Below are positions 1-64,000 of a DNA stretch of 64,000 nucleotides, piece by piece. Made by a program: the position numbers and the translations under genes. Origin of the DNA: Nocardioides sp. BP30 (lineage in GTDB: Bacteria; Actinomycetota; Actinomycetes; Propionibacteriales; Nocardioidaceae); contig NZ_CP123620.1 in assembly GCF_029873215.1 (NCBI RefSeq), forward strand, positions 1,240,001 through 1,304,000. Direction: 5' to 3'. Numbering within the stretch: the first letter of the stretch is position 1; every line of letters begins with the position of its first letter. Below the pieces are notes generated by a model. The model made no database searches and was not told the origin of the DNA. It saw only the letters and a program-made list of their open reading frames with translations.

Positions 1-1
1 G

Positions 2-1744
2 GCCGTGTGCGTCTCGGGGAACCACGAGGCCAAGCTGGTGCGCGCCCTCCAGGGCGCGAGGGTCACCGTCTCGCACGGTCTGGCCGAGTCGCTGCAGCAG
101 TTGGAGGCCGAGCCGGAGGACTTCCGCGCCGAGGCGCTGACCTTCATGAGTGGACTGGTCAGCCACTACGTCCTCGACGAGGGCCGGCTGGTGGTGGCGC
201 ACGCAGGGCTCAAGGAGAGCTATCACGGGCGGGCGTCGGGGCGGGTGCGGGCGTTCGCGCTTTACGGGGACACGTCCGGCGAGACCGACGAGTACGGCCT
301 CCCGGTTCGCTACCCGTGGGCGCAGGAGTACCGCGGCAGGGCCACCGTGGTCTACGGCCACACGCCGGTGCCACGCGCCGAGTGGGTCAACAACACGATC
401 TGCCTCGACACCGGTGCCGTGTTCGGTGGCGAGCTGACGGCGCTGCGCTACCCGGAGCGCGAGCTGGTCTCGGTGCCGGCCGAGCGAGAGTGGTACGCAC
501 CGGTGCGTCCGCTCGCGACGAGCACGACCGATCGCGAACCCGCTGTGCTGCGGATCGAGGACGTCGTCGGCACCCGCTGGCTGGAGACCACCCATGCCGG
601 TCGGGTGAAGATCCCCGAGGAGAACGCCGCCGCGGCCCTGGAGGTGATGAGCCGGTTCGCTGTCGACCCCCGGTGGCTGATCTACCTGCCGCCGACGATG
701 TCACCTGTGGCGACCTCGCGGCGCGACGGGTACCTGGAGCATCCCGAGCAGGCCTTCGAGGAGTACGCCGGCTGGGGCGTGACCCGGGTGGTGTGCGAGG
801 AGAAGCACATGGGGTCGCGGGCGATCGCCGTACTCGCTCGTGACGGGGAGACCGCGGAGCGCAGGTTCGGGGTCGGTGACGGCTCGACCGGCGCGCTCTA
901 CACCCGCACCGGGCGGGCGTTCTTCGCCGAGACCGGCGCGCTCCTCGACCGGCTGCGGGTCGCCGCCGCGCCGCTCTTCGAGTCCCTCGAGACCGATTGG
1001 CTGGCGCTCGACTGCGAGTTGTTGCCCTGGTCGGCCAAGGCGATGGACCTGATCACCGCGCAGTACGCCTCGGTGGGTGCCGCCGCGCGGGAGGCGTTGC
1101 CGGCCGCCGTGGACGTGCTGACCGCAGCGGCAGCACGAGGCCTGGACGTCTCGGCGCTGGCCGCGCGGACGGAGCGGCGTCGGGAGAACGCGGCGGCGTT
1201 CCGGGACGCCTACGCCCACTACGTCTCGCCGACCGACGGACTCGACGGCGTGACCCTCGCGCCGTTCCAGATCCTGGCCGCGGAGGGCCGCGCCCTCGCC
1301 CTGACGCAGTCGCACGCCTGGCACCTCGCCGAGCTGGCGCGGCTGGAGGACGACCTGATCACGCCTACCCGGCACCGGTTCGTCGACCTCTCCTCCGCCC
1401 AGGAGCGCGAGGCGGCCACGCAGTGGTGGCTCGACCTGACCGCCGGCGGGGGAGAGGGCATGGTCGTGAAGCCGGCGCACCTCACGGAGGGCAACGTCCT
1501 GCCCGGGCTCAAGGTCCGCGGCCGGGAGTACCTGCGCATCATCTACGGCCCTGACTACCTCGACTCGCTCGAGGTGTTGCGCGACCGCAACCTCGGCCGC
1601 AAGCGGAACCTCGCACGCCGCGAGCACGGCCTGGGGCTGGAGTCGCTGAGTGCGTTCGTGGGTCGCGAGCCGCTGTGGCGGGTGCACCAGGCGGCGTTCG
1701 CGGTGCTGGCGCTGGAGTCGGAGCCGGTCGACCCGCGGTTGTGA
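2..1744 (+). CDS. pnkp: Polynucleotide kinase-phosphatase (Pnkp), 5'-truncated: phosphatase and ligase-like domains
   Basis: Bacterial Pnkp heals and helps seal broken RNA ends, usually with Hen1. The frame is open from the left window edge, so the N-terminal kinase lies outside. The first ~165 visible codons are the metallophosphatase: GNHE at codons 6-9, then VVAHAG and VVYGHTPVPR. The rest is the adenylyltransferase (ligase-like) domain. It has the nucleotidyl lysine in EEKHMGSR (Lys codon 803-805), followed by motif IV GGGEGMVVKP and motif V KVRGREYLRIIYG. The key residues are intact, so this is a window-edge truncation and not a pseudogene. The domain order and motifs are seen directly; the RNA-repair role is family knowledge. 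Confidence 0.87.
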   Translation, partial: AVCVSGNHEAKLVRALQGARVTVSHGLAESLQQLEAEPEDFRAEALTFMSGLVSHYVLDEGRLVVAHAGLKESYHGRASGRVRAFALYGDTSGETDEYGLPVRYPWAQEYRGRATVVYGHTPVPRAEWVNNTICLDTGAVFGGELTALRYPERELVSVPAEREWYAPVRPLATSTTDREPAVLRIEDVVGTRWLETTHAGRVKIPEENAAAALEVMSRFAVDPRWLIYLPPTMSPVATSRRDGYLEHPEQAFEEYAGWGVTRVVCEEKHMGSRAIAVLARDGETAERRFGVGDGSTGALYTRTGRAFFAETGALLDRLRVAAAPLFESLETDWLALDCELLPWSAKAMDLITAQYASVGAAAREALPAAVDVLTAAAARGLDVSALAARTERRRENAAAFRDAYAHYVSPTDGLDGVTLAPFQILAAEGRALALTQSHAWHLAELARLEDDLITPTRHRFVDLSSAQEREAATQWWLDLTAGGGEGMVVKPAHLTEGNVLPGLKVRGREYLRIIYGPDYLDSLEVLRDRNLGRKRNLARREHGLGLESLSAFVGREPLWRVHQAAFAVLALESEPVDPRL

Positions 1745-1756
1745 GGGGCCGCGTGC

Positions 1757-2599
1757 TCAGCGGCCGTTGGCGCTGAAGTGCTCGTAATCCTTCAGGCTGT
1801 GCCAGGAGCCGCCCCAGCCCCAGCCGACGGCCCGGAAGGCGCGGACCACCGGGCCGGAGGCGGTGATGATGCCGGGGGCGTGGCGGCCGCGGTCGAGGTA
1901 CCAGGACGCGCGCTCGGGCAACACGAGCCTCCCCTTGACGTAGGGGTTCTGGAACGGGTCGACATCGACCGCGAGGCCGTAGGCATGCTGGCTGAAGCCG
2001 GTGCTCCGGCCGCGCACCGGCCGGCAGTTGAAGGCCGAGGTGTTGTTGCCGTCACCGGTGGGCGCGGCTGCCGCCTCGGCCCGGGTGGTGATGTGCATCT
2101 GCTCCAGCGGCCAGCGGGCGGCGTACAGGCGCTTGAACACCTTCACCATGGCGGCCGAGGCGCTGTGGTCGACCAGCAGCTCGCCGGTGTGGCGCCTGCC
2201 GTCGAAACCCCAGAAGGTCAGCCGCACCCAGTCCAGGTCCCGTGCCGCCACCGGGCAGGCGGCGACCCACGTGGAGCGAGCGATCACCTTCGCGGGCGCC
2301 CGCTCCACCACCGAGCGGAAGCCCTTCCCGGGCAGCATCGGCAGGGTGTCGGGCAGCGTCCAGCGGCGGTGCCGCAGCGCCTTCGGGGTCGGGCGTACGA
2401 CGCCGAACCCGTCGGCGGTCGTCGGCAGCACCCGGCTGCCCAGCCACGCCGGCGGCACGGTGCCGCGTGCCGACGTCGCTGTCCGCTGCGACACCGTCGG
2501 CGCCATGGCCGTCGGGGCGCTCGCTCCCGACGTCTCGCCGGAGGAGGAGCCGCACCCGCTGAGCGCGAGGACCACGGCGAGCGGCACGAGGAAGCGCAT
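1757..2599 (-). CDS. M15-family D-Ala-D-Ala carboxypeptidase-like lipoprotein
   Basis: Predicted secreted lipoprotein of 280 aa. The N-terminus MRFLVPLAVVLALSGC gives a lipoprotein signal with lipobox LSGC (Cys16), followed by a Ser/Thr/Ala-rich linker. The C-terminal third matches the M15 metallopeptidase domain: SQHAYGLAVDVDP supplies the zinc-binding His and Asp, and WHSLKDYEHF supplies the last His. The family cleaves peptidoglycan stem peptides. The ATG at 2599 was chosen over an upstream in-frame ATG because it starts directly at the signal peptide, and a TACCGT hexamer lies 6 nt upstream (leaderless pattern). The substrate is inferred from the family only. Confidence 0.82.
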   Translation of the reverse strand: MRFLVPLAVVLALSGCGSSSGETSGASAPTAMAPTVSQRTATSARGTVPPAWLGSRVLPTTADGFGVVRPTPKALRHRRWTLPDTLPMLPGKGFRSVVERAPAKVIARSTWVAACPVAARDLDWVRLTFWGFDGRRHTGELLVDHSASAAMVKVFKRLYAARWPLEQMHITTRAEAAAAPTGDGNNTSAFNCRPVRGRSTGFSQHAYGLAVDVDPFQNPYVKGRLVLPERASWYLDRGRHAPGIITASGPVVRAFRAVGWGWGGSWHSLKDYEHFSANGR

Positions 2600-2717
2600 G
2601 GGGCAACGGTAGGCGGACCGCCCCGCCCGACCCGCATCGGTCGCGGCCGACCTCGGCGGCCTCGCGTCCCGCGACTTATCCACAGACCGCCCGAGACCCC
2701 CTGCCGGCCCGCTCGCC

Positions 2718-2741
2718 CCGTGTCACACTGGTGTGGGACGG
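2718..2741. promoter_or_regulatory. Imperfect inverted repeat upstream of the small coiled-coil gene
   Basis: CCGTGTCACAC and GTGTGGGACGG are separated by 2 nt and pair with two mismatches. The repeat lies about 30 bp before the ATG at 2771, in the divergent region between two genes. It could be an operator or part of the promoter. No binding protein can be named. Confidence 0.3.
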
Positions 2742-2770
2742 CGAAGCACACCGACGAGAGGAGTCAGACC

Positions 2771-3061
2771 ATGACCAATGCTCAGGCCTGGACGCTCATC
2801 GGCGTCTTCGCGACGACGATGTTCGGCGTCTTCGGCATCGTGAGCACCAGCTTCACCAAGACGATGAGATCCGGCTTCGAGGCGGTCGGCTACCGCCTCG
2901 AGGCGCTCGACCACCGCCTCACCGGCCAGATCGAGGCGCTCGACCACCGCCTCACGGCCCGGATCGACACCGTGGAGGCGCGGCTCGGCGCCAAGATCGA
3001 CCTGCTCGACCGCGACATCTCCGTGATCGCGCGCCGGGTCTTCCCCGACGAGCCGTCGTGA
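2771..3061 (+). CDS. Small membrane-anchored coiled-coil protein
   Basis: A 96-aa protein of unknown function. An N-terminal hydrophobic segment (about residues 5-30) is followed by a heptad-like helix rich in Leu, Asp, His and Arg (about 35-90). It contains an internal duplication, EALDHRLT repeated 11 residues apart, encoded by a 33-bp tandem DNA repeat (roughly 2895-2960). The ATG at 2771 follows a GAGAGGAGT Shine-Dalgarno. Such membrane-plus-coiled-coil proteins often oligomerise, but no function can be assigned from sequence. Confidence 0.72.
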   Translation: MTNAQAWTLIGVFATTMFGVFGIVSTSFTKTMRSGFEAVGYRLEALDHRLTGQIEALDHRLTARIDTVEARLGAKIDLLDRDISVIARRVFPDEPS

Positions 3062-3105
3062 GGATCCCTCCCGGCGGGTCGTCGCCACGGCCCGCCGGGA
3101 GATCC
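3062..3105. terminator. Bidirectional hairpin between convergent genes
   Basis: A perfect 10-bp stem (TCCCGGCGGG at 3069-3078 with CCCGCCGGGA at 3091-3100) and a 12-nt loop are extended outward by GGATC/GATCC with a small bulge. It sits between the stop at 3061 (+) and the stop at 3108 (-), so it can serve both genes. There is no U-tract, which is usual in high-GC actinobacteria. Confidence 0.75.
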
Positions 3106-3107
3106 GG

Positions 3108-4301
3108 CTACGGCAGCCGCACCGACAGGTTCAGCAGCCGGGTGTGCTGCAGAGCGCTGTTGTTGTCGTCGCTGACCAGCGTCAGGCCGTAGCGTCCGCC
3201 CCGCTCGCGACCGGTGATCGCCATCCCCTCGTAGTTGTCCAGCAGGGGATTCTGCTGGAACTCCAGGGCGCTGGCGCCCAGCGTGGGGCAGTCGACGAGG
3301 TCGGCGAGCTCGGTCTTGGGCAGCGCGAGCCGGCCCGGCGCCTCACCGAGGTTCGTCACGGCCGACACGTCGCGAGCCCGGCGCAGACCGTCGACGGCGA
3401 ACAGCCGGACCACGTTGCCCGTCGTCGCCGACCACGTCGCCTCCTCGACCACCAGCGCGTTGTTCGAGTACGCCGCGATCTCCGGGATGCGCATGCCGGC
3501 ACCGGTCCGGTACTCCACCTGCTTGGCCAGCGTCCAGTGCCCGTGCCGGCCGAGCCGGTAGACCAGCAGCCGGTGCGCTGTCGCGTCGCCGCTGGCCGAG
3601 ACGTCGCCCGAGAGCGCTCCCTCCATGGACGCCACGATCGTGCGACCGTCGGGCGTGATCGTCAGGCCCTCGAGGGTGGCGTTGCTGGTCGCCTCGCCGG
3701 CGGTGGTGGTGCCGGTGACGGCGAAGCGCGCCGGCACCGGGAGCTCGGCCCGCTGCACGCCGTCGCGGCCGAAGACCCGGATCGAGGGCTCGGTCTCCGA
3801 GCTGACCAGGTAGTCGCCGTTCGGCAGCACGGCCAGACCCTCGTCGTCGGCAGCGTTCGGATCGGTCGCCGCCGGACCGCCGTCGTACGGCGTGCCGTCG
3901 GCCTTCTTCAGCACCAGCGGCGCATGCAGGACCCGCGGGTCGCTGAGATCGCGGAAGGACCAGAGGTACTCGGGGGTGGTCTGGCCGTTGTTGTCCAGGG
4001 CGGAGACCCACGCGCGCTGGCGTGCGTCCCAGGCCAGCGAGGACAGGCCGCTGACCTCCGCGCCGTCGACCTGCAGCTTGTCGAGCGCATCGCTGTAGCC
4101 GACCGCGGCGACGCGGGGCGAGCAGGCGTTCGGATCGGGCACGGGTGTCGAGCGGTGCCCGCGGGACGGATGCGCGGAGGCCCCGACGCCGTGGCTCCCG
4201 GCGGAGTGCGCGCCGACAGGATGGGCGAGAGCGGACTGGGGGAGCAGAGCGGCGGCGGATGCCACGATGGCGGCACCGGCAAGCCCGAGAGACTGGTGCA
4301 T
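3108..4301 (-). CDS. Secreted esterase-like / phytase-like beta-propeller protein
   Basis: A 397-aa protein with a Sec signal peptide (residues 1-26, MHQSLGLAGAAIVAS onward, ending SALA) and a His/Ser/Gly-rich linker. The mature part resembles the 'esterase-like activity of phytase' family (PF13449). Blade-like segments include DDEGLAVLPNGDYLVSSE, LEGLTITPDGRTIVASMEG, and YEGMAITG near the C-terminus. These domains are extracellular phosphate-ester hydrolases or uncharacterised propellers. The start is the only ATG beginning directly at the signal peptide. The frame stays open far upstream, antisense to mfd, but that part is a GC-driven shadow. Confidence 0.78.
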   Translation of the reverse strand: MHQSLGLAGAAIVASAAALLPQSALAHPVGAHSAGSHGVGASAHPSRGHRSTPVPDPNACSPRVAAVGYSDALDKLQVDGAEVSGLSSLAWDARQRAWVSALDNNGQTTPEYLWSFRDLSDPRVLHAPLVLKKADGTPYDGGPAATDPNAADDEGLAVLPNGDYLVSSETEPSIRVFGRDGVQRAELPVPARFAVTGTTTAGEATSNATLEGLTITPDGRTIVASMEGALSGDVSASGDATAHRLLVYRLGRHGHWTLAKQVEYRTGAGMRIPEIAAYSNNALVVEEATWSATTGNVVRLFAVDGLRRARDVSAVTNLGEAPGRLALPKTELADLVDCPTLGASALEFQQNPLLDNYEGMAITGRERGGRYGLTLVSDDNNSALQHTRLLNLSVRLP

Positions 4302-4421
4302 CTTCCTTCTTCCTCCTCGGTGGGCTCGGCTGAGCCCGTGCTCCCATGGTGACCGCACCGGGTGAACCCGGGGTGGCCTCGCGGCGTCCGCCGCGCACCC
4401 CCGCCCGTAGACTCGGGCCAC

Positions 4422-7400
4422 GTGACGCTCTCTCCCCTCGCCGATCACCTCCTCGCCACGCCCCACCTCGCCGAGGTGCTCGAGGAGGCCCGCGGTGGGC
4501 GCGTGCTCGCGCTCGACGTCACCGGACCGGAGGCGCTGCGGCCCTTCCTCACCACCGGCCTGGTCCGGACCGGGCGGACGGTGCTGGCGGTGACGGCCTC
4601 GAGCCGCGAGGCGGAGGACCTGGTCGCCGATCTCGGCTGCCTGCTGTCCCCGGAGGCGGTGGCCTACTTCCCGAGCTGGGAGACGCTGCCGCACGAGCGC
4701 CTCAGTCCGCGCAGTGACACCGTCGGTCGCCGCCTCGCCGTCCTGCGCCGCCTGGTCCACCCGGAGAGCGCGACCGGCTCGGCCGCCGTCCCGCTGCAGG
4801 TGGTGGTGGCGCCCGTGCGCTCGGTGCTCCAACCGCAGGTCAAGGGACTCGGCGACCTGATGCCGGTCGAGGTCGCGACCGGTGAGAGCGCGCGCCTCGA
4901 CGACGTCGTCAAGCGACTGGTCGACGCGGCATACAGCCGGGTGGACCTGGTGGAGAAGCGTGGCGAGTTCGCCGTCCGCGGCGGCATCGTCGACGTGTTC
5001 CCGCCGACCGAGGAGCATCCGCTGCGCGTGGAGTTCTGGGGCGACGAGGTGGAGGAGATCCGCAGCTTCGCCGTTGCCGACCAGCGCACCGTGGAGAAGA
5101 AGGAGCGGCTCTGGGCGCCGCCGTGTCGTGAGCTGCTCCTCACCGACGAGGTCAGGGCTCGCGCCAAGGCTCTCGGCGAGGCGCACCCGACCCTGATCGA
5201 GCTGACGGACAAGATCAGCCAGGGCATCGCGGTGGAGGGGATGGAGTCGCTGGCTCCGGTCCTGGTCGACGACATGGAGCTGCTGGTCGACCTGCTGCCC
5301 GCCGACGCCACCATCCTGGTCTGCGACCCCGAGCGCGTGCGGCGCCGGGCGCACGACCTGGTCGCCACGGCCGAGGAGTTCCTCGGAGCGAGCTGGGCGG
5401 CCGCCGCGAGTGGCGGTGTGGCCCCCATCGACCTGTCGCAGGCCTCCTACCAGGATCTGGGCGACGTACGCGCCCACGCGATCGCGCGCGGGCTGCCGTG
5501 GTGGTCGGTCAGCCCCTTCGGCATGGCCGACGCCGATCTCGCCGAGGGGCAGCCGGGTGCCTCGAGCGCCTCGGCGTACGACGTCGGCGTCCCGACGCGG
5601 GCGGTGCCGCTGAAGCCTGCCGAGTCCTACCGGGGCGACGTCGAGGCAGCGATCAAGGATCTGGCCCGCTGGCGCGAGGAGGGCTACCGGGTGGTGGTCG
5701 CCCAGGCCGGTCACGGCCCCGCCCAGCGCACGGTGGAGACCCTCGCCGAGCACGACGTCCCCGCCCGGCTCGTCTCCTCGGGCTCGACGGACGCCGAGCA
5801 CGGCGAGGGGTGGAAGCCACGGCTCAACGTCGTCACGGTGGTGCAGGCCGCCTTGCAGCACGGCTTCATCGACGAGGAGCTGCGGCTGGCCGTGCTCACC
5901 GGCGAGGACATCTCCGGGCAGAAGTCCTCGACCCGCGACATGCAGCGGATGCCGACGCGGCGCAAGAAGCAGATCGACCCGCTCGAGCTCAAGCCGGGCG
6001 ACTACGTGGTCCACGAGCAGCACGGCGTCGGCCGGTTCGTGGAGATGAAGCAGCGCGAGGTCGGCGGCGCCACCCGCGAGTACCTCGTGCTGGAGTACGG
6101 CGCCAGCAAGCGCGGCGCCCCGCCGGACCGGCTCTACGTGCCGGCCGACGCGCTCGACCAGGTCACCCGCTACGTCGGCGGCGAGGCGCCCAGCCTCGAC
6201 CGTCTCGGCGGTGCCGACTGGCAGAAGCGCAAGGCCCGTGCCAAGAAGGCGGTCAAGGAGATCGCGGCGGAGCTGATCCGGCTCTACGCCGCCCGTCAGG
6301 CCACCCAGGGCTACGCCTTCGGCCCGGACACCCCGTGGCAGCGCGAGCTCGAGGACGCGTTCCCGTTCCAGGAGACCCACGACCAGCTGACCACCGTGGA
6401 GGAGGTCAAGGCCGACATGATGAAGCCGGTGCCGATGGACCGGCTGGTCTGCGGCGATGTCGGCTACGGCAAGACTGAGATCGCCGTGCGCGCGGCCTTC
6501 AAGGCGGTCCAGGACGGCAAGCAGGTAGCGGTCCTCGTCCCCACGACGCTGTTGGTCAACCAGCACCTGTCGACGTTCGAGGAGCGGATGTCCGGCTTCC
6601 CGCTGAACCTCAGGGGCCTCAGCCGGTTCCAGACCGACAAGGAGGCCCGGGAGGTGATCGCCGGCCTCGCGGACGGCAGCATCGACATCGTGGTCGGCAC
6701 CCACCGGCTGTTCAACAAGGACATCCGGTTCAAGGACCTCGGCCTCATCATCGTCGACGAGGAGCAGCGCTTCGGCGTCGAGCACAAGGAGGCGATGAAG
6801 CGGCTGCGGACCTCCGTCGACTTCCTGGCGATGTCGGCGACCCCCATCCCGCGCACCCTGGAGATGTCGATCACCGGCATCCGGGAGATGTCGACGATCA
6901 CCACTCCGCCGGAGGAGCGGCACCCGGTGCTGACCTACGTGGGTGCCTACGAGGACCGGCAGGTCGTCGCGGCCGTACGTCGCGAGCTGCTGCGCGACGG
7001 CCAGGTCTTCTACATCCACAACCGGGTCCAGTCGATCGACAAGGCCGCCCAGCGGATCCGCGAGCTCGTGCCCGAGGCCCGGGTCGCGGTGGCGCACGGT
7101 CAGATGAACGAGAAGCAGCTCGAGCAGGTCATGCTCGACTTCTGGGAGAAGCGCTTCGACGTCCTCGTGTGCACGACGCTGGTCGAGTCGGGCCTGGACG
7201 TCTCCAACGCCAACACGATGATCGTCGAGCGCGCCGACACCCTCGGCCTGAGCCAGTTGCACCAGCTGCGCGGCCGTGTCGGCCGCTCGCGTGAGCGTGC
7301 CTACGCCTACTTCCTCTATCCGGCCGAGAAGCCGATGACCGAGACCGCACACGAGCGGCTCGCGACGCTCGCGCAGCACTCCGACCTCGGCGGCGGCATG

Positions 7401-8018
7401 GCGATCGCGATGAAGGACCTGGAGATCCGCGGCGCCGGCAACCTGCTCGGCGGCGAGCAGTCGGGTCACATCGCCGACGTCGGCTTCGACCTCTACGTCC
7501 GCCTGGTCGGCGAGGCCGTCAGCGACTTCAAGGGGGAGGCCGACCAGCAGTTCGAGGAGGTCCGCATCGAGCTGCCGGTCGACGCGCACCTGGCGCACGA
7601 CTACATCCCCTCCGAGCGGCTGCGACTGGAGATGTACAAGCGCCTTGCCGAGGTGCGCTGCGACGAGGACGTGGACGCCGTGGAGGCCGAGCTCAAGGAC
7701 CGGTACGGCGAGCCACCCGTCGAGGTGATCTCGCTGCTCCTGGTGGCTCGCTTCCGGGCGCGGGCGCGCCAGGCCGGCATCACCGAGGTCACCATCGCCG
7801 GCAAGAACGTCCGCTTCGCCCCCGTGTCGCTGCCCGAGTCGCGGGTGGTCCGGCTCAACCGGATGTACCCGAAGTCGCTGGTCAAGGCCCAGGTCGACAC
7901 GATCCTGGTGCCGCGGCCGATCTCGACCGGGTTCCCGGCCAAGCCCCTGGACGGCATCGCGCTGCTGGAGTGGGCGCGCGGCGTGATCGACGCGGTGATC
8001 GACCCCCAGGAGGCCTGA
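4422..8018 (+). CDS. mfd: Transcription-repair coupling factor Mfd
   Basis: Mfd displaces RNA polymerase stalled at DNA lesions and recruits UvrA. At 1198 aa the protein has the usual full length. It shows the UvrB-homology region at the N-terminus, the RNA-polymerase interaction domain around PGDYVVHEQHGVGRF, and then the RecG-like translocase. Walker A GDVGYGKT starts at residue 678 and the DEEQ box (Walker B) at residue 779. Further motifs are SATPIPRTLEMS, TTLVESGLDV and QLRGRVGRS, and a C-terminal TRCF domain follows. The GTG at 4422 was chosen because TAGACT at 4408-4413 lies 8 nt upstream (leaderless pattern) and the protein then begins with a normal Mfd N-terminus. Confidence 0.96.
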   Translation: MTLSPLADHLLATPHLAEVLEEARGGRVLALDVTGPEALRPFLTTGLVRTGRTVLAVTASSREAEDLVADLGCLLSPEAVAYFPSWETLPHERLSPRSDTVGRRLAVLRRLVHPESATGSAAVPLQVVVAPVRSVLQPQVKGLGDLMPVEVATGESARLDDVVKRLVDAAYSRVDLVEKRGEFAVRGGIVDVFPPTEEHPLRVEFWGDEVEEIRSFAVADQRTVEKKERLWAPPCRELLLTDEVRARAKALGEAHPTLIELTDKISQGIAVEGMESLAPVLVDDMELLVDLLPADATILVCDPERVRRRAHDLVATAEEFLGASWAAAASGGVAPIDLSQASYQDLGDVRAHAIARGLPWWSVSPFGMADADLAEGQPGASSASAYDVGVPTRAVPLKPAESYRGDVEAAIKDLARWREEGYRVVVAQAGHGPAQRTVETLAEHDVPARLVSSGSTDAEHGEGWKPRLNVVTVVQAALQHGFIDEELRLAVLTGEDISGQKSSTRDMQRMPTRRKKQIDPLELKPGDYVVHEQHGVGRFVEMKQREVGGATREYLVLEYGASKRGAPPDRLYVPADALDQVTRYVGGEAPSLDRLGGADWQKRKARAKKAVKEIAAELIRLYAARQATQGYAFGPDTPWQRELEDAFPFQETHDQLTTVEEVKADMMKPVPMDRLVCGDVGYGKTEIAVRAAFKAVQDGKQVAVLVPTTLLVNQHLSTFEERMSGFPLNLRGLSRFQTDKEAREVIAGLADGSIDIVVGTHRLFNKDIRFKDLGLIIVDEEQRFGVEHKEAMKRLRTSVDFLAMSATPIPRTLEMSITGIREMSTITTPPEERHPVLTYVGAYEDRQVVAAVRRELLRDGQVFYIHNRVQSIDKAAQRIRELVPEARVAVAHGQMNEKQLEQVMLDFWEKRFDVLVCTTLVESGLDVSNANTMIVERADTLGLSQLHQLRGRVGRSRERAYAYFLYPAEKPMTETAHERLATLAQHSDLGGGMAIAMKDLEIRGAGNLLGGEQSGHIADVGFDLYVRLVGEAVSDFKGEADQQFEEVRIELPVDAHLAHDYIPSERLRLEMYKRLAEVRCDEDVDAVEAELKDRYGEPPVEVISLLLVARFRARARQAGITEVTIAGKNVRFAPVSLPESRVVRLNRMYPKSLVKAQVDTILVPRPISTGFPAKPLDGIALLEWARGVIDAVIDPQEA

Positions 8019-8069
8019 GGACCACCCTAATCGGGTGAGTCACCTCCCTCGGGAGCGGACGAGTCTGGC

Positions 8070-8096
8070 AGCGGTCCCACCACCGCCGGGACCGCT
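8070..8096 (+). terminator. Hairpin after mfd
   Basis: AGCGGTCCC (8070-8078) pairs perfectly with GGGACCGCT (8088-8096) around a 9-nt loop. It is 52 nt after the mfd stop and 24 nt before the antiporter start. It could end mfd transcription or lie in the leader of the next gene. Confidence 0.5.
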
Positions 8097-8119
8097 CGCC
8101 CGGTCCTGAGGGGGACGTG

Positions 8120-9586
8120 ATGAGCAGTGCCGCGATCGGCGAGGTCGCCGTGCCCGCCCCCGCGCAGCCCGACGCGCGGATGGGGGTGGGCACGCTCACC
8201 GCGATGGTGGTCGGCGGCATGGTCGGCGCCGGGGTCTTCTCGCTGCCGGCGCGGTTCGGGGTGGCGACCGGCATCCTCGGCTCGCTCATCGCCTGGGCGG
8301 TGGCCGGGACCGGCATGCTGATGCTGGCCTTCGTCTTCCAGAACCTCGCGATCCGCAAGCCCGAGCTCGACTCGGGCGTCTACATCTACGCCAAGGCCGG
8401 GTTCGGCGACTACGTCGGCTTCAACTCGGCGATCGGCTTCTGGGCGAGCACGGTGGCGGGCAACACCTTCTACTGGGTGTTCCTCTGCGCGACCCTCGGC
8501 ACGTTCACCGACAGCTTCGGCGACGGCGACACGTTCCTGGCGGTCGCCGTCTCCTCGGTCGGGGTGTGGCTCTTCCACGTCCTGGTCGCACGCGGGGTCA
8601 GGGACGCCGCGGTGATCAACCAGATCGTCACCGTCTGCAAGATCCTGCCGATCGTCCTGTTCATCGTGGTGCTGCTGTTCTCCGTGGACACCGGCGTCTT
8701 CTCGCAGAACTGGTTGGCCTCCGACTACGGCCTGGGCAGCCTCAACGACCAGGTCCGCAACACCATGATCATCACGACCTTCGTCTTCATCGGGGTCGAG
8801 GGCGCCAGCGTCTACTCCCGCTATGCCCGGCGGCGCGAGGACGTCGGACGGGCGACAGTGCTCGGGTTCTTGAGCGTGCTGTGCCTGTTCGCGCTGGTCA
8901 CGCTCGCGTCGTACGCCGTCGCCAGTCAGCCCGAGATCGCCGCCACCCGGCAGCCCTCCATGGTCGGCATCTTCTCCGGCGAGGTCGGCCACTGGGGCGA
9001 GATCTTCATCAGCGTCGCCGCCATCGTCTCGGTGCTGGGCGCCTACCTCGCCTGGACGCTGATGGCCGCCGAGGTGGTGTACAACCCGGCCCGCGCCGAG
9101 GACATGCCGCGCTTCCTGGGCCAGGAGAACGAGCAGGGTGTGCCGATCACGGCCCTGGTGGTCACCTCGCTCGGCATCCAGGCCCTGCTCGGGCTGACCC
9201 TGTTCGTCACCGACGCGCTCGACTTCATGCTCGACTTCTCCACCGTGCTGGCGCTGGTGCCCTACCTGCTCTCGGCCGCCTACGCGCTCAAGCTGGCACT
9301 GACCGGTGAGGCCTACCAGGGCGTCCCGCCAGGGGTACGCCGCCGCGAGACCATCGTGGCCGGCGCCGCCACCGCCTACACGCTGTTCCTCTTCGACGCC
9401 GCCGGGCTGCGGTTCATCCTCTTCGCCACCATCATCCTGGCGCCGGCGACGCTGCTCTACGTCAAGGCACGCAGCGAGACGGCGCGCCGGATCTTCAGCC
9501 CCGTCGAGATCTGCCTGTGCGCGCTCATCGTCCTGGGGGCGGCCGTCGGCGTGCTCGGGCTCGCCACCGGCCGCTTCGAGGTCTGA
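8120..9586 (+). CDS. arcD: APC-family basic amino acid antiporter (arginine/ornithine type)
   Basis: A 488-aa inner-membrane transporter with about 12-13 hydrophobic segments. The first carries the APA/APC signature GGMVGAGVFSLPARFG. TFVFIGVEGASVYSRYARRREDVG is a family-typical mid-protein region. The arginine deiminase gene begins 27 bp downstream, so the likely role is arginine uptake in exchange for a product of its breakdown (citrulline or ornithine). The exact substrate is inferred from this linkage. ATG 8120 directly follows an in-frame GTG at 8117 and a GAGGGGG Shine-Dalgarno. Confidence 0.85.
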   Translation: MSSAAIGEVAVPAPAQPDARMGVGTLTAMVVGGMVGAGVFSLPARFGVATGILGSLIAWAVAGTGMLMLAFVFQNLAIRKPELDSGVYIYAKAGFGDYVGFNSAIGFWASTVAGNTFYWVFLCATLGTFTDSFGDGDTFLAVAVSSVGVWLFHVLVARGVRDAAVINQIVTVCKILPIVLFIVVLLFSVDTGVFSQNWLASDYGLGSLNDQVRNTMIITTFVFIGVEGASVYSRYARRREDVGRATVLGFLSVLCLFALVTLASYAVASQPEIAATRQPSMVGIFSGEVGHWGEIFISVAAIVSVLGAYLAWTLMAAEVVYNPARAEDMPRFLGQENEQGVPITALVVTSLGIQALLGLTLFVTDALDFMLDFSTVLALVPYLLSAAYALKLALTGEAYQGVPPGVRRRETIVAGAATAYTLFLFDAAGLRFILFATIILAPATLLYVKARSETARRIFSPVEICLCALIVLGAAVGVLGLATGRFEV

Positions 9587-9613
9587 CCTCCCCTCCCACC
9601 GAAAGGCACCGAC

Positions 9614-10876
9614 ATGACCGCTTCGCCACCGGCATCCCTCGCCGCGTCGTACGGCGTCCACTCCGAGGTGGGCCGGCTGCGCAAGGTGCTGGTGTGCGCC
9701 CCCGGGCTGGCCCATCGCCGGCTCACCCCCAGCAACAGCGACGAGCTGCTGTTCGACGACGTGCTCTGGGTGGAGAACGCCCAGCGCGACCACGCCGACT
9801 TCGTCAACAAGATGGTCCAGCGCGGCATCGAGGTGGTCGAGCTGCACGCGCTGCTCGCCGAGACCCTCGATGTACCGGGGGCTCGGGACTGGCTGCTCGA
9901 CCGCAAGATCGAGCCCAACCACGTCGGGCTCGGCCTGGTGGAGGGCACCCGCGCCTTCCTGGAGTCGCTGGAGAGCCGTCGACTCGCCGAGCTGCTGATC
10001 GGTGGAATGGCCGTGGGCGACCTGCCGGAGGACTTCCGGTCCGACTACGTGGCGCTGGTGCGCGAGGCGACCGGCGCGCGGGAGTACCTCATGCCGCCGC
10101 TGCCGAACACGCTCTACACCCGTGACACCACCTGTTGGCTCTACGGCGGCCTGACGCTGAACCCGCTCTACTGGCCGGCCCGCAAGGACGAGACCCTCAT
10201 CTATCAGGCCATCTACTCCTTCCATCCCGACTACGTCGGGTCGCGGGTGTGGTGGGGCGACCCGGAGAGGGACTGGGGGATGGCCAGCTTCGAGGGCGGC
10301 GACATCATGCCGGTGGGTGAGGGTGTGGTGCTGATGGGGATGAGCGAGCGCACGTCGCGACAGGCCATCACCCAGGTCGCCGCCGCGCTGTTCGAGAACG
10401 GCGCGGCCGAGCGGGTGATCGTCGCCGGGATGCCGAGGCTCCGTGCGGCCATGCACCTGGACACCGTGATGACCTTCGCCGACCGCGACGTCGTGACGAT
10501 CTATCCGCAGATCGTGGACCACATCCACGCCTTCACCCTGGTGCCGGACGACCGGGCCCCAGGCGTGGGCGTGATCGACCACGAGGGAGCCCGGTTCATC
10601 GACATCGTGGCCGCCTCGCTCGGCCTGGACTCGCTGCGCACCATCGAGATCGGCGGCGACGTCTACACCTCCGAGCGGCAGCAGTGGGACAGCGGCAACA
10701 ACGCCGTGGCGCTGGAGCCGGGCGTGGTGATCACCTACGACCGCAACACGACCGCCAACACGCTGCTGCGCAAGGCCGGCATCGAGGTGATCACGATCGT
10801 CGGCGCCGAGCTCGGGCGTGGGCGCGGCGGCGGACACTGCATGACCTGCCCGATCATCCGCGACCCGCTCGAGTGA
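9614..10876 (+). CDS. arcA: Arginine deiminase ArcA
   Basis: Hydrolyses L-arginine to citrulline and ammonia. The 420-aa length is normal. Visible family motifs include [15 protein letters not shown], the substrate-binding LYTRDTTCW region, [22 protein letters not shown] (catalytic His) and the C-terminal GGHCMTCPI with the nucleophile Cys409. It is co-directional with the antiporter at 8120-9586. No ornithine carbamoyltransferase (arcB) or carbamate kinase (arcC) is adjacent, so ATP production by the full pathway would need genes elsewhere. Ammonia release against acid stress is an alternative role. A GAAAGG Shine-Dalgarno precedes ATG 9614. Confidence 0.95.
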
Positions 10877-10922
10877 GGAGGGTCGGCCGGCCCTGACTGG
10901 CCGGGCCTGGCAGGATCGACCC

Positions 10923-11501
10923 ATGACGATGGAGGCGTTCGGCGAGGAGTCGTTCGGCGAGGAGCCCGGGTGGGAGCCGCCGCTGGAGCGTCAGCAGGGC
11001 TGGCTCACCGAGGAGGAGCTGGCAGAGTCACGGGGCCGGCTCCCCATCCTGTACGTCGAGGCGCTGCCGGTGCGGGTCGACCACGCCGGCAGGCTGACCG
11101 AGGTGGGGCTGCTGCTGCGCGGCTCACCGACCGGTGCCATCACCCGGTCGCTGGTCTCGGGGCGGGTGCTGCACGGCGAGCGGGTGCGCGACGCGCTGCT
11201 GCGGCACCTGGAGAAGGACCTGGGACCGACGGCGTTCCCGGTGCTCCCGACGGCCATCGTGCCGGCGGCCGTGGCGGAGTACTTCCCCTGGCCCGGCGAG
11301 CGGTTGAGCGACCCGCGGCAGCACGCCGTCGCGCTGGCCTACGTCGTACCGGTGACGGGCGAGTGCCAGCCGCGGCAGGACGCGTTGGAGATCAGCTGGC
11401 TGACGGCCGAGGAGGCGGCACGCGAGGGGATCGCGGGCGACCTCGAGGGTGGGCGGGGCGCGCTGCTGCGGCAGTTGCTGCATCACGCCGGGGCGCTGTG
11501 A
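10923..11501 (+). CDS. DUF4916 / NUDIX-fold family protein
   Basis: A 192-aa cytoplasmic protein that resembles the actinobacterial DUF4916 (NUDIX hydrolase-like) family. It shows LPILYVEALPVRVD, GLLLRGSPTGAITRSLVSGRV and a C-terminal helix after EISWLTAEEA. A canonical NUDIX box (GX5EX7REUXEEXGU) cannot be recognised, so catalysis as a nucleotide hydrolase is doubtful. The start at ATG 10923 is supported by CAGGAT at 10911-10916, 6 nt upstream. Confidence 0.72.
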   Translation: MTMEAFGEESFGEEPGWEPPLERQQGWLTEEELAESRGRLPILYVEALPVRVDHAGRLTEVGLLLRGSPTGAITRSLVSGRVLHGERVRDALLRHLEKDLGPTAFPVLPTAIVPAAVAEYFPWPGERLSDPRQHAVALAYVVPVTGECQPRQDALEISWLTAEEAAREGIAGDLEGGRGALLRQLLHHAGAL

Positions 11502-11550
11502 TGCGTCTTCGTCCGACCATCGCAGCCTGCGGCCCGGTCGGCGGTGCGGC

Positions 11551-11967
11551 GTGAGCGCCGCGGCGGCCGCGGGTGCGGGCGGCGAGGGTCTGGTGGACTT
11601 CCTCGGCACGATGCGGCTGATGCGGGAGCGGTGCGCGTGGAAGGCGCAGCAGACCCACGACTCGCTGGCGCCGTACCTGCGCGAGGAGGCCGACGAGGTG
11701 CTGGAGGCGATCGCCGAGGGTGATCCCGAGCACCTGTGCGAGGAGCTGGGCGACCTGCTGCTGCAGATCTACTTCCATGCAGCGATCGCGGAGGAGAACG
11801 GCGAGTTCAGCATGGACGAGGTGATCGCCGGGCTGCACGCCAAGATGGTGCGCCGCAACCCGCACGTGTTCGACCCGGTGGTGGCGGCCGGTGGGCCGTA
11901 CACGATCGAGCAGATCGAGGAGCAGTGGCAGGCCGCGAAGGCCGCCGAGAAGCACCTTCGGGATTGA
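11551..11967 (+). CDS. mazG: MazG-like nucleoside triphosphate pyrophosphohydrolase
   Basis: A 138-aa single-domain MazG fold (all-alpha NTP-PPase). The metal-binding ExxE and ExxD pairs are visible as LREEADEVLEAI and LCEELGDLLLQIYFHA. The family removes non-canonical NTPs such as dUTP or 8-oxo-dGTP. E. coli MazG has two such domains; actinobacterial versions have one. The GTG at 11551 gives a short N-terminal lead before LVDFLGTMRLMRERC; other starts are possible. The stop codon lies inside the left arm of the terminator hairpin. Confidence 0.85.
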   Translation: MSAAAAAGAGGEGLVDFLGTMRLMRERCAWKAQQTHDSLAPYLREEADEVLEAIAEGDPEHLCEELGDLLLQIYFHAAIAEENGEFSMDEVIAGLHAKMVRRNPHVFDPVVAAGGPYTIEQIEEQWQAAKAAEKHLRD

Positions 11968-11990
11968 CCCCTGAGGGTCAATCCCGAAGG
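11955..11990. terminator. Strong 16-bp hairpin overlapping the mazG stop
   Basis: CCTTCGGGATTGACCC (11955-11970) and GGGTCAATCCCGAAGG (11975-11990) form a perfect 16-bp stem with a CTGA loop. The mazG stop TGA (11965-11967) is part of the stem. The perfect symmetry lets it act in both directions, including for the convergent nitroreductase. Confidence 0.85.
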
Positions 11991-12021
11991 TTGATGGGCA
12001 ATGCTTCGCCCGACAACGTGC

Positions 12022-12047
12022 GGTTGTGACCCCTGGGGGTCACAACC
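12022..12047. terminator. Second hairpin facing the convergent nitroreductase
   Basis: GGTTGTGACCC (12022-12032) pairs with GGGTCACAACC (12037-12047) around a CTGG loop. It lies 12 nt past the nitroreductase stop (minus strand). It shares the central TGACCCCTG/GGGTCA core with the hairpin at 11955-11990. Confidence 0.78.
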
Positions 12048-12058
12048 AGCACCGCAGG

Positions 12059-12667
12059 TCAGGCCCAGACGACGGCGGTCTCGGTCGCGACGCGGGGGAG
12101 CCGGTCGAACCAGGGGTTCTCGCCCGGGTGGCCGATGTTGACGACCATGACCGTCGTCCAGTTGCCCTCGGGGAAGAACTCCTCGTCGATGCCGTCCTTG
12201 TCGTAGCCGGCGATCGGGCCGGCAGCCAGGCCGACGGCCCGGGTGGCGAGGATGAAGGCACCCTCCTGCAGCGCGGCCGAGTGGTAGCCGGCGCCGTGGC
12301 GGGCCGCCTCGTCCGCGGCGAAGTAGTCCTTCATCTCCGGGCGGATCGGGAAGACGTTCGGGATCTCCTCGTGCCAGTGCTTGTCGTAGGCGAGGATCGC
12401 GGTGACCGGGGCGGCCGCGGTCTTGGCGGCGTTGCCCTCGGCGATGTGGGGGAGCAGGCGCTCCTTGCCCTCGGGCGTGCGCACGAAGACCACGCGCAGC
12501 GGCTGGGTGTTCGCCATGGTCGGCGTGAACCGGGTGAGCTCCCAGATCTCACGCAGCTCGTCGTCCGACACCGGGGTGTCGGCGAAGGAGTTGGAGGTGC
12601 GGGCGCCGGTGAAGACGATCTGGCGGCCCTTCTCGTCGAGCTTGTCGAGGGTGATCGTGTCGGTCAT
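12059..12667 (-). CDS. Nitroreductase-family protein, RutE-like (malonic semialdehyde reductase type)
   Basis: A 202-aa FMN-dependent nitroreductase-fold enzyme. The N-terminal GARTSNSFADTPVSDDELREI, FTPTMANTQPLRVVFV (FMN and NAD(P)H contact region) and GNAAKTAAAPVTAILAYDKHW match the RutE/YdfN-like branch. RutE reduces malonic semialdehyde in pyrimidine breakdown, but no rut genes are nearby, so quinone or nitro-compound reduction is equally possible. ATG 12667 has a CAGGAG Shine-Dalgarno upstream. The divergent HxlR-type gene at 12763 is the likely regulator. Confidence 0.85.
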   Translation of the reverse strand: MTDTITLDKLDEKGRQIVFTGARTSNSFADTPVSDDELREIWELTRFTPTMANTQPLRVVFVRTPEGKERLLPHIAEGNAAKTAAAPVTAILAYDKHWHEEIPNVFPIRPEMKDYFAADEAARHGAGYHSAALQEGAFILATRAVGLAAGPIAGYDKDGIDEEFFPEGNWTTVMVVNIGHPGENPWFDRLPRVATETAVVWA

Positions 12668-12685
12668 ATTGCTCTGAACTCCTGG

Positions 12686-12726
12686 GTTGCTAGGACTATT
12701 CCCGTTGCTACGAAAAAAAGAGTAAC
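12686..12726. promoter_or_regulatory. Putative HxlR operator region: two GTTGCTA repeats in an A-rich patch
   Basis: The 95-bp divergent region holds direct repeats GTTGCTA at 12686-12692 and 12704-12710, 18 bp apart. A run of seven A's and then GTAAC follow. HxlR proteins bind repeated or inverted sites in such spaces. TAGAGT at 12750-12755, 7 nt before ATG 12763, is a plausible -10 for the regulator. Operator assignment is inference. Confidence 0.45.
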
Positions 12727-12752
12727 ACCGGTTTCGCGGGACCACGGGGTAG

Positions 12753-14480
<1,728 letters not shown>

Positions 14481-14510
14481 TCCGCCGCTCGCCCCGGGCA
14501 CAATGACGGG

Positions 14511-15122
14511 GTGCCAGCAGATCGTCGTCCCTCCCGCGGGGCGGGCCCCCGGGGTCGTACCGGCCCCGGCCGTGGCTCCGCCCCGCGGCCGGGCCGCCCG
14601 CTCGGTCCCGGCGGAGCCGGCAGCGACACGGGCAGCCAGCCCCGCGTGCAACCGGCGGCCTCCGCACGGTCGGCTCCCGGACGCCGCCGACCGCGCGTGA
14701 CGGGTCGGATGGCCGTCTTCGTGTTGGTCCTGGCGGTCCTCGTCGTCTCCTACGCGTCCTCGCTCAAGGCCTACCTGCAGCAACGCAACGACATCGACTC
14801 GCTCAAGTCGCAGATCGTCGAGCGGGAGAAGGCCATCGGCGACCTGCAGGACCAGAAGGACCGCTGGAACGACCCGGCGTACCTCGAGCAGCAGGCCCGG
14901 GAGCAGGCCGGCTACGTGATGCCCGGCGAGACGGCGTACGTCGCGCTCGACGCGAACGGCAAGCCGATCAAGCCCACCGCCACGCTCACCTCTCCGGGCA
15001 GCGTCGGCAAGAGCGACAAGCCCACCGCCTGGTGGAGCGACGTGTGGAGCAGCGACCAGCTGGCCGGCAACCCGCCCAAGAACACCGGCACGCCGCCGGC
15101 GACGAAGATCGGAAGCAACTAG
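14511..15122 (+). CDS. ftsB: FtsB/DivIC-type septum formation initiator
   Basis: A 203-aa bitopic division protein. A disordered Pro/Arg/Gly/Ser-rich cytoplasmic tail (residues 1-65) precedes one membrane helix (MAVFVLVLAVLVVSYASSL). A coiled coil follows (LQQRNDIDSLKSQIVEREKAIGDLQDQKDRW) and then the DivIC motif AREQAGYVMPGETAYV. The C-terminal tail is low-complexity. The family links FtsQ/FtsL to septal peptidoglycan synthesis. GTG 14511 is preceded 6 nt upstream by CACAAT. The stop overlaps the DUF501 start by one base. Confidence 0.88.
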   Translation: MPADRRPSRGAGPRGRTGPGRGSAPRPGRPLGPGGAGSDTGSQPRVQPAASARSAPGRRRPRVTGRMAVFVLVLAVLVVSYASSLKAYLQQRNDIDSLKSQIVEREKAIGDLQDQKDRWNDPAYLEQQAREQAGYVMPGETAYVALDANGKPIKPTATLTSPGSVGKSDKPTAWWSDVWSSDQLAGNPPKNTGTPPATKIGSN

Positions 15123-15655
15123 TGGCCATCGACCCCGCCGACGAGGCGGCCATCGCCGCACAGCTCGGCCGGGTCCCGCGCGGCATCCACGAGATCGGCC
15201 ACCGCTGCCCCTGCTCGCTGCCGGACGTCGTCACCACCGAGCCGCGGCTGCCCGACGGCACACCGTTCCCGACCACGTACTACCTCACCTGCCCGCGCGC
15301 CGCCTCGCGCATCGGCCGGCTCGAGGGCGGCGGCGTGATGAAGGAGATGGAGGGGCGGCTGGCCACCGATCCCGAGCTCAAGGCCGCCTACCAGCGCGCC
15401 CACGAGGCCTACCTCACCGCGCGGACGGCGATCGGTGACGCTGCCGGGCTCGACGTACCGGAGATCGCCGGCATCTCCGCCGGCGGCATGCCCGAGCGGG
15501 TCAAGTGCCTGCACGTCCTCGCGGGTCAGGCGCTCGCCCAGGGGCCGGGGGCGAACCCGCTCGGCGACGAGGTCCTGGAGCGGATCGGGGCGTGGTGGGA
15601 CGGCGGCGCCTGCGTTGACGTCGCGGGGGTCGGATCTGGGAACCTGGAGGGATGA
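15122..15655 (+). CDS. DUF501 family protein
   Basis: A 177-aa conserved actinobacterial protein of unknown function (homologue of mycobacterial Rv1025). It opens with AAIAAQLGRVPRGIHEIGHRCPCSLPDVV, where the CPC pair and neighbouring His could bind metal. Conserved YYLTCPRA and GMPERVKCLHVLAGQALA, again with Cys/His, follow. GTG 15122 shares its G with the previous TAG stop, and the TGA overlaps the ppx ATG, so it is translationally coupled to ftsB and ppx. Confidence 0.88.
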   Translation: MAIDPADEAAIAAQLGRVPRGIHEIGHRCPCSLPDVVTTEPRLPDGTPFPTTYYLTCPRAASRIGRLEGGGVMKEMEGRLATDPELKAAYQRAHEAYLTARTAIGDAAGLDVPEIAGISAGGMPERVKCLHVLAGQALAQGPGANPLGDEVLERIGAWWDGGACVDVAGVGSGNLEG

Positions 15656-16638
15656 GCGGAGCACCGGTCGCTGCGATCGACTGCGGCACGAACACCATCA
15701 AGCTCCTGATCGCCCGCGTCGGCGCCCACGGCATGGAGGACCTGGTCCGTGAGGCGCGGATGGTCCGTCTGGGCCAGGGCGTGGACGCCACCGGCGAGCT
15801 GCACCCCGAGGCTCTGGAGCGCACGTTCGCGGCGATCGACGAGTACGCCGCGCTGATCCGTGAGCATGGGGTCACCCCCGACCATGGTGGGCGCGTCCGG
15901 TTCGTGGCCACCTCGGCGACCCGCGATGCGAGCAACGCTCAGGTGTTCGTGGACGGGGTGCGCGAGCGGCTCGGCGTCGCGCCGGAAGTGGTTCCCGGCA
16001 CCGAGGAGGCAGCGCTGGCCTTCGAAGGATGCCTCCGCAACCTGCGCGGACGGCCCCGGCAGCCGGTCGTCGTGGTCGACATCGGAGGCGGCTCCACCGA
16101 GCTGATCGAGGGTGCCTCGCTGGAGTCCGGCCCGGATGCGGCGTACTCGATGCAGATCGGGTCCGTGCGACTGCACGAGCGGCACCTGCGCTCGGACCCG
16201 CCCACCCAGGGCGAGGTGGCGGCGTGCGTGCACGACATCGACGCGGCGCTCGACGAGAGTCCGGTGACCCTCTCCCTCGCCGAGACGGTGGTCGGCGTGG
16301 CCGGCACCGTGACCCAGCTGGCGGCCGGCATCCTCGACCTGGAGGCCTACGACCGTGCGGCCACCGACCAGCTGGTCGTTCCGGTGGAGCAGCTCGACGA
16401 CCTGGTCCGGCGGCTGGTCGCGATGAGCGTGGACGAGCGTCGCGCGCTGCGCTGGATGCATCCCGGTCGGGCGGACGTGATCGCCGCGGGTGGATTGATC
16501 CTCAGCCGGGTACTGCGTCGAACCGGTGTCGCACATCTCATCGTCTCGGAATCGGACATCCTCGACGGGATCGCCTGGTCCATAACAGACTTGAGGGCGA
16601 CAGCGGATCGATCAGACTCGTGGAGGTTCCAGGCGTGA
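15652..16638 (+). CDS. ppx: Ppx/GppA-family exopolyphosphatase
   Basis: A 328-aa ASKHA-fold phosphatase that hydrolyses polyphosphate or pppGpp. The motifs are IDCGTNTIKLLI (phosphate 1), FVATSATRDASN, PGTEEAALAFEG, VVVDIGGGSTELI (phosphate 2) and GVAGTVTQLAAG (adenosine-like). It is the short form, without the C-terminal HD-like extension of E. coli Ppx. The ATG overlaps the DUF501 stop by 4 nt and the TGA overlaps the next GTG, which marks an operon. Confidence 0.92.
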   Translation: MSGAPVAAIDCGTNTIKLLIARVGAHGMEDLVREARMVRLGQGVDATGELHPEALERTFAAIDEYAALIREHGVTPDHGGRVRFVATSATRDASNAQVFVDGVRERLGVAPEVVPGTEEAALAFEGCLRNLRGRPRQPVVVVDIGGGSTELIEGASLESGPDAAYSMQIGSVRLHERHLRSDPPTQGEVAACVHDIDAALDESPVTLSLAETVVGVAGTVTQLAAGILDLEAYDRAATDQLVVPVEQLDDLVRRLVAMSVDERRALRWMHPGRADVIAAGGLILSRVLRRTGVAHLIVSESDILDGIAWSITDLRATADRSDSWRFQA

Positions 16639-17135
16639 AGAAGCTCATCCTGCTGGCGGCACTCGCCGCCGGCGTGGCCTACGTGGTCAAGTTCAAGTCC
16701 GGCCAGGTGAAGTCGGCCGCCACCAAGGTCACCCATGACCCGCGGGTCCAGTCGGCGCTGGCCACGGCCTCGGAGAAGGCCGGCCCGGTCGCGTCGACGG
16801 TCTCCTCGACGGTCTCTTCGGCGGCCGCATCGGCGGCATCGGCGGTCACCGACCAGCTGCACGCATCGGACGAGCTCGAGACGCCCGAGGTGCCGGAGGA
16901 GGCCGTCGAGGTCGCCGAGACCGACCCGGTGTCGGCCCCGGAGTTCAGGCCCAGCGAGCCGCCGAAGGTGGAGACGGCCGACATCGAGCCGGCCGAGAAG
17001 CCCGACCCGCTCACCGACCCGCTCGAGACCCTGACGGGGACCGAGGACGCGGGCGGCCCGTCCGACGTCGACGGCGCGGAGGGCGCGGGCGGCTCGGCGC
17101 CGAAGAAGGCCGCGCCCAAGAAGCAGCCGGAGTGA
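16635..17135 (+). CDS. Membrane-anchored Ala/Ser/Glu-rich tail protein
   Basis: A 166-aa protein. One N-terminal hydrophobic helix, KKLILLAALAAGVAYVVKF, is followed by an Ala/Ser/Thr-rich stretch, then an acidic Pro/Glu/Asp region and a Lys-rich end (PKKAAPKKQPE). No catalytic motif is visible. The GTG at 16635 overlaps the ppx stop, so it is the last gene of the ftsB-ppx operon and is followed directly by a terminator. Its composition suggests a flexible envelope or cytoplasmic tether. The function is unknown. Confidence 0.72.
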   Translation: MKKLILLAALAAGVAYVVKFKSGQVKSAATKVTHDPRVQSALATASEKAGPVASTVSSTVSSAAASAASAVTDQLHASDELETPEVPEEAVEVAETDPVSAPEFRPSEPPKVETADIEPAEKPDPLTDPLETLTGTEDAGGPSDVDGAEGAGGSAPKKAAPKKQPE

Positions 17136-17140
17136 CCCCT

Positions 17141-17172
17141 CGTGGGGGCGCGGCCTTCGCCGCGCCCCCACG
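17141..17172 (+). terminator. Strong 14-bp hairpin ending the eno-ppx operon region
   Basis: CGTGGGGGCGCGGC (17141-17154) pairs perfectly with GCCGCGCCCCCACG (17159-17172) around a CTTC tetraloop. It begins 5 nt after the stop at 17135. Confidence 0.88.
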
Positions 17173-17222
17173 ACCCGCGGACCCGACTCGGCGCTCAGCG
17201 CAACGCCGATCGGTGGCCGCGA

Positions 17223-17296
17223 GCCCCTGTATCCCAATCGGCAGAGGAAGCCGCCTTAAAAGCGGTTCAGTGTGGGTTCGACCCCCACCGGGGGCA
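17223..17296 (+). tRNA. tRNA with UAA anticodon (tRNA-Leu-like), short variable loop
   Basis: A 74-nt cloverleaf folds by eye. The acceptor GCCCCTG/CGGGGGC is 7 bp with one G-U, and the D arm TCC/GGA has GG in the loop. The anticodon arm GCCGC/GCGGT carries loop CTTAAAA (anticodon TAA), the variable loop is TCAGT, and the T arm GTGGG/CCCAC has loop TTCGACC. The discriminator is A73. CCA is not encoded (CCC follows). A UAA anticodon means Leu, but leucine tRNAs normally have a long variable arm; here it is five bases. Folding is by inspection only. Confidence 0.85.
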
Positions 17297-17301
17297 CCCA
17301 T

Positions 17302-17493
17302 CGCCGAGGTGCAGTCGGATCGCCGGTCGACCGCGCGGAGACCCGCTCCTGACGCGCGGCCTCACCGGACAGGCGGGCTCAGCCAGGCCGCCTGAGGCAG
17401 GAGGAGCCCCCTGGCCCAGGGAGAGGAGCCGCGCATCCCGTGCCTGGCCGATCGGCTCCTCCAGCCCGGCCGCCCGTAGGGCCGTCGCCGGGC
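17302..17493. other. Intergenic region between the tRNA and the minus-strand dehydrogenase cassette
   Basis: No gene is seen. The region holds a 9-bp stem (GAGGAGCCG at 17423-17431 with CGGCTCCTC at 17453-17461, 21-nt loop). A second hairpin touching the SDR stop is listed separately. No integrase remnant or repeat of the tRNA 3' end was found. Confidence 0.5.
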
Positions 17494-17494
17494 T
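17463..17494 (-). terminator. Hairpin at the 3' end of the SDR gene
   Basis: AGCCCGGC (17463-17470) pairs with GCCGGGCT (17487-17494) around a 16-nt loop. It abuts the stop codon of the minus-strand SDR, so it probably ends transcription of the cassette. Confidence 0.55.
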
Positions 17495-18240
17495 CAGTCC
17501 CACATGAGTCCGCCGTCGACGAGCAGGGTGTGTCCGGTGATGAAGTCGGCCTCGCTGGACAGCAGGTAGGCGACAGCGGCGGCGATCTCGTCGGGGCGCC
17601 CCATCCGTCCGACCGGGATGAGGTCGGCCCACTCGGCCTGCTGCTCGGCGCCGAAGGCGGCGAGCCCCTCGGTGAGGATGGTGCCGGGACCGACGGCGTT
17701 GATCTGGATGTTGCGGCGGGCGTACTGCAGGGCGGCGTTCTTCGTCAGCCCGACCACGCCGTGCTTGGCCGAGGTGTAGGCCGCCATGCCCGGTGCGTTC
17801 TTGGTGCCGGCGTTGGAGGCCATGTTGACGATCTTGCCGTGGCCGGCTTGCACCATGTGTGCCAGCTCGCTGCGCATGCACAGGAACGTCCCGCGCAGGT
17901 CGACGCTGATCACCGCGTCCCACTCCTCGACGGACATCTCGTGCAGGTCGCCCGGGTGGTGACCGATGCCGGCGTTGTTGACGGCCAGATCGAGTCCGCC
18001 GAGGTAGTCGACGGACGCCCCGATCAGCTGCTCGACGCTGTCGACGTCGGAGACGTCGGCCTGCACGAACCTCGCCTGGCCGCCTGCCGCGGCGATCTGC
18101 TCGACGGTGCTGGCACCGCCTTCGGCTCCGATGTCGGAGACCACCACGCGTGCGCCGTCGGCCGCGAGCCGCAGGGCGATCGCACGCCCCAGCCCCGAGC
18201 CCGCACCGGTTACGACCACACCTGCGCCATGGAAGGACAT
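17494..18240 (-). CDS. SDR-family oxidoreductase
   Basis: A 248-aa classical short-chain dehydrogenase/reductase. The cofactor motif TGAGSGLG lies at about residues 11-18. VVSDIG with Asp after beta-2 favours NAD(H). NNAGIG and the active-site Tyr/Lys in AAYTSAKHG are intact. The C-terminal ITGHTLLVDGG is typical. ATG 18240 has a GAGGAGAA Shine-Dalgarno; an upstream ATG adds an unlikely leader. It is the last gene of a minus-strand cassette with an alcohol dehydrogenase, a second SDR and a TetR gene, so it probably oxidises a hydroxyl intermediate of the same substrate. Confidence 0.88.
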   Translation of the reverse strand: MSFHGAGVVVTGAGSGLGRAIALRLAADGARVVVSDIGAEGGASTVEQIAAAGGQARFVQADVSDVDSVEQLIGASVDYLGGLDLAVNNAGIGHHPGDLHEMSVEEWDAVISVDLRGTFLCMRSELAHMVQAGHGKIVNMASNAGTKNAPGMAAYTSAKHGVVGLTKNAALQYARRNIQINAVGPGTILTEGLAAFGAEQQAEWADLIPVGRMGRPDEIAAAVAYLLSSEADFITGHTLLVDGGLMWD

Positions 18241-18320
18241 TGCTCTTCTCCTCTGTTCCTGCATTCTGGAAGTGGGCCCTGTCGGGATGAGCAGAGCCAC
18301 GTGACCGGCTTGGTCGTCGC

Positions 18321-19259
18321 TCAGTCGCGCACCGCGACCAGGCGCCCGCGGGCTTCACCCGCGCGGAGCTGGTCGAGACCGGCTCCGATCTCGCCGAACC
18401 CGATCGTGGTGGTCAGCGGGTCGAGCTCGCCGCTGTCGAGCAGCCCGTAGACAGCTTCGACGTCCTCCTTGGTGGAGCCGAAGCTGCCCTGCAGGCTGAC
18501 GTCGCGGAGGATGACGTCCATCACCGAGATCGTCGCCTCGGGCCTGCCTGCGCCGACCTGGACGGCGCGGCCGCCCGGTCGCAGGGACGCAAGGGCGAGT
18601 CGGGTGGTGTCGAAGCCGGCGAAGTCGATGGCCACATCGAGGCCGAGTGCGCCGAACTCGCCGGTGTCGTTATGGAAGCCGGCGGAGCCGATCTCCGCGG
18701 CCAGCCCGGCGAGCTCCGGCCGCACGTCGGTGATGTGCACCTGTGCGCCGGCGAGAACCGCCACCCGAGCAGCGATCTGGCCGAGGCCACCCAGGCCGAT
18801 GATCCCGACCCTGTCCCCGGGCTGCACCGCGGCCACCACCCGAACGGCGTGGTACGCCGTGGCGCCGGCGTCGGTCGCCGAGGCGGCCTGAGCGAAGGAG
18901 ACATGCTCGGGGACCCGCACCAGCTCCTCGACGGTGCCGAGCGTCTTCTCGGCGTATCCGCCGTCTCGCCCGACTCCCGGACCGTCGTGCGTCACCGGAG
19001 CGAGCCCGACGGCGTCGCCCACGGCCCAACCGGTCACACCCTCACCGAGCGCCGAGATCACGCCGGCCACCTCGTGGCCCAAGACGATGGGGGTGTGGAG
19101 GGGCATCCCGGGAACGTCGCCGTCGATGAACGAGATGTCGGTATGGCACAACCCGGCGCCCCTGACGTCGAGCACGACCTGTCCGGGACCGGGCTGCGGG
19201 TCGGGCAGGTCGACAAGCTCCGGTAGTGATCCGGTCCGGGTGAAGTTCCAGGCTCTCAT
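18321..19259 (-). CDS. Medium-chain alcohol dehydrogenase without structural zinc
   Basis: A 312-aa MDR enzyme. The catalytic-zinc residues Cys38 (GLCHTD) and His62-Glu63 (GHE) are present, as is a Rossmann motif GIIGLGGLGQIAARV. The four-cysteine structural-zinc lobe is absent; Cys38 is the only cysteine. The sequence resembles the branch that includes 6-hydroxycyclohex-1-ene-1-carbonyl-CoA dehydrogenase (start MRAWNFT, GHEVAGV, TDAGATAYHAV). This hints at an alicyclic alcohol or hydroxyacyl-CoA substrate, but that is only an inference. ATG 19259 follows a GAAGGA Shine-Dalgarno. Confidence 0.86.
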   Translation of the reverse strand: MRAWNFTRTGSLPELVDLPDPQPGPGQVVLDVRGAGLCHTDISFIDGDVPGMPLHTPIVLGHEVAGVISALGEGVTGWAVGDAVGLAPVTHDGPGVGRDGGYAEKTLGTVEELVRVPEHVSFAQAASATDAGATAYHAVRVVAAVQPGDRVGIIGLGGLGQIAARVAVLAGAQVHITDVRPELAGLAAEIGSAGFHNDTGEFGALGLDVAIDFAGFDTTRLALASLRPGGRAVQVGAGRPEATISVMDVILRDVSLQGSFGSTKEDVEAVYGLLDSGELDPLTTTIGFGEIGAGLDQLRAGEARGRLVAVRD

Positions 19260-19311
19260 GATGGGCGTCCTTCTCTACGGTCTGCTCGACGGTGGCTGAG
19301 TCGGGTGGCGG

Positions 19312-20076
19312 TCACACCGGGCTGACGTACTGTCCGCCGTCGACCATGAACACCTGACCGGTGACGTAGTGCGACTCGTCACCGAGCAGGAACGCGACCG
19401 CGGGGGCGATGTCGGTGGCGGCATCGCCGATGTAGCCGAGCGCCGTCTGCTTCTTCAGCGCTTCGAAGGCGTCCGGCTGGTTGGCGGCCCACATCTCCAA
19501 GGCCGCGGTCATCGCGTAGGGCCCGTAGGCGTTGACGCGGATGTTGTCGGGCCCCCACTCACGCGCTGCGATGCGGGTGAGCGCCATCACCGCACCCTTG
19601 CTGGCGACGTACGCCGCTCGCGGGAAGATCCCCTGCAGTGCGGTGGCCGAGGTGACGTTGACGATGCTGCCGCCGCCCTGGCGCACCATGTGCGGATAGA
19701 CCGCCTGCATGAACCGGACCGTGCCGAAGGCGCCCGACTCCATCGAGTGGCGCAGACTCTCCTCGTCCTGCTCGATGAACGGCACTCCGGGGCTGGTCCA
19801 CTGGGCGTTGTTGACGACGCCGTCGATGCGGCCGTAGCGCTCGATCGTCGCCGCGACGACCGCGTCCACGTCCTCCCGCTTGGTCACGTCGCAGACCAGT
19901 CCGAGCACGTCGAGCCCACGCGCGGTGAGGTCGGACTGGGCAGCCCGGGCCGTCTCGGGGTTGAACTCCGCGATCACGGTGGAGGCACCGTGCTCGGCGA
20001 GATAGGTCGCAACGCCGAGGCCGATGCCTTGACCGGCTCCTGTCACGATGATCACTTTGTCCTGCAGGTCGGTCAT
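19312..20076 (-). CDS. SDR-family oxidoreductase
   Basis: A 254-aa classical SDR. It has TGAGQGIG, DVTKREDVD and the catalytic Tyr/Lys in AAYVASKGA. The usual NNAG is NNAQ here, a tolerated variant. The C-terminal YVTGQVFMVDGG is intact. Its ATG overlaps the TetR stop by 4 nt (ATGA), so regulator and enzyme are co-transcribed and probably coupled. The substrate is unknown and is likely shared with the downstream dehydrogenases. Confidence 0.88.
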   Translation of the reverse strand: MTDLQDKVIIVTGAGQGIGLGVATYLAEHGASTVIAEFNPETARAAQSDLTARGLDVLGLVCDVTKREDVDAVVAATIERYGRIDGVVNNAQWTSPGVPFIEQDEESLRHSMESGAFGTVRFMQAVYPHMVRQGGGSIVNVTSATALQGIFPRAAYVASKGAVMALTRIAAREWGPDNIRVNAYGPYAMTAALEMWAANQPDAFEALKKQTALGYIGDAATDIAPAVAFLLGDESHYVTGQVFMVDGGQYVSPV

Positions 20077-20723
20077 GGGGCTCTCCTTGCCTCGAGGTGG
20101 GTGTCATGGGGCGCCGTGGTGGCACCGGGGGCCTGAAGCCGGCGGGTCCACTCGGGGAAGACCTCGGCACAGTGAGCGGCCAACTCCTCCGCGGAGCAGG
20201 ACAGGTCGTCGCGCAGCCACGCCGTGACCAGCGCCGCGAGCGCTGCCCCGACGCCGATCGAGGCAGCGGTGACGGCCGGCTCGCCGGCGATCTCGAGAGC
20301 GCCGTATCGCAGGAACGATTCCTCGAACCTGGAGCGCAGCACGCTTGCCACGTGGTTCTGCGCGGGCGCGGCGGCGGCGCCGCGGGCGAGGACGGCGGCG
20401 TAGAACGCCCGATGCTGGGACACGTGGCCCACCAGGGCCAGCAGGTCGCGCCGCCCTTGGGCGCCGCGGTCGGCGCCTGGGGTGGCGCGCTCACGCCAGC
20501 CCAGATCGGCGATCTCGGCGAGTGACTCGTCGAGCATGCTGCAGGCGACGTCCTCCAGGGAGTCGAAGTGTGCGTAGAACGAGGATCGATTCACTCCGGC
20601 CGCTCGCGCCACCGCGCTGACCGTGATCGGCTCTGCGCCGCTGCCGGCGAGCGCAACGACCGCGTCCCGGATCTGCCGGCGGGTGCGCTCGGCCCGGGGA
20701 TCGACTCTGGCATCGGTGGCCAT
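20073..20723 (-). CDS. TetR-family transcriptional regulator of the dehydrogenase cassette
   Basis: A 216-aa regulator. The N-terminal helix-turn-helix reads RRQIRDAVVALAG, ITVSAVARAAGVNRSSFYAHFDSLEDV (about residues 15-60). The rest is the all-helical ligand domain. The ATG at 20723 is supported by TACCGT 7 nt upstream on the minus strand. A perfect 16-bp palindrome at 20755-20770, just upstream, is the probable autoregulatory operator. It is the first gene of the minus-strand cassette. Confidence 0.88.
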   Translation of the reverse strand: MATDARVDPRAERTRRQIRDAVVALAGSGAEPITVSAVARAAGVNRSSFYAHFDSLEDVACSMLDESLAEIADLGWRERATPGADRGAQGRRDLLALVGHVSQHRAFYAAVLARGAAAAPAQNHVASVLRSRFEESFLRYGALEIAGEPAVTAASIGVGAALAALVTAWLRDDLSCSAEELAAHCAEVFPEWTRRLQAPGATTAPHDTHLEARRAP

Positions 20724-20754
20724 GAGTCCGACGGTACGTCGGTTTCCGGATTTT

Positions 20755-20770
20755 TCCAACACGTGTTGGA
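20755..20770. promoter_or_regulatory. Perfect 16-bp palindrome, probable TetR operator
   Basis: TCCAACACGTGTTGGA reads the same on both strands. After one mismatch it continues with TTT/AAA on the flanks. It lies 32 bp upstream of the TetR start, as expected for an autorepressed TetR cassette. Confidence 0.7.
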
Positions 20771-20993
20771 GAAACCTGGATGAAGGTCACATGATGCCGA
20801 GGTCGGCACGGACCCGGGATGCGACCTTGCCGAGCGGCTCGACGGCGGTGAGCAGGTCGCTGGGATGCGAACGCGCCCCGACCGGCGGGAAGCAAGGGTC
20901 TTCAAACCCGGGGCGCAGTTCCCGACCTCTCCATCAAGGTGCGCAGCACCCGCAGCCGGCGCGGACGGTGGACGCGGGTGCGGCAACAGCTTC

Positions 20994-22457
20994 ATGCTGG
21001 ACCGGTTCGGGCCGATGGGGCCGGACGTCACGGAGGGCGACCCGGCGTCCTCCGCCGGGGGATCGGATCACCTCGTGCGCCTGCCAGACCAGCGCCTCCT
21101 GCCACGAGCTCTCGTCGTAGTCCTCGCGACCCTGCTCCCGCTCATCGGCCTCGACGTCCGGGCGACGGCCGCCGGATACGACGGGCCGCTCTGGGGGATG
21201 AGCCTGCCGAGCGGCAGCTACCAGCAGGGTGCCGCCGTGAGCGCCGAGGTCTCCGTGACCGGTGGTACCGCCGCCGTGCTCTTCACCGCGGCGATCGACG
21301 CAGGCGATGCCGGCGGCGGCTGGCGAGAGCTGGCCCGCTGGACGGTCAGCCTCTCGCCGGGTGAGTCCGCGACGCACACCTTCGCGCTGCCGGACCAGGC
21401 GAGCGGGCGGTATCCGATGCGGCTGCGGATCGGGGACCGCACCGTTGTGTTCGCCTACGTCGTCACCCGCCACGCCGAGACGAACGACCCTGCCATCATC
21501 CGCACCGCACGCTCGGTCGCACTCGAGCCGGGACGCCTCCCGCGTCGGGCGCGGCTCGCGACCTCGAGGCGCGTGCGCGGCACCCTTCGAGCCGACGGTG
21601 TACCGATGGTGGGTCAGCGGGTGATGGTCCAGGTCGCCGCCACCGCGGCGAAGCGCGGCGGCTGGGCGACCGTGCCGGGTTCGGCGGTGCTGACCGACGC
21701 ACACGGCCGGTTCGCCCTCGCCGTGCCGACGTACTACTACGGCCGTCACACCTACCGGATCGAGGCACCGGCGGTGCTGGGGCACTGGACCGACGCCGGC
21801 CAGGTGCTCGGCTGGGCGGAGGCCTCCTCGGTGACGGCGGTGGTCAGGGTGCCGCTGAACCGCCCCGCACACGGTGGTGCCGGCCACTACCGCTTCCTGG
21901 TCGGCGCCAAGCGGGCCGGCTCGCCGGCCCGCTGGAACGGGTGCGTGCCGATCCCGTACTCGATCACCGGTGCGCACGCGCCGGCCGGTGCGGCCAGGAC
22001 CGTACGGCGGGCGCTCGTGCGGGTGAGTGCGGCGACCGGACTCCGCTTCGTCTACCGGGGCAGGACCTCCTACCGGCCCTACCGCACGCCACGCTCGGCG
22101 ACGCGGCGCCCCACTGGCATCACGTTCGCCTGGGCGAGCCCGCGGCAGGCTCCGAAGCTGTCCGGCGACGTGCTCGGCTACGGCGACGACGCACCGGCGG
22201 TGAACGGCCGCTGGACCAGCGGCGTGGTCGTGCTCGACAGGACGTTCCGTTACGAGCCCGGCTTCCGCGCCGCTGCCGGCCGATCGGCGATCGGGCTGGT
22301 CCTCCTGCACGAGATGGGGCACGTGCTGGGGCTGGCTCATGTGCGCGACCGCAGCCAGGTGATGTACCCGGTCCTGGGACGCCCCACCTCCGGCGGCTAC
22401 CAGGCGGGCGACCTCACCGGCCTGCACCGCCTCGGTCTGGAGGCCGGCTGCGTCTGA
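20994..22457 (+). CDS. Secreted matrixin-like zinc metalloprotease
   Basis: A 487-aa exported protein. A hydrophobic segment ALVVVLATLLPLIGL followed by RATAAG looks like a signal peptide with a long N-terminal lead. The middle part is beta-rich. The C-terminal domain has the metzincin zinc motif LHEMGHVLGLAH (first His about residue 439) and a Met-turn QVMYP. The start is uncertain: ATG 20994 is used here, but a GTG at 21074 directly before the signal peptide would fit a normal signal length. The substrate is unknown; it is probably an extracellular protein. Confidence 0.78.
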   Translation: MLDRFGPMGPDVTEGDPASSAGGSDHLVRLPDQRLLPRALVVVLATLLPLIGLDVRATAAGYDGPLWGMSLPSGSYQQGAAVSAEVSVTGGTAAVLFTAAIDAGDAGGGWRELARWTVSLSPGESATHTFALPDQASGRYPMRLRIGDRTVVFAYVVTRHAETNDPAIIRTARSVALEPGRLPRRARLATSRRVRGTLRADGVPMVGQRVMVQVAATAAKRGGWATVPGSAVLTDAHGRFALAVPTYYYGRHTYRIEAPAVLGHWTDAGQVLGWAEASSVTAVVRVPLNRPAHGGAGHYRFLVGAKRAGSPARWNGCVPIPYSITGAHAPAGAARTVRRALVRVSAATGLRFVYRGRTSYRPYRTPRSATRRPTGITFAWASPRQAPKLSGDVLGYGDDAPAVNGRWTSGVVVLDRTFRYEPGFRAAAGRSAIGLVLLHEMGHVLGLAHVRDRSQVMYPVLGRPTSGGYQAGDLTGLHRLGLEAGCV

Positions 22458-22519
22458 GGCGGGATCCGGGCCGCGGGAACGAGCCGCCTCGGCCGATCGT
22501 TGGACCAGATGACGCCACC

Positions 22520-22525
22520 TAGGAT
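22520..22525 (+). promoter_or_regulatory. Candidate -10 element of the Bax-inhibitor-like gene
   Basis: TAGGAT matches the actinobacterial TANNNT -10. It would place transcription start near 22532, just before the hairpin at 22537-22561. No convincing -35 at standard spacing was seen. Confidence 0.4.
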
Positions 22526-22536
22526 GGGGGCAGTCA

Positions 22537-22561
22537 GGCTGTCGTCAGGGTGACGACAGCC
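22537..22561 (+). promoter_or_regulatory. Perfect 11-bp hairpin/palindrome in the leader of the Bax-inhibitor-like gene
   Basis: GGCTGTCGTCA (22537-22547) and TGACGACAGCC (22551-22561) flank a GGG spacer. It ends 11 nt before the AAGGAGGAG Shine-Dalgarno. It could be an operator overlapping the start of transcription or an RNA hairpin affecting translation or stability. Confidence 0.55.
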
Positions 22562-22583
22562 ACCGGCCTCCAAGGAGGAGACC

Positions 22584-23441
22584 ATGCCAAGCAACAACCC
22601 GGTGTTCCGGAACTCCGACGAGTTCAAGTCCGGCTACAACTCCTACGGGAACGCCTCCTACGCCGGGAACGGCGCCGGCTACTCCGGCTATGGCGACCCG
22701 TCCACGTGGAGCGTGGGCACGCCGGGGGCCCCGACCGCGCCGGCGCGCGCCACCGGCCCGATGACGATCGACACGGTCGTCCAGCGGACCGCCATCAGCA
22801 TCGTGGTCGTCTTCGTCGCCGCGCTGGCGACCTGGGTGCTGACGCCTTCGATCAGCTCGGAGCAGAACCTCAACGCCGTCTACAGCGCTGCTGTCGTCGG
22901 CAGCCTGGGTGCCTTCGTGCTCTCGATGGTCAACTCGTTCAAGCGGATCATCAGCCCGGCCCTGGTGATCGCCTTCGCTGCGTTCGAGGGCGTCGCGCTC
23001 GGCGCGCTGAGCAAGACCTTCGACGCCGCGTTCGGCAGCGGTGTCGTCACCGGTGCCGTGCTCGGCACCTTCGCCGCGTTCGCCGGCACGCTGGCGGCGT
23101 ACAAGTACTTCGACATCCAGGTCGGCAACAAGTTCCGCACGATGGTGCTGGGTGCCGTGCTGGGCATGGTCGGGCTCTCGGTGCTCGAGCTGGTGCTGAG
23201 CCTGTTCGGCTCCGGCCTGGGCCTGTTCGGCTTCGGCGCGCTCGGCCTGCTCACCTCGGTGATCGGCCTGGCCCTGGGCGTCTTCATGCTGGTGATGGAC
23301 TTCGACTTCGTCGAGCAGGGTGTCCGCAACGGGCTCCCCGAGCGGGAGTCGTGGCGGGCCGCCTTCGCGATGACCGTCAGCCTGGTCTGGATCTACACCA
23401 ACCTGCTGCGCCTGCTGGCGATCGTGACGAACAACCGCTGA
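22584..23441 (+). CDS. Bax inhibitor-1/YccA family membrane protein
   Basis: A 285-aa integral membrane protein. A Gly/Asn/Tyr/Ser-rich cytoplasmic N-terminus (about 60 residues, FRNSDEFKSGYNSYGN) is followed by seven hydrophobic helices, from TAISIVVVFVAALATWVL to a last segment VSLVWIYTNLLRLLAIV. The family includes pH-sensitive calcium leak channels and YccA, which modulates FtsH. The actinobacterial form with the N-terminal tail is common and uncharacterised. It has one of the strongest Shine-Dalgarno sites in the window (AAGGAGGAG). Confidence 0.88.
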   Translation: MPSNNPVFRNSDEFKSGYNSYGNASYAGNGAGYSGYGDPSTWSVGTPGAPTAPARATGPMTIDTVVQRTAISIVVVFVAALATWVLTPSISSEQNLNAVYSAAVVGSLGAFVLSMVNSFKRIISPALVIAFAAFEGVALGALSKTFDAAFGSGVVTGAVLGTFAAFAGTLAAYKYFDIQVGNKFRTMVLGAVLGMVGLSVLELVLSLFGSGLGLFGFGALGLLTSVIGLALGVFMLVMDFDFVEQGVRNGLPERESWRAAFAMTVSLVWIYTNLLRLLAIVTNNR

Positions 23442-23450
23442 CCTTCCCGC

Positions 23451-24416
23451 TCAGCGAGCCCGAGGCCGCCTGGCGACGCGCACCCACAGCCGTCCCAGGC
23501 GGCCTCGTGGCTTCGGCACCGAACCGAGCTCGGTGCCGGGAACGTTGACGGCCCGCAGGGCTGCGGCGGCGATCGGCAGGGCCGGCTGACCGCGGTACGT
23601 CGCCAGCTGGGCCTGCTCGTCACCGAGCAGCCCGAGGGCCGCGAGGGTCGAGGGCAGCAGCACCTCGGCCAGCGCCGCGTAGCCGGCCGCCGAGGGATGG
23701 AACTTGTCGGGCCCGAAGAAGAAGTCCCGGTCGGCGGTGAACTCCGGGCCCAGGATGTCGGCCAGCGAGATCGCGCGTCCGCCCGCGCGCACCACCCGGA
23801 TCATCTGCTCGGCGGCGATGCGTCGCGACCAGGCGCGGGCGATCTGCCGCAACGGGGGCAGGATGGGCTTGATCGAGCCGAGATCGGGCACGGTACCGAC
23901 CAGCACCGCCACGCCGTCGCCGTGCAGCCGCTCCACCGCCCGCACCAGGTGCGAGACGGCGACGGTGGGCCGCACCATCCGGACCACGTCGTTGGCGCCG
24001 ATCAGGATGATCGCCACGTCGGCGTGCAGGGCCAGCGCCCTGTCGACCTGCTCGTCGAGCTCGGCGGAGACGGCGCCCACCACGGCCAGGTCGCGCAGCA
24101 GGATCTTGCGGCCGGACCACTCCGCGACACCCTGGCCGACCAGCGCACCGGGGGTCTCCGCGGCGACCTCGAGCCCGTAGCCCGCGGCGCTGGAGTCACC
24201 GAGGACGGCGACGGTGATCGGGGGCTCGTCCGCCCGCGGCCCGTCGGCGCCGTACGTGCCGGTGGGGTCGGGTGGCGGGATGAGGGTGACGGCGTTGATC
24301 GTCGCGTGCGCGAACTTCACCTCGGCGGCGATCACCGCGACGAACCCGCCGGCGGCCGCGGCCAGCCAGCCGCCGACCCGCAGCGCGGCGCTGGATCGTC
24401 CTCTGGCTCGCGTCAC
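23451..24416 (-). CDS. SGNH/GDSL-type hydrolase with N-terminal membrane anchor
   Basis: A 321-aa protein. A hydrophobic segment near residues 15-30 (GGWLAAAAGGFVAVIAA) anchors or exports it. The SGNH blocks are present: block I VLGDSSAAGYGLE with the nucleophile Ser, block III LIGANDV, and block V DKFHPSAAGY with the catalytic Asp/His. It is likely a lipase or acyl-esterase acting outside the membrane. GTG 24416 was chosen because TAGGGT lies 7 nt upstream; an in-frame GTG at 24425 would overlap that element. Confidence 0.85.
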   Translation of the reverse strand: MTRARGRSSAALRVGGWLAAAAGGFVAVIAAEVKFAHATINAVTLIPPPDPTGTYGADGPRADEPPITVAVLGDSSAAGYGLEVAAETPGALVGQGVAEWSGRKILLRDLAVVGAVSAELDEQVDRALALHADVAIILIGANDVVRMVRPTVAVSHLVRAVERLHGDGVAVLVGTVPDLGSIKPILPPLRQIARAWSRRIAAEQMIRVVRAGGRAISLADILGPEFTADRDFFFGPDKFHPSAAGYAALAEVLLPSTLAALGLLGDEQAQLATYRGQPALPIAAAALRAVNVPGTELGSVPKPRGRLGRLWVRVARRPRAR

Positions 24417-24488
24417 GGGGCCCACCCTACGAAAACCACCCGGCCGCTCGTTGCGCGGCCTGCCGGCTCGATCGCATACGGTGGCGCC

Positions 24489-25877
24489 ATGGAGTACGTG
24501 GACTCGCTGCTCGACCTCATCGGCAACACCCCGCTGCTGAGGCTCGACCGCTCACTGGACGGACTGCCGACCGCCGGACCGATCGTCCTGGCCAAGGTCG
24601 AGTACCTCAACCCGGGTGGTTCGGTGAAGGACCGGATCGCCACCCGCATGATCGAGGCGGCGGAGGCCTCCGGCGCTCTGCAGCCGGGCGGGATGATCGT
24701 CGAGCCGACCAGTGGCAACACCGGCGTCGGCCTGGCGATGGTGGCGCAGAAGAAGGGCTACCGGTGCGTCTTCGTCTGCCCCGACAAGGTCAGCGAGGAC
24801 AAGCGCAACGTGCTCAAGGCGTACGGCGCCGAGGTGGTCGTCTGCCCGACCGCCGTCGCGCCGGAGCACCCCGACTCCTACTACAACGTCAGCGACCGGC
24901 TCGCCTCTCAGCCGGGGGCGTGGAAGCCCGACCAGTACTCCAACCCGCACAACCCGCGCTCCCACTACGAGACCACCGGCCCCGAGATCTGGCGGCAGAC
25001 CGAGGGCCGGATCACCCACTTCGTCGCCGGCGTCGGCACGGGCGGGACGATCAGTGGCATCGGCCGCTACCTGAAGGAGCAGAATCCCGCCGTCCAGATC
25101 ATCGGCGCCGACCCTGCGGGCAGCGTCTACAGCGGTGGCACCGGCCGTCCCTATCTCGTCGAGGGCGTCGGCGAGGACTTCTGGCCCGAGACCTACGACC
25201 GCGAGGTGGCCGATCGCATCATCGAGGTCTCCGACGCCGACTCCTTCGCCTTCACCCGGCGGCTGGCCCGGGAGGAGGCCCTGCTGGTGGGCGGGTCGAG
25301 TGGCATGGCCGCCTTCGCCGCCAGGCAGCTCGCGCACGAGCTTGCCGAGGCGGGCGAGCACGACGCCGTGATCGTGGTCCTGCTCCCCGACTCCGGCCGC
25401 GGCTACCTCACCAAGGTCTTCAACGACGACTGGCTCGCACAGTACGGCTTCCCGACCGGCAAGGAGACCTCGAGCCAGACGGTGGGGGAGGTGCTGCGGG
25501 GCAAGAGCGGGCCGCTGCCGGCGCTGGTGCACACCCACCCGAGCGAGACGGTCGCGGAGGCGATCCACATCCTCCAGGAGTACGGCGTCAGCCAGATGCC
25601 GGTCGTGCGTGCCGAGCCGCCGATCGTGGCCGCGGAGGTGGCCGGTTCGGTCTCCGACCGCAGCCTGATGGATGCGCTCTTCACCGGCACCGCCAAGCTC
25701 ACGGACCCGGTCGAGCAGCACATGTCGCCGGCGCTCCCGACGATCGGCTCCACCGAGGAGGCAGCCGCGGCGGTGGCGTTGCTGGAGTCGGCGGACGCGG
25801 TGCTCGTGCACGAGGACGGCAAGCCCGTCGGGGTGCTCACGCGGCAGGATCTGCTGACCGTCCTGGCGAACAGCTGA
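24489..25877 (+). CDS. cbs: Cystathionine beta-synthase
   Basis: PLP enzyme joining serine and homocysteine to cystathionine. The 462-aa protein has the catalytic domain with the PLP lysine Lys47 (GGSVKDR), the phosphate loop GTGGT and SGNTG, and SGGTGRPYLVEGVG. Two CBS motifs follow at the C-terminus (from HTHPSETVAEAIHI to GVLTRQDLLTVL). The length and CBS pair separate it from cysteine synthase. Leaderless start: TACGGT at 24477-24482 is 6 nt before the ATG. With cystathionine gamma-synthase at 46390 the window encodes two transsulfuration enzymes. It is divergent from the SGNH hydrolase. Confidence 0.93.
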   Translation: MEYVDSLLDLIGNTPLLRLDRSLDGLPTAGPIVLAKVEYLNPGGSVKDRIATRMIEAAEASGALQPGGMIVEPTSGNTGVGLAMVAQKKGYRCVFVCPDKVSEDKRNVLKAYGAEVVVCPTAVAPEHPDSYYNVSDRLASQPGAWKPDQYSNPHNPRSHYETTGPEIWRQTEGRITHFVAGVGTGGTISGIGRYLKEQNPAVQIIGADPAGSVYSGGTGRPYLVEGVGEDFWPETYDREVADRIIEVSDADSFAFTRRLAREEALLVGGSSGMAAFAARQLAHELAEAGEHDAVIVVLLPDSGRGYLTKVFNDDWLAQYGFPTGKETSSQTVGEVLRGKSGPLPALVHTHPSETVAEAIHILQEYGVSQMPVVRAEPPIVAAEVAGSVSDRSLMDALFTGTAKLTDPVEQHMSPALPTIGSTEEAAAAVALLESADAVLVHEDGKPVGVLTRQDLLTVLANS

Positions 25878-25895
25878 CACCGGCCTGTCGGCAGG

Positions 25896-25913
25896 TAGTG
25901 AAAAGATTCACAA
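25896..25913. promoter_or_regulatory. Rex-type operator 1 upstream of cydA
   Basis: TAGTGAAAAGATTCACAA matches the TTGTGAA-N4-TTCACAA Rex consensus with one mismatch. Rex represses respiratory genes and is released by NADH. Confidence 0.72.
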
Positions 25914-25920
25914 AGTGATG

Positions 25921-25943
25921 AAGGTCCCTCCCTGCGGGCCCTT
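25921..25943 (+). terminator. Hairpin after cystathionine beta-synthase
   Basis: AAGGTCCC (25921-25928) pairs with GGGCCCTT (25936-25943) around a 7-nt loop, with one G-U pair. It lies between the two Rex sites and probably insulates cydA from the upstream gene. Confidence 0.6.
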
Positions 25944-25950
25944 TGCGCGC

Positions 25951-25968
25951 TTGTGAACGCATTCACAA
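25951..25968. promoter_or_regulatory. Rex-type operator 2, overlapping the cydA promoter
   Basis: TTGTGAACGCATTCACAA is a perfect match to the Rex consensus. It covers the expected -35 region of the -10 TATGTT at 25973-25978, so a bound repressor would block RNA polymerase. Confidence 0.85.
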
Positions 25969-25972
25969 GGCG

Positions 25973-25978
25973 TATGTT
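25973..25978 (+). promoter_or_regulatory. -10 element of the cydA promoter
   Basis: TATGTT is six bases before the GTG start at 25985, so the transcript is probably leaderless. TTGTGA at 25951-25956, 16 bp upstream, can serve as -35 and is part of the Rex site. Confidence 0.55.
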
Positions 25979-25984
25979 GATGCC

Positions 25985-27433
25985 GTGCACAGCATCGTGG
26001 ACATCGCCCGTTGGCAGTTCGGCATCACGACCGTCTACCACTTCCTGTTCGTGCCGCTCACGATCGGACTCAGCGCTCTCGTCGCGCTGACCGAGACGCT
26101 CTGGCTGGTCCGCAAGGACACCGCCGAGAAGCAGAGGTGGCTGCGGCTCTCCAAGTTCCTCGGCAAGCTCTTCCTGATCAACTTCGCGATCGGGGTCGTC
26201 ACGGGGATCGTCCAGGAGTTCCAGTTCGGGATGAACTGGTCCGACTACTCCCGCTTCGTCGGCGACGTGTTCGGCGCGCCGCTGGCGATCGAGGCCCTGG
26301 CCGCGTTCTTCTTCGAGTCGACGTTCCTCGGGTTGTGGATCTTCGGCTGGGACAAGCTCCCGCGCGCGGTCCACAACGCCTGTATCTGGATCGTGCACCT
26401 CGGCACGCTGCTCTCGGCCTGGTTCATCCTGGCGGCCAACTCCTGGATGCAGCACCCGGTGGGCTACCGGCTCAACCCGGACACGCACCGCGCCGAGCTC
26501 ACCGACTTCTGGGCCGTGATGTTCAACAAGGTCCAGGTGGTGACGTTCCCGCACGTCATCCTGGCCTCGTACATGACGGCCGCCGTGTTCATGGTCGGCG
26601 TCTGCGCCTGGCTCTACGGCCGCGGTCGCGCCACCGACGAGGACCGGCGGGTCTACCGAGGCGGCCTGCGCCTGGGCGCGGTGATCGCTGTGGTCGCCTT
26701 CGCCGGCGTCGCGATCTCCGGCGACACCCAGGGCAAGATCATGACCGACGTACAGCCCATGAAGATGGCGGCAGCGGAGGCGCTCTACCACACCTCGGAC
26801 ACCTGTGCGCCGTTCTCGATCTTCACCATCGGCACGCCGAACGGCAAGGAGGCGAAGTGGGAGCTGAAGGTGCCGTGCCTGCTCTCCTTCCTCGCGACCG
26901 GGCACTTCGACCAGCGCGTGCAGGGCATCGACAACCTGCAGCAGGAGTACGCCGAGACCTACGGGCCCGGTGAGTACACCCCGATCATCCCCGTCACCTA
27001 CTGGTCCTTCCGCTGGATGATGGGCCTCGGCGTCACCGGTGTCGGCGGAGCGGTGCTGCTGCTGTGGCTGACGCGGCGGGGCCGGACCCCGCGCGTGCGA
27101 TGGTTCGGGATGCTCGCCGCAGCGGTGCCGGTCTTCGCGCTGCTGGGCAACTCGGTCGGCTGGATCTTCACCGAGATGGGTCGCCAGCCGTGGGTGGTGT
27201 TCGGACTGATGAAGACCTCGAACGCCTCCTCGCCCGGCGTCTCCACCCCCGAGGCGTGGATCTCGCTGGTCTCCCTGACAGCGCTCTACGGCGTGCTCGC
27301 GGTGGTCGAGATCGGGCTGATGCTCCGCTACATCAAGCGCGGCGCGGCCCCGTTCGTCGAGCCGCCGACGCCGTCTCTGCGGGGGAGCTCGACGCCCTCC
27401 GACGACGACCAGCCCCTGAACTTCGCGTACTGA
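25985..27433 (+). CDS. cydA: Cytochrome bd quinol oxidase subunit I
   Basis: The 482-aa haem-bearing subunit of the high-affinity oxidase, with about nine membrane helices. The start ARWQFGITTVYHFLFVPLTIG includes His residues typical of haem ligation. The family block GRQPWVVFGLMKTSNASSPGV is intact, and the Q-loop is the short form. GTG 25985 begins the canonical N-terminus; an in-frame ATG at 25943 would add 14 residues overlapping the operator and promoter. First gene of cydA-cydB-cydDC, under Rex-type control. Confidence 0.95.
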   Translation: MHSIVDIARWQFGITTVYHFLFVPLTIGLSALVALTETLWLVRKDTAEKQRWLRLSKFLGKLFLINFAIGVVTGIVQEFQFGMNWSDYSRFVGDVFGAPLAIEALAAFFFESTFLGLWIFGWDKLPRAVHNACIWIVHLGTLLSAWFILAANSWMQHPVGYRLNPDTHRAELTDFWAVMFNKVQVVTFPHVILASYMTAAVFMVGVCAWLYGRGRATDEDRRVYRGGLRLGAVIAVVAFAGVAISGDTQGKIMTDVQPMKMAAAEALYHTSDTCAPFSIFTIGTPNGKEAKWELKVPCLLSFLATGHFDQRVQGIDNLQQEYAETYGPGEYTPIIPVTYWSFRWMMGLGVTGVGGAVLLLWLTRRGRTPRVRWFGMLAAAVPVFALLGNSVGWIFTEMGRQPWVVFGLMKTSNASSPGVSTPEAWISLVSLTALYGVLAVVEIGLMLRYIKRGAAPFVEPPTPSLRGSSTPSDDDQPLNFAY

Positions 27434-27443
27434 GGAGGATCCG

Positions 27444-28454
27444 ATGGAGCTCACCACTGTCTGGTTCTGCCTGATCGCCCTCCTCTGGATGGGCTACTTC
27501 GTCCTGGAGGGCTTCGACTTCGGCGTCGGCCTCCTGATGCCGCTCATCGCCCGCGACGATCGCGAGCGCCGGGCGATCATCAACACCATCGGCCCCGTCT
27601 GGGACGGGAACGAGGTCTGGCTGCTCACCGCCGGAGGCGCGACCTTCGCGGCCTTCCCGGAGTGGTACGCGACGCTGTTCTCCGGCTTCTACCTGCCCCT
27701 GCTGCTCATCCTGCTGGCCCTGATCGTGCGCGGCCTGGCCTTCGAGTACCGCCACCAGCGGCCGGAGACCACCTGGAAGGGCTGGTGGGACCGGGCGATC
27801 ATCGTCGGCTCGCTGGTGCCGGCCTTCCTGTGGGGCGTGGCGTTCGCCAACATCGTGCGCGGCGTGCCGATCGATGCGAGCAAGGACTTCACCGGCTCGC
27901 TGTGGACGCTGCTCAACCCCTTCGGGCTGCTCGGTGGGCTGGTCACGCTGTCGCTCTTCGTCACCCACGGCGCGATGTTCCTGGCGCTGAAGACCGACGG
28001 TGAGATCCGGCGCCGGGCGGGTGCGCTGTCGTGGCGCGTCGGTGCGGTGGCCGCGGTGCTGGCAGTGGTCTTCCTGGGGTGGACCCAGGCCGCGCACGGT
28101 GACCTGGCTTCGGGCGTCCTCTTCGCCGTCGCCGCGGTGTCGCTGGTCGGCTCGCTGGCCGCGGCGTACGGAGGGCGTGAGGGGTGGGCCTTCCTCGGCA
28201 CGTTCGTCACGATCGCCGTCACGGTCGCGGGGCTGTTCGTCTCGCTGTTCCCCGACGTGATGCCGTCCTCGACCTCGGCGCTCTACTCGCTGACGGTGCA
28301 CAACGCCTCGGCGACGCACTACACGCTCACCGTGATGACGGTAGTGGCGGCGATCTTCACCCCGCTCGTGCTGCTCTACCAGGGCTGGACCTACTGGGTG
28401 TTCCGCAAGCGTGTCGGGATCCAGCACATCCCGACCGAGGAACTGGCGCACTGA
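27444..28454 (+). CDS. cydB: Cytochrome bd quinol oxidase subunit II
   Basis: A 336-aa partner of CydA with about eight to nine membrane helices. Conserved parts are WMGYFVLEGFDFGVG, INTIGPVWDGNEVWLLTAGG, FPEWYATLFSGFYLPL and FRHQRPE-like EYRHQRPETTW. ATG 27444 follows a GAGGAGG Shine-Dalgarno, 10 nt after the cydA stop. The cydDC start follows the cydB stop by 2 nt. Confidence 0.96.
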   Translation: MELTTVWFCLIALLWMGYFVLEGFDFGVGLLMPLIARDDRERRAIINTIGPVWDGNEVWLLTAGGATFAAFPEWYATLFSGFYLPLLLILLALIVRGLAFEYRHQRPETTWKGWWDRAIIVGSLVPAFLWGVAFANIVRGVPIDASKDFTGSLWTLLNPFGLLGGLVTLSLFVTHGAMFLALKTDGEIRRRAGALSWRVGAVAAVLAVVFLGWTQAAHGDLASGVLFAVAAVSLVGSLAAAYGGREGWAFLGTFVTIAVTVAGLFVSLFPDVMPSSTSALYSLTVHNASATHYTLTVMTVVAAIFTPLVLLYQGWTYWVFRKRVGIQHIPTEELAH

Positions 28455-28456
28455 GC

Positions 28457-31400
28457 ATGCGGCCCTCCGATCCGCGCCTGCGGCGCCAGCTCGCTCCCGC
28501 TCGCGGGCCGCTGGTCCTCGTGGGGGTGGCCGGCGTGGCCGGGAGCCTGTTGCTCATCGTCCAGGCCTGGGCGGTCACGATGCTGGTCCTCGCGGTGCTC
28601 GGGCACAGCGGATCGGCCGGCACGGTGGTGGGCTGGGCGGTGACCGTGGCGGCCGTGTTCGCCGCGCGCGGGCTCGTCGGCTGGGGAAGCGACCTCGCCG
28701 CCGCCAGGGCGGCGGGACGAGTCGGCCGCGACCTCCGCCGGCGGGTGCTCGGGATGCTTCTGGGCGGAGCGCCGGGCGAGCGGTCCTCGGGGTCGCTGTC
28801 GCTGCTGGCCACGCGCGGGGTGAGCGCCGCAGAGCCGTACCTGACGCGCTACGTGCCAGCCCTCGTCCTGGCAGGGGTCCTGCCCGTGATGACGCTGGTC
28901 GCGATCGCGGTGGTCGATCCGCCGAGCGCGCTGATCGTGCTCGTCACGCTGCCCCTGATCCCGGTCTTCGGGATCCTGGTGGGCCTGGCCACCCAGGACC
29001 GCGCCACCTCGCAGTGGCGGGCGCTCGCCGATCTCTCGGGACACTTCCTCGACGTGATGCGCGGCCTGCCGACCCTGGTGGCCTTCCGGCGCGCACGGGC
29101 ACAGTCGGCGGTGATCGCCGAGGTCACCGACCGCTACCGGCGGCGCTCGCTGCGCACCCTGCGGATCGCGTTCGCGTCCTCCGCGGTGCTGGAGCTGGTC
29201 GCCACCATCTCGGTAGCGCTGGTCGCGGTCACCGTGGGTGTTCGGCTCGCCGCCGGGCATCTCCCGCTGCGCACCGCCCTGGTCGTGCTCCTGCTCGCGC
29301 CGGAGGCGTACTGGCCGCTGCGCCGGGTGGGCGCGGAGTTCCATGCCGCGGCCGAGGGCGTCGCGACGTTCGAGGCGGCGGCGGGGCTGTCGGCGCCGGT
29401 CGCTGCCGCTGTCGGTGCCGACGCGGGCGCCGGTGTCGGTGCCGCATGGCCGGCGGTCGAGGCGGGCCCGCTCGAGGTCGAGGGTCTGGTCGTCACCTAC
29501 CCGGGCCGCGCGCGCCCGGCCCTGCGGCTGGATGCCCTCACCCTTCCGGAGTACGGCGTCACCGCCGTCACCGGGCCGTCGGGGTGCGGCAAGTCGACGC
29601 TGCTCGGCGTCCTCGCGGGGCTGGTGACGCCGACCGCCGGCACCGTCCGGCACGGTTCCCGGACGGTCGGCGAGCCGGGCTGGCGCGAGCAGATCGCCTT
29701 CCTGCCGCAGCGGCCGGTGTTCCTGGCGGGGACGATCGCGCACAACCTGCGCGTGGCGCGCCCCGAAGCGGACGACGAGGAGCTGTGGGCGGTGCTCGCG
29801 CGGGTGGCGCTGGCCGATCGGGTCGCCGCGCTGCCCGGAGCCCTGGACGCGGACCTCGCCGAGGACGGTGCCTCGCTGTCGGCGGGCGAGCGGGCCCGCC
29901 TCGCGCTGGCGCGGGTGGTGCTCGCGAGGCGGCCGTGGGTGCTTCTGGATGAGCCGACGGCGCACCTGGATGCGGTCACCGAGCGGGTGATCGTCGATGT
30001 GGTGGGTGAGCTGGGGCGGTCTGGTGGGGTCGTCGTGGTGGCGCATCGGCCGGCGTTGGTGTCGATCGCTGACCGGGTCGTCGAGCTGTCGGCTTCTGCT
30101 TCTGCTTCTGCTTCGGGCTCGGCGTCGGTCCCGGTCGGCACCGTCGGGGCAGGCCTACCGCCGCGCGACGCCTCGTTCCTCGGCGGCGCGTCGTCCGGCA
30201 GCGCCCCTTCCGGCACCGCCCGTGCCCGACGCCGAGGCGATGCGTCGTCCGGCAGCGCCCCTTCCGGCACCGCCCGTGTCCGGGGCTGGAGCGGTGGTCG
30301 GCGCAGTGGGTGGGGGGCTGCAGTGGTCAGTGGGCTGGCGTGGGCGTGTGGGGTGGCGCTCACGGCGACGGCGGGGTGGCTGATCGTGCGGGCGGATGCG
30401 CGACCGGCGATCCTGACGCTGACGGTGGCGATGGTGGGGGTGCGGACGTTCGGATTGGGGCGGCCGGTGCTGCGCTACGTCGAGCGGCTGTGGTCGCACG
30501 ACCGGGCGCTGCGGCTGCTGGCGCGGCGGCGGGTGGAGGTGTACGACGCGCTGGTGCCGTTGGTCCCGGGACGGTTGGGGAAGCGGCGCGGCGACGTACT
30601 GGCGGCGGTGGTCGACGACGTGGACGCGGTCCTCGACCGCGAGCTGCGGGCGCGGCTGCCGATCAGGGCGTACGCCGTCGTCGCCGCGCTGACGACCCTG
30701 ACCGCGACGCTGATCCGCCCCGTGGCCGGTGCGATCGTGGCCGGCACGGTGCTCGCAGCAGCGGTCGCGGCGCTGCTGGCCCGCGCCGGTGCCGCCCGGG
30801 CCGAACGCGCATCCATCGCTGCCCGCGCCCGGCTCTCCGACGACGTCGTCGAGGCCGTCCAGGCCGCCGACGAGCTGAGGATGTGGCAGGCGGAGCGCGT
30901 GGCGCTGGCCCGGGTGGACGCCGACGGCGCCGCGATGGCTGCCGCCGGCCGTACCGCCGCGGCCTGGCTCGGAGGCGCGCGAGCGCTCGTGCTCGGCGTC
31001 GCCGGGCTCGCCGTGGCCGCCACGGCGCTGGCGGTGCGCGATCAGGTCGCGGCGCACGAGCTGAGCGGCCCGGTGTTCGCGTTCCTCCTGCTGCTGCCCC
31101 TCGCGCTGGCCGAGCCGGCCGCGCAGCTGGCCGATGCCGGAGCCGCGGCGGCCCGCGCGGCGGCCGCCGAACAGCGGCTCGCCGAGCTGGCCGGCCGCCC
31201 GCCGGCGGTGCACGAGCCGGAGCTCCCCGCACCGGCGCCCGGGACCTCGGCCGTGGGATTCGCGGACGTGGTGGCCCGTGACCGGCAGCTGCCCGACCTC
31301 GCGGTGGCGCCGGGGGACCGGGTCGCGATCGTGGGACCGTCGGGATCGGGCAAGAGCACGGCCGCGGCCCTCGCGCTGCGGTTCCTGGATCCCGACAGCG

Positions 31401-31915
31401 GTGAGGTCAGCCTCGGCGGAGCTGACTACCGTCGGCTGGCCACCGACACGGTCCGTGAGCGGATCGGGCTGGTGGACGACGACCCCCACGTCTTCGCCTC
31501 CACCGTCGCCGAGAACGTCCGGCTCGCGCGCCCCGGCAGCAGCGACGGGGACGTCGAGCAGGCGCTGCGCCGTGCCCACCTCGGCGGCTGGCTCGACGCA
31601 CTCCCCGAGGGGCTGGCGACCCGGCTCGGCGACGGGTACGCCGCCGTCTCGGGCGGCGAGCGGGCGCGTCTGGCCGTGGCCCGCAGCCTGCTGGCCGACC
31701 AGGCCGTGCTGGTCCTCGACGAGCCGACCGCACACCTGGACGCCGACACCGCCGGCCAGCTCGCGACCGAGGTGCTGGCGACCGCGGATCGCTCCATCGT
31801 GTGGATCACGCACGCGCCGTACGGGCTGGACCTGGTCGACCGCATCGTCCGGCTCGATGCCCGAGGCGATACCGGAGGCGATGCCGGGGACGCCGCCCCG
31901 AGCGCGAGGCGCTAG
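28457..31915 (+). CDS. cydDC: CydDC fused ABC transporter for cytochrome bd assembly
   Basis: A 1152-aa fusion of CydD and CydC, which are separate in E. coli. The first half has a six-helix domain and then Walker A GPSGCGKST (about residue 373), signature LSAGERARLALARV and LLDEPTAHLD. The second half has another membrane domain, then Walker A GPSGSGKST (about 960), signature VSGGERARLAVARS and VLDEPTAHLD. The heterodimer exports cysteine/glutathione or handles haem needed for bd maturation. A Ser/Ala/Gly-rich linker near residues 545-620 contains a 54-nt-period duplication. The stop overlaps the convergent YchJ-like stop. Confidence 0.93.
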   Translation: MRPSDPRLRRQLAPARGPLVLVGVAGVAGSLLLIVQAWAVTMLVLAVLGHSGSAGTVVGWAVTVAAVFAARGLVGWGSDLAAARAAGRVGRDLRRRVLGMLLGGAPGERSSGSLSLLATRGVSAAEPYLTRYVPALVLAGVLPVMTLVAIAVVDPPSALIVLVTLPLIPVFGILVGLATQDRATSQWRALADLSGHFLDVMRGLPTLVAFRRARAQSAVIAEVTDRYRRRSLRTLRIAFASSAVLELVATISVALVAVTVGVRLAAGHLPLRTALVVLLLAPEAYWPLRRVGAEFHAAAEGVATFEAAAGLSAPVAAAVGADAGAGVGAAWPAVEAGPLEVEGLVVTYPGRARPALRLDALTLPEYGVTAVTGPSGCGKSTLLGVLAGLVTPTAGTVRHGSRTVGEPGWREQIAFLPQRPVFLAGTIAHNLRVARPEADDEELWAVLARVALADRVAALPGALDADLAEDGASLSAGERARLALARVVLARRPWVLLDEPTAHLDAVTERVIVDVVGELGRSGGVVVVAHRPALVSIADRVVELSASASASASGSASVPVGTVGAGLPPRDASFLGGASSGSAPSGTARARRRGDASSGSAPSGTARVRGWSGGRRSGWGAAVVSGLAWACGVALTATAGWLIVRADARPAILTLTVAMVGVRTFGLGRPVLRYVERLWSHDRALRLLARRRVEVYDALVPLVPGRLGKRRGDVLAAVVDDVDAVLDRELRARLPIRAYAVVAALTTLTATLIRPVAGAIVAGTVLAAAVAALLARAGAARAERASIAARARLSDDVVEAVQAADELRMWQAERVALARVDADGAAMAAAGRTAAAWLGGARALVLGVAGLAVAATALAVRDQVAAHELSGPVFAFLLLLPLALAEPAAQLADAGAAAARAAAAEQRLAELAGRPPAVHEPELPAPAPGTSAVGFADVVARDRQLPDLAVAPGDRVAIVGPSGSGKSTAAALALRFLDPDSGEVSLGGADYRRLATDTVRERIGLVDDDPHVFASTVAENVRLARPGSSDGDVEQALRRAHLGGWLDALPEGLATRLGDGYAAVSGGERARLAVARSLLADQAVLVLDEPTAHLDADTAGQLATEVLATADRSIVWITHAPYGLDLVDRIVRLDARGDTGGDAGDAAPSARR
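30188..30278 (+). repeat. Direct repeat in the CydD-CydC linker
   Basis: Two 37-nt copies (30188-30224 and 30242-30278), apparently identical, are offset by 54 nt. In frame they repeat ASSGSAPSGTAR in the flexible linker joining the CydD and CydC halves. Confidence 0.8.
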
Positions 31916-32274
31916 GAGATCTCGCCGTCGAGGTAGAGCCAGCGGCCGGCCCGTCGGGCGAACCGGCTGCGCTCGTGCAGCCGACCGCTCCGCCCGTCCT
32001 GGCGCCAGTGCGCGGTGAACTCCACCCAGTCCTCGCCGTACCCCTCGACGGTGAGGCCCACCCAGGTCGGTCCGCCCTCGAGGGCCGGCTCCGCAGGCCG
32101 GGTGCGGGGGTGCCAGGTCCGGAAGACGTAGCCCGCATCGCCGACGGCGTAGGCCGCGTATCGCGAGCGCATCAGCTCCAGGGCGGTGCCGGCCCGGCGG
32201 ACGCCGCGGTGCAGCGGACCGCAGCAGGCGTCGTAGGGGAGTCCGGAGCCGCACGGGCAGGGGGAGCCGATCAC
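31912..32274 (-). CDS. YchJ-like UPF0225 protein with SEC-C motif
   Basis: A 120-aa cytoplasmic protein. It begins with a SEC-C-type zinc motif (CPCGSGLPYDACCGPL) and continues with an NTF2-like domain (ALELMRSRYAAYAVGDAGYV, RTWHPRTRP). The SEC-C motif in SecA binds zinc and SecB or ribosomes; YchJ-like proteins have no assigned function. GAGAAT lies 6 nt before GTG 32274 (leaderless pattern). Its stop and the cydDC stop share a palindromic CTAG with a 4-nt overlap. Confidence 0.85.
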   Translation of the reverse strand: MIGSPCPCGSGLPYDACCGPLHRGVRRAGTALELMRSRYAAYAVGDAGYVFRTWHPRTRPAEPALEGGPTWVGLTVEGYGEDWVEFTAHWRQDGRSGRLHERSRFARRAGRWLYLDGEIS

Positions 32275-32322
32275 CGGGCCATTCTCCCCGAGGGGATTGC
32301 CCCGCGCAGTAGCGTGAATGAC

Positions 32323-33723
32323 GTGACACAAGCCCCCGCGACTCAGCCCACCATCGGCACCCTCGGCGAGCTCAAGGCTGCCGGGCACGTGCTCAAGCCG
32401 CTGCGTACCGAGATCCGCGACAACCTGCTGGCCAAGCTCCGCGCCGGCGAGGACCCCTGGCCGGGCCTGCACGGCCTGGAGGACACGGTCATCCCGCAGC
32501 TCGAGCGTGCCCTGATCGCCGGGCACGACATCGTCCTCCTCGGTGAGCGCGGCCAGGGCAAGACCCGGCTGCTGCGCACCATGGTCGGACTGTTGGACGA
32601 GTGGACGCCGGTGATCGAGGGCTCCGAGCTGGGCGAGCACCCGCTCGAGCCGATCACCGTCGCCTCCCAGCGCCGGGCCGCCGAGCTGGGCGACGCGCTG
32701 CCGGTGACGTGGCGCCACCGCTCCGAGCGCTACTCCGAGAAGCTGGCCACGCCCGACACGTCGGTGGCGGACCTGATCGGCGACGTCGATCCGATGAAGG
32801 TCGCCGAGGGCCGGTCGCTGGGTGACCCGGAGACGATCCACTTCGGCCTCATCCCGCGCTCCCACCGCGGCATCGTCGCGATCAACGAGCTGCCCGACCT
32901 CGCCGAGCGCATCCAGGTCGCGATGCTGAACGTGATGGAGGAGCGCGACATCCAGATCCGTGGCTACGTGCTGCGTCTCCCGCTGGACGTGCTCGTCCTG
33001 GCCAGCGCCAACCCGGAGGACTACACGAACCGAGGGCGGATCATCACCCCGCTCAAGGACCGCTTCGGAGCCGAGATCCGCACCCACTACCCGCTCGAGC
33101 TCGAGGCCGAGATGGCGGTCATCCGGCAGGAGTCGGAGCTGGTCGCCCAGGTGCCGGAGTACCTGCTGGAGATCCTGGCCCGCTTCACCCGCAACCTGCG
33201 CGAGTCCAGCGCGGTCGACCAGCGCTCCGGCGTCTCGGCGCGGTTCTCCATCGCCGGCGCGGAGACGATCGCCGCGGCCGCCCTCCACCGCGCCACGCTG
33301 CAGGGCGAGGAGCAGCCGGTGGCGCGGGTGGTCGACCTGCAGACGGCCGTCGACGTGCTGGGGGGCAAGATCGAGTTCGAGACCGGTGAGGAGGGCCGCG
33401 AGGGCGAGATCCTGACCCACCTGCTGCGCACGGCCACCGCCGAGACCTGCCGGACCCGGCTGCGCGGGCTGGACTTCGGCCTGCTGGTCGCCGCCATCGA
33501 GACCGGCCAGATGATCACCACCGGCGAGCAGGTCGCGGCGATCGACTTCCTGACCGGCCTGCCAGCGCTCGGCGAGTCGGAGCTGTACGACGACGTCTGC
33601 GAACGGCTCGACGCGCACAACGACGGTGAGCGAGCGAGCGCCATCGAGCTCGCGCTGGAGGGCCTCTATCTGGCCCGGCGGATCGGCAAGGACAGCGACG
33701 GGTCCGAAGTCGTCTATGGCTGA
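32323..33723 (+). CDS. MoxR/magnesium-chelatase-type AAA+ ATPase
   Basis: A 466-aa ATPase. Walker A GERGQGKT starts at residue 74, the Walker B-like segment is GIVAINELPDL, and PEDYTNRGRIITPLKDRFGAEI is the sensor-containing region. It resembles the ChlI/BchI and mycobacterial Rv0958-type proteins. These pair with VWA proteins to remodel or insert metals into clients. Its VWA partner is two genes downstream at 34111. GTG 32323 is supported by TAGCGT at 32310-32315, 7 nt upstream; an in-frame GTG at 32314 would overlap that element. Confidence 0.88.
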   Translation: MTQAPATQPTIGTLGELKAAGHVLKPLRTEIRDNLLAKLRAGEDPWPGLHGLEDTVIPQLERALIAGHDIVLLGERGQGKTRLLRTMVGLLDEWTPVIEGSELGEHPLEPITVASQRRAAELGDALPVTWRHRSERYSEKLATPDTSVADLIGDVDPMKVAEGRSLGDPETIHFGLIPRSHRGIVAINELPDLAERIQVAMLNVMEERDIQIRGYVLRLPLDVLVLASANPEDYTNRGRIITPLKDRFGAEIRTHYPLELEAEMAVIRQESELVAQVPEYLLEILARFTRNLRESSAVDQRSGVSARFSIAGAETIAAAALHRATLQGEEQPVARVVDLQTAVDVLGGKIEFETGEEGREGEILTHLLRTATAETCRTRLRGLDFGLLVAAIETGQMITTGEQVAAIDFLTGLPALGESELYDDVCERLDAHNDGERASAIELALEGLYLARRIGKDSDGSEVVYG

Positions 33724-34114
33724 GCTCTCCGCCTTCGGCGTACGCGCCGGTGCCGGCTCGCTGCGGGCCGACGCCGACGCGGGAGCCGTCGTGCTGCCGC
33801 ACAGCTGGACGCCGCAGGGCGTGCTGGCGGCACCCGTCACCAACGGCGCCCAGGCACTCCACCTCGCGGTGGCGCTGTGCGTCCTCAACGACGTCTACCG
33901 CGAGGCGGCCGCCTCCGGTATCGAGATCGGCGGCGTCGCGGTCGAGGCCGACGGCGCGTTCGACGACGCCTGGGCCTCCACCGGGATCCACTACCGGGTC
34001 GAGGTCGACACGGCGGCCGACGAGGCGACCCTCGTGCGCCTGCTGACGCAGGTCGAGCACGTCGCCGAGATTCCCCGCGCCCTCGGCGCGGGAGCGAAGG
34101 TGCAGCGCAGATGA
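33716..34114 (+). CDS. Degenerate OsmC-like protein
   Basis: A 132-aa protein that looks like the OsmC/Ohr fold (TNGAQALHLAVALCVLNDVYREAAASGIEIGGVAVEADGAFD). Ohr/OsmC enzymes need two active cysteines; only one Cys is visible here (ALCVLND) and the C-terminal one is missing, so thiol peroxidase activity is unlikely. It overlaps the ATPase by 8 nt and the VWA gene by 4 nt, so it is translationally coupled inside the MoxR-VWA pair and may act as a structural adaptor. OsmC assignment is moderate. Confidence 0.68.
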   Translation: MAELSAFGVRAGAGSLRADADAGAVVLPHSWTPQGVLAAPVTNGAQALHLAVALCVLNDVYREAAASGIEIGGVAVEADGAFDDAWASTGIHYRVEVDTAADEATLVRLLTQVEHVAEIPRALGAGAKVQRR

Positions 34115-36096
34115 GGTACAAGAGGTACGCCGGCGGCGACCCGCTCGCCCCGCCGGTCGACATCGCCGAGGCGCTGGACGCGATCGGCGAGGACGTGATG
34201 GCCGGGTACTCGCCCGAGCGAGCACTGCAGGAGTTCCTGCGTCGCGGCGGGCGCGACCAGGCGGGGCTGGACGACCTCGCCCGCCGGGTCGCTGAGAAGC
34301 GCCGGGAGCTGCTGCAGCGGCACAACCTGGACGGGACCATGCAGCAGGTCCGCGAGCTGCTCGACAAGGCGGTGCTGGCCGAGCGCGGCCAGATCGCCCG
34401 CGACACCACGCTGGACTCCGACGACGCGATGTTCCGCGACATGCAGTTGAACAACCTGCCGCCCAACACCGCCGCGGCCGTCTCCGAGCTCTCGTCGTAC
34501 GACTGGCGCTCCCGCGAGGCGCGGGAGGACTACGAGCAGATCAAGGACCTGCTCGGCCGCGAGCTGCTCGACCAGCGCTTCGCGGGCATGAAGCAGGCCC
34601 TGAAGAACGCGAACGACCAGGACCGGGCCGCGGTCAACGAGATGCTCGGCGACCTCAACGAGCTGCTGGAGAAGCATCGCCTCGGCGAGGACACCCCCGA
34701 GGACTTCGCCGACTTCATGGCCAGGCACGGCGACTTCTTCCCCGAGAACCCGCAGGACATCGACGAGCTGCTCGACTCGCTCGCGCAGCGTGCCGCCGCG
34801 GCGCAGCGGATGCTCAACTCGATGACGCCCGAACAGCGGGCCGAGCTGATGGAGCTCTCGGCCCAGGCGTTCGGCTCGCCGGCGCTGATGGAGGCGCTGG
34901 ACCGCCTCGACGCCAACCTGCAGTCGCTGCGGCCCGGAGAGGACTGGTCCGGCTCGGAGCAGTTCGGCGGGGAGCAGGGGCTGGGTCTGGGTGACGGCAC
35001 CGGCGTGCTGCAGGACCTCGCCGAGCTCGACCAGCTCTCCGAGCAGCTCTCGCAGTCGTACGGCGGCGCCCGGCTCGACGACGTCGACCTCGACGCGCTG
35101 GCCCGCCAGCTCGGCGACTCCGCCGCCGTCGACGCCCGCACCCTGCAGCAGCTCGAGCAGGCGCTGCGCGACTCCGGCCAGCTCGAGCGCGGCTCGGACG
35201 GCAACCTCCGGCTGACCCCGAAGGCGATGCGCCAGCTCGGCAAGGCGCTGCTGCGCGACGTCGCGCAGCGGATGTCGGGTCGGCAGGGCCAGCGCGACCT
35301 GCGCACGGCCGGGGCGGCAGGTGACCTGTCGGGTGCCTCGCGGCCGTGGGCGTTCGGCGACACCGAGCCGTGGGACATCCCCCGCACGCTGCTCAACAAG
35401 GCGCTGCGTCGCGGTGACAGGCTCGCGCTCGACGACATCGAGGTGCAGGAGACCGAGGCCCGCACGCAGGCCGCCGTCGCGCTCCTGGTCGACACGTCCT
35501 TCTCGATGGCGATGGACGGGCGCTGGGTCCCGATGAAGCGCACGGCGCTGGCGCTGCACACCCTCATCCGGTCGCGCTTCCGCGGCGATCACCTCCAGCT
35601 GATCGGCTTCGGCCGGGCGGCCCGCGTGATGGAGATCGAGGAGCTGACCGGCCTGGACGCTCGCTGGGACAAGGGCACGAACCTGCACCATGCGCTGCTC
35701 CTGGCCAACCGCCACTTCCGCAAGCATCCCAACGCCCAGCCGGTGCTGCTCATCGTCACCGACGGTGAGCCGACGTCCCACCTCGAGCCGAACGGCGAGG
35801 TCTGGTTCTCCTATCCGCCGCACCCGCTGACGATCGCCTACGCCGTCCGCGAGCTGGACAACGCCGGCCGCCTCGGTGCCCAGACGACGTTCTTCCGGCT
35901 CGGCGAGGACCCCGGCCTGGCGCGCTTCATCGACTCGATGGCGAGGCGGGTGGACGGCAAGGTGATCGCCCCCGAGCTCGACGACCTGGGTGCGGCGGTG
36001 GTCGGCAGCTACCTCGGGTCGCGCAGCAGCGGCCCGGCCGGCGGCGGCTACGGCGACCTGTGGGGCGGCGGCGGTCGCGGCTGGTGGGCTGGCTGA
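34111..36096 (+). CDS. VWA-domain protein, partner of the MoxR-like ATPase
   Basis: A 661-aa cytoplasmic protein. The long helical N-terminal part is rich in Leu, Glu, Gln and Asp and has many short coiled segments. It is followed by a VWA domain with MIDAS motif DTSFS (Asp461) and then TDGEPTSHLE. The C-terminal tail is Gly/Trp-rich (GGGRGWWAG). VWA proteins recognise clients for a cognate AAA+ ATPase, as in BchI/BchD or MoxR systems. The ATG overlaps the OsmC-like stop (ATGA). The client is unknown. Confidence 0.86.
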   Translation: MRYKRYAGGDPLAPPVDIAEALDAIGEDVMAGYSPERALQEFLRRGGRDQAGLDDLARRVAEKRRELLQRHNLDGTMQQVRELLDKAVLAERGQIARDTTLDSDDAMFRDMQLNNLPPNTAAAVSELSSYDWRSREAREDYEQIKDLLGRELLDQRFAGMKQALKNANDQDRAAVNEMLGDLNELLEKHRLGEDTPEDFADFMARHGDFFPENPQDIDELLDSLAQRAAAAQRMLNSMTPEQRAELMELSAQAFGSPALMEALDRLDANLQSLRPGEDWSGSEQFGGEQGLGLGDGTGVLQDLAELDQLSEQLSQSYGGARLDDVDLDALARQLGDSAAVDARTLQQLEQALRDSGQLERGSDGNLRLTPKAMRQLGKALLRDVAQRMSGRQGQRDLRTAGAAGDLSGASRPWAFGDTEPWDIPRTLLNKALRRGDRLALDDIEVQETEARTQAAVALLVDTSFSMAMDGRWVPMKRTALALHTLIRSRFRGDHLQLIGFGRAARVMEIEELTGLDARWDKGTNLHHALLLANRHFRKHPNAQPVLLIVTDGEPTSHLEPNGEVWFSYPPHPLTIAYAVRELDNAGRLGAQTTFFRLGEDPGLARFIDSMARRVDGKVIAPELDDLGAAVVGSYLGSRSSGPAGGGYGDLWGGGGRGWWAG

Positions 36097-36106
36097 CCGC
36101 CGAGAC

Positions 36107-36164
36107 GTCACTTTCCGCGGGTCGAATGGTCGCTCCGCCGGCCACTCGACCCGCCGGAAGTGAC
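36107..36164. terminator. Long REP-like inverted repeat between the VWA and TSUP genes
   Basis: The 19-nt arms at 36107-36125 and 36146-36164 pair with two mismatches, starting GTCACTT on each strand. The 20-nt middle pairs further (GAATGG/CCACTC), so almost the whole element folds. It can act as terminator for the VWA operon and resembles an intergenic REP element. It is followed by CCCCT, as at other hairpins in the window. Confidence 0.72.
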
Positions 36165-36195
36165 CCCTCGACGCGGGCGCCGTAGCCTCGCGCTC

Positions 36196-36972
36196 GTGCC
36201 TGATCTCAGCGTCGTCCTCCTGTTGGCACTCGCGGCCGCCTCGGCGGGATTCGTCGACGCGGTCGTCGGCGGTGGCGGCCTGATCCAACTCCCGGCGCTG
36301 CTGCTGGGGCTGCCCGGGTACGCACCCGTGCACGTGCTCGCGACCAACAAGCTCGCCTCCATCTGCGGTACGACGACGAGCGCCGCGACGTACTACCGAC
36401 GCGTGCGCCCCGACCCGCGGACCTTCGTCCCGCTGATGGTGCTGGCGTTCCTGGGCTCGGCCGGGGGAGCCGCCGTCGCCTCGCACCTGTCCAGCGGGGT
36501 GTTCAAGCCGATCGTCCTGGTCGCGCTCGTGCTGATCGGCGCCTGGGTGTGGTTCCGGCCGACCCTGGGCGGGGAGACGCTGCTGCGGCACGGACCACGG
36601 CGACACCTCGCCCTCGCCATGCTGATCGGTGCGGCGATCGGCTTCTACGACGGCGCGCTGGGGCCCGGGACCGGATCGTTCTTCGTGATCGCCCTGGTGG
36701 GCCTGCTGGGCTACTCCTTCCTGGAGTCCTCCGCGAAGGCGAAGCTCGCCAACGTCGCCACCAACCTGGCGGCGCTCGTGGTCTTCATCCCCCAGGGCGC
36801 GGTGCTGTGGCGGCTCGCGCTGATCATGGGGGCGTGCAACGTCGCCGGCGGCTACCTCGGCGCCCGCCTGGCGGTGGCCCGCGGGACGGGCTTCGTCCGC
36901 GTGTTCTTCCTGCTGGTGGTGGTCGGCTTCATCGTGCGGATCGGTGGCGAGGTGGTAGGCCTCTGGGCGTAG
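36196..36972 (+). CDS. TSUP/TauE-SafE family permease
   Basis: A 258-aa membrane protein with about eight hydrophobic segments. The TSUP hallmarks are AGFVDAVVGGGGLIQLPALL in the first half and the related GFYDGALGPGTGSFFVIALVGLLG in the second. LATNKLASICGTTTSAATYY and LANVATNLAALV are the repeated substrate regions. The family moves sulfite, sulfoacetate or other organosulfonates, usually outward. The substrate is not determined. GTG 36196 is preceded 7 nt upstream by TAGCCT at 36183-36188. Confidence 0.88.
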   Translation: MPDLSVVLLLALAAASAGFVDAVVGGGGLIQLPALLLGLPGYAPVHVLATNKLASICGTTTSAATYYRRVRPDPRTFVPLMVLAFLGSAGGAAVASHLSSGVFKPIVLVALVLIGAWVWFRPTLGGETLLRHGPRRHLALAMLIGAAIGFYDGALGPGTGSFFVIALVGLLGYSFLESSAKAKLANVATNLAALVVFIPQGAVLWRLALIMGACNVAGGYLGARLAVARGTGFVRVFFLLVVVGFIVRIGGEVVGLWA

Positions 36973-37109
36973 ACGCGGCACCGCAAGCGTCGTTGTCTCG
37001 CCATGTGGACGGCTGTCTTGTATCTTGAGAAAGTCGAGCAAGTCAGTCGATTTAGGGTCTAACTTCATCCTGCGCTGCCATCGCGGCGACAGGTTCGAAG
37101 GGAACTCGC

Positions 37110-38555
37110 ATGAACTGGCCCGCTTGGGGCACGCTCGCCGCGGTGGCTGTGGTCGCCGTGCTCATCCACCGGCTCCGCCGCCGCAACGTCAACTTCAGCG
37201 TGATCACCTTGATCGCGCTCGCCCTCGGGATCCCGATCGGCCTGATCGCCGGTGACCACGTCGAGTACGTCGACCCGATCGGCAAGATCTATCTCAACCT
37301 TCTGCTGGCCTGCGTGGCGCCGCTGATCCTGGTCGCGATCATCTCCTCGGTGACCTCGCTCGGCAGCCTGGCCAAGCTGCGCAGCATCGGCCTGCGCTCG
37401 GTCTTCTGGCTCATGCTCAGCACTGCGCTCGCGGTCGCGCTGGCGATGGGCCTGGGGTTGGCGTTCCAGCCCGGATCTGGTGTGCACGACAAGCTCGGCA
37501 GCGCCCAGACCGATGCTGTCCAAGGCCAGGTGCAGGACTTCACCCATGTCGTGATCGGCTTCTTCCCGACCAACGTCGCGGAGAACTTCCGGGCCAACGA
37601 CATCATCCCGATCATCCTGATCGCGCTGGTGCTCTCGATCGCCTACCTCTCGCTCGCCGAGCACAAGGCCGAGCAGGTGCGCCCGTTCCGCGACGGCGCC
37701 GAGGCGCTCAAGCTCATCATCTTCAAGGCCGTCGGCTATGTCATCGCGCTGACGCCGTACGCGATCGTGGCGCTGACGGCGACCACCGTCGGCAACAGCA
37801 CGAACCTCGGCAAGCAGTTCTGGTCGCTGGTCGGTCTGCTCGGCCTGACCTGGGCAGCCTGCTTCGTGCACACCTTCGCGATCAACGGCGTGCTCCTGCG
37901 CGTCTTCGGCAACGTGCCGGTGGTGGCGTTCTTCCGCAAGATCTTCCCCGCGCAGCTGACAGCCTTCACCACCCAGAGCAGCGTCGGCACGCTGCCGGTG
38001 ACCACGGAGCGGCTGACCCGCGAGGTCGGCGTCCACCCTGAGATCGCGCACTTCACCGCACCGCTCGGCACCACCATCGGCATGCCGGGCTGCGCAGGCA
38101 TCTGGCCGGTCCTGATCGCGGTGTGGGGCCTCAACGCCTACGACATGCACTACGGCGCGGGGGACTACGTGCGACTGGCGGTGCTCGGCGTCCTGGTCTC
38201 GGTCGGTACGGCGGGCCTGCCCGCCGCTGCCACGGTTGCCGCCGCGACGGTCCTCTCTGCCGCAGGCCTGCCGCTGGAGTTCGTCGCCGTGACGATCCCG
38301 ATCAGCACGATCGCGGACATGGCGCGGACCATGACCAACGTGACGGCCGCGGCCGCCAGTGCCACCGTCGTGGCGCGGCAGACGGGGTTGCTCGACGACG
38401 AGATCTTCGCCGGTCGAGCGCAGTTCCGCGAGGCCGACGACTCCTCGCTTCCCGGCCGCCGCATCGCCTCGGACCCGACACCCACCGATGTCATCGACAC
38501 CCCCCACATCGCCGACGACCCGTCGGCCGGAGCACGAGAGCTGACGAACGCCTGA
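37110..38555 (+). CDS. SDF-family (DAACS) cation:dicarboxylate/cystine symporter
   Basis: A 481-aa transporter with about eight transmembrane segments and two re-entrant loops. TTQSSVGTLPVTTERL is the hairpin-1 signature. APLGTTIGMPGCAGIW lies in the next helix, and GTAGLPAAATVAAATVLSAAGLPLEF is hairpin 2. It resembles TcyP-type L-cystine symporters as well as dicarboxylate carriers. The C-terminal tail (about 60 residues) is polar. GAAGGGA precedes ATG 37110. The next gene starts on the stop codon (TGATG), so it is co-transcribed with two secreted proteins. Confidence 0.87.
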   Translation: MNWPAWGTLAAVAVVAVLIHRLRRRNVNFSVITLIALALGIPIGLIAGDHVEYVDPIGKIYLNLLLACVAPLILVAIISSVTSLGSLAKLRSIGLRSVFWLMLSTALAVALAMGLGLAFQPGSGVHDKLGSAQTDAVQGQVQDFTHVVIGFFPTNVAENFRANDIIPIILIALVLSIAYLSLAEHKAEQVRPFRDGAEALKLIIFKAVGYVIALTPYAIVALTATTVGNSTNLGKQFWSLVGLLGLTWAACFVHTFAINGVLLRVFGNVPVVAFFRKIFPAQLTAFTTQSSVGTLPVTTERLTREVGVHPEIAHFTAPLGTTIGMPGCAGIWPVLIAVWGLNAYDMHYGAGDYVRLAVLGVLVSVGTAGLPAAATVAAATVLSAAGLPLEFVAVTIPISTIADMARTMTNVTAAAASATVVARQTGLLDDEIFAGRAQFREADDSSLPGRRIASDPTPTDVIDTPHIADDPSAGARELTNA

Positions 38556-39403
38556 TGAAGCGACAGATCGCCCTGCTGGCCACCGGACTCGGCCTGAGCG
38601 CCGCCTCCCTGACGCTGGCCCCGGCGGCACATGCCACCGACATCACCAACCCGGCGCAGAACCCGGCGCCGATCACTGTCACCGTCGACGGCCAGCAGTA
38701 CACCGACGGCCAGGACACCCTGCCCGGCGAGGACGACTACGCGTGCACGCCGATCCCGGGCGTCAGCTACGACTTCGCCGACAACGAGGTCATCTACCAC
38801 ACGGACAACGGCACCAAGACCGTCCACTGGACCGAGTGGGATCGCATCACCAGCTACCAGGTGTGGCTCAAGCAGCAGAGCGCGACCAAGCCGAGCGGCT
38901 CCAGCAGCTCGAGCGGCTCGTCGAGCACGACCAAGACGACGACCACGACCCCGACCGGCAGCTCGAAGAGCTCGAGCGGCAAGAGCTCCAGCGCGAAGAA
39001 GACGAAGTCGGCCTCGGCCGGCTCGACGTCATCGGCCAGCGCCAGCCCGAGCGACGATGCCACCGCCTCGGCGACGGACTCGGCGACGGACACGGCCACC
39101 GCCTCCGCGTCGGACTCCGCCTCCGCGTCCCCGTCCGCCTCGTCGTCTGCCAAGCCGCACCACCACAAGAAGGCCGCGGCCGTGGTCGCCGTGGCCCCCT
39201 CACCCTCGGCATCGGCCGAGACCGCCGTCGCAACCGACCAGCAGCTCACCGCTGCCTCGAGCTCGACCCACGGTGCCGGCAGCACCCGCCTCGCCGGCGT
39301 GCTGATCCTGGGTGCCTTCGCCGCCGCCAGCATCGCGCTGCTGATCGGAAACGGAGTGCGCACGGCCGTCGGCCGTCGCGGACGCAAGGGCGGAGTCGCA
39401 TGA
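38555..39403 (+). CDS. Secreted Ser/Thr/Ala-rich protein with C-terminal membrane anchor
   Basis: A 282-aa protein. It has a signal peptide (KRQIALLATGLGLSAASLTLAPAAHA), a short folded segment of about 85 residues with one Cys (DYACTPIP) and aromatic residues, then a ~130-residue Ser/Thr/Lys/Ala-rich stalk. A C-terminal hydrophobic helix (LAGVLILGAFAAASIALLIG) ends with an Arg/Lys tail (GRRGRKGG). This layout is a surface-displayed domain on a stalk. There is no LPXTG. The ATG overlaps the symporter stop. The function is unknown. Confidence 0.78.
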   Translation: MKRQIALLATGLGLSAASLTLAPAAHATDITNPAQNPAPITVTVDGQQYTDGQDTLPGEDDYACTPIPGVSYDFADNEVIYHTDNGTKTVHWTEWDRITSYQVWLKQQSATKPSGSSSSSGSSSTTKTTTTTPTGSSKSSSGKSSSAKKTKSASAGSTSSASASPSDDATASATDSATDTATASASDSASASPSASSSAKPHHHKKAAAVVAVAPSPSASAETAVATDQQLTAASSSTHGAGSTRLAGVLILGAFAAASIALLIGNGVRTAVGRRGRKGGVA

Positions 39404-39455
39404 CCTCCACCCGATGTCGCTCTCTGAGCTGACCTAGCAGCATCCTCGCGCCCCA

Positions 39456-39487
39456 CCCGGGCGAGGGCCGTCGCGGCCCTCGCCGGG
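39456..39487 (+). terminator. Hairpin between the two secreted-protein genes
   Basis: A perfect 10-bp stem GGCGAGGGCC (39460-39469) with GGCCCTCGCC (39475-39484), loop GTCGC, is extended outward by CCC/GGG with one bulged base. It could attenuate or end transcription before the thioredoxin-like gene. Confidence 0.65.
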
Positions 39488-39560
39488 CCGAGCGCGCCCT
39501 GAGCATCCCACTCCCCGCAACACCCACCGTCTCGGACCGAGAAGATCAAGGAACCCATCC

Positions 39561-41996
39561 ATGAACGCCTTCGCCCGTCGAAAGCGCGCGGCAGCGGCCA
39601 TCGCCGCCGCAGGCCTGAGCGTCGCAGCGCTCGCCGGAGGTGCGCTGAGCGCGCCCGCCGGCGCCGCTCCTGCGCGCACTGCCACCACGTCGACCGACAC
39701 GACGTACCTGCAGGACACGCTCGGTGTGCCCGCCAACACGGTCATCGAGACGGTCACCTACGACCGCTTTCAGTGGCTGCTGCAGCAGAGCGGCAAGTTC
39801 GCCTTCCTGATCGGCGACCCGAACGAGTCCACGGCCAACGGTGTCGACTTCAAGGCCGAGGCGCAGGCTGTCGACGCGTCCGCACGTGCTGCGGGGGTGA
39901 AGAAGGTCTACTGGTTCGACCCGAACCTCTCGGGCGGGGTCACGTTCAACACCGGCACCAAGACCAACACCTCGACCGGCGTCACCACGACGACCACGCT
40001 GACGGAGCCGAACCTCGACATCCGCAAGCCGGGCGCGACCACGGTCGCTGCTGCATCGCAGACTGTCTACGACAACGCCTGGAAGAACCTGATCGGGCAG
40101 TACCTCGGCAACGGAATCAAGGCCACGGTTGCGGTCGACTCCAAGGGCGTCTCGACGGTGAACACCGAGAGCGCCAAAGTCACCGTCGCGACCGACGCGA
40201 CTGTGGTCAACGACGCGAACGCGCCGCTCTACGACTACAGCGCCGGTACGCCGACGGACTACTTCGACAACACGTTCTTCGTCTATGACAAGGACAACAC
40301 CACGGGGAGCCCGGCGCAGGCGGACAAGCTGCAGTCGAGCACCGATCTGGACACCGCCGCCGACAACAACTACGGCGCGGCTGCTACCGCGGTCCTCCAG
40401 GCGATCCCCAACGTCGCGACCGCGGTGAAGGCCGTTGGTCAGTTCGACTGGTGGAAGTCGGAGATCAACGCCAAGGCTGCTGCGCAGTCGCCGGTGACGG
40501 ACTCGGCCACCAACCCGAACCAGTTCGGTGGCGCGATCCTGGATGACTCGGACAACAGTGACCCGTGGGCGGTCCAGCAGGTCACCTTCCCGGAGCTCGT
40601 GCACCTGCTCGGCCAGAACGCCAGCACCTCGCAGAACTTCGTCGTCCTCTTCGGCGGCACCTGGTGCCCGAACACGCGCGCCGTGATCAAGTCGGTCAAC
40701 GCCGAAGCGCAGAAGAACAACGTCACGGTCTACAACTTCGACACCGTCCTCGACGGTGGCACGGTCGGCGGCGCCACCACGAGCGCTGTCAACCCGCTGC
40801 AGATCCGCAACACCGCTAACTACGGCACGACGAGCAACGCGAACCCGAGCTATCTCTACGGCAGCCTGCTTTCGACGTTCTTCAAGAACATCGCCACCCA
40901 GAACGACCTGAACAACGGCAGCTACGTCACCTACTACCCGGGCGGTGACACCACCCAGCCGCTCGCGGCCGTGCGCAAGCTCCAGGTGCCGTTCCTGATC
41001 GACTACCAGCACGGCACCGGCGTGGGCCCGGTCAGCACGGCGATCAAGCGGCAGTGGATCCAGCAGAACATCGACCCCTCGACAGGCTTGGCCAGCTTCA
41101 AGGAATACATGACGAACTGGGCCTACACCGACGAGAAGGCCGGCGACACCCGCCTGGGCCTGAAGGACGCCGACTTCCCGACGTCGCTGCCGATACCCGG
41201 TCTGGCCACCTTCGACTGGAAGCACCCGGTCTACCCCGACCCGACCAGCTCGTCGGATGCCTCGGCCTTCCTGACGGCCAGCGAGCAGAAGAGCGCTGGG
41301 GCCGCGACGCTGCTGGCGACACGCAAGACCACCATTGCGAACGTCCTTCAGAACAACGTCGTCTTCGCCCGTGAGGCGATCGACAAGGTCGGCTACTTCT
41401 TCGACGGTCTGCCGGGCGGCGTCACGTCCACCCAGACGGTGACGGCCCCGAGCGTGAAGTACGGCACTGCCCCGAAGATCACGGTCGCGATCGCCAACGA
41501 GTACGGCCGCGTGCCGACCGGCAAGGTCTCGCTGACCGTGGCCGGCACGAGCTACCCGGCGCAGACCATCGTGGCCAACGCCGCGTCGTTCACCCTGCCG
41601 AAGCTCGCCGCGGGCAGCTACTCCTACACGCTGTCCTACCCCGGCGACGACCAGATCCTCGCCTTCTCCAAGACCGGCACGCTGAGCGTCGCCAAGGGCT
41701 CGGTCGCCTCGGTCAAGGGCACGGCCAGCAAGAAGCCGACCTCGAAGAAGGCCGGCGTCGAGAAGGTCACCGTGGCGACCGCCGCCGGAAACGCGACAGC
41801 TACCGGCAAGGTCACCGTCACCCTGAAGAAGGGCTCGGCGAAGAAGACCGCGACCGCCACCCTCAAGTCGGGAGTGGCCACGGTCAAGCTGCCCAAGCTG
41901 GCCAAGGGCACCTGGACGGTGAAGCTCGCCTACGCGGGCGACGCCGACTACGCGGCGTCCACCGCGAGCGGTACTCCGGTCAAGGTCACCAAGTAG
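39561..41996 (+). CDS. Large secreted protein with thioredoxin-like CxxT site and Ig-like C-terminus
   Basis: An 811-aa protein with a signal peptide (RRKRAAAAIAAAGLSVAALAGG, cleavage near APAGAAPA). The central region has FVVLFGGTWCPNTRAVI, where Cys369 starts a CPNT active-site-like motif. It is the only cysteine found in the protein, so a dithiol mechanism is impossible. A second thioredoxin-like part may lie near residue 75 (KFAFLIGDPNES). The C-terminal ~170 residues form two Ig-like repeats (ending YPGDDQIL and YAGDADYAAS) of the bacterial Ig-like type. Function unknown; it may bind thiols or disulfides outside the cell. Confidence 0.78.
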   Translation: MNAFARRKRAAAAIAAAGLSVAALAGGALSAPAGAAPARTATTSTDTTYLQDTLGVPANTVIETVTYDRFQWLLQQSGKFAFLIGDPNESTANGVDFKAEAQAVDASARAAGVKKVYWFDPNLSGGVTFNTGTKTNTSTGVTTTTTLTEPNLDIRKPGATTVAAASQTVYDNAWKNLIGQYLGNGIKATVAVDSKGVSTVNTESAKVTVATDATVVNDANAPLYDYSAGTPTDYFDNTFFVYDKDNTTGSPAQADKLQSSTDLDTAADNNYGAAATAVLQAIPNVATAVKAVGQFDWWKSEINAKAAAQSPVTDSATNPNQFGGAILDDSDNSDPWAVQQVTFPELVHLLGQNASTSQNFVVLFGGTWCPNTRAVIKSVNAEAQKNNVTVYNFDTVLDGGTVGGATTSAVNPLQIRNTANYGTTSNANPSYLYGSLLSTFFKNIATQNDLNNGSYVTYYPGGDTTQPLAAVRKLQVPFLIDYQHGTGVGPVSTAIKRQWIQQNIDPSTGLASFKEYMTNWAYTDEKAGDTRLGLKDADFPTSLPIPGLATFDWKHPVYPDPTSSSDASAFLTASEQKSAGAATLLATRKTTIANVLQNNVVFAREAIDKVGYFFDGLPGGVTSTQTVTAPSVKYGTAPKITVAIANEYGRVPTGKVSLTVAGTSYPAQTIVANAASFTLPKLAAGSYSYTLSYPGDDQILAFSKTGTLSVAKGSVASVKGTASKKPTSKKAGVEKVTVATAAGNATATGKVTVTLKKGSAKKTATATLKSGVATVKLPKLAKGTWTVKLAYAGDADYAASTASGTPVKVTK

Positions 41997-42010
41997 CGCC
42001 TGCAGCACGT

Positions 42011-42050
42011 AGGGCCGACCGTGGGAAGGACACCTCCCGCGGTCGGCCCT
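42011..42050 (+). terminator. Strong hairpin after the secreted thioredoxin-like gene
   Basis: A 16-bp stem (42011-42026 with 42035-42050) contains AGGGCCGACCG/CGGTCGGCCCT and an inner GGGA/TCCC, joined by one G-U. The loop is 8 nt. Confidence 0.85.
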
Positions 42051-42067
42051 CGGCGTACGGTGGCGCC

Positions 42068-42805
42068 GTGATCGAGCGACTGACCTTCTTCCTCGACCTG
42101 ACCAGCGACGAGAATCCGCGGGCCGTGGAGTTCTGGCGCGGTGTCACGGGCTACGAGCTCTCGGCGCCCCGGGGCGACGCGGACGAGTTCGCGACCCTCC
42201 TCCCGCCGGCGGGGGACGACCACCTCCGCGTGCAGCGGGTCGGCGACGGCGCCTCCGGGACCCATCTCGACCTGCACGTGTCGGACCTGTCCGCGGCAGT
42301 GGAGCACGCGGTCGGCTGTGGCGCCGTCCTGGTCGCGCGAGATGACCACGCCGTACTCCGCTCGCCGGGTGGTTATCGGTTCTGTCTCGTCGACGCGGCG
42401 GCGAGCGCATCCTCGGCGCCGACCGTCTGGCCCGCCGGACACCGGTCCCGGGTGGATCAGCTCTGCCTCGACGTCGGGCCCTCCGCACATGCGGAGGAGT
42501 GCGCGTTCTGGGCTGCGCTGACCGGGTGGCCGGTGCGGCAGACGCCGCGAGCGGAGTTCGCCCGCCTCGCCGTACCGATGGCGCTCGGGGCGCGTGTCCT
42601 GATCCAGCGCCTCGAGCATGACGAGGGCGAGGTGCGCGGGCATCTGGACATCGCGACGGACGACCGGGAAGCGGAGGTACGCCGCCTGGTCGCGCTGGGC
42701 GCCGAGCCGCTCCACGAGGGGCCGGTCTGGACGGCGATGCGGGCCCCCGCCGGGCCGCCGGTGTGTGTCACGGGCCGCGATCCGGTGACGGGCGGGATCG
42801 GCTGA
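42068..42805 (+). CDS. Tandem VOC (glyoxalase-like) family protein
   Basis: A 245-aa protein with two vicinal-oxygen-chelate modules. The first runs from FFLDLTSDENPRAVEFWRGVTGY to YRFCLVDA and the second from QLCLDVGPSAHAEECAFWAALTGW to PVCVTGRD. Each has the usual beta-alpha-beta-beta-beta pattern. Members include glyoxalases, dioxygenases and antibiotic-binding proteins, so the role is open. Leaderless start: TACGGT at 42056-42061 lies 6 nt before GTG 42068, in the same 12-base context as the cystathionine beta-synthase start. Confidence 0.83.
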   Translation: MIERLTFFLDLTSDENPRAVEFWRGVTGYELSAPRGDADEFATLLPPAGDDHLRVQRVGDGASGTHLDLHVSDLSAAVEHAVGCGAVLVARDDHAVLRSPGGYRFCLVDAAASASSAPTVWPAGHRSRVDQLCLDVGPSAHAEECAFWAALTGWPVRQTPRAEFARLAVPMALGARVLIQRLEHDEGEVRGHLDIATDDREAEVRRLVALGAEPLHEGPVWTAMRAPAGPPVCVTGRDPVTGGIG

Positions 42806-42841
42806 GTCAGGCGATCGGCGCGGATGCGCCAGGATGTGCCT

Positions 42842-43480
42842 ATGCCCGAGCTGCCGGCGAGCCCCGCGGAGGCCTCACCCGCCCGACACCGCGACCTCGA
42901 TCGATTCCTCACCTTCCTCGACGCCATCGTCGCCATCGCGCTCACCCTGCTGGTGCTTCCCCTGACGGATCTCGGGGCGGAGATCCGACACGGCGAGTCC
43001 GTCCGGGCGCTCCTGAACGCTCACCGCCCTCAGCTCTGGGGCTTCTGCCTGAGCTTCGCGGTGATCGCCAGGCTCTGGCTGATCCAACACAGCGTGATGC
43101 GCCCGGTCCTGACGCTCGACCGCCACGTCACACGCCTGTTGCTGCTGTGGTCGTTCAGCATCGTGGTGCTCCCGTTCGCCACCGAGCTCGTCGCCCAGGC
43201 AGGCGACGACCGGGCCACGAAGATCATCTACTTCGGGTGCACGATCCTCGCCGCGGCGACGCTCGCCGGCGTCGAGGGAGTCACCAGGCGCCATCCGGAG
43301 ACGGCCGACCCGGGCATGCGGATCGGTGACCCCGTCCACGGGTGGGTCAACGTGGCGCTGATCGCCGTCGGGCTGGGGCTGACCCTGCTGTGGCCGGGGC
43401 TGAGCTACTTCCCCATGCTGTTGCTCCTGCTCGACGACCAGGTGCACAGCCTGGTCCGTCGGGCAGTACCCGAGCGCTGA
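42842..43480 (+). CDS. TMEM175-family (DUF1211) membrane protein
   Basis: A 212-aa protein with about six hydrophobic segments. The family motif of the first helix, RFLTFLDAIVAIALTLLVLPL, matches the RxxxFxDA-type start of TMEM175/DUF1211. Bacterial members form potassium-conducting channels. CAGGAT at 42830-42835 lies 6 nt before ATG 42842; an in-frame ATG at 42824 would begin before that element and is less likely. Confidence 0.84.
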   Translation: MPELPASPAEASPARHRDLDRFLTFLDAIVAIALTLLVLPLTDLGAEIRHGESVRALLNAHRPQLWGFCLSFAVIARLWLIQHSVMRPVLTLDRHVTRLLLLWSFSIVVLPFATELVAQAGDDRATKIIYFGCTILAAATLAGVEGVTRRHPETADPGMRIGDPVHGWVNVALIAVGLGLTLLWPGLSYFPMLLLLLDDQVHSLVRRAVPER

Positions 43481-43574
43481 GCCGGAGCAGCCCGGACGTG
43501 GGGGACGGCGTCACCGCGAACTCCGCGACGGGGGTCGCGTTGGATCGCCTCGGCCGGCACGGTAGAACGGTGGC

Positions 43575-43958
43575 ATGCACCTGCCTCGTGCGCTCGCTGC
43601 CTTCAACCGCAAGGTGACCAACCCGCTCCAGCGACGCTGGGCGGGCCGCATCCCCGGCCACGCCATCATCGAGCACGTCGGACGCAAGTCGGGTCGGGCC
43701 TACCGCACGCCGGTCCTGTGCGTACGCCGCAGCGGCGGCTTCGCCTTCCTGGTCGGCTACGGCTTGGAGTCGGACTGGGTGCGCAACCTGCTCGCGGCGG
43801 ACGGCGGCTCGGTCGTGCACCGCGGCCGGCGCTACCGGGTGCGGGACGTCAGGCTGGTCCCGGCGCCGGCGGGGCAGGACCTGCTGCCGCGGCCGCTCCG
43901 ACTGGTCACCAGGCTCGTGCACGAGGGCAACGTGCTGACGGTGACCATCGCCGACTAG
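43575..43958 (+). CDS. Deazaflavin (F420)-dependent nitroreductase-family protein
   Basis: A 127-aa DDN-type split beta-barrel protein. It shows HAIIEHVGRKSGRAYRTPVL, FLVGYGLESDWVRNLLA and a C-terminal strand. The GRKSGRxYRTPL motif is diagnostic of the F420/F390-binding family. Such enzymes reduce quinones, aflatoxins or nitro compounds in actinobacteria. TAGAAC lies 6 nt before the ATG. It is convergent with the DUF222 gene, 8 bp apart. Confidence 0.88.
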   Translation: MHLPRALAAFNRKVTNPLQRRWAGRIPGHAIIEHVGRKSGRAYRTPVLCVRRSGGFAFLVGYGLESDWVRNLLAADGGSVVHRGRRYRVRDVRLVPAPAGQDLLPRPLRLVTRLVHEGNVLTVTIAD

Positions 43959-43966
43959 CAGCCCTC

Positions 43967-45196
43967 TCACCGGCGCAGGACCTCTCGGGCTCGGTGTCGG
44001 AAGCGGTAGCGGCCGTCGGGGAGCCTGATCGTCTCGTAGGTGGGGTCGTGGGTGCGTCTGTGGTGGTGGCCGCAGAGGAGGGAGCCGTGGGCGAGGTCGG
44101 TGTGGCCGCCGTGACTCCAGGGTTGGTCGTGGTGGGCGTCGCACCACGTAGTGGGGACGGTGCAGCCTTCGGCTCGGCAATGCTTGTCTCGTAGGGCGAG
44201 GGCCTTGCGCTGGGTTGGGGTGAAGAGTCGTCGGGTGCGGCCCAGGTCGAGGGGTTCGGAGTTGCCGCCGAGGACGGCAGGGATGATCCCGGCGGTGCAG
44301 GCCAGCCGTCGGGTCTCCCCGGTGCTGATGGGGGTGCCGTCGTCGAGCCACGCGACACCGAGGTCGGCCTGTAGCTGGTCCAGCGTCATGGTCACGACCA
44401 CGGTGGTCGCATCACCCCCGTGGGCGGGCAGGCGGGTGGGGTCGGTGTTCTCCAGGAGTTGGGCGAACGCGTGGGCGAGGAGCCGGCTGCGGGGCTGGAC
44501 CCGTCCGTCGGCTTCCAGGGCGGCTACCCGGGGTTGGGTGTAGGCCTGCAGGTAGGTCCGCAACCGGTGACCGACCGTTTCGGGCACGATGCCGTGGATC
44601 CGGGTCATCCCGTCACCGAGGTCGGTGATCGACAGCGTCGCTTTCGCCTGGGCTTGTTCTTCAAGCCGTTGGATCGCTGCGGCTTCGGCGGCTTCCGCGA
44701 CCTCAGGTGCGACGACCTCCAACAGATGCGTGGCGAGGCGGCGCAGGTCCTTGGGCCCGTGCTCACTCGCGAGGTCGCACAGGGTGACCTCTGCGTGGGT
44801 GAGGTCCTCGGGATCGAGGTCGTCGGGCAGGTCGTCCAGCCCACGGAGGATGACGCGGGCGTGCTCGAGACTGAACGCACCGCGTGCGAGCCTTGCCCGG
44901 ACCACCGGCCGACCCTCCAACTCCTGGGCGAGACGTAGCGTGGCGTGCGCGGCGGGACTCTCGACCCGGTGCTGCGCCACCAGCCAGGCCGCGACGTCGC
45001 GGGCACCGACCTCGGCGGCGACATCGTCGGCGGAGGCGATGACGCGTAGGTACAGCTCCTCGAGCCGCGTCCGGGACCGCATCAGCGCGGCAAGCACGTC
45101 CTTCTTCTCATTCGTTCCCAGGAAGATCGGGTTCGCGTCTGTGGCGTCATTGAGGGCAGCAGCGATCGTGGCGAGTGCCGCCTGGATCTGATGCAT
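43967..45196 (-). CDS. DUF222/HNH endonuclease-domain protein (13E12-like)
   Basis: A 409-aa protein. The N-terminal ~300 residues are the alpha-helical DUF222 domain (AWLVAQHRVESPAAHATLRLA, FSLEHARVILRGLDDL). A C-terminal HNH nuclease module follows: KHCRAEGCTVPTTWCDAHH, GGHTDLAHGSLLCGHHHRRTHD, with zinc-type Cys and catalytic His. The family is multi-copy in many actinobacteria and has no established role. A perfect SOS box at 45223-45240, 26 bp before the ATG, points to induction by DNA damage. No good Shine-Dalgarno is seen; GTG alternatives a few codons upstream exist. Confidence 0.88.
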   Translation of the reverse strand: MHQIQAALATIAAALNDATDANPIFLGTNEKKDVLAALMRSRTRLEELYLRVIASADDVAAEVGARDVAAWLVAQHRVESPAAHATLRLAQELEGRPVVRARLARGAFSLEHARVILRGLDDLPDDLDPEDLTHAEVTLCDLASEHGPKDLRRLATHLLEVVAPEVAEAAEAAAIQRLEEQAQAKATLSITDLGDGMTRIHGIVPETVGHRLRTYLQAYTQPRVAALEADGRVQPRSRLLAHAFAQLLENTDPTRLPAHGGDATTVVVTMTLDQLQADLGVAWLDDGTPISTGETRRLACTAGIIPAVLGGNSEPLDLGRTRRLFTPTQRKALALRDKHCRAEGCTVPTTWCDAHHDQPWSHGGHTDLAHGSLLCGHHHRRTHDPTYETIRLPDGRYRFRHRAREVLRR

Positions 45197-45222
45197 GAGG
45201 ACCACCACCGAGACGAGATCAA

Positions 45223-45240
45223 TTCGAACGCATGTTCGAA
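45223..45240 (-). promoter_or_regulatory. SOS (LexA) box upstream of the DUF222/HNH gene
   Basis: TTCGAACGCATGTTCGAA contains TCGAAC-N4-GTTCGA, the actinobacterial and Bacillus-type LexA site, as a perfect inverted repeat. Confidence 0.85.
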
Positions 45241-45441
45241 GCCTAGGTGGTCGGATGTGTGTGGTCAACCCTCTTCTCACAACCGGACCAGCGCGGAGAT
45301 CTCGTCGTACTGGATCACAGCCATGGTGGCCCGACGCAACCGTAGGGAAGGCTCCCGACCCAGCCAAGACACCGGGCCACGCTGGGACTGGCTCACGCTT
45401 TTCGTTTGTCTTTGCACCAACCCCGCGTACAGAGCGGTGTC
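45241..45441. other. Gene-free spacer upstream of the DUF222/HNH gene
   Basis: Together with the SOS box and the tandem repeat this is the largest gene-free stretch in the window (about 400 bp). It is less GC-rich than its surroundings, with runs such as CTTTTCGTTTGTCTTTGC near 45400. The short open frames across it run into the 22-bp repeat and have no family resemblance. No gene is supported. Confidence 0.5.
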
Positions 45442-45595
45442 GCAGGCCCGACTCAACCCGGACGCAGGCCCGACTCAACGCGGACGCAGGCCCGACTCAA
45501 CGCGGACGCAGGCCCGACTCAACCCGGACGCAGGCCCGACTCAACCCGGACGCAGGCCCGACTGAACGCGGACGCAGGCCCGGGTCGACGCGTGA
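45442..45595. repeat. 22-bp tandem repeat, six full units plus one degenerate
   Basis: Units begin at 45442, 45464, 45486, 45508, 45530, 45552 and 45574. Each starts GCAGGCCCGACTCAAC and then varies at one or two bases (CCCGGAC or CGCGGAC); the sixth has a C-to-G change and the seventh is degenerate. The array ends at the msrA stop. 22 is not a multiple of 3, so it is unlikely to be coding. Confidence 0.93.
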
Positions 45596-46243
45596 TCAGG
45601 CCGGGAAGGCCACCCCGGTGTTGGCGTGGCAGCGGTAGCCGTTGGGCACCCGGTCCAGGTACTGCTGGTGGTAGGGCTCGGCCGGGTAGAAGATCGGCGC
45701 CTCGCGGATCTCGGTGGTGATCGTGCCGAGGCCGCGGCGGGCGAGCTCCTCGCCGTACACCTTGGTCAGCTCGCGGGCGGTCTGCTCCTGCTCGGGGGAG
45801 AGGAAGTAGAGCGCGGAGCGGTACTGCGTGCCGACGTCGTTGCCCTGGCGCATGCCCTGGGTCGGGTCGTGCACCTCGAAGAACCGCTTCACCAGGTCGG
45901 CGTAGCTCACCACGGCGGGATCGAAGACGACCCGCACGGCTTCGGTGTGGTTGGTCAGGCCGCTGCAGACCTCCTCGTACGTCGGGTTCAGCGTGGTGCC
46001 GCCCTGGTAGCCGACGGCGGTGGCGTAGACGCCGGGGATCTGCCAGTACATCTCCTCGGCGCCCCAGAAGCAGCCGAGTCCGAAGTAGGCGACCTCGTAG
46101 CCCTCGGGGGCGCTGCCGTTCGCGGGGTCGGCGAGCAGCGGCGTGCCGAGCACGCGGTGCTTGGCGGGCAGGTCCCACTCGAGCGTGTCCCGGCCGGGGA
46201 GGGTCTTGTCAGTGGGGTAGAGAGAGGTGGGTCGTCCGAACAT
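45596..46243 (-). CDS. msrA: Peptide methionine sulfoxide reductase MsrA
   Basis: A 215-aa enzyme that reduces methionine-S-sulfoxide. The catalytic Cys58 lies in the hallmark GLGCFWGAEE. GVYATAVGYQGGTTLNPTYEEVCSG and IFYPAEPYHQQYL are further family motifs. The N-terminal extension of about 50 residues is typical of actinobacterial MsrA. ATG 46243 has a strong GAAGGAGGA Shine-Dalgarno. It is divergent from cystathionine gamma-synthase. Confidence 0.95.
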   Translation of the reverse strand: MFGRPTSLYPTDKTLPGRDTLEWDLPAKHRVLGTPLLADPANGSAPEGYEVAYFGLGCFWGAEEMYWQIPGVYATAVGYQGGTTLNPTYEEVCSGLTNHTEAVRVVFDPAVVSYADLVKRFFEVHDPTQGMRQGNDVGTQYRSALYFLSPEQEQTARELTKVYGEELARRGLGTITTEIREAPIFYPAEPYHQQYLDRVPNGYRCHANTGVAFPA

Positions 46244-46389
46244 GGTTTCCTCCTTCGGGTTCCACAGTCTCCAACACCGCACCGACGCCGTACGTTCCCG
46301 GGCTCGTCCGCCGAGGGCCCGGACCGCCATCGGCTCGGCGAGGGCGCCTCAGCGACGATCCGGACGCGAGTTCTGAGTAGGCTCGACGC

Positions 46390-47565
46390 GTGACCCACGA
46401 GCATGCACCAGCAGCGTTCGACAAGGGCCAGGGCTTCGAGACCCGCGCCATCCATGCGGGCTACGAGCCGGACCCCACCACCGGCGCCGTCAACCCTCCC
46501 ATCTACGCCTCCTCGACCTACAAGCAGGACGGCGTCGGGGGGCTGCGCGGCGGCTACGAGTACAGCCGCAGCGCCAACCCGACGCGCACCGCGCTGGAGG
46601 GCGCGCTGGCTGCGGTCGAGGAGGGCGAGCGCGGCTTCGCCTTCGCGAGCGGTCTGGCCGCCGAGGACACGCTGATCCGCGCGCTCACCCGGCCCGGTGA
46701 CCACCTCGTCATCCCCGACGACGCGTACGGCGGCACGTTCCGCCTCGTCGACAAGGTCGCCGGTCCGTGGGGTGTGGAGCACACGCCGGCCCCGGTGAGC
46801 GATCTGGACCGCGTCGCCGCGGCGATCGAGCCCGGCCGCACCAAGCTGGTGTGGGTCGAGACCCCGACCAACCCGCTGCTCAACATCGGCGACATCGCGG
46901 CGATCGCCGGCATCGCCCACGACGCCGGGGCACTGCTCGTCGTCGACAACACCTTCGCCTCGCCCTACCTGCAGCAGCCGCTCGTCCTCGGTGCCGACGT
47001 CGTCGTCCACTCGACCACCAAGTACGTCGGCGGCCACTCGGACGTGGTCGGCGGTGCCCTCGTGGTCAAGGACCTCGAGGTCGCCGAGCGGATCGGCTTC
47101 CACCAGAACGCGATGGGTGCCGTGGCCGGGCCGTTCGACGCCTTCCTGACGCACCGCGGGCTGAAGACGCTCGGCGTACGGATGGACCGGCACTGCGACA
47201 ACGCCGAGCGGATCGTCGACTTCCTGACCAGCCACCCCGCTGTCGGCGACGTCATCTACCCGGGGCTGGAGACCCACCCCGGCCACGAGGTCGCCCAGCG
47301 CCAGATGAAGCGCTTCGGCGGCATGATCAGCTTCCGCGTCCGGGCCGGGGAGGCCAAGGCGCTCGACGTCTGTGCCAACGCGCGGGTCTTCACGCTGGGG
47401 GAGTCGCTGGGCGGCGTGGAGAGCCTGATCGAGCACCCCGGCCGGATGACCCATGCCAGCGTCGCCGGAACCGAGCTCGAGGTGCCGGCCGACCTCATCC
47501 GGCTCAGCGTCGGCATCGAGACCGTCGAGGACCTCATCGGCGACCTCGAGCAGGCGCTCGGATGA
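46390..47565 (+). CDS. metB: Cystathionine gamma-synthase
   Basis: PLP enzyme that condenses an activated homoserine ester with cysteine. The 391-aa protein has PLP lysine Lys211 (VVHSTTKYVGGHSD), GGYEYSRSANPTR, ETPTNPLL and a C-terminal SLGGVESLIEHPGRMTH. Cystathionine gamma-lyase is closely related and cannot be excluded. TAGGCT at 46378-46383 is 6 nt before GTG 46390 (leaderless). The next ATG overlaps its stop codon, so it is transcribed with the AI-2E transporter and threonine ammonia-lyase. Confidence 0.9.
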   Translation: MTHEHAPAAFDKGQGFETRAIHAGYEPDPTTGAVNPPIYASSTYKQDGVGGLRGGYEYSRSANPTRTALEGALAAVEEGERGFAFASGLAAEDTLIRALTRPGDHLVIPDDAYGGTFRLVDKVAGPWGVEHTPAPVSDLDRVAAAIEPGRTKLVWVETPTNPLLNIGDIAAIAGIAHDAGALLVVDNTFASPYLQQPLVLGADVVVHSTTKYVGGHSDVVGGALVVKDLEVAERIGFHQNAMGAVAGPFDAFLTHRGLKTLGVRMDRHCDNAERIVDFLTSHPAVGDVIYPGLETHPGHEVAQRQMKRFGGMISFRVRAGEAKALDVCANARVFTLGESLGGVESLIEHPGRMTHASVAGTELEVPADLIRLSVGIETVEDLIGDLEQALG

Positions 47566-48905
47566 GCGAGGGCCCGACCGAGCAGCCCCCCGTCCCCGGT
47601 CAGGACCGCCAGCGGACGGAGAGGTTCCGCCGGGGAGAGACCGAGTCGGAGCGGCAGCGCAACGAGCGGCTCGCGGCCCGGCTCTACGCCCAGTGGGCCC
47701 AGCTGCGCGAGGAGCGGCAGGCCCAGCTGACCCCGCCGCCGATCCCGGTGGCCGCCACCTCGGGCGGTCGCAAGGTGGAGGTGCCCTACGGCATCGAGCT
47801 GGCCGCCTCCTGGGGCTGGCGGCTGCTGGTCATCGCCGCCGCCGGCTGGTGCCTGTTCAAGGTGCTCGGCTTCCTCGAGGTGGTCGTCGTCCCGGTCGTC
47901 ATCGCGATGCTCATCTCGGCGCTGGTGGTGCCGGTGGTGGCGCTGCTGCAGCGGATCGGTCTCCCGCGTGGCCTGGCGGCGTTGCTGGTCCTGATCCTGG
48001 TGATCGGCGTGGTCGGCTCGCTGCTCTTCTTCGCCGGCCACCAGGTGGCGACGGGCGCCAGCGACCTGGCCGACCAGACCGTCAAGGGCCTGGAGGAGAT
48101 CCGGCACTGGCTCAAGACCGGGCCGCTGCACGCCAGCGACAACCAGATCAACACCTGGATCGACCGGCTCCAGCACGAGGTCACCAAGGCCGGCTCCGGC
48201 GGCAACCCGCTGGGCAAGGTGACGGAGGTCGGCGGAGTCGCGGCCGACGTCCTGGCATCGCTGTTCATCGTGCTGTTCTCGACGTACTTCTTCCTCGCCG
48301 AGGGTGACAAGATCTGGGCCTGGGTGGTCAAGCTGACCCCGCGCGCGGCCCGTGAGCGCGTCGACAGCTCCGGCCGGGTGGCGTGGATCTCGCTGACCCA
48401 GTTCGTCCGCGCGACGGTGATCGTCGCGGCCGTGGACGCGATCGGCATCATGATCGTCGCGGCGATCCTGCGGGTGCCGTTCGTGGCGGCGATCGGCGTG
48501 CTCGTGTTCCTCGGCGCGTTCGTGCCGCTGATCGGTGCCACCATCGCCGGCACCGTCGCGGTGCTGGTCGCCCTGGTCGACCACGGCGTGGTCACGGCGC
48601 TCATCATGCTCGGCGGCGTGATCCTGGTGCAGCAGCTCGAGGCGCACGGCCTGCAGCCGTTCCTGATGGGCCGCTGGGTCTCGGTGCACCCGCTCGCGGT
48701 GATCATCTCCATCGCCACCGGTGTGCTGGTGGCCGGCGTGGCCGGCGCGCTCGTCGCCGTACCGCTCGCGGCGGCCCTCAACGCCGTCGGACAGCACCTG
48801 GCCGCCGACTCCTCACCTCCCGATCCGGAGGAGGACGAGGGAGCGCTGCTCACCGAGGGGGAGCAGGAGGAGCTGGAGGAGGCGGAGGAGAGCGCGCATG
48901 AGTGA
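47562..48905 (+). CDS. AI-2E (PerM) family transporter
   Basis: A 447-aa membrane protein. A charged N-terminal cytoplasmic segment (about 75 residues, Arg/Glu-rich) precedes paired hydrophobic helices in the AI-2E pattern (FLEVVVVPVVIAMLISALVVP, FLGAFVPLIGATIAG, VHPLAVIISIATGVLVAGVAGALVAVPLAA). The C-terminal tail is acidic. The family includes autoinducer-2 exporters and sodium/proton antiporters, so the substrate is open. The ATG overlaps the metB stop by 4 nt, and its end overlaps the next start by 8 nt. Confidence 0.85.
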   Translation: MSEGPTEQPPVPGQDRQRTERFRRGETESERQRNERLAARLYAQWAQLREERQAQLTPPPIPVAATSGGRKVEVPYGIELAASWGWRLLVIAAAGWCLFKVLGFLEVVVVPVVIAMLISALVVPVVALLQRIGLPRGLAALLVLILVIGVVGSLLFFAGHQVATGASDLADQTVKGLEEIRHWLKTGPLHASDNQINTWIDRLQHEVTKAGSGGNPLGKVTEVGGVAADVLASLFIVLFSTYFFLAEGDKIWAWVVKLTPRAARERVDSSGRVAWISLTQFVRATVIVAAVDAIGIMIVAAILRVPFVAAIGVLVFLGAFVPLIGATIAGTVAVLVALVDHGVVTALIMLGGVILVQQLEAHGLQPFLMGRWVSVHPLAVIISIATGVLVAGVAGALVAVPLAAALNAVGQHLAADSSPPDPEEDEGALLTEGEQEELEEAEESAHE

Positions 48906-50124
48906 CCTGAGTTCGTGCGGGGTCGAGCTCGACGACATCCGAGCCGCCCGCGAGCTCGTCCGCGGCGTCGTCATCGAGACCCCCGTCGAGACCTCGCGCT
49001 GGCTCTCCGACCTGGTCGGCGCGCCGGTGCTGCTCAAGTGCGAGAACCTGCAGCGCACCGGCTCCTTCAAGTCCCGCGGCGCCTACGTGCGCATCGCCCG
49101 GCTCACCGACGAGGAACGGGCCAAGGGCGTGGTGGCGGCCAGCGCCGGCAATCACGCCCAGGGCGTCGCGCTGGCAGCGCGCCTGACCGGCGCCAGCGCA
49201 ACCGTGTTCATGCCGGAGGGTGCGCCGATCCCCAAGGAGCGCGCCACCCGCGGGTACGGCGCCGACGTGCTCTTCGCCGGCCGGACGGTGGACGAGAGCC
49301 TCGCCGCCGCGCACGAGTACGCCGCCCGCACCGGGGCGGTGCTCATCCACCCCTTCGACCACCCGGACATCATCGCCGGCCAGGGCACCGTCGGCCTCGA
49401 GATCCTCGAGCAGGTGCCCGACGTACGGACGGTCGTCGTCCCCGCCGGCGGCGGCGGACTCATCGCCGGTGTCGCGGTGGCGATCAAGGCGCAGCGACCC
49501 GACGTGCGCGTCGTCGGCGTGCAGGCCGAGGGCGCCGCGTCGTACCCGACCTCGCTGGCGGCCGGCGGCCCGGTGCCGCTGGCAGCCATGAAGACGATGG
49601 CCGACGGCATCGCGGTGGGCCGTCCGGGCGACCTGACGTTCGCGGCGGTGCGCGATCACGTCGACGAGATCCGCACGGTCACCGAGGAGTCGATCTCGCG
49701 GGCGCTGCTCTCCCTGCTGGAGCGGGCCAAGCTGGTGGTCGAGCCCGCCGGCGCCGTCGGCATCGCTGCCCTCCTCGACGAGCCGGGCGCCTTCGAGGGC
49801 CCGGTCGCGGTGGTGCTCTCCGGCGGCAACATCGACCCGCTGCTGCTGAGCAAGGTCATCCGGCACGGTCTGGCGGCCGACGGTCGCTACCTGGTGCTGC
49901 GGGTGGTGCTCGACGACGCGCCCGGAGCGCTCGCCGGTCTGCTGGCCCTGATCGCGGAGGCGGGTGCCAACGTGGTGCACGTCAGCCACGGACGCACCGA
50001 TCCGGCGCTGAGCGTGGACCAGGTGGAGGTCCTGCTCCAGCTGGAGACCCGAGGCCTGGTGCACGCCGCCCAACTGAGGGATCGCCTGGCGGCGAGCGGG
50101 TACCGGGTCGACCCGTCCTCATGA
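48898..50124 (+). CDS. ilvA: Threonine ammonia-lyase (IlvA/TdcB type)
   Basis: Converts threonine to 2-oxobutanoate and ammonia, the first step to isoleucine. The 408-aa protein has the PLP lysine Lys58 (GSFKSRGA), SAGNHAQG, the phosphate loop PAGGGGLIAG and a C-terminal ACT-like regulatory domain (about 330-405, RVVLDDAPGALAGLLALIAEAGANV). The single ACT-like domain places it with the short allosteric enzymes. The ATG overlaps the AI-2E gene by 8 nt. Confidence 0.92.
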   Translation: MSDLSSCGVELDDIRAARELVRGVVIETPVETSRWLSDLVGAPVLLKCENLQRTGSFKSRGAYVRIARLTDEERAKGVVAASAGNHAQGVALAARLTGASATVFMPEGAPIPKERATRGYGADVLFAGRTVDESLAAAHEYAARTGAVLIHPFDHPDIIAGQGTVGLEILEQVPDVRTVVVPAGGGGLIAGVAVAIKAQRPDVRVVGVQAEGAASYPTSLAAGGPVPLAAMKTMADGIAVGRPGDLTFAAVRDHVDEIRTVTEESISRALLSLLERAKLVVEPAGAVGIAALLDEPGAFEGPVAVVLSGGNIDPLLLSKVIRHGLAADGRYLVLRVVLDDAPGALAGLLALIAEAGANVVHVSHGRTDPALSVDQVEVLLQLETRGLVHAAQLRDRLAASGYRVDPSS

Positions 50125-50214
50125 CCGGGTCTTGAAGACTGCGCGCGACTTGAACCGCTGGTAAACTCGTCTGATTGCCTGCAACACCCCGACGTCTTTC
50201 CCAGGAGTGACTCG

Positions 50215-50724
50215 ATGACGACCGAAGCACAGCACGCCGCCACGATCTGGCTCAGCAAGGGTGCCTTCGACAAGCTCACGGCCGAGCTCGAGGACAAGAA
50301 GGGTCCTCAGCGCGCCAAGATCGTCGCCGAGATCAGTGCTGCGCGCGACGAGGGCGATCTGAAGGAGAACGGCGGCTACCACGCCGCCCGCGAGGCCCAG
50401 GGTCGGCTCGAGGGCGAGATCCAGGCGCTGGAGGCGCTGCTCCGCAACGCCGACACCACCGAGCCCGGCGACGACGGCGTGGTCGGCCTCGGCAAGATCG
50501 TGACCTTCAAGTTCGACGGTGACGACGACGACGAGGCGGAGGAGCGGCTGATCGCCTCGATCGAGATGAAGGACTTCGCCGGCGGCCTGGAGATCTCCTC
50601 GGCGCAGTCGCCGATCGGTGCCGCGCTGCTCGGCGCGAGCGCGGGCGACACCGTCTCCTACGAGGGACCGAACGGTCGCGTGCTCAAGGTCGAGGTGCTC
50701 AAGGTCGTGCCGTTCGAGGACTGA
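50215..50724 (+). CDS. greA: Transcription elongation factor GreA
   Basis: Rescues backtracked RNA polymerase by stimulating transcript cleavage. The 169-aa protein has the N-terminal coiled coil with the tip acidic pair in ARDEGDLKENGGYHAAREAQ and the C-terminal FKBP-like domain (SAQSPIGAALLGASAGDTVSYEGPNG). The acidic insert GDDDDEAEE is a species-level feature. TAAACT at 50162-50167 is a candidate -10, and CAGGAGTGA is the Shine-Dalgarno. Confidence 0.95.
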   Translation: MTTEAQHAATIWLSKGAFDKLTAELEDKKGPQRAKIVAEISAARDEGDLKENGGYHAAREAQGRLEGEIQALEALLRNADTTEPGDDGVVGLGKIVTFKFDGDDDDEAEERLIASIEMKDFAGGLEISSAQSPIGAALLGASAGDTVSYEGPNGRVLKVEVLKVVPFED

Positions 50725-50735
50725 GCGCCGCTACC

Positions 50736-50775
50736 TCCGCCGAGCCTGTCGAGAGCTCTCGACACGCTCGGCGGA
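50736..50775. terminator. 40-nt palindrome after greA
   Basis: Arms 50736-50755 and 50756-50775 are complementary at 19 of 20 positions, centred on GAGAG/CTCTC. It contains CCTGTCGAG, the complement of a motif repeated in the DUF255 gene. It can act as terminator for greA and for the convergent DUF4307 gene. Confidence 0.75.
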
Positions 50776-50796
50776 CGTCATTTCGGACGTCATTTC
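50773..50796. repeat. Two tandem copies of a 12-bp unit
   Basis: GGACGTCATTTC is repeated exactly at 50773-50784 and 50785-50796, next to the greA palindrome and 17 bp from the DUF4307 stop. Its role is unknown. Confidence 0.8.
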
Positions 50797-50813
50797 GGAC
50801 CTCGTCTGGCTGC

Positions 50814-51221
50814 CTACTGCGGGTCCTGCTGGCCCTTGGCGGTGCACCCGCGCCAGTCGATCGAGGTCGCCTCGCGCTCGGTGCGCACGGTGATGGTCTG
50901 CCGCCCGGAGATCGGGGTGAAGCTGTGCTCGCCGACGGTCGAATGGTCCTCCGCGTAGGCCAGGAGCACGCAGGTCGGATGCGCGGCCGCGTCGTAGATG
51001 TGCACGTCGACCGTCACCTTGACCGCGTTCGGCCCCTGCAGCTCCCAGCTCTCCATCGAGGAGCCGACTTTGGGGTGGCTGTGCAGCCACACCGCCCACA
51101 CGAACCAGCCCACCAGCGCCGCCACGATGACGGCTCCGATGCCCAGGAAGACCGACCGGCCCCGGGCGCTGCCGCCGCCGTACCGCTGGGCGATGTGGGC
51201 GGAGGTCGGCTGCTGGTTCAC
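50814..51221 (-). CDS. DUF4307 membrane protein
   Basis: A 135-aa protein with one membrane helix (VFLGIGAVIVAALVGWFVWAVWL) and an extracytoplasmic beta-rich domain with two Cys (PTCVLLAYAEDHSTVGEHS and IDWRGCTAKG). The family is actinobacterial and often sits next to mca, as here. GTG 51221 was chosen over GTG 51227 because GAGGAT lies 6 nt before it. It is divergent from mca across 61 bp. Confidence 0.85.
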   Translation of the reverse strand: MNQQPTSAHIAQRYGGGSARGRSVFLGIGAVIVAALVGWFVWAVWLHSHPKVGSSMESWELQGPNAVKVTVDVHIYDAAAHPTCVLLAYAEDHSTVGEHSFTPISGRQTITVRTEREATSIDWRGCTAKGQQDPQ

Positions 51222-51282
51222 GGGCACATCCTCACACCCCGGCGGTCGAGGGCCGTCATCGGCCTGACCCTAGGATTCACCC

Positions 51283-52185
51283 ATGACGCAGCGCCCCCAG
51301 GCCCCGACCAAGGCCGGCCTTCGCCTCATGCACGTCCATGCCCACCCCGACGACGAGTCGAGCAAGGGCGCGGCGTCGACAGCGAGATACGTCGCCGAGG
51401 GCGTCGACGTGCACGTCGCCACCTGCACCGGGGGTGAGCGGGGCTCGATCCTGAACCCGAAGATGGACCGGCCCGGGATCTTGGAGAACATCCACGAGAT
51501 CCGCCGCCAGGAGATGGAGCGGGCCCGCGACATCCTCGGCGTCTCGCAGGACTGGCTGGGCTTCGTCGACTCCGGCTGGCCCGAGCCCGACGAGGAGGGC
51601 AACAAGCCGCCGCTGCCGGAGGGGTGCTTCGGGCTCGTCCCGGTCGAGGAGGGCGCCCGCCCGCTGATCCGGTTGATCCGCTCGTTCAAGCCGCACGTGA
51701 TGACGACGTACGACGAGAACGGCGGCTACCCGCACCCCGACCACATCCAGTGCCACAACATCTCGGTCTACGCCTTCGAGAAGGCGGCCGACCCGGCGTA
51801 CGAGCCCGAGCTGGGGCCCGCCTGGCAGGTGCTGAAGCTCTACTACCACCACGGCTTCAACCGGCCGAAGGCCGTCGCGCTGCACGAGGCGATGCTCGCG
51901 CACGGCCTGGAGTCGCACTACGGCGAGCGCCTGGAGAAGTGGACCAAGGACGACGCCTGGGACGCCCGGGTGACGACCCACGTGCCCTGCGCCGACTACT
52001 TCGGCGTGCGCGATCAGGCGCTGCTCGCGCACGCCACCCAGATCGACCCGGACAGCTGGTGGTTCGCCACGCCGCGCGAGCTGGAGAAGCAGGTGTGGCC
52101 CACGGAGGACTACGAGCTGGTGACCTCGCACGTGCCGACCTCGGTGCCCGAGGACGACCTGTTCGCTGGCATCAGCGTGGGCTGA
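51283..52185 (+). CDS. mca: Mycothiol S-conjugate amidase
   Basis: Cleaves mycothiol adducts to release mercapturic acids and glucosaminyl-inositol, part of the actinobacterial detoxification pathway. The 300-aa LmbE-like zinc enzyme has HVHAHPDDESSKG (zinc His21 and Asp24), TCTGGERGS, and DENGGYPHPDHI (third zinc His). The MshB paralogue shares the fold, but the length and the PEDDLFAGI end fit Mca. Leaderless start: TAGGAT at 51271-51276 lies 6 nt before the ATG. Its last 76 bp overlap the convergent MFS gene. Confidence 0.93.
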   Translation: MTQRPQAPTKAGLRLMHVHAHPDDESSKGAASTARYVAEGVDVHVATCTGGERGSILNPKMDRPGILENIHEIRRQEMERARDILGVSQDWLGFVDSGWPEPDEEGNKPPLPEGCFGLVPVEEGARPLIRLIRSFKPHVMTTYDENGGYPHPDHIQCHNISVYAFEKAADPAYEPELGPAWQVLKLYYHHGFNRPKAVALHEAMLAHGLESHYGERLEKWTKDDAWDARVTTHVPCADYFGVRDQALLAHATQIDPDSWWFATPRELEKQVWPTEDYELVTSHVPTSVPEDDLFAGISVG

Positions 52186-53591
52186 GCCGCCTCCCGGACC
52201 ACCGGGCGCAGTCCGGCCGCCACGAGTAGCGCTCCGGCGAGCACGACAGCCGCGTCGAGACCGATCGCCACCCGGAGCGCCGCCAGCGAGTCCACGCCGC
52301 CCGCCGCGATCGCCACGGCGCTCAGCAGCGGTACGCCGAGCGCCATCGCGACCTGCTGGGTCATGGTCGCCAGCCCCGTGGCCAGTCCCTGCTCGCGGTC
52401 GGGCAGCCCGGACGTGGCGCTCACCATGAAGGCGACGATCGCCGTGACATGTCCGAGCGCGCCGACGAAGGTCGCCGCCACCACCAGGACGATCGAGGCG
52501 GTGGTCTCGCCGACCAGCACGAGGGTGCCGGTGAGCAGCGCCTGGGTGAGGAGCCCCCCGACGGCCGCGCGACGTACGCCGACGGTCTCGATCACCCGGG
52601 GTGCCAGCACGCCACCGAGGACGCAGCCGACGCCCATGGCGACCAGCACGAGGCCGGTCTGGAGCGGGTCGAGGCCCAACACCTGCTGCAGGTACATGGT
52701 GAGCAGGAAGACCAGGGCCGACTCCATCGCGAAGGTGACCAGGCCGGCGACGTTGCCCCAGGCGACGTTGCGCCGGCGCAGCACCCGGGTGGAGACGAGC
52801 GGATGGGGATGCCGCTCCTCGAGCAGCCAGAAGGCCACCAGCAGGATGGCGGCGAGGCCCAGGGTCGCCAGGGTGAGCGGGTCGGTGACGCCGACCGAGC
52901 CGGCCCTGGTCGCGCCCATGACCAGCGCGACCAGCCCGAGCGTGACGAGGGTGGCGCCGCCGAGGTCGAGCCGGGCGCGCTCGCGCTCGGCGGAGTCGCG
53001 CAGCAGCGCCGGTGCCACCGCCACCACGACGACGGCGATCGGGACGTTGACCAGGAACGCCCAGCGCCAGCTCAGCAGGTCGGTCAGCACGCCTCCCAGG
53101 ACCGCACCCACGGTGAAGCCGGACGACATCATCACGCTGTTGAGCCCGAGCGCCCGATCGCGCAGCCGGCCCTCGGCGAAGGTGGTGGTGAGCAGCGAGA
53201 GCGCGGCCGGTGTGATCGCCGCCGTCGCGAGCCCCTGCGCCGCGCGGGCGAGCAGCAGGATCCCGGGTGAGGGAGCCAGGCCGCCGAGCAGGGACGCTGC
53301 GCCGAGGGCCGTCATGCCCACCAGGAACAGCCGGCGGCGGCCGACGAAGTCCGCGACCCGGCCGAACAGCAGGGTGAACCCGGCCGCACCGAGCGCGAAG
53401 GTGGTGGCGATCCACTGGACGTCGGCCTTCGCGATGCCCAGGCCCGAGCCGACCGACGGCAGTGCGACGTTGAGGATGGAGAAGTCGACGGCGAGCATGA
53501 ACTGCGAGGCCAGCAGCAGCACGAGCACGAGCACCTGACGCCGGGTCATGCCGGGTGTCGGTGGCGCACTGTGGTGGGTGAGAGTCGTCAT
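52110..53591 (-). CDS. MFS drug transporter, DHA2 (14-helix) type
   Basis: A 493-aa exporter with about 14 membrane helices. LAVDFSILNVALPSVG is the start typical of DHA2 members, RVADFVGRRRLFLVG is the loop 2-3 motif, and RAAQGLATAAITPAALSLL is the family C-like motif. It probably exports a drug or metabolite by proton antiport. The ATG at 53591 leaves 117 bp to the divergent XRE/MmyB regulator. The C-terminal tail overlaps the 3' end of mca by 76 bp. Confidence 0.88.
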   Translation of the reverse strand: MTTLTHHSAPPTPGMTRRQVLVLVLLLASQFMLAVDFSILNVALPSVGSGLGIAKADVQWIATTFALGAAGFTLLFGRVADFVGRRRLFLVGMTALGAASLLGGLAPSPGILLLARAAQGLATAAITPAALSLLTTTFAEGRLRDRALGLNSVMMSSGFTVGAVLGGVLTDLLSWRWAFLVNVPIAVVVVAVAPALLRDSAERERARLDLGGATLVTLGLVALVMGATRAGSVGVTDPLTLATLGLAAILLVAFWLLEERHPHPLVSTRVLRRRNVAWGNVAGLVTFAMESALVFLLTMYLQQVLGLDPLQTGLVLVAMGVGCVLGGVLAPRVIETVGVRRAAVGGLLTQALLTGTLVLVGETTASIVLVVAATFVGALGHVTAIVAFMVSATSGLPDREQGLATGLATMTQQVAMALGVPLLSAVAIAAGGVDSLAALRVAIGLDAAVVLAGALLVAAGLRPVVREAAQPTLMPANRSSSGTEVGTCEVTSS

Positions 53592-53630
53592 GTCGTCCAC
53601 GGTCGCGGGGCTCGGCCGGCACAGCGAGCC

Positions 53631-53671
53631 CCCTGCCGTGCCGTCCATGCGGGTGCCTAGCACCGGCAGGG
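53631..53671. promoter_or_regulatory. Interrupted inverted repeat between the MFS and regulator genes
   Basis: CCCTGCCGTGC (53631-53641) and GCACCGGCAGGG (53660-53671) pair with one bulged base across an 18-nt spacer. It is a candidate operator for the divergent regulator. Confidence 0.35.
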
Positions 53672-53708
53672 TCAGGCAGCGGGCCGCCGCGTCGGTCATG
53701 ATGGCGGG

Positions 53709-54527
53709 GTGGTCACTGAGCTGGGAGAGTTCCTGCGCAGCCGGAGGGCGGCGATCAGTCCTGAGCAGGCAGGGCTCGTCTCCTACGGCGCTCGGCGCGT
53801 CCCCGGCCTGCGGCGCGAGGAGCTCGCGCAGCTGGCCGGCGTGAGCCCGACGTACTACACCCGGCTGGAGCAGTCCGACCAGCACCAGGCATCGGACGCG
53901 GTGCTGGATGCGCTCGCCCGCGCACTGCGGCTCTCCGACGGCGAGCGCGAGCACCTGCACCGGCTGGCGCGGCCGGCCGGGCGCGTGTCGACCCCGCGGT
54001 GCGCCAGGCCCCGGCCGAGCGCCCTCATGGTGATGCACACCATGCCCTCACCGGCGCTGATCCTCGACCACACCAACGACGTCGTCGCCTGGAACCGGCT
54101 GGGCCACCTGCTCCTGGGCCACACCGTGCCCTACGAGCTGCCGGCGACCGAGGAGCGGCCCAACCTCGCCCGGATGCTCTTCCTCGAGCCCGGTGGCACG
54201 GCCCTGTACGCCGACCCCGACGAGGCGATGCGCACCATGATCGGCTTCCTCCGCTACTCCTCGGGGCTGTATCCCGACGATCAGCGGCTGAGCCGGCTCG
54301 TGGGCGAGCTGGCCCAGCGCAGCGACGCGTTCGCGCAGGTATGGGCCGAGCACCCGGTGGCCGACTGCGGCTTCGGCGTCAAGCGGTTCCGGCATCCTCT
54401 CGTAGGACGCCTGGAGCTGACCTACGAGGTGATGCGGCTGCCCGAGAGCAGCCTGCGGATGGTCGTCTACACCGCCGAGCCCGGGAGCGCGACGCACGAC
54501 GGCCTGGAGCTGCTCGCACGCAGCTGA
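53709..54527 (+). CDS. XRE-family regulator with MmyB-like ligand domain
   Basis: A 272-aa regulator. The N-terminal helix-turn-helix contains EFLRSRRAAISPEQ, RRVPGLRREELAQLAGVSPTYYTRLEQ. The C-terminal MmyB-like PAS-type domain (ALILDHTNDVVAWNRLGHLLLG, RMLFLEP) binds fatty-acid-like ligands in studied members. It is divergent from the MFS exporter and probably controls it. GTG 53709 is preceded 6 nt upstream by CATGAT, a weak -10 form. Confidence 0.88.
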   Translation: MVTELGEFLRSRRAAISPEQAGLVSYGARRVPGLRREELAQLAGVSPTYYTRLEQSDQHQASDAVLDALARALRLSDGEREHLHRLARPAGRVSTPRCARPRPSALMVMHTMPSPALILDHTNDVVAWNRLGHLLLGHTVPYELPATEERPNLARMLFLEPGGTALYADPDEAMRTMIGFLRYSSGLYPDDQRLSRLVGELAQRSDAFAQVWAEHPVADCGFGVKRFRHPLVGRLELTYEVMRLPESSLRMVVYTAEPGSATHDGLELLARS

Positions 54528-54657
54528 GCGATCGACGCGCCCGCGCGGGTGCGCCGACGCCGGTCCGACCCCGGTCTGACGCGGGCCCGATGCCGGCCCG
54601 ATGCCGGCCCGGGGGAGACCTTTTCGCGACCGCGAGCAGGAGTGAGACACTGGAGCC

Positions 54658-54867
54658 ATGCTTCCCCTGCTCCTCACCCTGGCGACCGACCCGGTCCCGA
54701 CCGACAACAACGTGAAGGCCGGGTGGACGGCGTTCGCCGTCTTCCTGCTGCTGCTCGTGGCCGTCGGTGTTCTGGGCTGGAGCTTCAGCCGTCAGCTGAA
54801 GAAGGTCAAGAAGGCGAGCGACGCGGGCGTCTACGACGAGTCGGACGCCCCGCACAAGCACGTCTGA
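54658..54867 (+). CDS. Small single-span membrane protein
   Basis: A 69-aa protein of unknown function. The central helix is WTAFAVFLLLLVAVGVLGWSF, followed by a basic stretch (RQLKKVKKA) and an Asp/Glu/His tail. Small membrane proteins of this layout are conserved next to channel or transport genes in actinobacteria. GACACT at 54646-54651 is 6 nt before the ATG. The mechanosensitive-channel gene follows by 26 bp. Confidence 0.72.
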   Translation: MLPLLLTLATDPVPTDNNVKAGWTAFAVFLLLLVAVGVLGWSFSRQLKKVKKASDAGVYDESDAPHKHV

Positions 54868-54893
54868 GCCCTCCACAGTCCGGGGGTGAGGGT

Positions 54894-55787
54894 GTGATCG
54901 AGGTGATGGCGACGCTGTCGCCGATCCGTGACTTCGGCACGTGGTCGCGTGGCAACGGTCTGGAGATCGTGCTGCTCGCGATCGGAGCCGTGCTCATCGC
55001 GCGGTTCGTGCGCTGGTTCAGCGATGCCGCCACCGCGCGTGAGGAGGCCCGCCGCGCCTCCCAGGACTCGCTGGTCCGCTCCGAGGACGACAAGCACCGT
55101 CGCGCGCTCAACCAGGTCATCACCTGGGTGCTGGTGGTGCTCGTCTACATCATCGCGGGGTTGCTCGCGGTGCAGAAGCTGGGCATCGCGCTGGCGGCGT
55201 TCATCCCGGTGGCCAGCGTGGCAGGCGTCGCGCTCGGCTTCGGTGCCCAGAAGGTGGTGGCTGACCTGCTCGCCGGCTTCTTCGTGGTGGCCGAGCGGCA
55301 GTACGGCTTCGGTGACCTGGTCCGGATCTCGGTGGTGGGCCTGGGCGTGCCGGTGCTCGGCACCGTGGAGAACGTCAGCCTGCGGACCACCACCGTGCGC
55401 ACCACCACCGGCGAGGTCGTGATCACCCCCAACGGACAGATCGCGCAGGTCACCAACCTGTCGCGGGACTGGGCGCGGGCTGTCATCGACGTACCCGTCT
55501 CGGTGACGATGGACGTCAACCGCGTGCTCGCCGTGCTGCGCAAGGCCGGCGAGGCGGCGTTCGCCGACCCGGATCTGCACGCGCTGCTGCTCGACACACC
55601 CTCGGTGATGGGGGTGGAGTCGATCGAGGTCGACCAGTTCCAGGTGCGGGTGGTGGCACGCACGCTGCCGGGCAAGCAGTTCGAGGTGGGCCGGGCGCTG
55701 CGCGTGCTGATCACCCGCACGCTGCGCTCGGAGGGCATCGTCCTGCAGGCCGAGATCAGCACCGGCGAGCCGACGGGTACCGCATGA
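54894..55787 (+). CDS. MscS-family mechanosensitive channel
   Basis: A 297-aa channel. Helices at about residues 20-36 and 65-90 are followed by the pore helix region FIPVASVAGVALGFGAQKVVADLLAGFF, the most conserved part of MscS. The beta domain (DLVRISVVGLGVPVLGTVENVSLRTT) and an alpha-beta C-terminus come next. It opens on hypo-osmotic shock to release solutes. The start is uncertain: GTG 54894 is used, and ATG 54906 is possible. The stop overlaps the next ATG. Confidence 0.88.
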   Translation: MIEVMATLSPIRDFGTWSRGNGLEIVLLAIGAVLIARFVRWFSDAATAREEARRASQDSLVRSEDDKHRRALNQVITWVLVVLVYIIAGLLAVQKLGIALAAFIPVASVAGVALGFGAQKVVADLLAGFFVVAERQYGFGDLVRISVVGLGVPVLGTVENVSLRTTTVRTTTGEVVITPNGQIAQVTNLSRDWARAVIDVPVSVTMDVNRVLAVLRKAGEAAFADPDLHALLLDTPSVMGVESIEVDQFQVRVVARTLPGKQFEVGRALRVLITRTLRSEGIVLQAEISTGEPTGTA

Positions 55788-56212
55788 GCTTCCTCGACTT
55801 CGTGCGCTCCCACCTGCCGCGGCGTTCGACCTGGGCCCTGATCGGCGCCTTCCTGGCGGTGCTGGTGCTCTACCTGTTCGTGCGGCCCGACCAGAACACC
55901 GCCGCCCCGGTCGTGGTCGTGCCGCAGCAGACGATCACGCCCTCACCCACGCCGAAGCCGAGCTCCTCGCCGTCGCCCACGCGTACGGCGGAGCCGACGC
56001 GTCGGCCGTCCGCGTCCGCGACGTCCTCGACGCCGACCCGCACCTCCTCGCCGCGGCCGTCCTCCGCGAGCCCCGAGACGTCGGCGCCGGCGACCTCGCC
56101 GACGCCCACCCAGCCGGCGACCTCGGCGCCGCCCGCCACCTCCCCGACGCCGAGCGCGTCGGGCAGCTCCGCGGCGCTGGGGAACGCCCCCGCCTCGTCG
56201 AGCACCGACTGA
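55784..56212 (+). CDS. Pro/Ser/Thr-rich membrane-anchored protein
   Basis: A 142-aa protein. A short cytoplasmic N-terminus with RRSTW precedes one helix (ALIGAFLAVLVLYLFV). A low-complexity Pro/Ser/Thr/Ala tail of about 100 residues follows, probably extended through the cell wall. The ATG overlaps the MscS stop by 4 nt, so it is co-expressed with the channel. No domain or enzyme motif is visible. Confidence 0.72.
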   Translation: MSFLDFVRSHLPRRSTWALIGAFLAVLVLYLFVRPDQNTAAPVVVVPQQTITPSPTPKPSSSPSPTRTAEPTRRPSASATSSTPTRTSSPRPSSASPETSAPATSPTPTQPATSAPPATSPTPSASGSSAALGNAPASSSTD

Positions 56213-56268
56213 GCGTTCCTGCGGCTGACGGCGACGGATTGTCGGTCGTCGCTGGCATCCTTCGCGCC

Positions 56269-57024
56269 ATGTCCCGACCCGTCCTGCTCCTCCGGTGTCT
56301 GCTGGGCGTCGTGTTCCTGCTGCCGGTCGGGCTGGTGGCGGGCTGTGGGGTCACGGTGACGAGCACGGTGCAGCCGGCGCACCCGCCTGCCGCCGGCCCG
56401 GCGAGCGGCCCGGCGAGTGGCCCGGCGAGTGGCGCAGCCTCGGTTGACCTCGACGCCGCGCGCGCCGACCTGGCCCGGCTGGCGGTGAAGGGTCGTGCTC
56501 CGATGACCGGCTACGACCGCGACGCGTTCGGGCCGGCCTGGAGCGACGACACGGACGATCGGTGGGGTCACAACGGCTGCGACACCCGCAACGACGTGCT
56601 GCGACGCGATCTCGCCGACGTCGTGCTCAAACCCGGCACGCACGGCTGCGTGGTCCTCGCCGGCACGCTGCACGATCCGTACGGCGCCGCCACCATCGAC
56701 TTCGTCCGCGGCGTCGGCACCAGCACCGCCGTCCAGATCGACCACGTCGTCGCGCTCGGCGACGCCTGGCAGACCGGTGCCCAGCGGTGGACCGCACAGC
56801 GACGGCGGTCGTTCGCCAACGATCCCGGCGAGCTGCTGGCCGTCAGCGGCCCGATCAACGAGTCCAAGGGCGACGGCGACGCTGCCACGTGGCTGCCGCC
56901 GTACAAGGGGTTCCGGTGCGCCTACGTGGCTCGGCAGGTAGCGGTGAAGCGGGCCTACGGGCTGTGGGTGACGCCGGCCGAGCACGATGCGATCGCGCGC
57001 GTCCTCGCGGGGTGCGGCGCGTGA
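56269..57024 (+). CDS. Secreted DUF1524/HNH nuclease-like lipoprotein
   Basis: A 251-aa lipoprotein. The signal has lipobox LVAGC (Cys26), then a GPASGPASGPASGA linker. The catalytic module matches DUF1524/HNH: QIDHVVALGDAWQTGA has the Asp-His pair, and NDPGELLAVSGPINESKGD the partner residues. KGDGDAATWLPP is the family end motif. It probably cleaves nucleic acid at the cell surface, for nutrition or defence. ATG 56269 is used because it begins the signal; an ATG at 56239 would add ten residues. Confidence 0.82.
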   Translation: MSRPVLLLRCLLGVVFLLPVGLVAGCGVTVTSTVQPAHPPAAGPASGPASGPASGAASVDLDAARADLARLAVKGRAPMTGYDRDAFGPAWSDDTDDRWGHNGCDTRNDVLRRDLADVVLKPGTHGCVVLAGTLHDPYGAATIDFVRGVGTSTAVQIDHVVALGDAWQTGAQRWTAQRRRSFANDPGELLAVSGPINESKGDGDAATWLPPYKGFRCAYVARQVAVKRAYGLWVTPAEHDAIARVLAGCGA

Positions 57025-57054
57025 GTCGCCGCGTGGGGCGGGTACCGGTGTCCG

Positions 57055-57444
57055 ATGAAGTCGGTGATCACCATTCCGGCCGCCATCGTGGCGGTCCTGG
57101 TCCTCGGTGGCCTGAGCGCCGAAGACCCGGGCGGCCTGCGTGGCCGGCAGCTGAGGCGACAGCGCGATCTCGCCAGCGGCAGCGTCGAGTTCCTGCGCTA
57201 TCAGGTCCCGGTCGGGCAGGACCCGGCCGCGGTGACGGCCGCCCTGATGAACGAGGGGTTCGAGGTGGTGCGCGATGACGCCGCCACCCACACCCAGGAC
57301 CTCATGATCCTGTGCCCGGCGGGCGCCGACCGGGAGCGGGCCCGCGTCCGCGCCGTGATCGCACACGACGCCCCGATCGACATGGAGGGGCATCCCATGA
57401 CCGAGCGCGACATTATTTTCGCCGACGAGCGGGCGGCCGAATAA
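57055..57444 (+). CDS. Hypothetical protein with N-terminal hydrophobic segment
   Basis: A 129-aa protein not recognised. Residues 3-20 are hydrophobic (VITIPAAIVAVLVLGGLS) and could be a membrane anchor. The rest has an alpha-beta pattern with AAVTAALMNEGFEVVRDD and RARVRAVIAHDAPIDM, and one Cys. It lies 30 bp after the DUF1524 gene in the same direction. A small palindrome overlaps its 3' flank. Confidence 0.6.
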   Translation: MKSVITIPAAIVAVLVLGGLSAEDPGGLRGRQLRRQRDLASGSVEFLRYQVPVGQDPAAVTAALMNEGFEVVRDDAATHTQDLMILCPAGADRERARVRAVIAHDAPIDMEGHPMTERDIIFADERAAE

Positions 57445-57448
57445 TTCC

Positions 57449-57464
57449 ATACCCCGCCGGGTAT
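57449..57464. repeat. Small palindrome ATACCC-N4-GGGTAT
   Basis: ATACCC (57449-57454) and GGGTAT (57459-57464) flank CGCC. It lies in the 146-bp space before the SpoIIE phosphatase gene and could be an operator or weak terminator. Confidence 0.4.
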
Positions 57465-57590
57465 CGCTTCCTGGCTGCCCATGCCTCACGCTGACTTTCT
57501 GGAGCACCATGGCCGTCGTAGGGTGAAGAGAAAGTGGTGTCGACCGCCGCATCTCTCATCCCGTTCTGCGGGGGTTAAGGAAGCTTCTGC

Positions 57591-59177
57591 ATGGTGTCTG
57601 AGCCGATCCGGTCCGCCGGCCTGGCCTCCCTCGATCACGGGTGGGAGAACGCTCCGCACCCGTCGGTGATCCTCGCCGACGGTGGGTCCGTCCAGGCCGC
57701 GAACCGTGCTGCCCGCGACCTGCTGCCGCGGCTCGCCTCCGGCGGCGAGCTCGCCGACGGCGTCGCGGGGTGGCTCGCCGCGCTCGACCGGGACTGGCGT
57801 GCGGGCCGGTACGTCGAGGGCTCCGGCGGCTCGATCGGGGCCCGGCGCTTCCTCGCCCGGCCGGTGCTCACCGACGAGGGCGCGCGGATGTGGTGGCTGG
57901 AGGAGACCACGGCGCTGCACGCGGCCCAGGAGGAGCTGCGCCGGGAGCGGGAGAGGACGGAGTTCCTGCGCACCGCCTCCGACGCACTGCTGAGCTCCCT
58001 CAACGCGAACCGCACCATGGAGGTCGCCGCAGAGCTCGCGGCCAACCGTCTGGCCGACGCCGCCTGGGTGATCGCACCGGCGGTCCGCGGCCGTCACGAG
58101 GCGGTGCTCTGCGTGCGGGGCCAGCAGCCGCGGATGATGAACCTCGACATCCGGCCCGACGACGTCCCCGGCCTGGCCGAGGCCCTGCAGGGCTTCCCGC
58201 CGGTGCCGTCGCGGTGGATCGACCCCGGAGCCGTGGAGCCCTGGCTGGTCCCCGCCGGCTTCGGGGCCGCAGGGCCCGTCGTGGTGACATCGCTGCCCGG
58301 ACACGGCGTACCTGCTGGTGCGCTGGTGCTGCTGCGCAGCGCCGAGGAGCCTGCCTTCAGCGAGGAGGAGGAGGGCGTCGCCCGGCTGTTCGCCTCGCGG
58401 GTGGGCGCGGCGCTCTCGGCCGCCCGGCTCTTCGAGGAGCAGAGCGCCATCACCGACGTGCTGACCTCCGAGCTGCTGCCGCCGGTGTTGCGCCGGCTCG
58501 ACGGCATCGACTTCGCCGGCGTCTACCGGCCCGCCCAGGAGACCGCCCGTCTCGGCGGCGACTTCTACGACGTGCACCCGATCGCCGGCGGCGCGCTGGC
58601 GCTGCTCGGCGACGTCTGCGGACAGGGGCTGGAGGCGGCGGTCCTCACCGGCCGGATCCGCAACACCCTGCAGGCACTGCTCCCGATGGTGGACGACCAC
58701 GTCGAGATGCTGAAGATGCTCAACTCGGTGCTGCTCACCTCGCGGCAGACCCGGTTCGCCAGCCTCGTGCTCGCCACCGCGACCCAGGTGGGCGAGCGGG
58801 TGCACCTGAGCCTGACCAGGGCCGGCCACCTGCCGCCGCTGATCGTGCGGACCGACGGCAGCGTCGAGGAGGTGTTCGGGTCCGGGCCGCTGGTGGGCAT
58901 CCTGCCCGACGCGTCGTTCGAGACGCTGACGGTGGAGCTGGCTCCCGGCGAGACCTGCCTGCTCTACACCGACGGGATCGTCGAGGCCCGCGGCGGTCCG
59001 ATGGGCGGCGAGATGTTCGGCGAGGCACGGCTGCGGCGCGTGCTGTCCCAGTGCCAGGGGATGCCGGCCGAGGCGGTCGTCGAGCACGTGCTGATGCTCG
59101 CGACGCAGTGGCTGGAGCTGCCCGAGCACGACGACATGGCGGTGCTCGCCATCACCGCGCCGCGGGCCCGCGGCTGA
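57591..59177 (+). CDS. PAS/GAF-containing SpoIIE-type PP2C phosphatase
   Basis: A 528-aa signalling phosphatase of the RsbU/SpoIIE type, which typically dephosphorylates anti-anti-sigma (STAS) proteins. Residues 20-100 are PAS-like (HPSVILADGGSVQAANRAARDLL), 125-290 GAF-like, and 300-525 the PPM phosphatase. The metal aspartates are visible in GGDFYD (Asp324), GDVCGQG (Asp341), YTDGIVEA (Asp461) and EHDDMAVL (Asp514/515), so it should be active. Only 29 bp separate it from the B12-binding sensor gene downstream, which suggests a joint signalling module. Confidence 0.88.
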   Translation: MVSEPIRSAGLASLDHGWENAPHPSVILADGGSVQAANRAARDLLPRLASGGELADGVAGWLAALDRDWRAGRYVEGSGGSIGARRFLARPVLTDEGARMWWLEETTALHAAQEELRRERERTEFLRTASDALLSSLNANRTMEVAAELAANRLADAAWVIAPAVRGRHEAVLCVRGQQPRMMNLDIRPDDVPGLAEALQGFPPVPSRWIDPGAVEPWLVPAGFGAAGPVVVTSLPGHGVPAGALVLLRSAEEPAFSEEEEGVARLFASRVGAALSAARLFEEQSAITDVLTSELLPPVLRRLDGIDFAGVYRPAQETARLGGDFYDVHPIAGGALALLGDVCGQGLEAAVLTGRIRNTLQALLPMVDDHVEMLKMLNSVLLTSRQTRFASLVLATATQVGERVHLSLTRAGHLPPLIVRTDGSVEEVFGSGPLVGILPDASFETLTVELAPGETCLLYTDGIVEARGGPMGGEMFGEARLRRVLSQCQGMPAEAVVEHVLMLATQWLELPEHDDMAVLAITAPRARG

Positions 59178-59206
59178 GCCCGCGCACCGACGGGAGGAGG
59201 GCAGCT

Positions 59207-60271
59207 GTGGCCGAGACGATCGAGGAGCGCACCGACGCGCGCGCCCAGCCGGTGGAGACCTACGCCGAGAGCCTGTGGCAGGCCGTCATCGAGGCGGACG
59301 AGCACGAGGCGACAGACGTGGTGATGGCCGCGCTGGACGCGGGCGTCGACCCCGAGGCGATCCTGCTCGACATCGTGGGTGCGACCCAGCGGCGGGTCGG
59401 GATGGAGTGGGCAGCGAACCGGATCAGCGTCGCGCAGGAGCACGCCGCCACCGCCATCAACGAGCGGGTGATCGTGCACCTGTCCGGCCGGTTGCCCCGG
59501 CAACAGCCGACCCGGGCCCGCGTCGCCGTCGCATGCGTGGACGGCGAGTGGCACGCGCTGCCGGCCCGACTGCTGGCCGAGGTGCTGACCCTGCGCGGGT
59601 TCCGGGTGGACTACCTGGGCGCGCAGGTCCCGACCCCGCATCTGATCACCCACCTGCACCGGACCAGCCCGGACGTGGTGGCGCTGTCCGGGTCGATCCC
59701 GACCCGGCTGCCGGTCGCGCATGCGACGATCACCGCCTGCCAGAGCGCCGGCGTACCCGTCATCGTCGGCGGCTCTGCCTTCGGCGTCGGTGGCCGATGG
59801 GCCACCCTGCTGGGCGCCGATGCGTGGGCTCCGGACGCGGCCGCGGCGGTGGAGCGGCTCAGCCGGCCGCTGCCCCGCCCGCAGGCCCCGCACCAGCCGA
59901 TCGACGACCTCCCGCACCTGGCCGACCAGGAGTACACCATGGTCGCGCGCAGCGCCCCGCGGCTCGTCCGCGCGGTGATGACCGGGCTGGAGGAGCGGCT
60001 GCCGATGATGCGCGACTACTCCGACCTCCAGCGCCAGCACACCGCCGAGGACGTCGCCCAGATCGTCGACTTCCTCGCCGCCGCGCTCTACGTCGGCGAC
60101 GCGGCGCTGTTCTGCGACTTCCTCGCCTGGACGGCCGAGGTCCTCGAGGCCCGCGCCGTCCCCGCCCGCTCGCTGGTGCCGGCCGTGGAGTTGCTGCGCG
60201 ACGAGCTGCGGGACTTCGAGCGTGCTGTCGCGATGCTGGACCAGGCTTGGGGACTGTTGCAGCCTCGGTGA
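59207..60271 (+). CDS. B12-binding sensor protein with CarH-type photoreceptor signature
   Basis: A 354-aa protein. Residues 20-100 are the B12-binding helix bundle, with the CarH-type signature Trp68, nine residues, Glu78-His79. Residues 103-215 are the Rossmann-like B12-binding domain. Glu114-x-His116 matches the ExHxxG ligand motif of CarH, although Gly is Pro119, and SGS and VGGS loops are present. A C-terminal helical domain (about 265-354) is of unknown family. CarH uses this signature to hold adenosylcobalamin for light sensing, but there is no MerR-type DNA-binding domain here. GTG 59207 follows a GGGAGGAGG Shine-Dalgarno. Confidence 0.85.
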   Translation: MAETIEERTDARAQPVETYAESLWQAVIEADEHEATDVVMAALDAGVDPEAILLDIVGATQRRVGMEWAANRISVAQEHAATAINERVIVHLSGRLPRQQPTRARVAVACVDGEWHALPARLLAEVLTLRGFRVDYLGAQVPTPHLITHLHRTSPDVVALSGSIPTRLPVAHATITACQSAGVPVIVGGSAFGVGGRWATLLGADAWAPDAAAAVERLSRPLPRPQAPHQPIDDLPHLADQEYTMVARSAPRLVRAVMTGLEERLPMMRDYSDLQRQHTAEDVAQIVDFLAAALYVGDAALFCDFLAWTAEVLEARAVPARSLVPAVELLRDELRDFERAVAMLDQAWGLLQPR

Positions 60272-60388
60272 GGTGTCGTCGCCGGCGCCGTCCGGGGACC
60301 ACCGTCGTGATCTTGCTGTCCGGGTGTGTCCTCTCCGACTGACCGAAGACGTCCCGCACGGAGCCGTCCGCGTGCGAGGCTGTGCCCC

Positions 60389-61243
60389 ATGCGCGACGTA
60401 CGCCGACGCCTCGGGCCGCTGGGCTGGACCGGCGTCTGCCTGACCGCGGTCGCCGTGCTGGTGGTGGTCTTCGCCGTCGTGGCGGCCCACCGCACGACCG
60501 ACGGACCGTCCGTGCGCCTCTCGGACGGCGCGCACCACCTCTCGCTGCCCGCCCACAGGACCTACGGCATCTACGTCGACGACGCGGACAACAGCGGGTA
60601 CAGCGAGACGTGCAGCGCCACCGACGACCGTGGCGGCTCGATCCGGATGCGCGACAGCTCCTGGTCGATCTCCTCCTCGGACACCGAGATGCTGGACCTC
60701 GTCTACGACACCGGCTCGGGCGATCTCGTCCTCACCTGCTCGGTCCCGGGCGAGATCGTCACCACGCGCCCCGTCCCCGCGAACGCGCTGGTGCTGCTCG
60801 GCGTGGCCGGCGTCGCGGTGGGGATCGCCGGCATCGTGCTCGTCATCGTCGGGCTGAGCCGTCGGCGGCGCGACGTACCTGCTCCGACGCCGGGGCAGGT
60901 GCGTCGGAGCCGTGGCGGGAGCCCGCCACGAAGCTGGTTCGCACTCGGTTTCCTCCTTGCCGGCATCGTCCTCGCCTTCTCGGCTCCGTCACGCTTCACC
61001 ATGCCGCTCCTGGTGGTCACCGCCTTGCTGAGCCAGCACATCCGCGACGGCGAACCGCGCGACCGCGCGGCTCGGGCGGGCGGCGCGGTGTTCTACAGCT
61101 GCGTCGCCGTGGGCGTGGTGCTGCACGTCGTCCTCTACCCGGACCGGCACCCCGCTGTGGTGATGTGGTCGGTGATCATCGTCGGGGGAGTGGTGAGCGT
61201 GCCCGTCGCCCGACGATTCAGTACGGTCGACGCCGTGCCGTGA
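60389..61243 (+). CDS. Hypothetical multi-span membrane protein
   Basis: A 284-aa protein of unknown function. Helix 1 (about 15-34, GVCLTAVAVLVVVFAVVAA) is followed by an extracytoplasmic part with two Cys (SETCSATDD and VLTCSVPG). A second helix is VLLGVAGVAVGIAGIVLVIVGL, then a cytoplasmic Arg-rich loop and about three more helices. The layout suggests an envelope sensor or assembly protein. ATG 60389 is supported by GAGGCT 7 nt upstream; an in-frame upstream ATG gives an Arg/Pro leader and is unlikely. Confidence 0.7.
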   Translation: MRDVRRRLGPLGWTGVCLTAVAVLVVVFAVVAAHRTTDGPSVRLSDGAHHLSLPAHRTYGIYVDDADNSGYSETCSATDDRGGSIRMRDSSWSISSSDTEMLDLVYDTGSGDLVLTCSVPGEIVTTRPVPANALVLLGVAGVAVGIAGIVLVIVGLSRRRRDVPAPTPGQVRRSRGGSPPRSWFALGFLLAGIVLAFSAPSRFTMPLLVVTALLSQHIRDGEPRDRAARAGGAVFYSCVAVGVVLHVVLYPDRHPAVVMWSVIIVGGVVSVPVARRFSTVDAVP

Positions 61244-61364
61244 GGCCCGGCTCCGTGGTCAATCGCTCAGGAAGGTGGTCCGCAGGCCTCGTGGTGCGGC
61301 CCGGTCCGACCGTTTGTCGCGGAGGAGCGGGAACGCCTGTTGGCGCGCGTGACAGGCTGGACCG

Positions 61365-63395
61365 GTGCCCAACCGACTCGCGTCAGCGACCTCGCCGTAC
61401 CTGCTCCAGCACGCCGACAACCCCGTCGAGTGGTGGGAGTGGGAGCCGGCGGCGTTCGAGGAGGCGAGGCGGCGGGATGTGCCCGTGCTGTTGAGCGTCG
61501 GGTACGCCGCCTGTCACTGGTGCCACGTGATGGCGCACGAGTCGTTCGAGGATGCCGCGACGGCGGCGTACATGAACGAGCACTTCGTGAGCATCAAGGT
61601 CGATCGCGAGGAGCGGCCGGACGTGGACGCGGTCTACATGGCCGCCACCACCGCGATGACGGGGCAGGGTGGGTGGCCGATGACGTGCGTGCTCGACCAC
61701 GAGGGAAACCCGTTCTTCGCCGGCACCTACTTCCCCGACCAGCCGCGGCACGGGCAGCCGGCCTTCACCCAGGTCCTCCAGGCGCTCAGCGAGGCGTGGC
61801 GCGAGCGGCGGGACGAGGTGGCGGGGGTCGCCGAGAACATCAGGGCGCATCTCGCCTCGGGCGGCTCGGCGTTCGAGGGTACGGCGGAGGTCGACCTGGC
61901 CGCTGCGATCGAGACGCTGGCGGGTCAGTTCGATCCGATGGCCGGCGGGTTCGGCGGGGCGCCGAAGTTCCCGCCGTCGATGGTGCTGGAGTTCCTTCGG
62001 CTCGCCTCGACAGGGCTCGCCTCGACAGGACTGGCCTCGACAGGTTCGGCCGACGGCGCGGACCGGGCGCGGCACATGCTGCACCGCACCGCGACGGCGA
62101 TGGCCGGCGGCGGCATGTACGACCAGCTCGGCGGCGGCTTCGCGCGCTACAGCGTCGACCGCGGCTGGGTGGTCCCGCACTTCGAGAAGATGCTCTACGA
62201 CAACGCCCAGCTCGTCGGGCTCTACGCCCGGCTCGGCACAGCGCTCGGCGATCGGGTCGCGCGCGAGAGCGCCGACTGGATGATCCGCGAGCTCGGGCTG
62301 GGCACACCGGGAACCGCCGACGGCGGGTTCGCCTCCGCGCTGGACGCCGACTCCGACGACGGCAGCGGCCGGCACGTCGAGGGCGCGTTCTACGCCTGGA
62401 CACCCGGGCAGCTGACCGAGGCGCTCGGCGTCGAGCGCGGCGCCTGGGCGGCGCAGGTCTTCGACGTGACCGAGCAGGGCACCTTCGAGCACGGTACGTC
62501 GACGCTGCAACTGCGCCACCAGCCGCCCGCCGAGGAGCAGCGGCGCCTCGCCGAGGTCAGGGCGCGGCTGTTCGACGTACGCGAGCAGCGCCCGCGCCCC
62601 GCGCGCGACGACAAGGTGGTGGCGGCGTGGAACGGACTGGCCATCAGCGGCCTGTGCGACGCCGGGCTGCTGCTGGACGAGCAGCGGTACGTCGACGCCG
62701 CGGCCGCGGCCGGCGAGCTGCTGCTGCGGGTGCACCGGGATGCCGACGGACGGTTGCTGCGGGTCAGCCGCGATGGCGTCGCCGGCCGGCACGCCGGGGT
62801 GCTGGAGGACTACGGCTGCGTGGCGATGGGCTTCCTCAGCCTCGTCCAGGCGACGGCGGATCCGCGCTGGCTGGCCGCCGCCACCGAGCTGCTCGACGAC
62901 GCACTGGCACGGTTCCGCGCCGACGACGGCGGCTTCTTCGACACCGCCGCCGACGCCGAGACCCTCGTCACCCGGCCACGCGACGCGGGCGACAACGCGT
63001 CGCCCTCAGGCATCAGCGCGATGATCCACGCCCTGGTCACGGCCCACGCCCTGACCGGCGAGGGCCGCTACCGGCAGGCAGCCGAGGAAGCGCTCGCCAC
63101 CGTGGCCCCGTTGATCGCGCAGGCGCCGCGGTTCGCGGGCTGGTCGCTGGTCGCGGCGACCGTGATGGCCCACGGCCCCGACGAGATAGCGGTCGTCGGC
63201 CCGGCGGGGCCGGAGCGCGATGCGCTGGCGGCCAAGGCACGCCGCCGGCCCGGGGCGGTCGTCGTCGTCGCCGAGGGACCGGTCGCGGGCATTCCGCTGC
63301 TCGAGGGCCGTACGGCGGTCGGGGGCGAGCCCGCGGCGTACGTCTGCCGGGGGTTCGTCTGCGAGCGGCCGGTCGTCGATCCGGCGCTGTTGTGA
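61365..63395 (+). CDS. DUF255 thioredoxin-domain protein (YyaL/SSP411-like)
   Basis: A 676-aa cytoplasmic protein. The N-terminal thioredoxin-like DUF255 domain has Cys50 and Cys53 in AACHWCHVMAHESFED. The C-terminal part is an (alpha/alpha)6-barrel of the six-hairpin glycosidase type (FASALDADSDD, VVAAWNGLAISGL). The role in bacteria is not established; a thiol redox or epimerase-like function has been proposed for relatives. Near residues 212-226 a short in-frame LASTG repeat is inserted. CAGGCT at 61353-61358 lies 6 nt before GTG 61365. Confidence 0.88.
   Translation: MPNRLASATSPYLLQHADNPVEWWEWEPAAFEEARRRDVPVLLSVGYAACHWCHVMAHESFEDAATAAYMNEHFVSIKVDREERPDVDAVYMAATTAMTGQGGWPMTCVLDHEGNPFFAGTYFPDQPRHGQPAFTQVLQALSEAWRERRDEVAGVAENIRAHLASGGSAFEGTAEVDLAAAIETLAGQFDPMAGGFGGAPKFPPSMVLEFLRLASTGLASTGLASTGSADGADRARHMLHRTATAMAGGGMYDQLGGGFARYSVDRGWVVPHFEKMLYDNAQLVGLYARLGTALGDRVARESADWMIRELGLGTPGTADGGFASALDADSDDGSGRHVEGAFYAWTPGQLTEALGVERGAWAAQVFDVTEQGTFEHGTSTLQLRHQPPAEEQRRLAEVRARLFDVREQRPRPARDDKVVAAWNGLAISGLCDAGLLLDEQRYVDAAAAAGELLLRVHRDADGRLLRVSRDGVAGRHAGVLEDYGCVAMGFLSLVQATADPRWLAAATELLDDALARFRADDGGFFDTAADAETLVTRPRDAGDNASPSGISAMIHALVTAHALTGEGRYRQAAEEALATVAPLIAQAPRFAGWSLVAATVMAHGPDEIAVVGPAGPERDALAAKARRRPGAVVVVAEGPVAGIPLLEGRTAVGGEPAAYVCRGFVCERPVVDPALL
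61999..62043 (+). repeat. 15-bp tandem repeat inside the DUF255 gene
   Basis: Three 15-nt units start at 61999, 62014 and 62029. Each ends CCTCGACAG and encodes LASTG in frame. The same CTCGACAGG motif, in the other orientation, is in the palindrome after greA (50736-50775). Confidence 0.9.
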
Positions 63396-63428
63396 GTGTG
63401 AGCGAGGCGCGGGCGCCGCGCTGACACT
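63395..63428. terminator. Hairpin between the convergent DUF255 and hemolysin III genes
   Basis: AGTGTGAGCG (63395-63404) pairs with CGCTGACACT (63419-63428), one mismatch, with a GC-rich 14-nt interior. It lies in the 39-bp gap between the stops of convergent genes, so it can act both ways. Confidence 0.65.
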
Positions 63429-63434
63429 CGCGAC

Positions 63435-64000
63435 TCAGCGCAGCGAGTACGTCGCCAGCGAGACGCCGGTGTAGTGCGCCGCGAAGGCCAGGATCGTGAA
63501 CGCGTGGAACACCTCGTGGAACCCGAACACGCGGGGCCAGGGGTTGGGCCGCTTGAAGCCGTAGACCACACCGCCGAAGGTGTAGAGCGCGCCGCCCACG
63601 CAGATCAGTGTGAAGACGGCGATGCCGATGCCGATGCCGAGCGAGCGAGCCCCGTCGAAGAGCGCGGGGATGAAGAAGATCGCCGCCCAGCCGAGGGCGA
63701 GGTAGATCGGGACGTAGAGCCAGCGCGGCGCGCTGTTCCAGAAGATGCGGAAGAACACGCCGCCGACCGCACCGGTCCAGACCAGCGTGAGCAGCACCCA
63801 GCGCGAGGTCCCGTGCAGCAGCAGCAGCGCGAACGGCGTGTAGGAGCCCGCGATCATCACCATGATGTTGGCGTGGTCCCAGCGCTTGAGCAGGTTGTGC
63901 ATCCGCGGCGACCAGTGGCCGTTGCCGCGGTGGTAGACCGCCGAGACGGTGAACAGCAGCAGCGCGGCGCCGGTGTAGATCGAGGCGCCGAGCGCGGCTC
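63435..64000 (-). CDS. Hemolysin III / PAQR-like membrane protein, 5'-truncated
   Basis: The frame runs off the right edge, so the N-terminus is outside the window. About 188 residues are visible, with several membrane helices. The family motif SAVYHR is followed by PRMHNLLKRWDHANIMVMIAGSYTPF, and the C-terminal HEVFHAFTILAFAAHY is intact. These give the conserved His/Asp/Ser metal site of the hemolysin III/YqfA group. Despite the name, bacterial members are mostly membrane-homeostasis proteins and not toxins. Confidence 0.9.
   Translation of the reverse strand, partial: AALGASIYTGAALLLFTVSAVYHRGNGHWSPRMHNLLKRWDHANIMVMIAGSYTPFALLLLHGTSRWVLLTLVWTGAVGGVFFRIFWNSAPRWLYVPIYLALGWAAIFFIPALFDGARSLGIGIGIAVFTLICVGGALYTFGGVVYGFKRPNPWPRVFGFHEVFHAFTILAFAAHYTGVSLATYSLR

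Follow-up and report, generated by a model that had tools for sequence, protein, structure and literature searches.

A photocobilin gene paired with a SpoIIE-type phosphatase gene: a probable two-gene light-signalling unit

Two adjacent genes in the window (the whole 64-kb stretch of DNA that was analysed) encode a SpoIIE/RsbU-type PP2C serine phosphatase (57591..59177, + strand; 528 residues) and a photocobilin, i.e. an adenosylcobalamin (AdoCbl)- and bilin-binding photoreceptor (59207..60271, + strand; 354 residues, GTG start). The phosphatase gene lies upstream of the photocobilin gene, the gap between them is 29 bases, and a ribosome-binding site for the latter, GGGAGGAG, can be read from the sequence at 59192..59199 (+ strand). 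The pair probably constitutes a two-gene light-signalling unit, a local form of a SpoIIE-photocobilin-STAS operon, in which the photocobilin acts as a trans switch of the phosphatase.

The sensor is a photocobilin, as judged from its sequence and predicted fold, combining a CarH-type B12 module with a bilin-binding globin. Residues 21–346 match the two crystal structures of SasPcob from Saccharothrix syringae (PDB 8J2X, light, and 8J2W, dark; PMC10979010) with phmmer E-values of 1.5e-80 and 1.6e-80, respectively. The two proteins share 47% identity over their length, and the sensor model superimposes on 8j2w_A with Foldseek TM-scores of 0.86/0.92 over 336 columns. Both are stand-alone proteins with the same domain order: a four-helix bundle (59264..59482, + strand; residues 20–92; Pfam B12-binding_2, E 1.2e-15), a Rossmann-type B12-binding domain (59519..59851, + strand; residues 105–215; Pfam B12-binding, E 7.6e-19), and a bilin-binding globin-like domain (59912..60259, + strand; residues 236–351), delineated by the SasPcob alignment and the helices of the AlphaFold2 (AF2) model. 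The original prediction had described a helical domain of ~90 residues and unknown family after the B12 domain. Such a domain is present, but its helices extend from residue 236 to residue 351 in the AF2 model (~115 residues), and both phmmer and Foldseek align it with the bilin-binding globin of crystallized photocobilins. Since the domain corresponds to a known bilin-binding globin, the sensor is assigned to the photocobilins and probably responds to red light in addition to green.

The B12 module shares its W, EH, GxxH and GxxxP elements with the CarH/LitR regulators of Thermus thermophilus and others, which Foldseek matches over the B12 part (TM-score ~0.5, by query length). The sensor differs from them in having the additional bilin globin and in lacking the MerR DNA-binding domain; neither MerR nor any other DNA-binding domain was detected in it with Pfam or NCBIfam, in agreement with the original prediction. 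Membership in the CarH/LitR family was rejected on this ground and on the NCBIfam CarH score (52.9 bits versus a cut-off of 400). Thus, the overall reading of the original prediction, a CarH-type light-sensitive B12 fold without MerR that keeps company with a sigma-regulator-type phosphatase, stands as far as family resemblance and gene context go, but it missed the bilin globin and with it the photocobilin identity. A second crystallized relative, the photocobilin-diguanylate cyclase AbDPcob (PDB 8J2Y), has the same sensor fold at 35% identity; it differs in that a GGDEF cyclase output is fused in cis and the bilin Asp is replaced by His.

Residue conservation was counted over 88 sequences, comprising 87 orthologues and one more distant relative (L088, 36–40% identity). 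The CarH-type light signature GxxW, EH, GxxH and GxxxP, as given in PMC11796333, is complete in the sensor. In the four-helix bundle, G65, W68, E78 and H79 are each found in 88/88; in the Rossmann domain, H116 and G138 are likewise invariant, while G113 and P142 are kept in 84/88 and 85/88. The positions of Trp68, Glu78-His79, Glu114, His116 and Pro119 in the original prediction were exact. Its view of Pro119 as a departure from the usual Gly did not survive the comparison: the proline is shared by SasPcob and by all 88 related loci and, on this alignment evidence, is the norm of the family and no oddity. His116 is predicted to serve as the lower axial ligand of AdoCbl, and Trp68 together with Glu78-His79 to surround the adenosyl group. 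In the globin domain, D282 (86/88) and W308 (87/88) align with D270 and W296 of SasPcob, whose biliverdin-contact Asp, Trp and His are all kept, as are its axial His, Trp, Glu-His and bridging His. The globin most likely holds biliverdin (at Asp282 and Trp308). A threonine (T279) stands three residues before D282, where CXRD/CXQD globins have Cys, and the usual attachment position holds no Cys; a non-covalently bound bilin is expected, as in SasPcob.

These pockets bear on an unlikely alternative, in which the same pair makes the same contact but the signal is AdoCbl supply or the cobalamin redox state, with switching between the apo and AdoCbl-bound forms. AdoCbl binding alone lowers the activity of AbDPcob relative to the apoprotein (PMC10979010), AdoCbl pools evidently matter to a host with an adenosyltransferase gene (E 7.2e-61) and four places with B12-binding Pfam matches besides the sensor, and sequence does not separate sensing of light from sensing of AdoCbl level. 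On the other side, 86–88 of the 88 loci retain Trp68 and Glu78-His79 as well as the Asp, Trp and His that contact the bilin. A bilin pocket would be needless in a pure B12 sensor, and the genome also encodes a heme oxygenase (E 1.2e-49). We favour light as the signal that the photocobilin passes to the phosphatase.

The original prediction described the adjacent gene as an intact PAS/GAF/PP2C phosphatase, which is borne out. The protein matches Pfam SpoIIE with an E-value of 7.1e-41, and its AF2 model (mean pLDDT 88.6) consists of PAS, GAF, a long helix and PP2C, in that order. The best Foldseek matches are SiaA-PP2C (6k4e) and the RsbU/RsbW region of Rv1364c (3ke6). Five aspartates of the PP2C domain (D324, D341, D461, D514 and D515), which we take to be metal-binding, are kept in 89/89 sequences (the 87 orthologues, L088 and the window protein). 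The PAS-like domain (57648..57908, + strand; residues ~20–106) is assigned from AF2 secondary structure, that is by fold only, and has no Pfam PAS match. The GAF-like domain (57993..58340, + strand; residues ~135–250), also assigned from the AF2 model, matches GAF chains of DevS by profile (E 5.7e-5 to 8e-5), while Pfam GAF gives a weak match below the cut-off (E 0.0026) on the homologous fusion protein P0002. With PAS and GAF domains of its own, the phosphatase could also be controlled by other signals.

A precedent for such an arrangement is the RsbU-RsbT pair of the general stress response of B. subtilis, where the phosphatase is of the same kind and has a helical linker before PP2C, and where regulation by a partner acting in trans is a possible common theme. 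The N-terminus of RsbU is a four-helix bundle, whereas that of the window phosphatase is PAS-GAF. The partner of RsbU is RsbT, a HATPase-fold protein, whereas the putative partner of the window phosphatase is a photoreceptor. In the window phosphatase, the long linker helix (58362..58472, + strand; residues 258–294 in the AF2 model) is a candidate control site by analogy with RsbU, which RsbT activates through its linker (PMC12143880).

To place the pair among its relatives, 80 loci from named genomes (the best 80 of 256 relatives) were combined with 7 further orthologues. Identity of these 87 loci to the window protein spans 47–75% and is at least 57% for 86 of them. The original prediction had named a lack of conservation of the gene pair among the results that would speak against it, and the comparison turned out in its favour. 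A same-strand SpoIIE gene immediately precedes the photocobilin in 80/80 and 7/7 loci, i.e. in every one of the 87 orthologous loci, and is constant across the 16 genera among them; few other neighbours are conserved. Given this recurrence and the strength of the Pfam matches, the features are no product of chance. A SpoIIE phosphatase beside every close relative examined suggests that light probably controls the phosphatase. The divergences of phosphatase and photocobilin are correlated (r 0.90), although shared ancestry alone would explain much of this. Among 42 more distant photocobilin loci, where the upstream flank was short in some (~1.5 kb for L115–L123 and <0.7 kb for L147), SpoIIE is directly upstream in 19 and the remaining 23 are without an adjacent phosphatase; the pairing is therefore a property of the clade and not of the family. 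SasPcob itself falls outside the clade (47% identity to the window protein, versus at least 57% for 86/87 loci), and its nearest locus, L093 (56% to SasPcob), is paired with both SpoIIE and STAS. Three loci (L113, L114 and L118) that duplicate L006, L007 and L102 in contig and place were left out of both the 87 and the 42, and 23 weaker matches (6, 5 and 12) were left out of the neighbourhood counts. Presence counts from the searches that gave these weaker matches may be low, as part of the first-look candidates was scored per genome (e.g. 7 or 9).

Neighbours were counted by domain position in equal-sized same-strand zones. In 66/87 loci, the DNA immediately after the photocobilin encodes a STAS domain, and in 16/87 the DNA immediately before SpoIIE does so, giving 70/87 with STAS in either position. 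A HATPase_c_2 domain adjoins the pair in 23/87, and one or the other domain accompanies it in 71/87, leaving 16 orthologous pairs with no partner-switching neighbour. Control zones 3–5.6 kb away, which were truncated on the downstream side in 5 loci and on the upstream side in 13, contain STAS or HATPase_c_2 in 2/87 and 1/87. All 6 of the further STAS ORFs sampled scored over a Pfam STAS cut-off. Neither STAS nor a kinase is found next to the pair in the two closest relatives of the window (L006 and L007), and a profile search found no STAS or HATPase_c_2 match within the 64-kb window.

A search for fusions among the best 7995 candidates by shared words yielded at least 25 candidate fusion proteins, including 20 with GGDEF, one with SpoIIE (P0002) and one with STAS (P0005). 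Three others (P0003, P0004 and P0006) were set aside as fusions owing to out-of-frame ends or a deletion chimera. P0002, a SpoIIE-photocobilin fusion, is a single protein in a single genome with a linker resembling translated intergenic DNA, and it may result from the loss of a stop codon or from misassembly. The photocobilin-STAS fusion P0005, together with the 66 loci with STAS directly downstream, would suit a photocobilin that acts on the STAS protein or the anti-sigma kinase, the phosphatase being an operon mate with its own PAS/GAF signal. We consider this improbable, as SpoIIE is the constant neighbour while STAS is missing downstream in 21/87 loci and in the window. An assignment as a methyltransferase corrinoid protein ("methanogenic corrinoid protein MtbC1" in the automatic annotation that also names the relative P0004) is rejected as highly implausible: the NCBIfam MtbC/MtgC matches (E 3.1e-12 to 1.7e-7) lie far below curated cut-offs (MtbC, 46.5 of 350 bits), no methyltransferase was found by Pfam among the neighbouring proteins scanned, and the globin domain and adenosyl-pocket residues are conserved.

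The phosphatase is the more likely target. In the mechanism that we infer, from chromophore binding and the light response to direct contact, the sign of its effect and the substrate, the photocobilin would be an AdoCbl-bound dimer in the dark. Green light directly, or red light via the bilin, would break the Co-C bond, releasing the adenosyl group and breaking up the dimer. The changed photocobilin would then bind or release the PAS-GAF-linker part of the co-encoded phosphatase, and this contact may alter the pairing of PP2C domains via the linker helix, as RsbT acts on RsbU. The phosphatase would dephosphorylate a STAS anti-anti-sigma protein, which could then sequester the anti-sigma kinase, such that the sigma factor is freed.

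Photocobilins and a predicted link to STAS and SpoIIE are already in print. In PMC10979010, the function of stand-alone photocobilins is called less clear and a predicted interaction network is offered, in which STAS, SpoIIE and PP2C partners are predicted for SasPcob. The same paper reports that stand-alone SasPcob, in its light state and carrying both chromophores, is a trans activator of a diguanylate cyclase, and that the effect is reversed in sign without biliverdin. No printed SpoIIE-photocobilin link beyond this paper was found, in literature that covers few subscription papers. The present analysis adds an output operon for stand-alone photocobilins that is conserved and open to testing: the constant SpoIIE, the STAS gene in 66/87 loci and the two fusions turn the published prediction into a defined photoreceptor-phosphatase-substrate set. 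We lean towards a broader reading, with some reserve, in which stand-alone photocobilins, throughout an entire clade, serve as a trans-acting light switch dedicated to a single SpoIIE-type phosphatase, usually within a SpoIIE-photocobilin-STAS operon. The photocobilin would then be a photoreceptor counterpart of RsbT and, across actinobacteria, couple the partner switching of sigma factors to green and red light through AdoCbl and biliverdin. If so, soil actinobacteria that do not photosynthesize would use vitamin B12 and biliverdin to set a sigma factor according to green and red light, and the photoreceptor-phosphatase-substrate set could serve as a compact optogenetic phosphatase switch.

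Genome-wide, there are 12 STAS, 10 SpoIIE and 23 HATPase_c_2 matches, with all STAS and HATPase_c_2 matches outside the window. The two best-scoring STAS ORFs against the family STAS profile, C1:2185124-2185543 (E 1e-16) and 2184865-2185203 (E 7.9e-16), adjoin a kinase within a cluster that resembles a stressosome, STAS profiles being too unspecific for substrate assignment. With respect to the surroundings of the pair, the upstream gene order of L006 is the same as that of the window, while the order in L007 differs. Among 19 loci around the DUF255 gene that lies downstream of the pair (L125–L143, with only ~1.5 kb of flank each), compared for an empty site that would point to a recent insertion of the pair in the genus, the window genes are upstream of DUF255 in 0/19, and a single locus, L129, carries the next downstream gene of the window.

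The sensor gene beside the phosphatase (59207–60271, forward strand, GTG start) is complete and encodes 354 residues. Pfam assigns a B12-binding_2 domain to residues 20–92 (E = 1.2e-15) and a B12-binding domain to residues 105–215 (E = 7.6e-19), and detects no DNA-binding domain in either protein of the pair, in agreement with the original prediction. The remainder of the sensor had been described as a helical domain of unknown family. In a sequence search against solved structures, residues 21–346 matched 8j2x (E = 1.5e-80) and 8j2w (E = 1.6e-80), and a third full-length match was 8j2y (E = 2e-41). According to PMC10979010, all three are photocobilins, B12 photoreceptors that bind biliverdin in a C-terminal globin; 8j2x and 8j2w are the light and dark forms of the stand-alone SasPcob, and 8j2y is AbDPcob, a photocobilin-diguanylate cyclase. 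The AlphaFold2 model (36 sequences; mean pLDDT 92.3, pTM 0.88) had photocobilin chains as its five top Foldseek matches (8j2w_A, TM 0.86/0.92); next in rank came CarH-type and corrinoid proteins, which align with the B12 part alone. In BLASTP alignments the sensor is 47% identical to SasPcob and 35% identical to AbPcob. These matches identify the helical domain as the bilin-binding globin of a photocobilin.

The residues expected around the two chromophores are conserved. The SasPcob numbering in PMC10979010 is uniformly the 8j2w chain position plus 6, and SasPcob W61, E71/H72, H108, H137, D270 and W296 correspond to W68, E78/H79, H116, H145, D282 and W308 of the sensor. Among 88 sequences (87 orthologous loci and one more distant relative), W68, E78/H79 and H116 are kept in all, H145 and W308 in 87, and D282 in 86. 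The CarH-type light signature consists of GxxW, EH, GxxH and GxxxP (PMC11796333). It is complete here (G65-W68, E78-H79, G113-H116 and G138-P142), with G113 kept in 84/88 loci and P142 in 85/88. W68, E78-H79, E114, H116 and P119 all lie where the original prediction placed them, and P119, singled out there as unusual, proves to be ordinary, being proline in 88/88 loci and in SasPcob. AbPcob, a poor biliverdin binder, has a histidine in place of the bilin-contacting aspartate (PMC10979010), whereas the sensor retains this aspartate (D282); a SasPcob-like bilin site is thus the better guess from sequence. The source genome has one match each to heme oxygenase (E = 1.2e-49) and cobalamin adenosyltransferase (E = 7.2e-61), so both biliverdin and adenosyl-B12 can be made. 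A distant photocobilin of the same genus (L102:4060–5954), still paired with SpoIIE, has histidine for the bilin aspartate, arginine for the glycine of GxxH and serine for the proline of GxxxP, and could be an altered sensor or one that responds to B12 alone.

The phosphatase gene (57591–59177, forward strand) is complete and encodes 528 residues with a SpoIIE domain (Pfam E = 7.1e-41). In its AlphaFold2 model (mean pLDDT 88.6), PAS and GAF folds are followed by a helix (residues 258–294) and a PP2C fold; the pTM of 0.53 leaves the relative placement of the domains uncertain. Foldseek matches include the SiaA PP2C domain, the RsbU/RsbW domains of Rv1364c, RssB and SpoIIE. The PAS and GAF labels are readings of the predicted fold, the latter weakly backed by a profile match to DevS (E = 5.7e-5 to 8e-5). 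D324, D341, D461, D514 and D515, which we take to be the metal ligands of the PP2C fold, are present in 89/89 sequences. Together with the folds and the Pfam match, they bear out the earlier description of an intact PAS/GAF/PP2C phosphatase.

A gap of 29 bases separates the phosphatase stop codon from the sensor start, and GGGAGGAG forms the ribosome-binding site ahead of GTG 59207. The sensor frame is free of stops through the whole phosphatase gene, giving an 876-residue ORF (57641–60271, forward strand); long open frames are common in high-GC DNA. The database protein P0003 (946 residues) resembles such a read-through gene call, and database fusions therefore require checking.

Conservation of the gene pair had been set beforehand as a point on which the original prediction could fail. 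In 80/80 loci (the best 80 of 256 relatives), which span 16 genera including Amycolatopsis, Streptomyces, Lentzea, Pseudonocardia and Nocardioides, the sensor gene is immediately preceded on its own strand by a SpoIIE gene; the same holds for 7/7 further orthologues (47–62% identity). Among photocobilins below 47% identity, SpoIIE is adjacent in 19 of the 42 loci examined, counted after duplicate removal and with 23 weaker matches outside the count. By comparison, once the pair and any antisense or overlapping frames are set aside, the commonest neighbor cluster at the clustering threshold applied is a downstream STAS ORF (30 loci). The source genome (4.28 Mb) contains 10 SpoIIE matches, from which chance adjacency is estimated at well below 1% per locus. 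Pairwise distances of sensor and phosphatase correlate (r = 0.90; 0/999 permutations as high), and much of this correlation is due to common descent.

Neighbor domains were counted by position in the 87 orthologous loci using profiles made from the loci themselves. STAS lies directly downstream of the photocobilin in 66/87, directly upstream of SpoIIE in 16/87, and at either place in 70/87; HATPase_c_2 adjoins the pair in 23/87. One or the other is present in 71/87 and both in 22/87. Control zones of equal size on the same strand, 3–5.6 kb away, gave 2/87 and 1/87 (incomplete in 5 loci downstream and 13 upstream). Samples from L008 and L009 (STAS in two ORFs, HATPase in one) were confirmed by Pfam, as was the STAS of L093, and 6/6 further sampled STAS ORFs scored above a Pfam cut-off. 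The usual arrangement is thus SpoIIE-photocobilin-STAS. The 21 loci lacking a downstream STAS include two from Nocardioides (L006, L007) and nine from Lentzea. The downstream STAS mostly has Asp-Ser in the usual motif, with Asp-Pro in L027 and Asp-Ala in L041; if the serine is, as we presume, the phosphorylated residue, phosphorylation would be unable to switch these two.

Among the matches listed in a long-protein search, P0002 (908 residues, one genome) has SpoIIE followed by a photocobilin and P0005 (487 residues, three member sequences) a photocobilin followed by STAS_2; at least 20 others are GGDEF fusions of the type already described. The linkers of P0002 and P0005 both hold an apparent former start methionine of the second gene, and we read these two fusions as lost stop codons. 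In P0006 (Streptomyces, 489 residues), the PAS-GAF beginning of the phosphatase is fused to a photocobilin without its four-helix bundle, and the protein resembles the product of an internal deletion within the operon. Distant photocobilins of the same genus without SpoIIE, in L123, L154 and L159, share a similar ORF of ∼205 residues just upstream (871–1476 in L123).

AdoCbl-bound SasPcob is a dimer in the dark; green light, or red light with biliverdin bound, cleaves the Co-C bond and yields monomers, whereas AbDPcob remains a dimer and opens out (PMC10979010). The light state of SasPcob with both chromophores activates a diguanylate cyclase in trans, an effect that changes sign without biliverdin (PMC10979010). 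In RsbU, a partner protein orders a linker helix and dimerizes the PP2C domains, leading to activation, and the same mode of control is suggested to extend generally to phosphatases that carry PAS, GAF or other sensor domains (PMC12143880). From these precedents we infer that the photocobilin gates its partner phosphatase by light: it would bind the PAS-GAF-linker part in one light state, and this binding would control the phosphatase, with a sign that is not readable from sequence.

Photocobilins as such are already known, and PMC10979010 names STAS, SpoIIE and PP2C-like proteins as potential interaction partners of SasPcob on the basis of a STRING network and neighborhood analysis; L054 apparently comes from Streptomyces sp. 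M41, one of the four species analysed there. A literature search that covered few subscription papers found no further paper on the SpoIIE-photocobilin pair. The present analysis adds a pairing that is fixed across the clade, the STAS and kinase domains around it as measured against a distance control, and two fusion proteins; this supplies a concrete, testable output for photocobilins that stand alone.

Neither STAS nor HATPase_c_2 was matched within the 64-kb window or beside the pair in the two closest relatives (L006, L007), so in this genus the phosphatase would need a STAS protein encoded elsewhere. The source genome has 12 STAS matches and 23 HATPase_c_2 matches (13 above cut-off). A stressosome-like cluster in it (L107, G000 C1:2178338–2185543), with two SpoIIE, three HATPase_c_2 and four STAS matches, would be the likeliest home of a candidate substrate.

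The photocobilin gene is not core. The presence searches scored some first-look candidates per genome and give lower bounds: at least 19/296 genomes of an even phylum draw have a match and at least 8, counting the source genome, an orthologue; at least 11 of 58 relatives have any match; and within the genus at least 3/215 genomes have an orthologue and at least 40/215 any match. Upstream of the pair, an ORF at 56239–57024 encodes a protein with a lipoprotein-like start and a domain of the GmrSD_C family (HNH-type; E = 2.2e-20), and it occupies the same position in L006, not in L007. Among 4-kb stretches of the window, GC content peaks at 28001–32000 (75.8%, AT skew −0.238); a 1243-residue ORF (28184–31915) lies there, with one short tandem repeat nearby.
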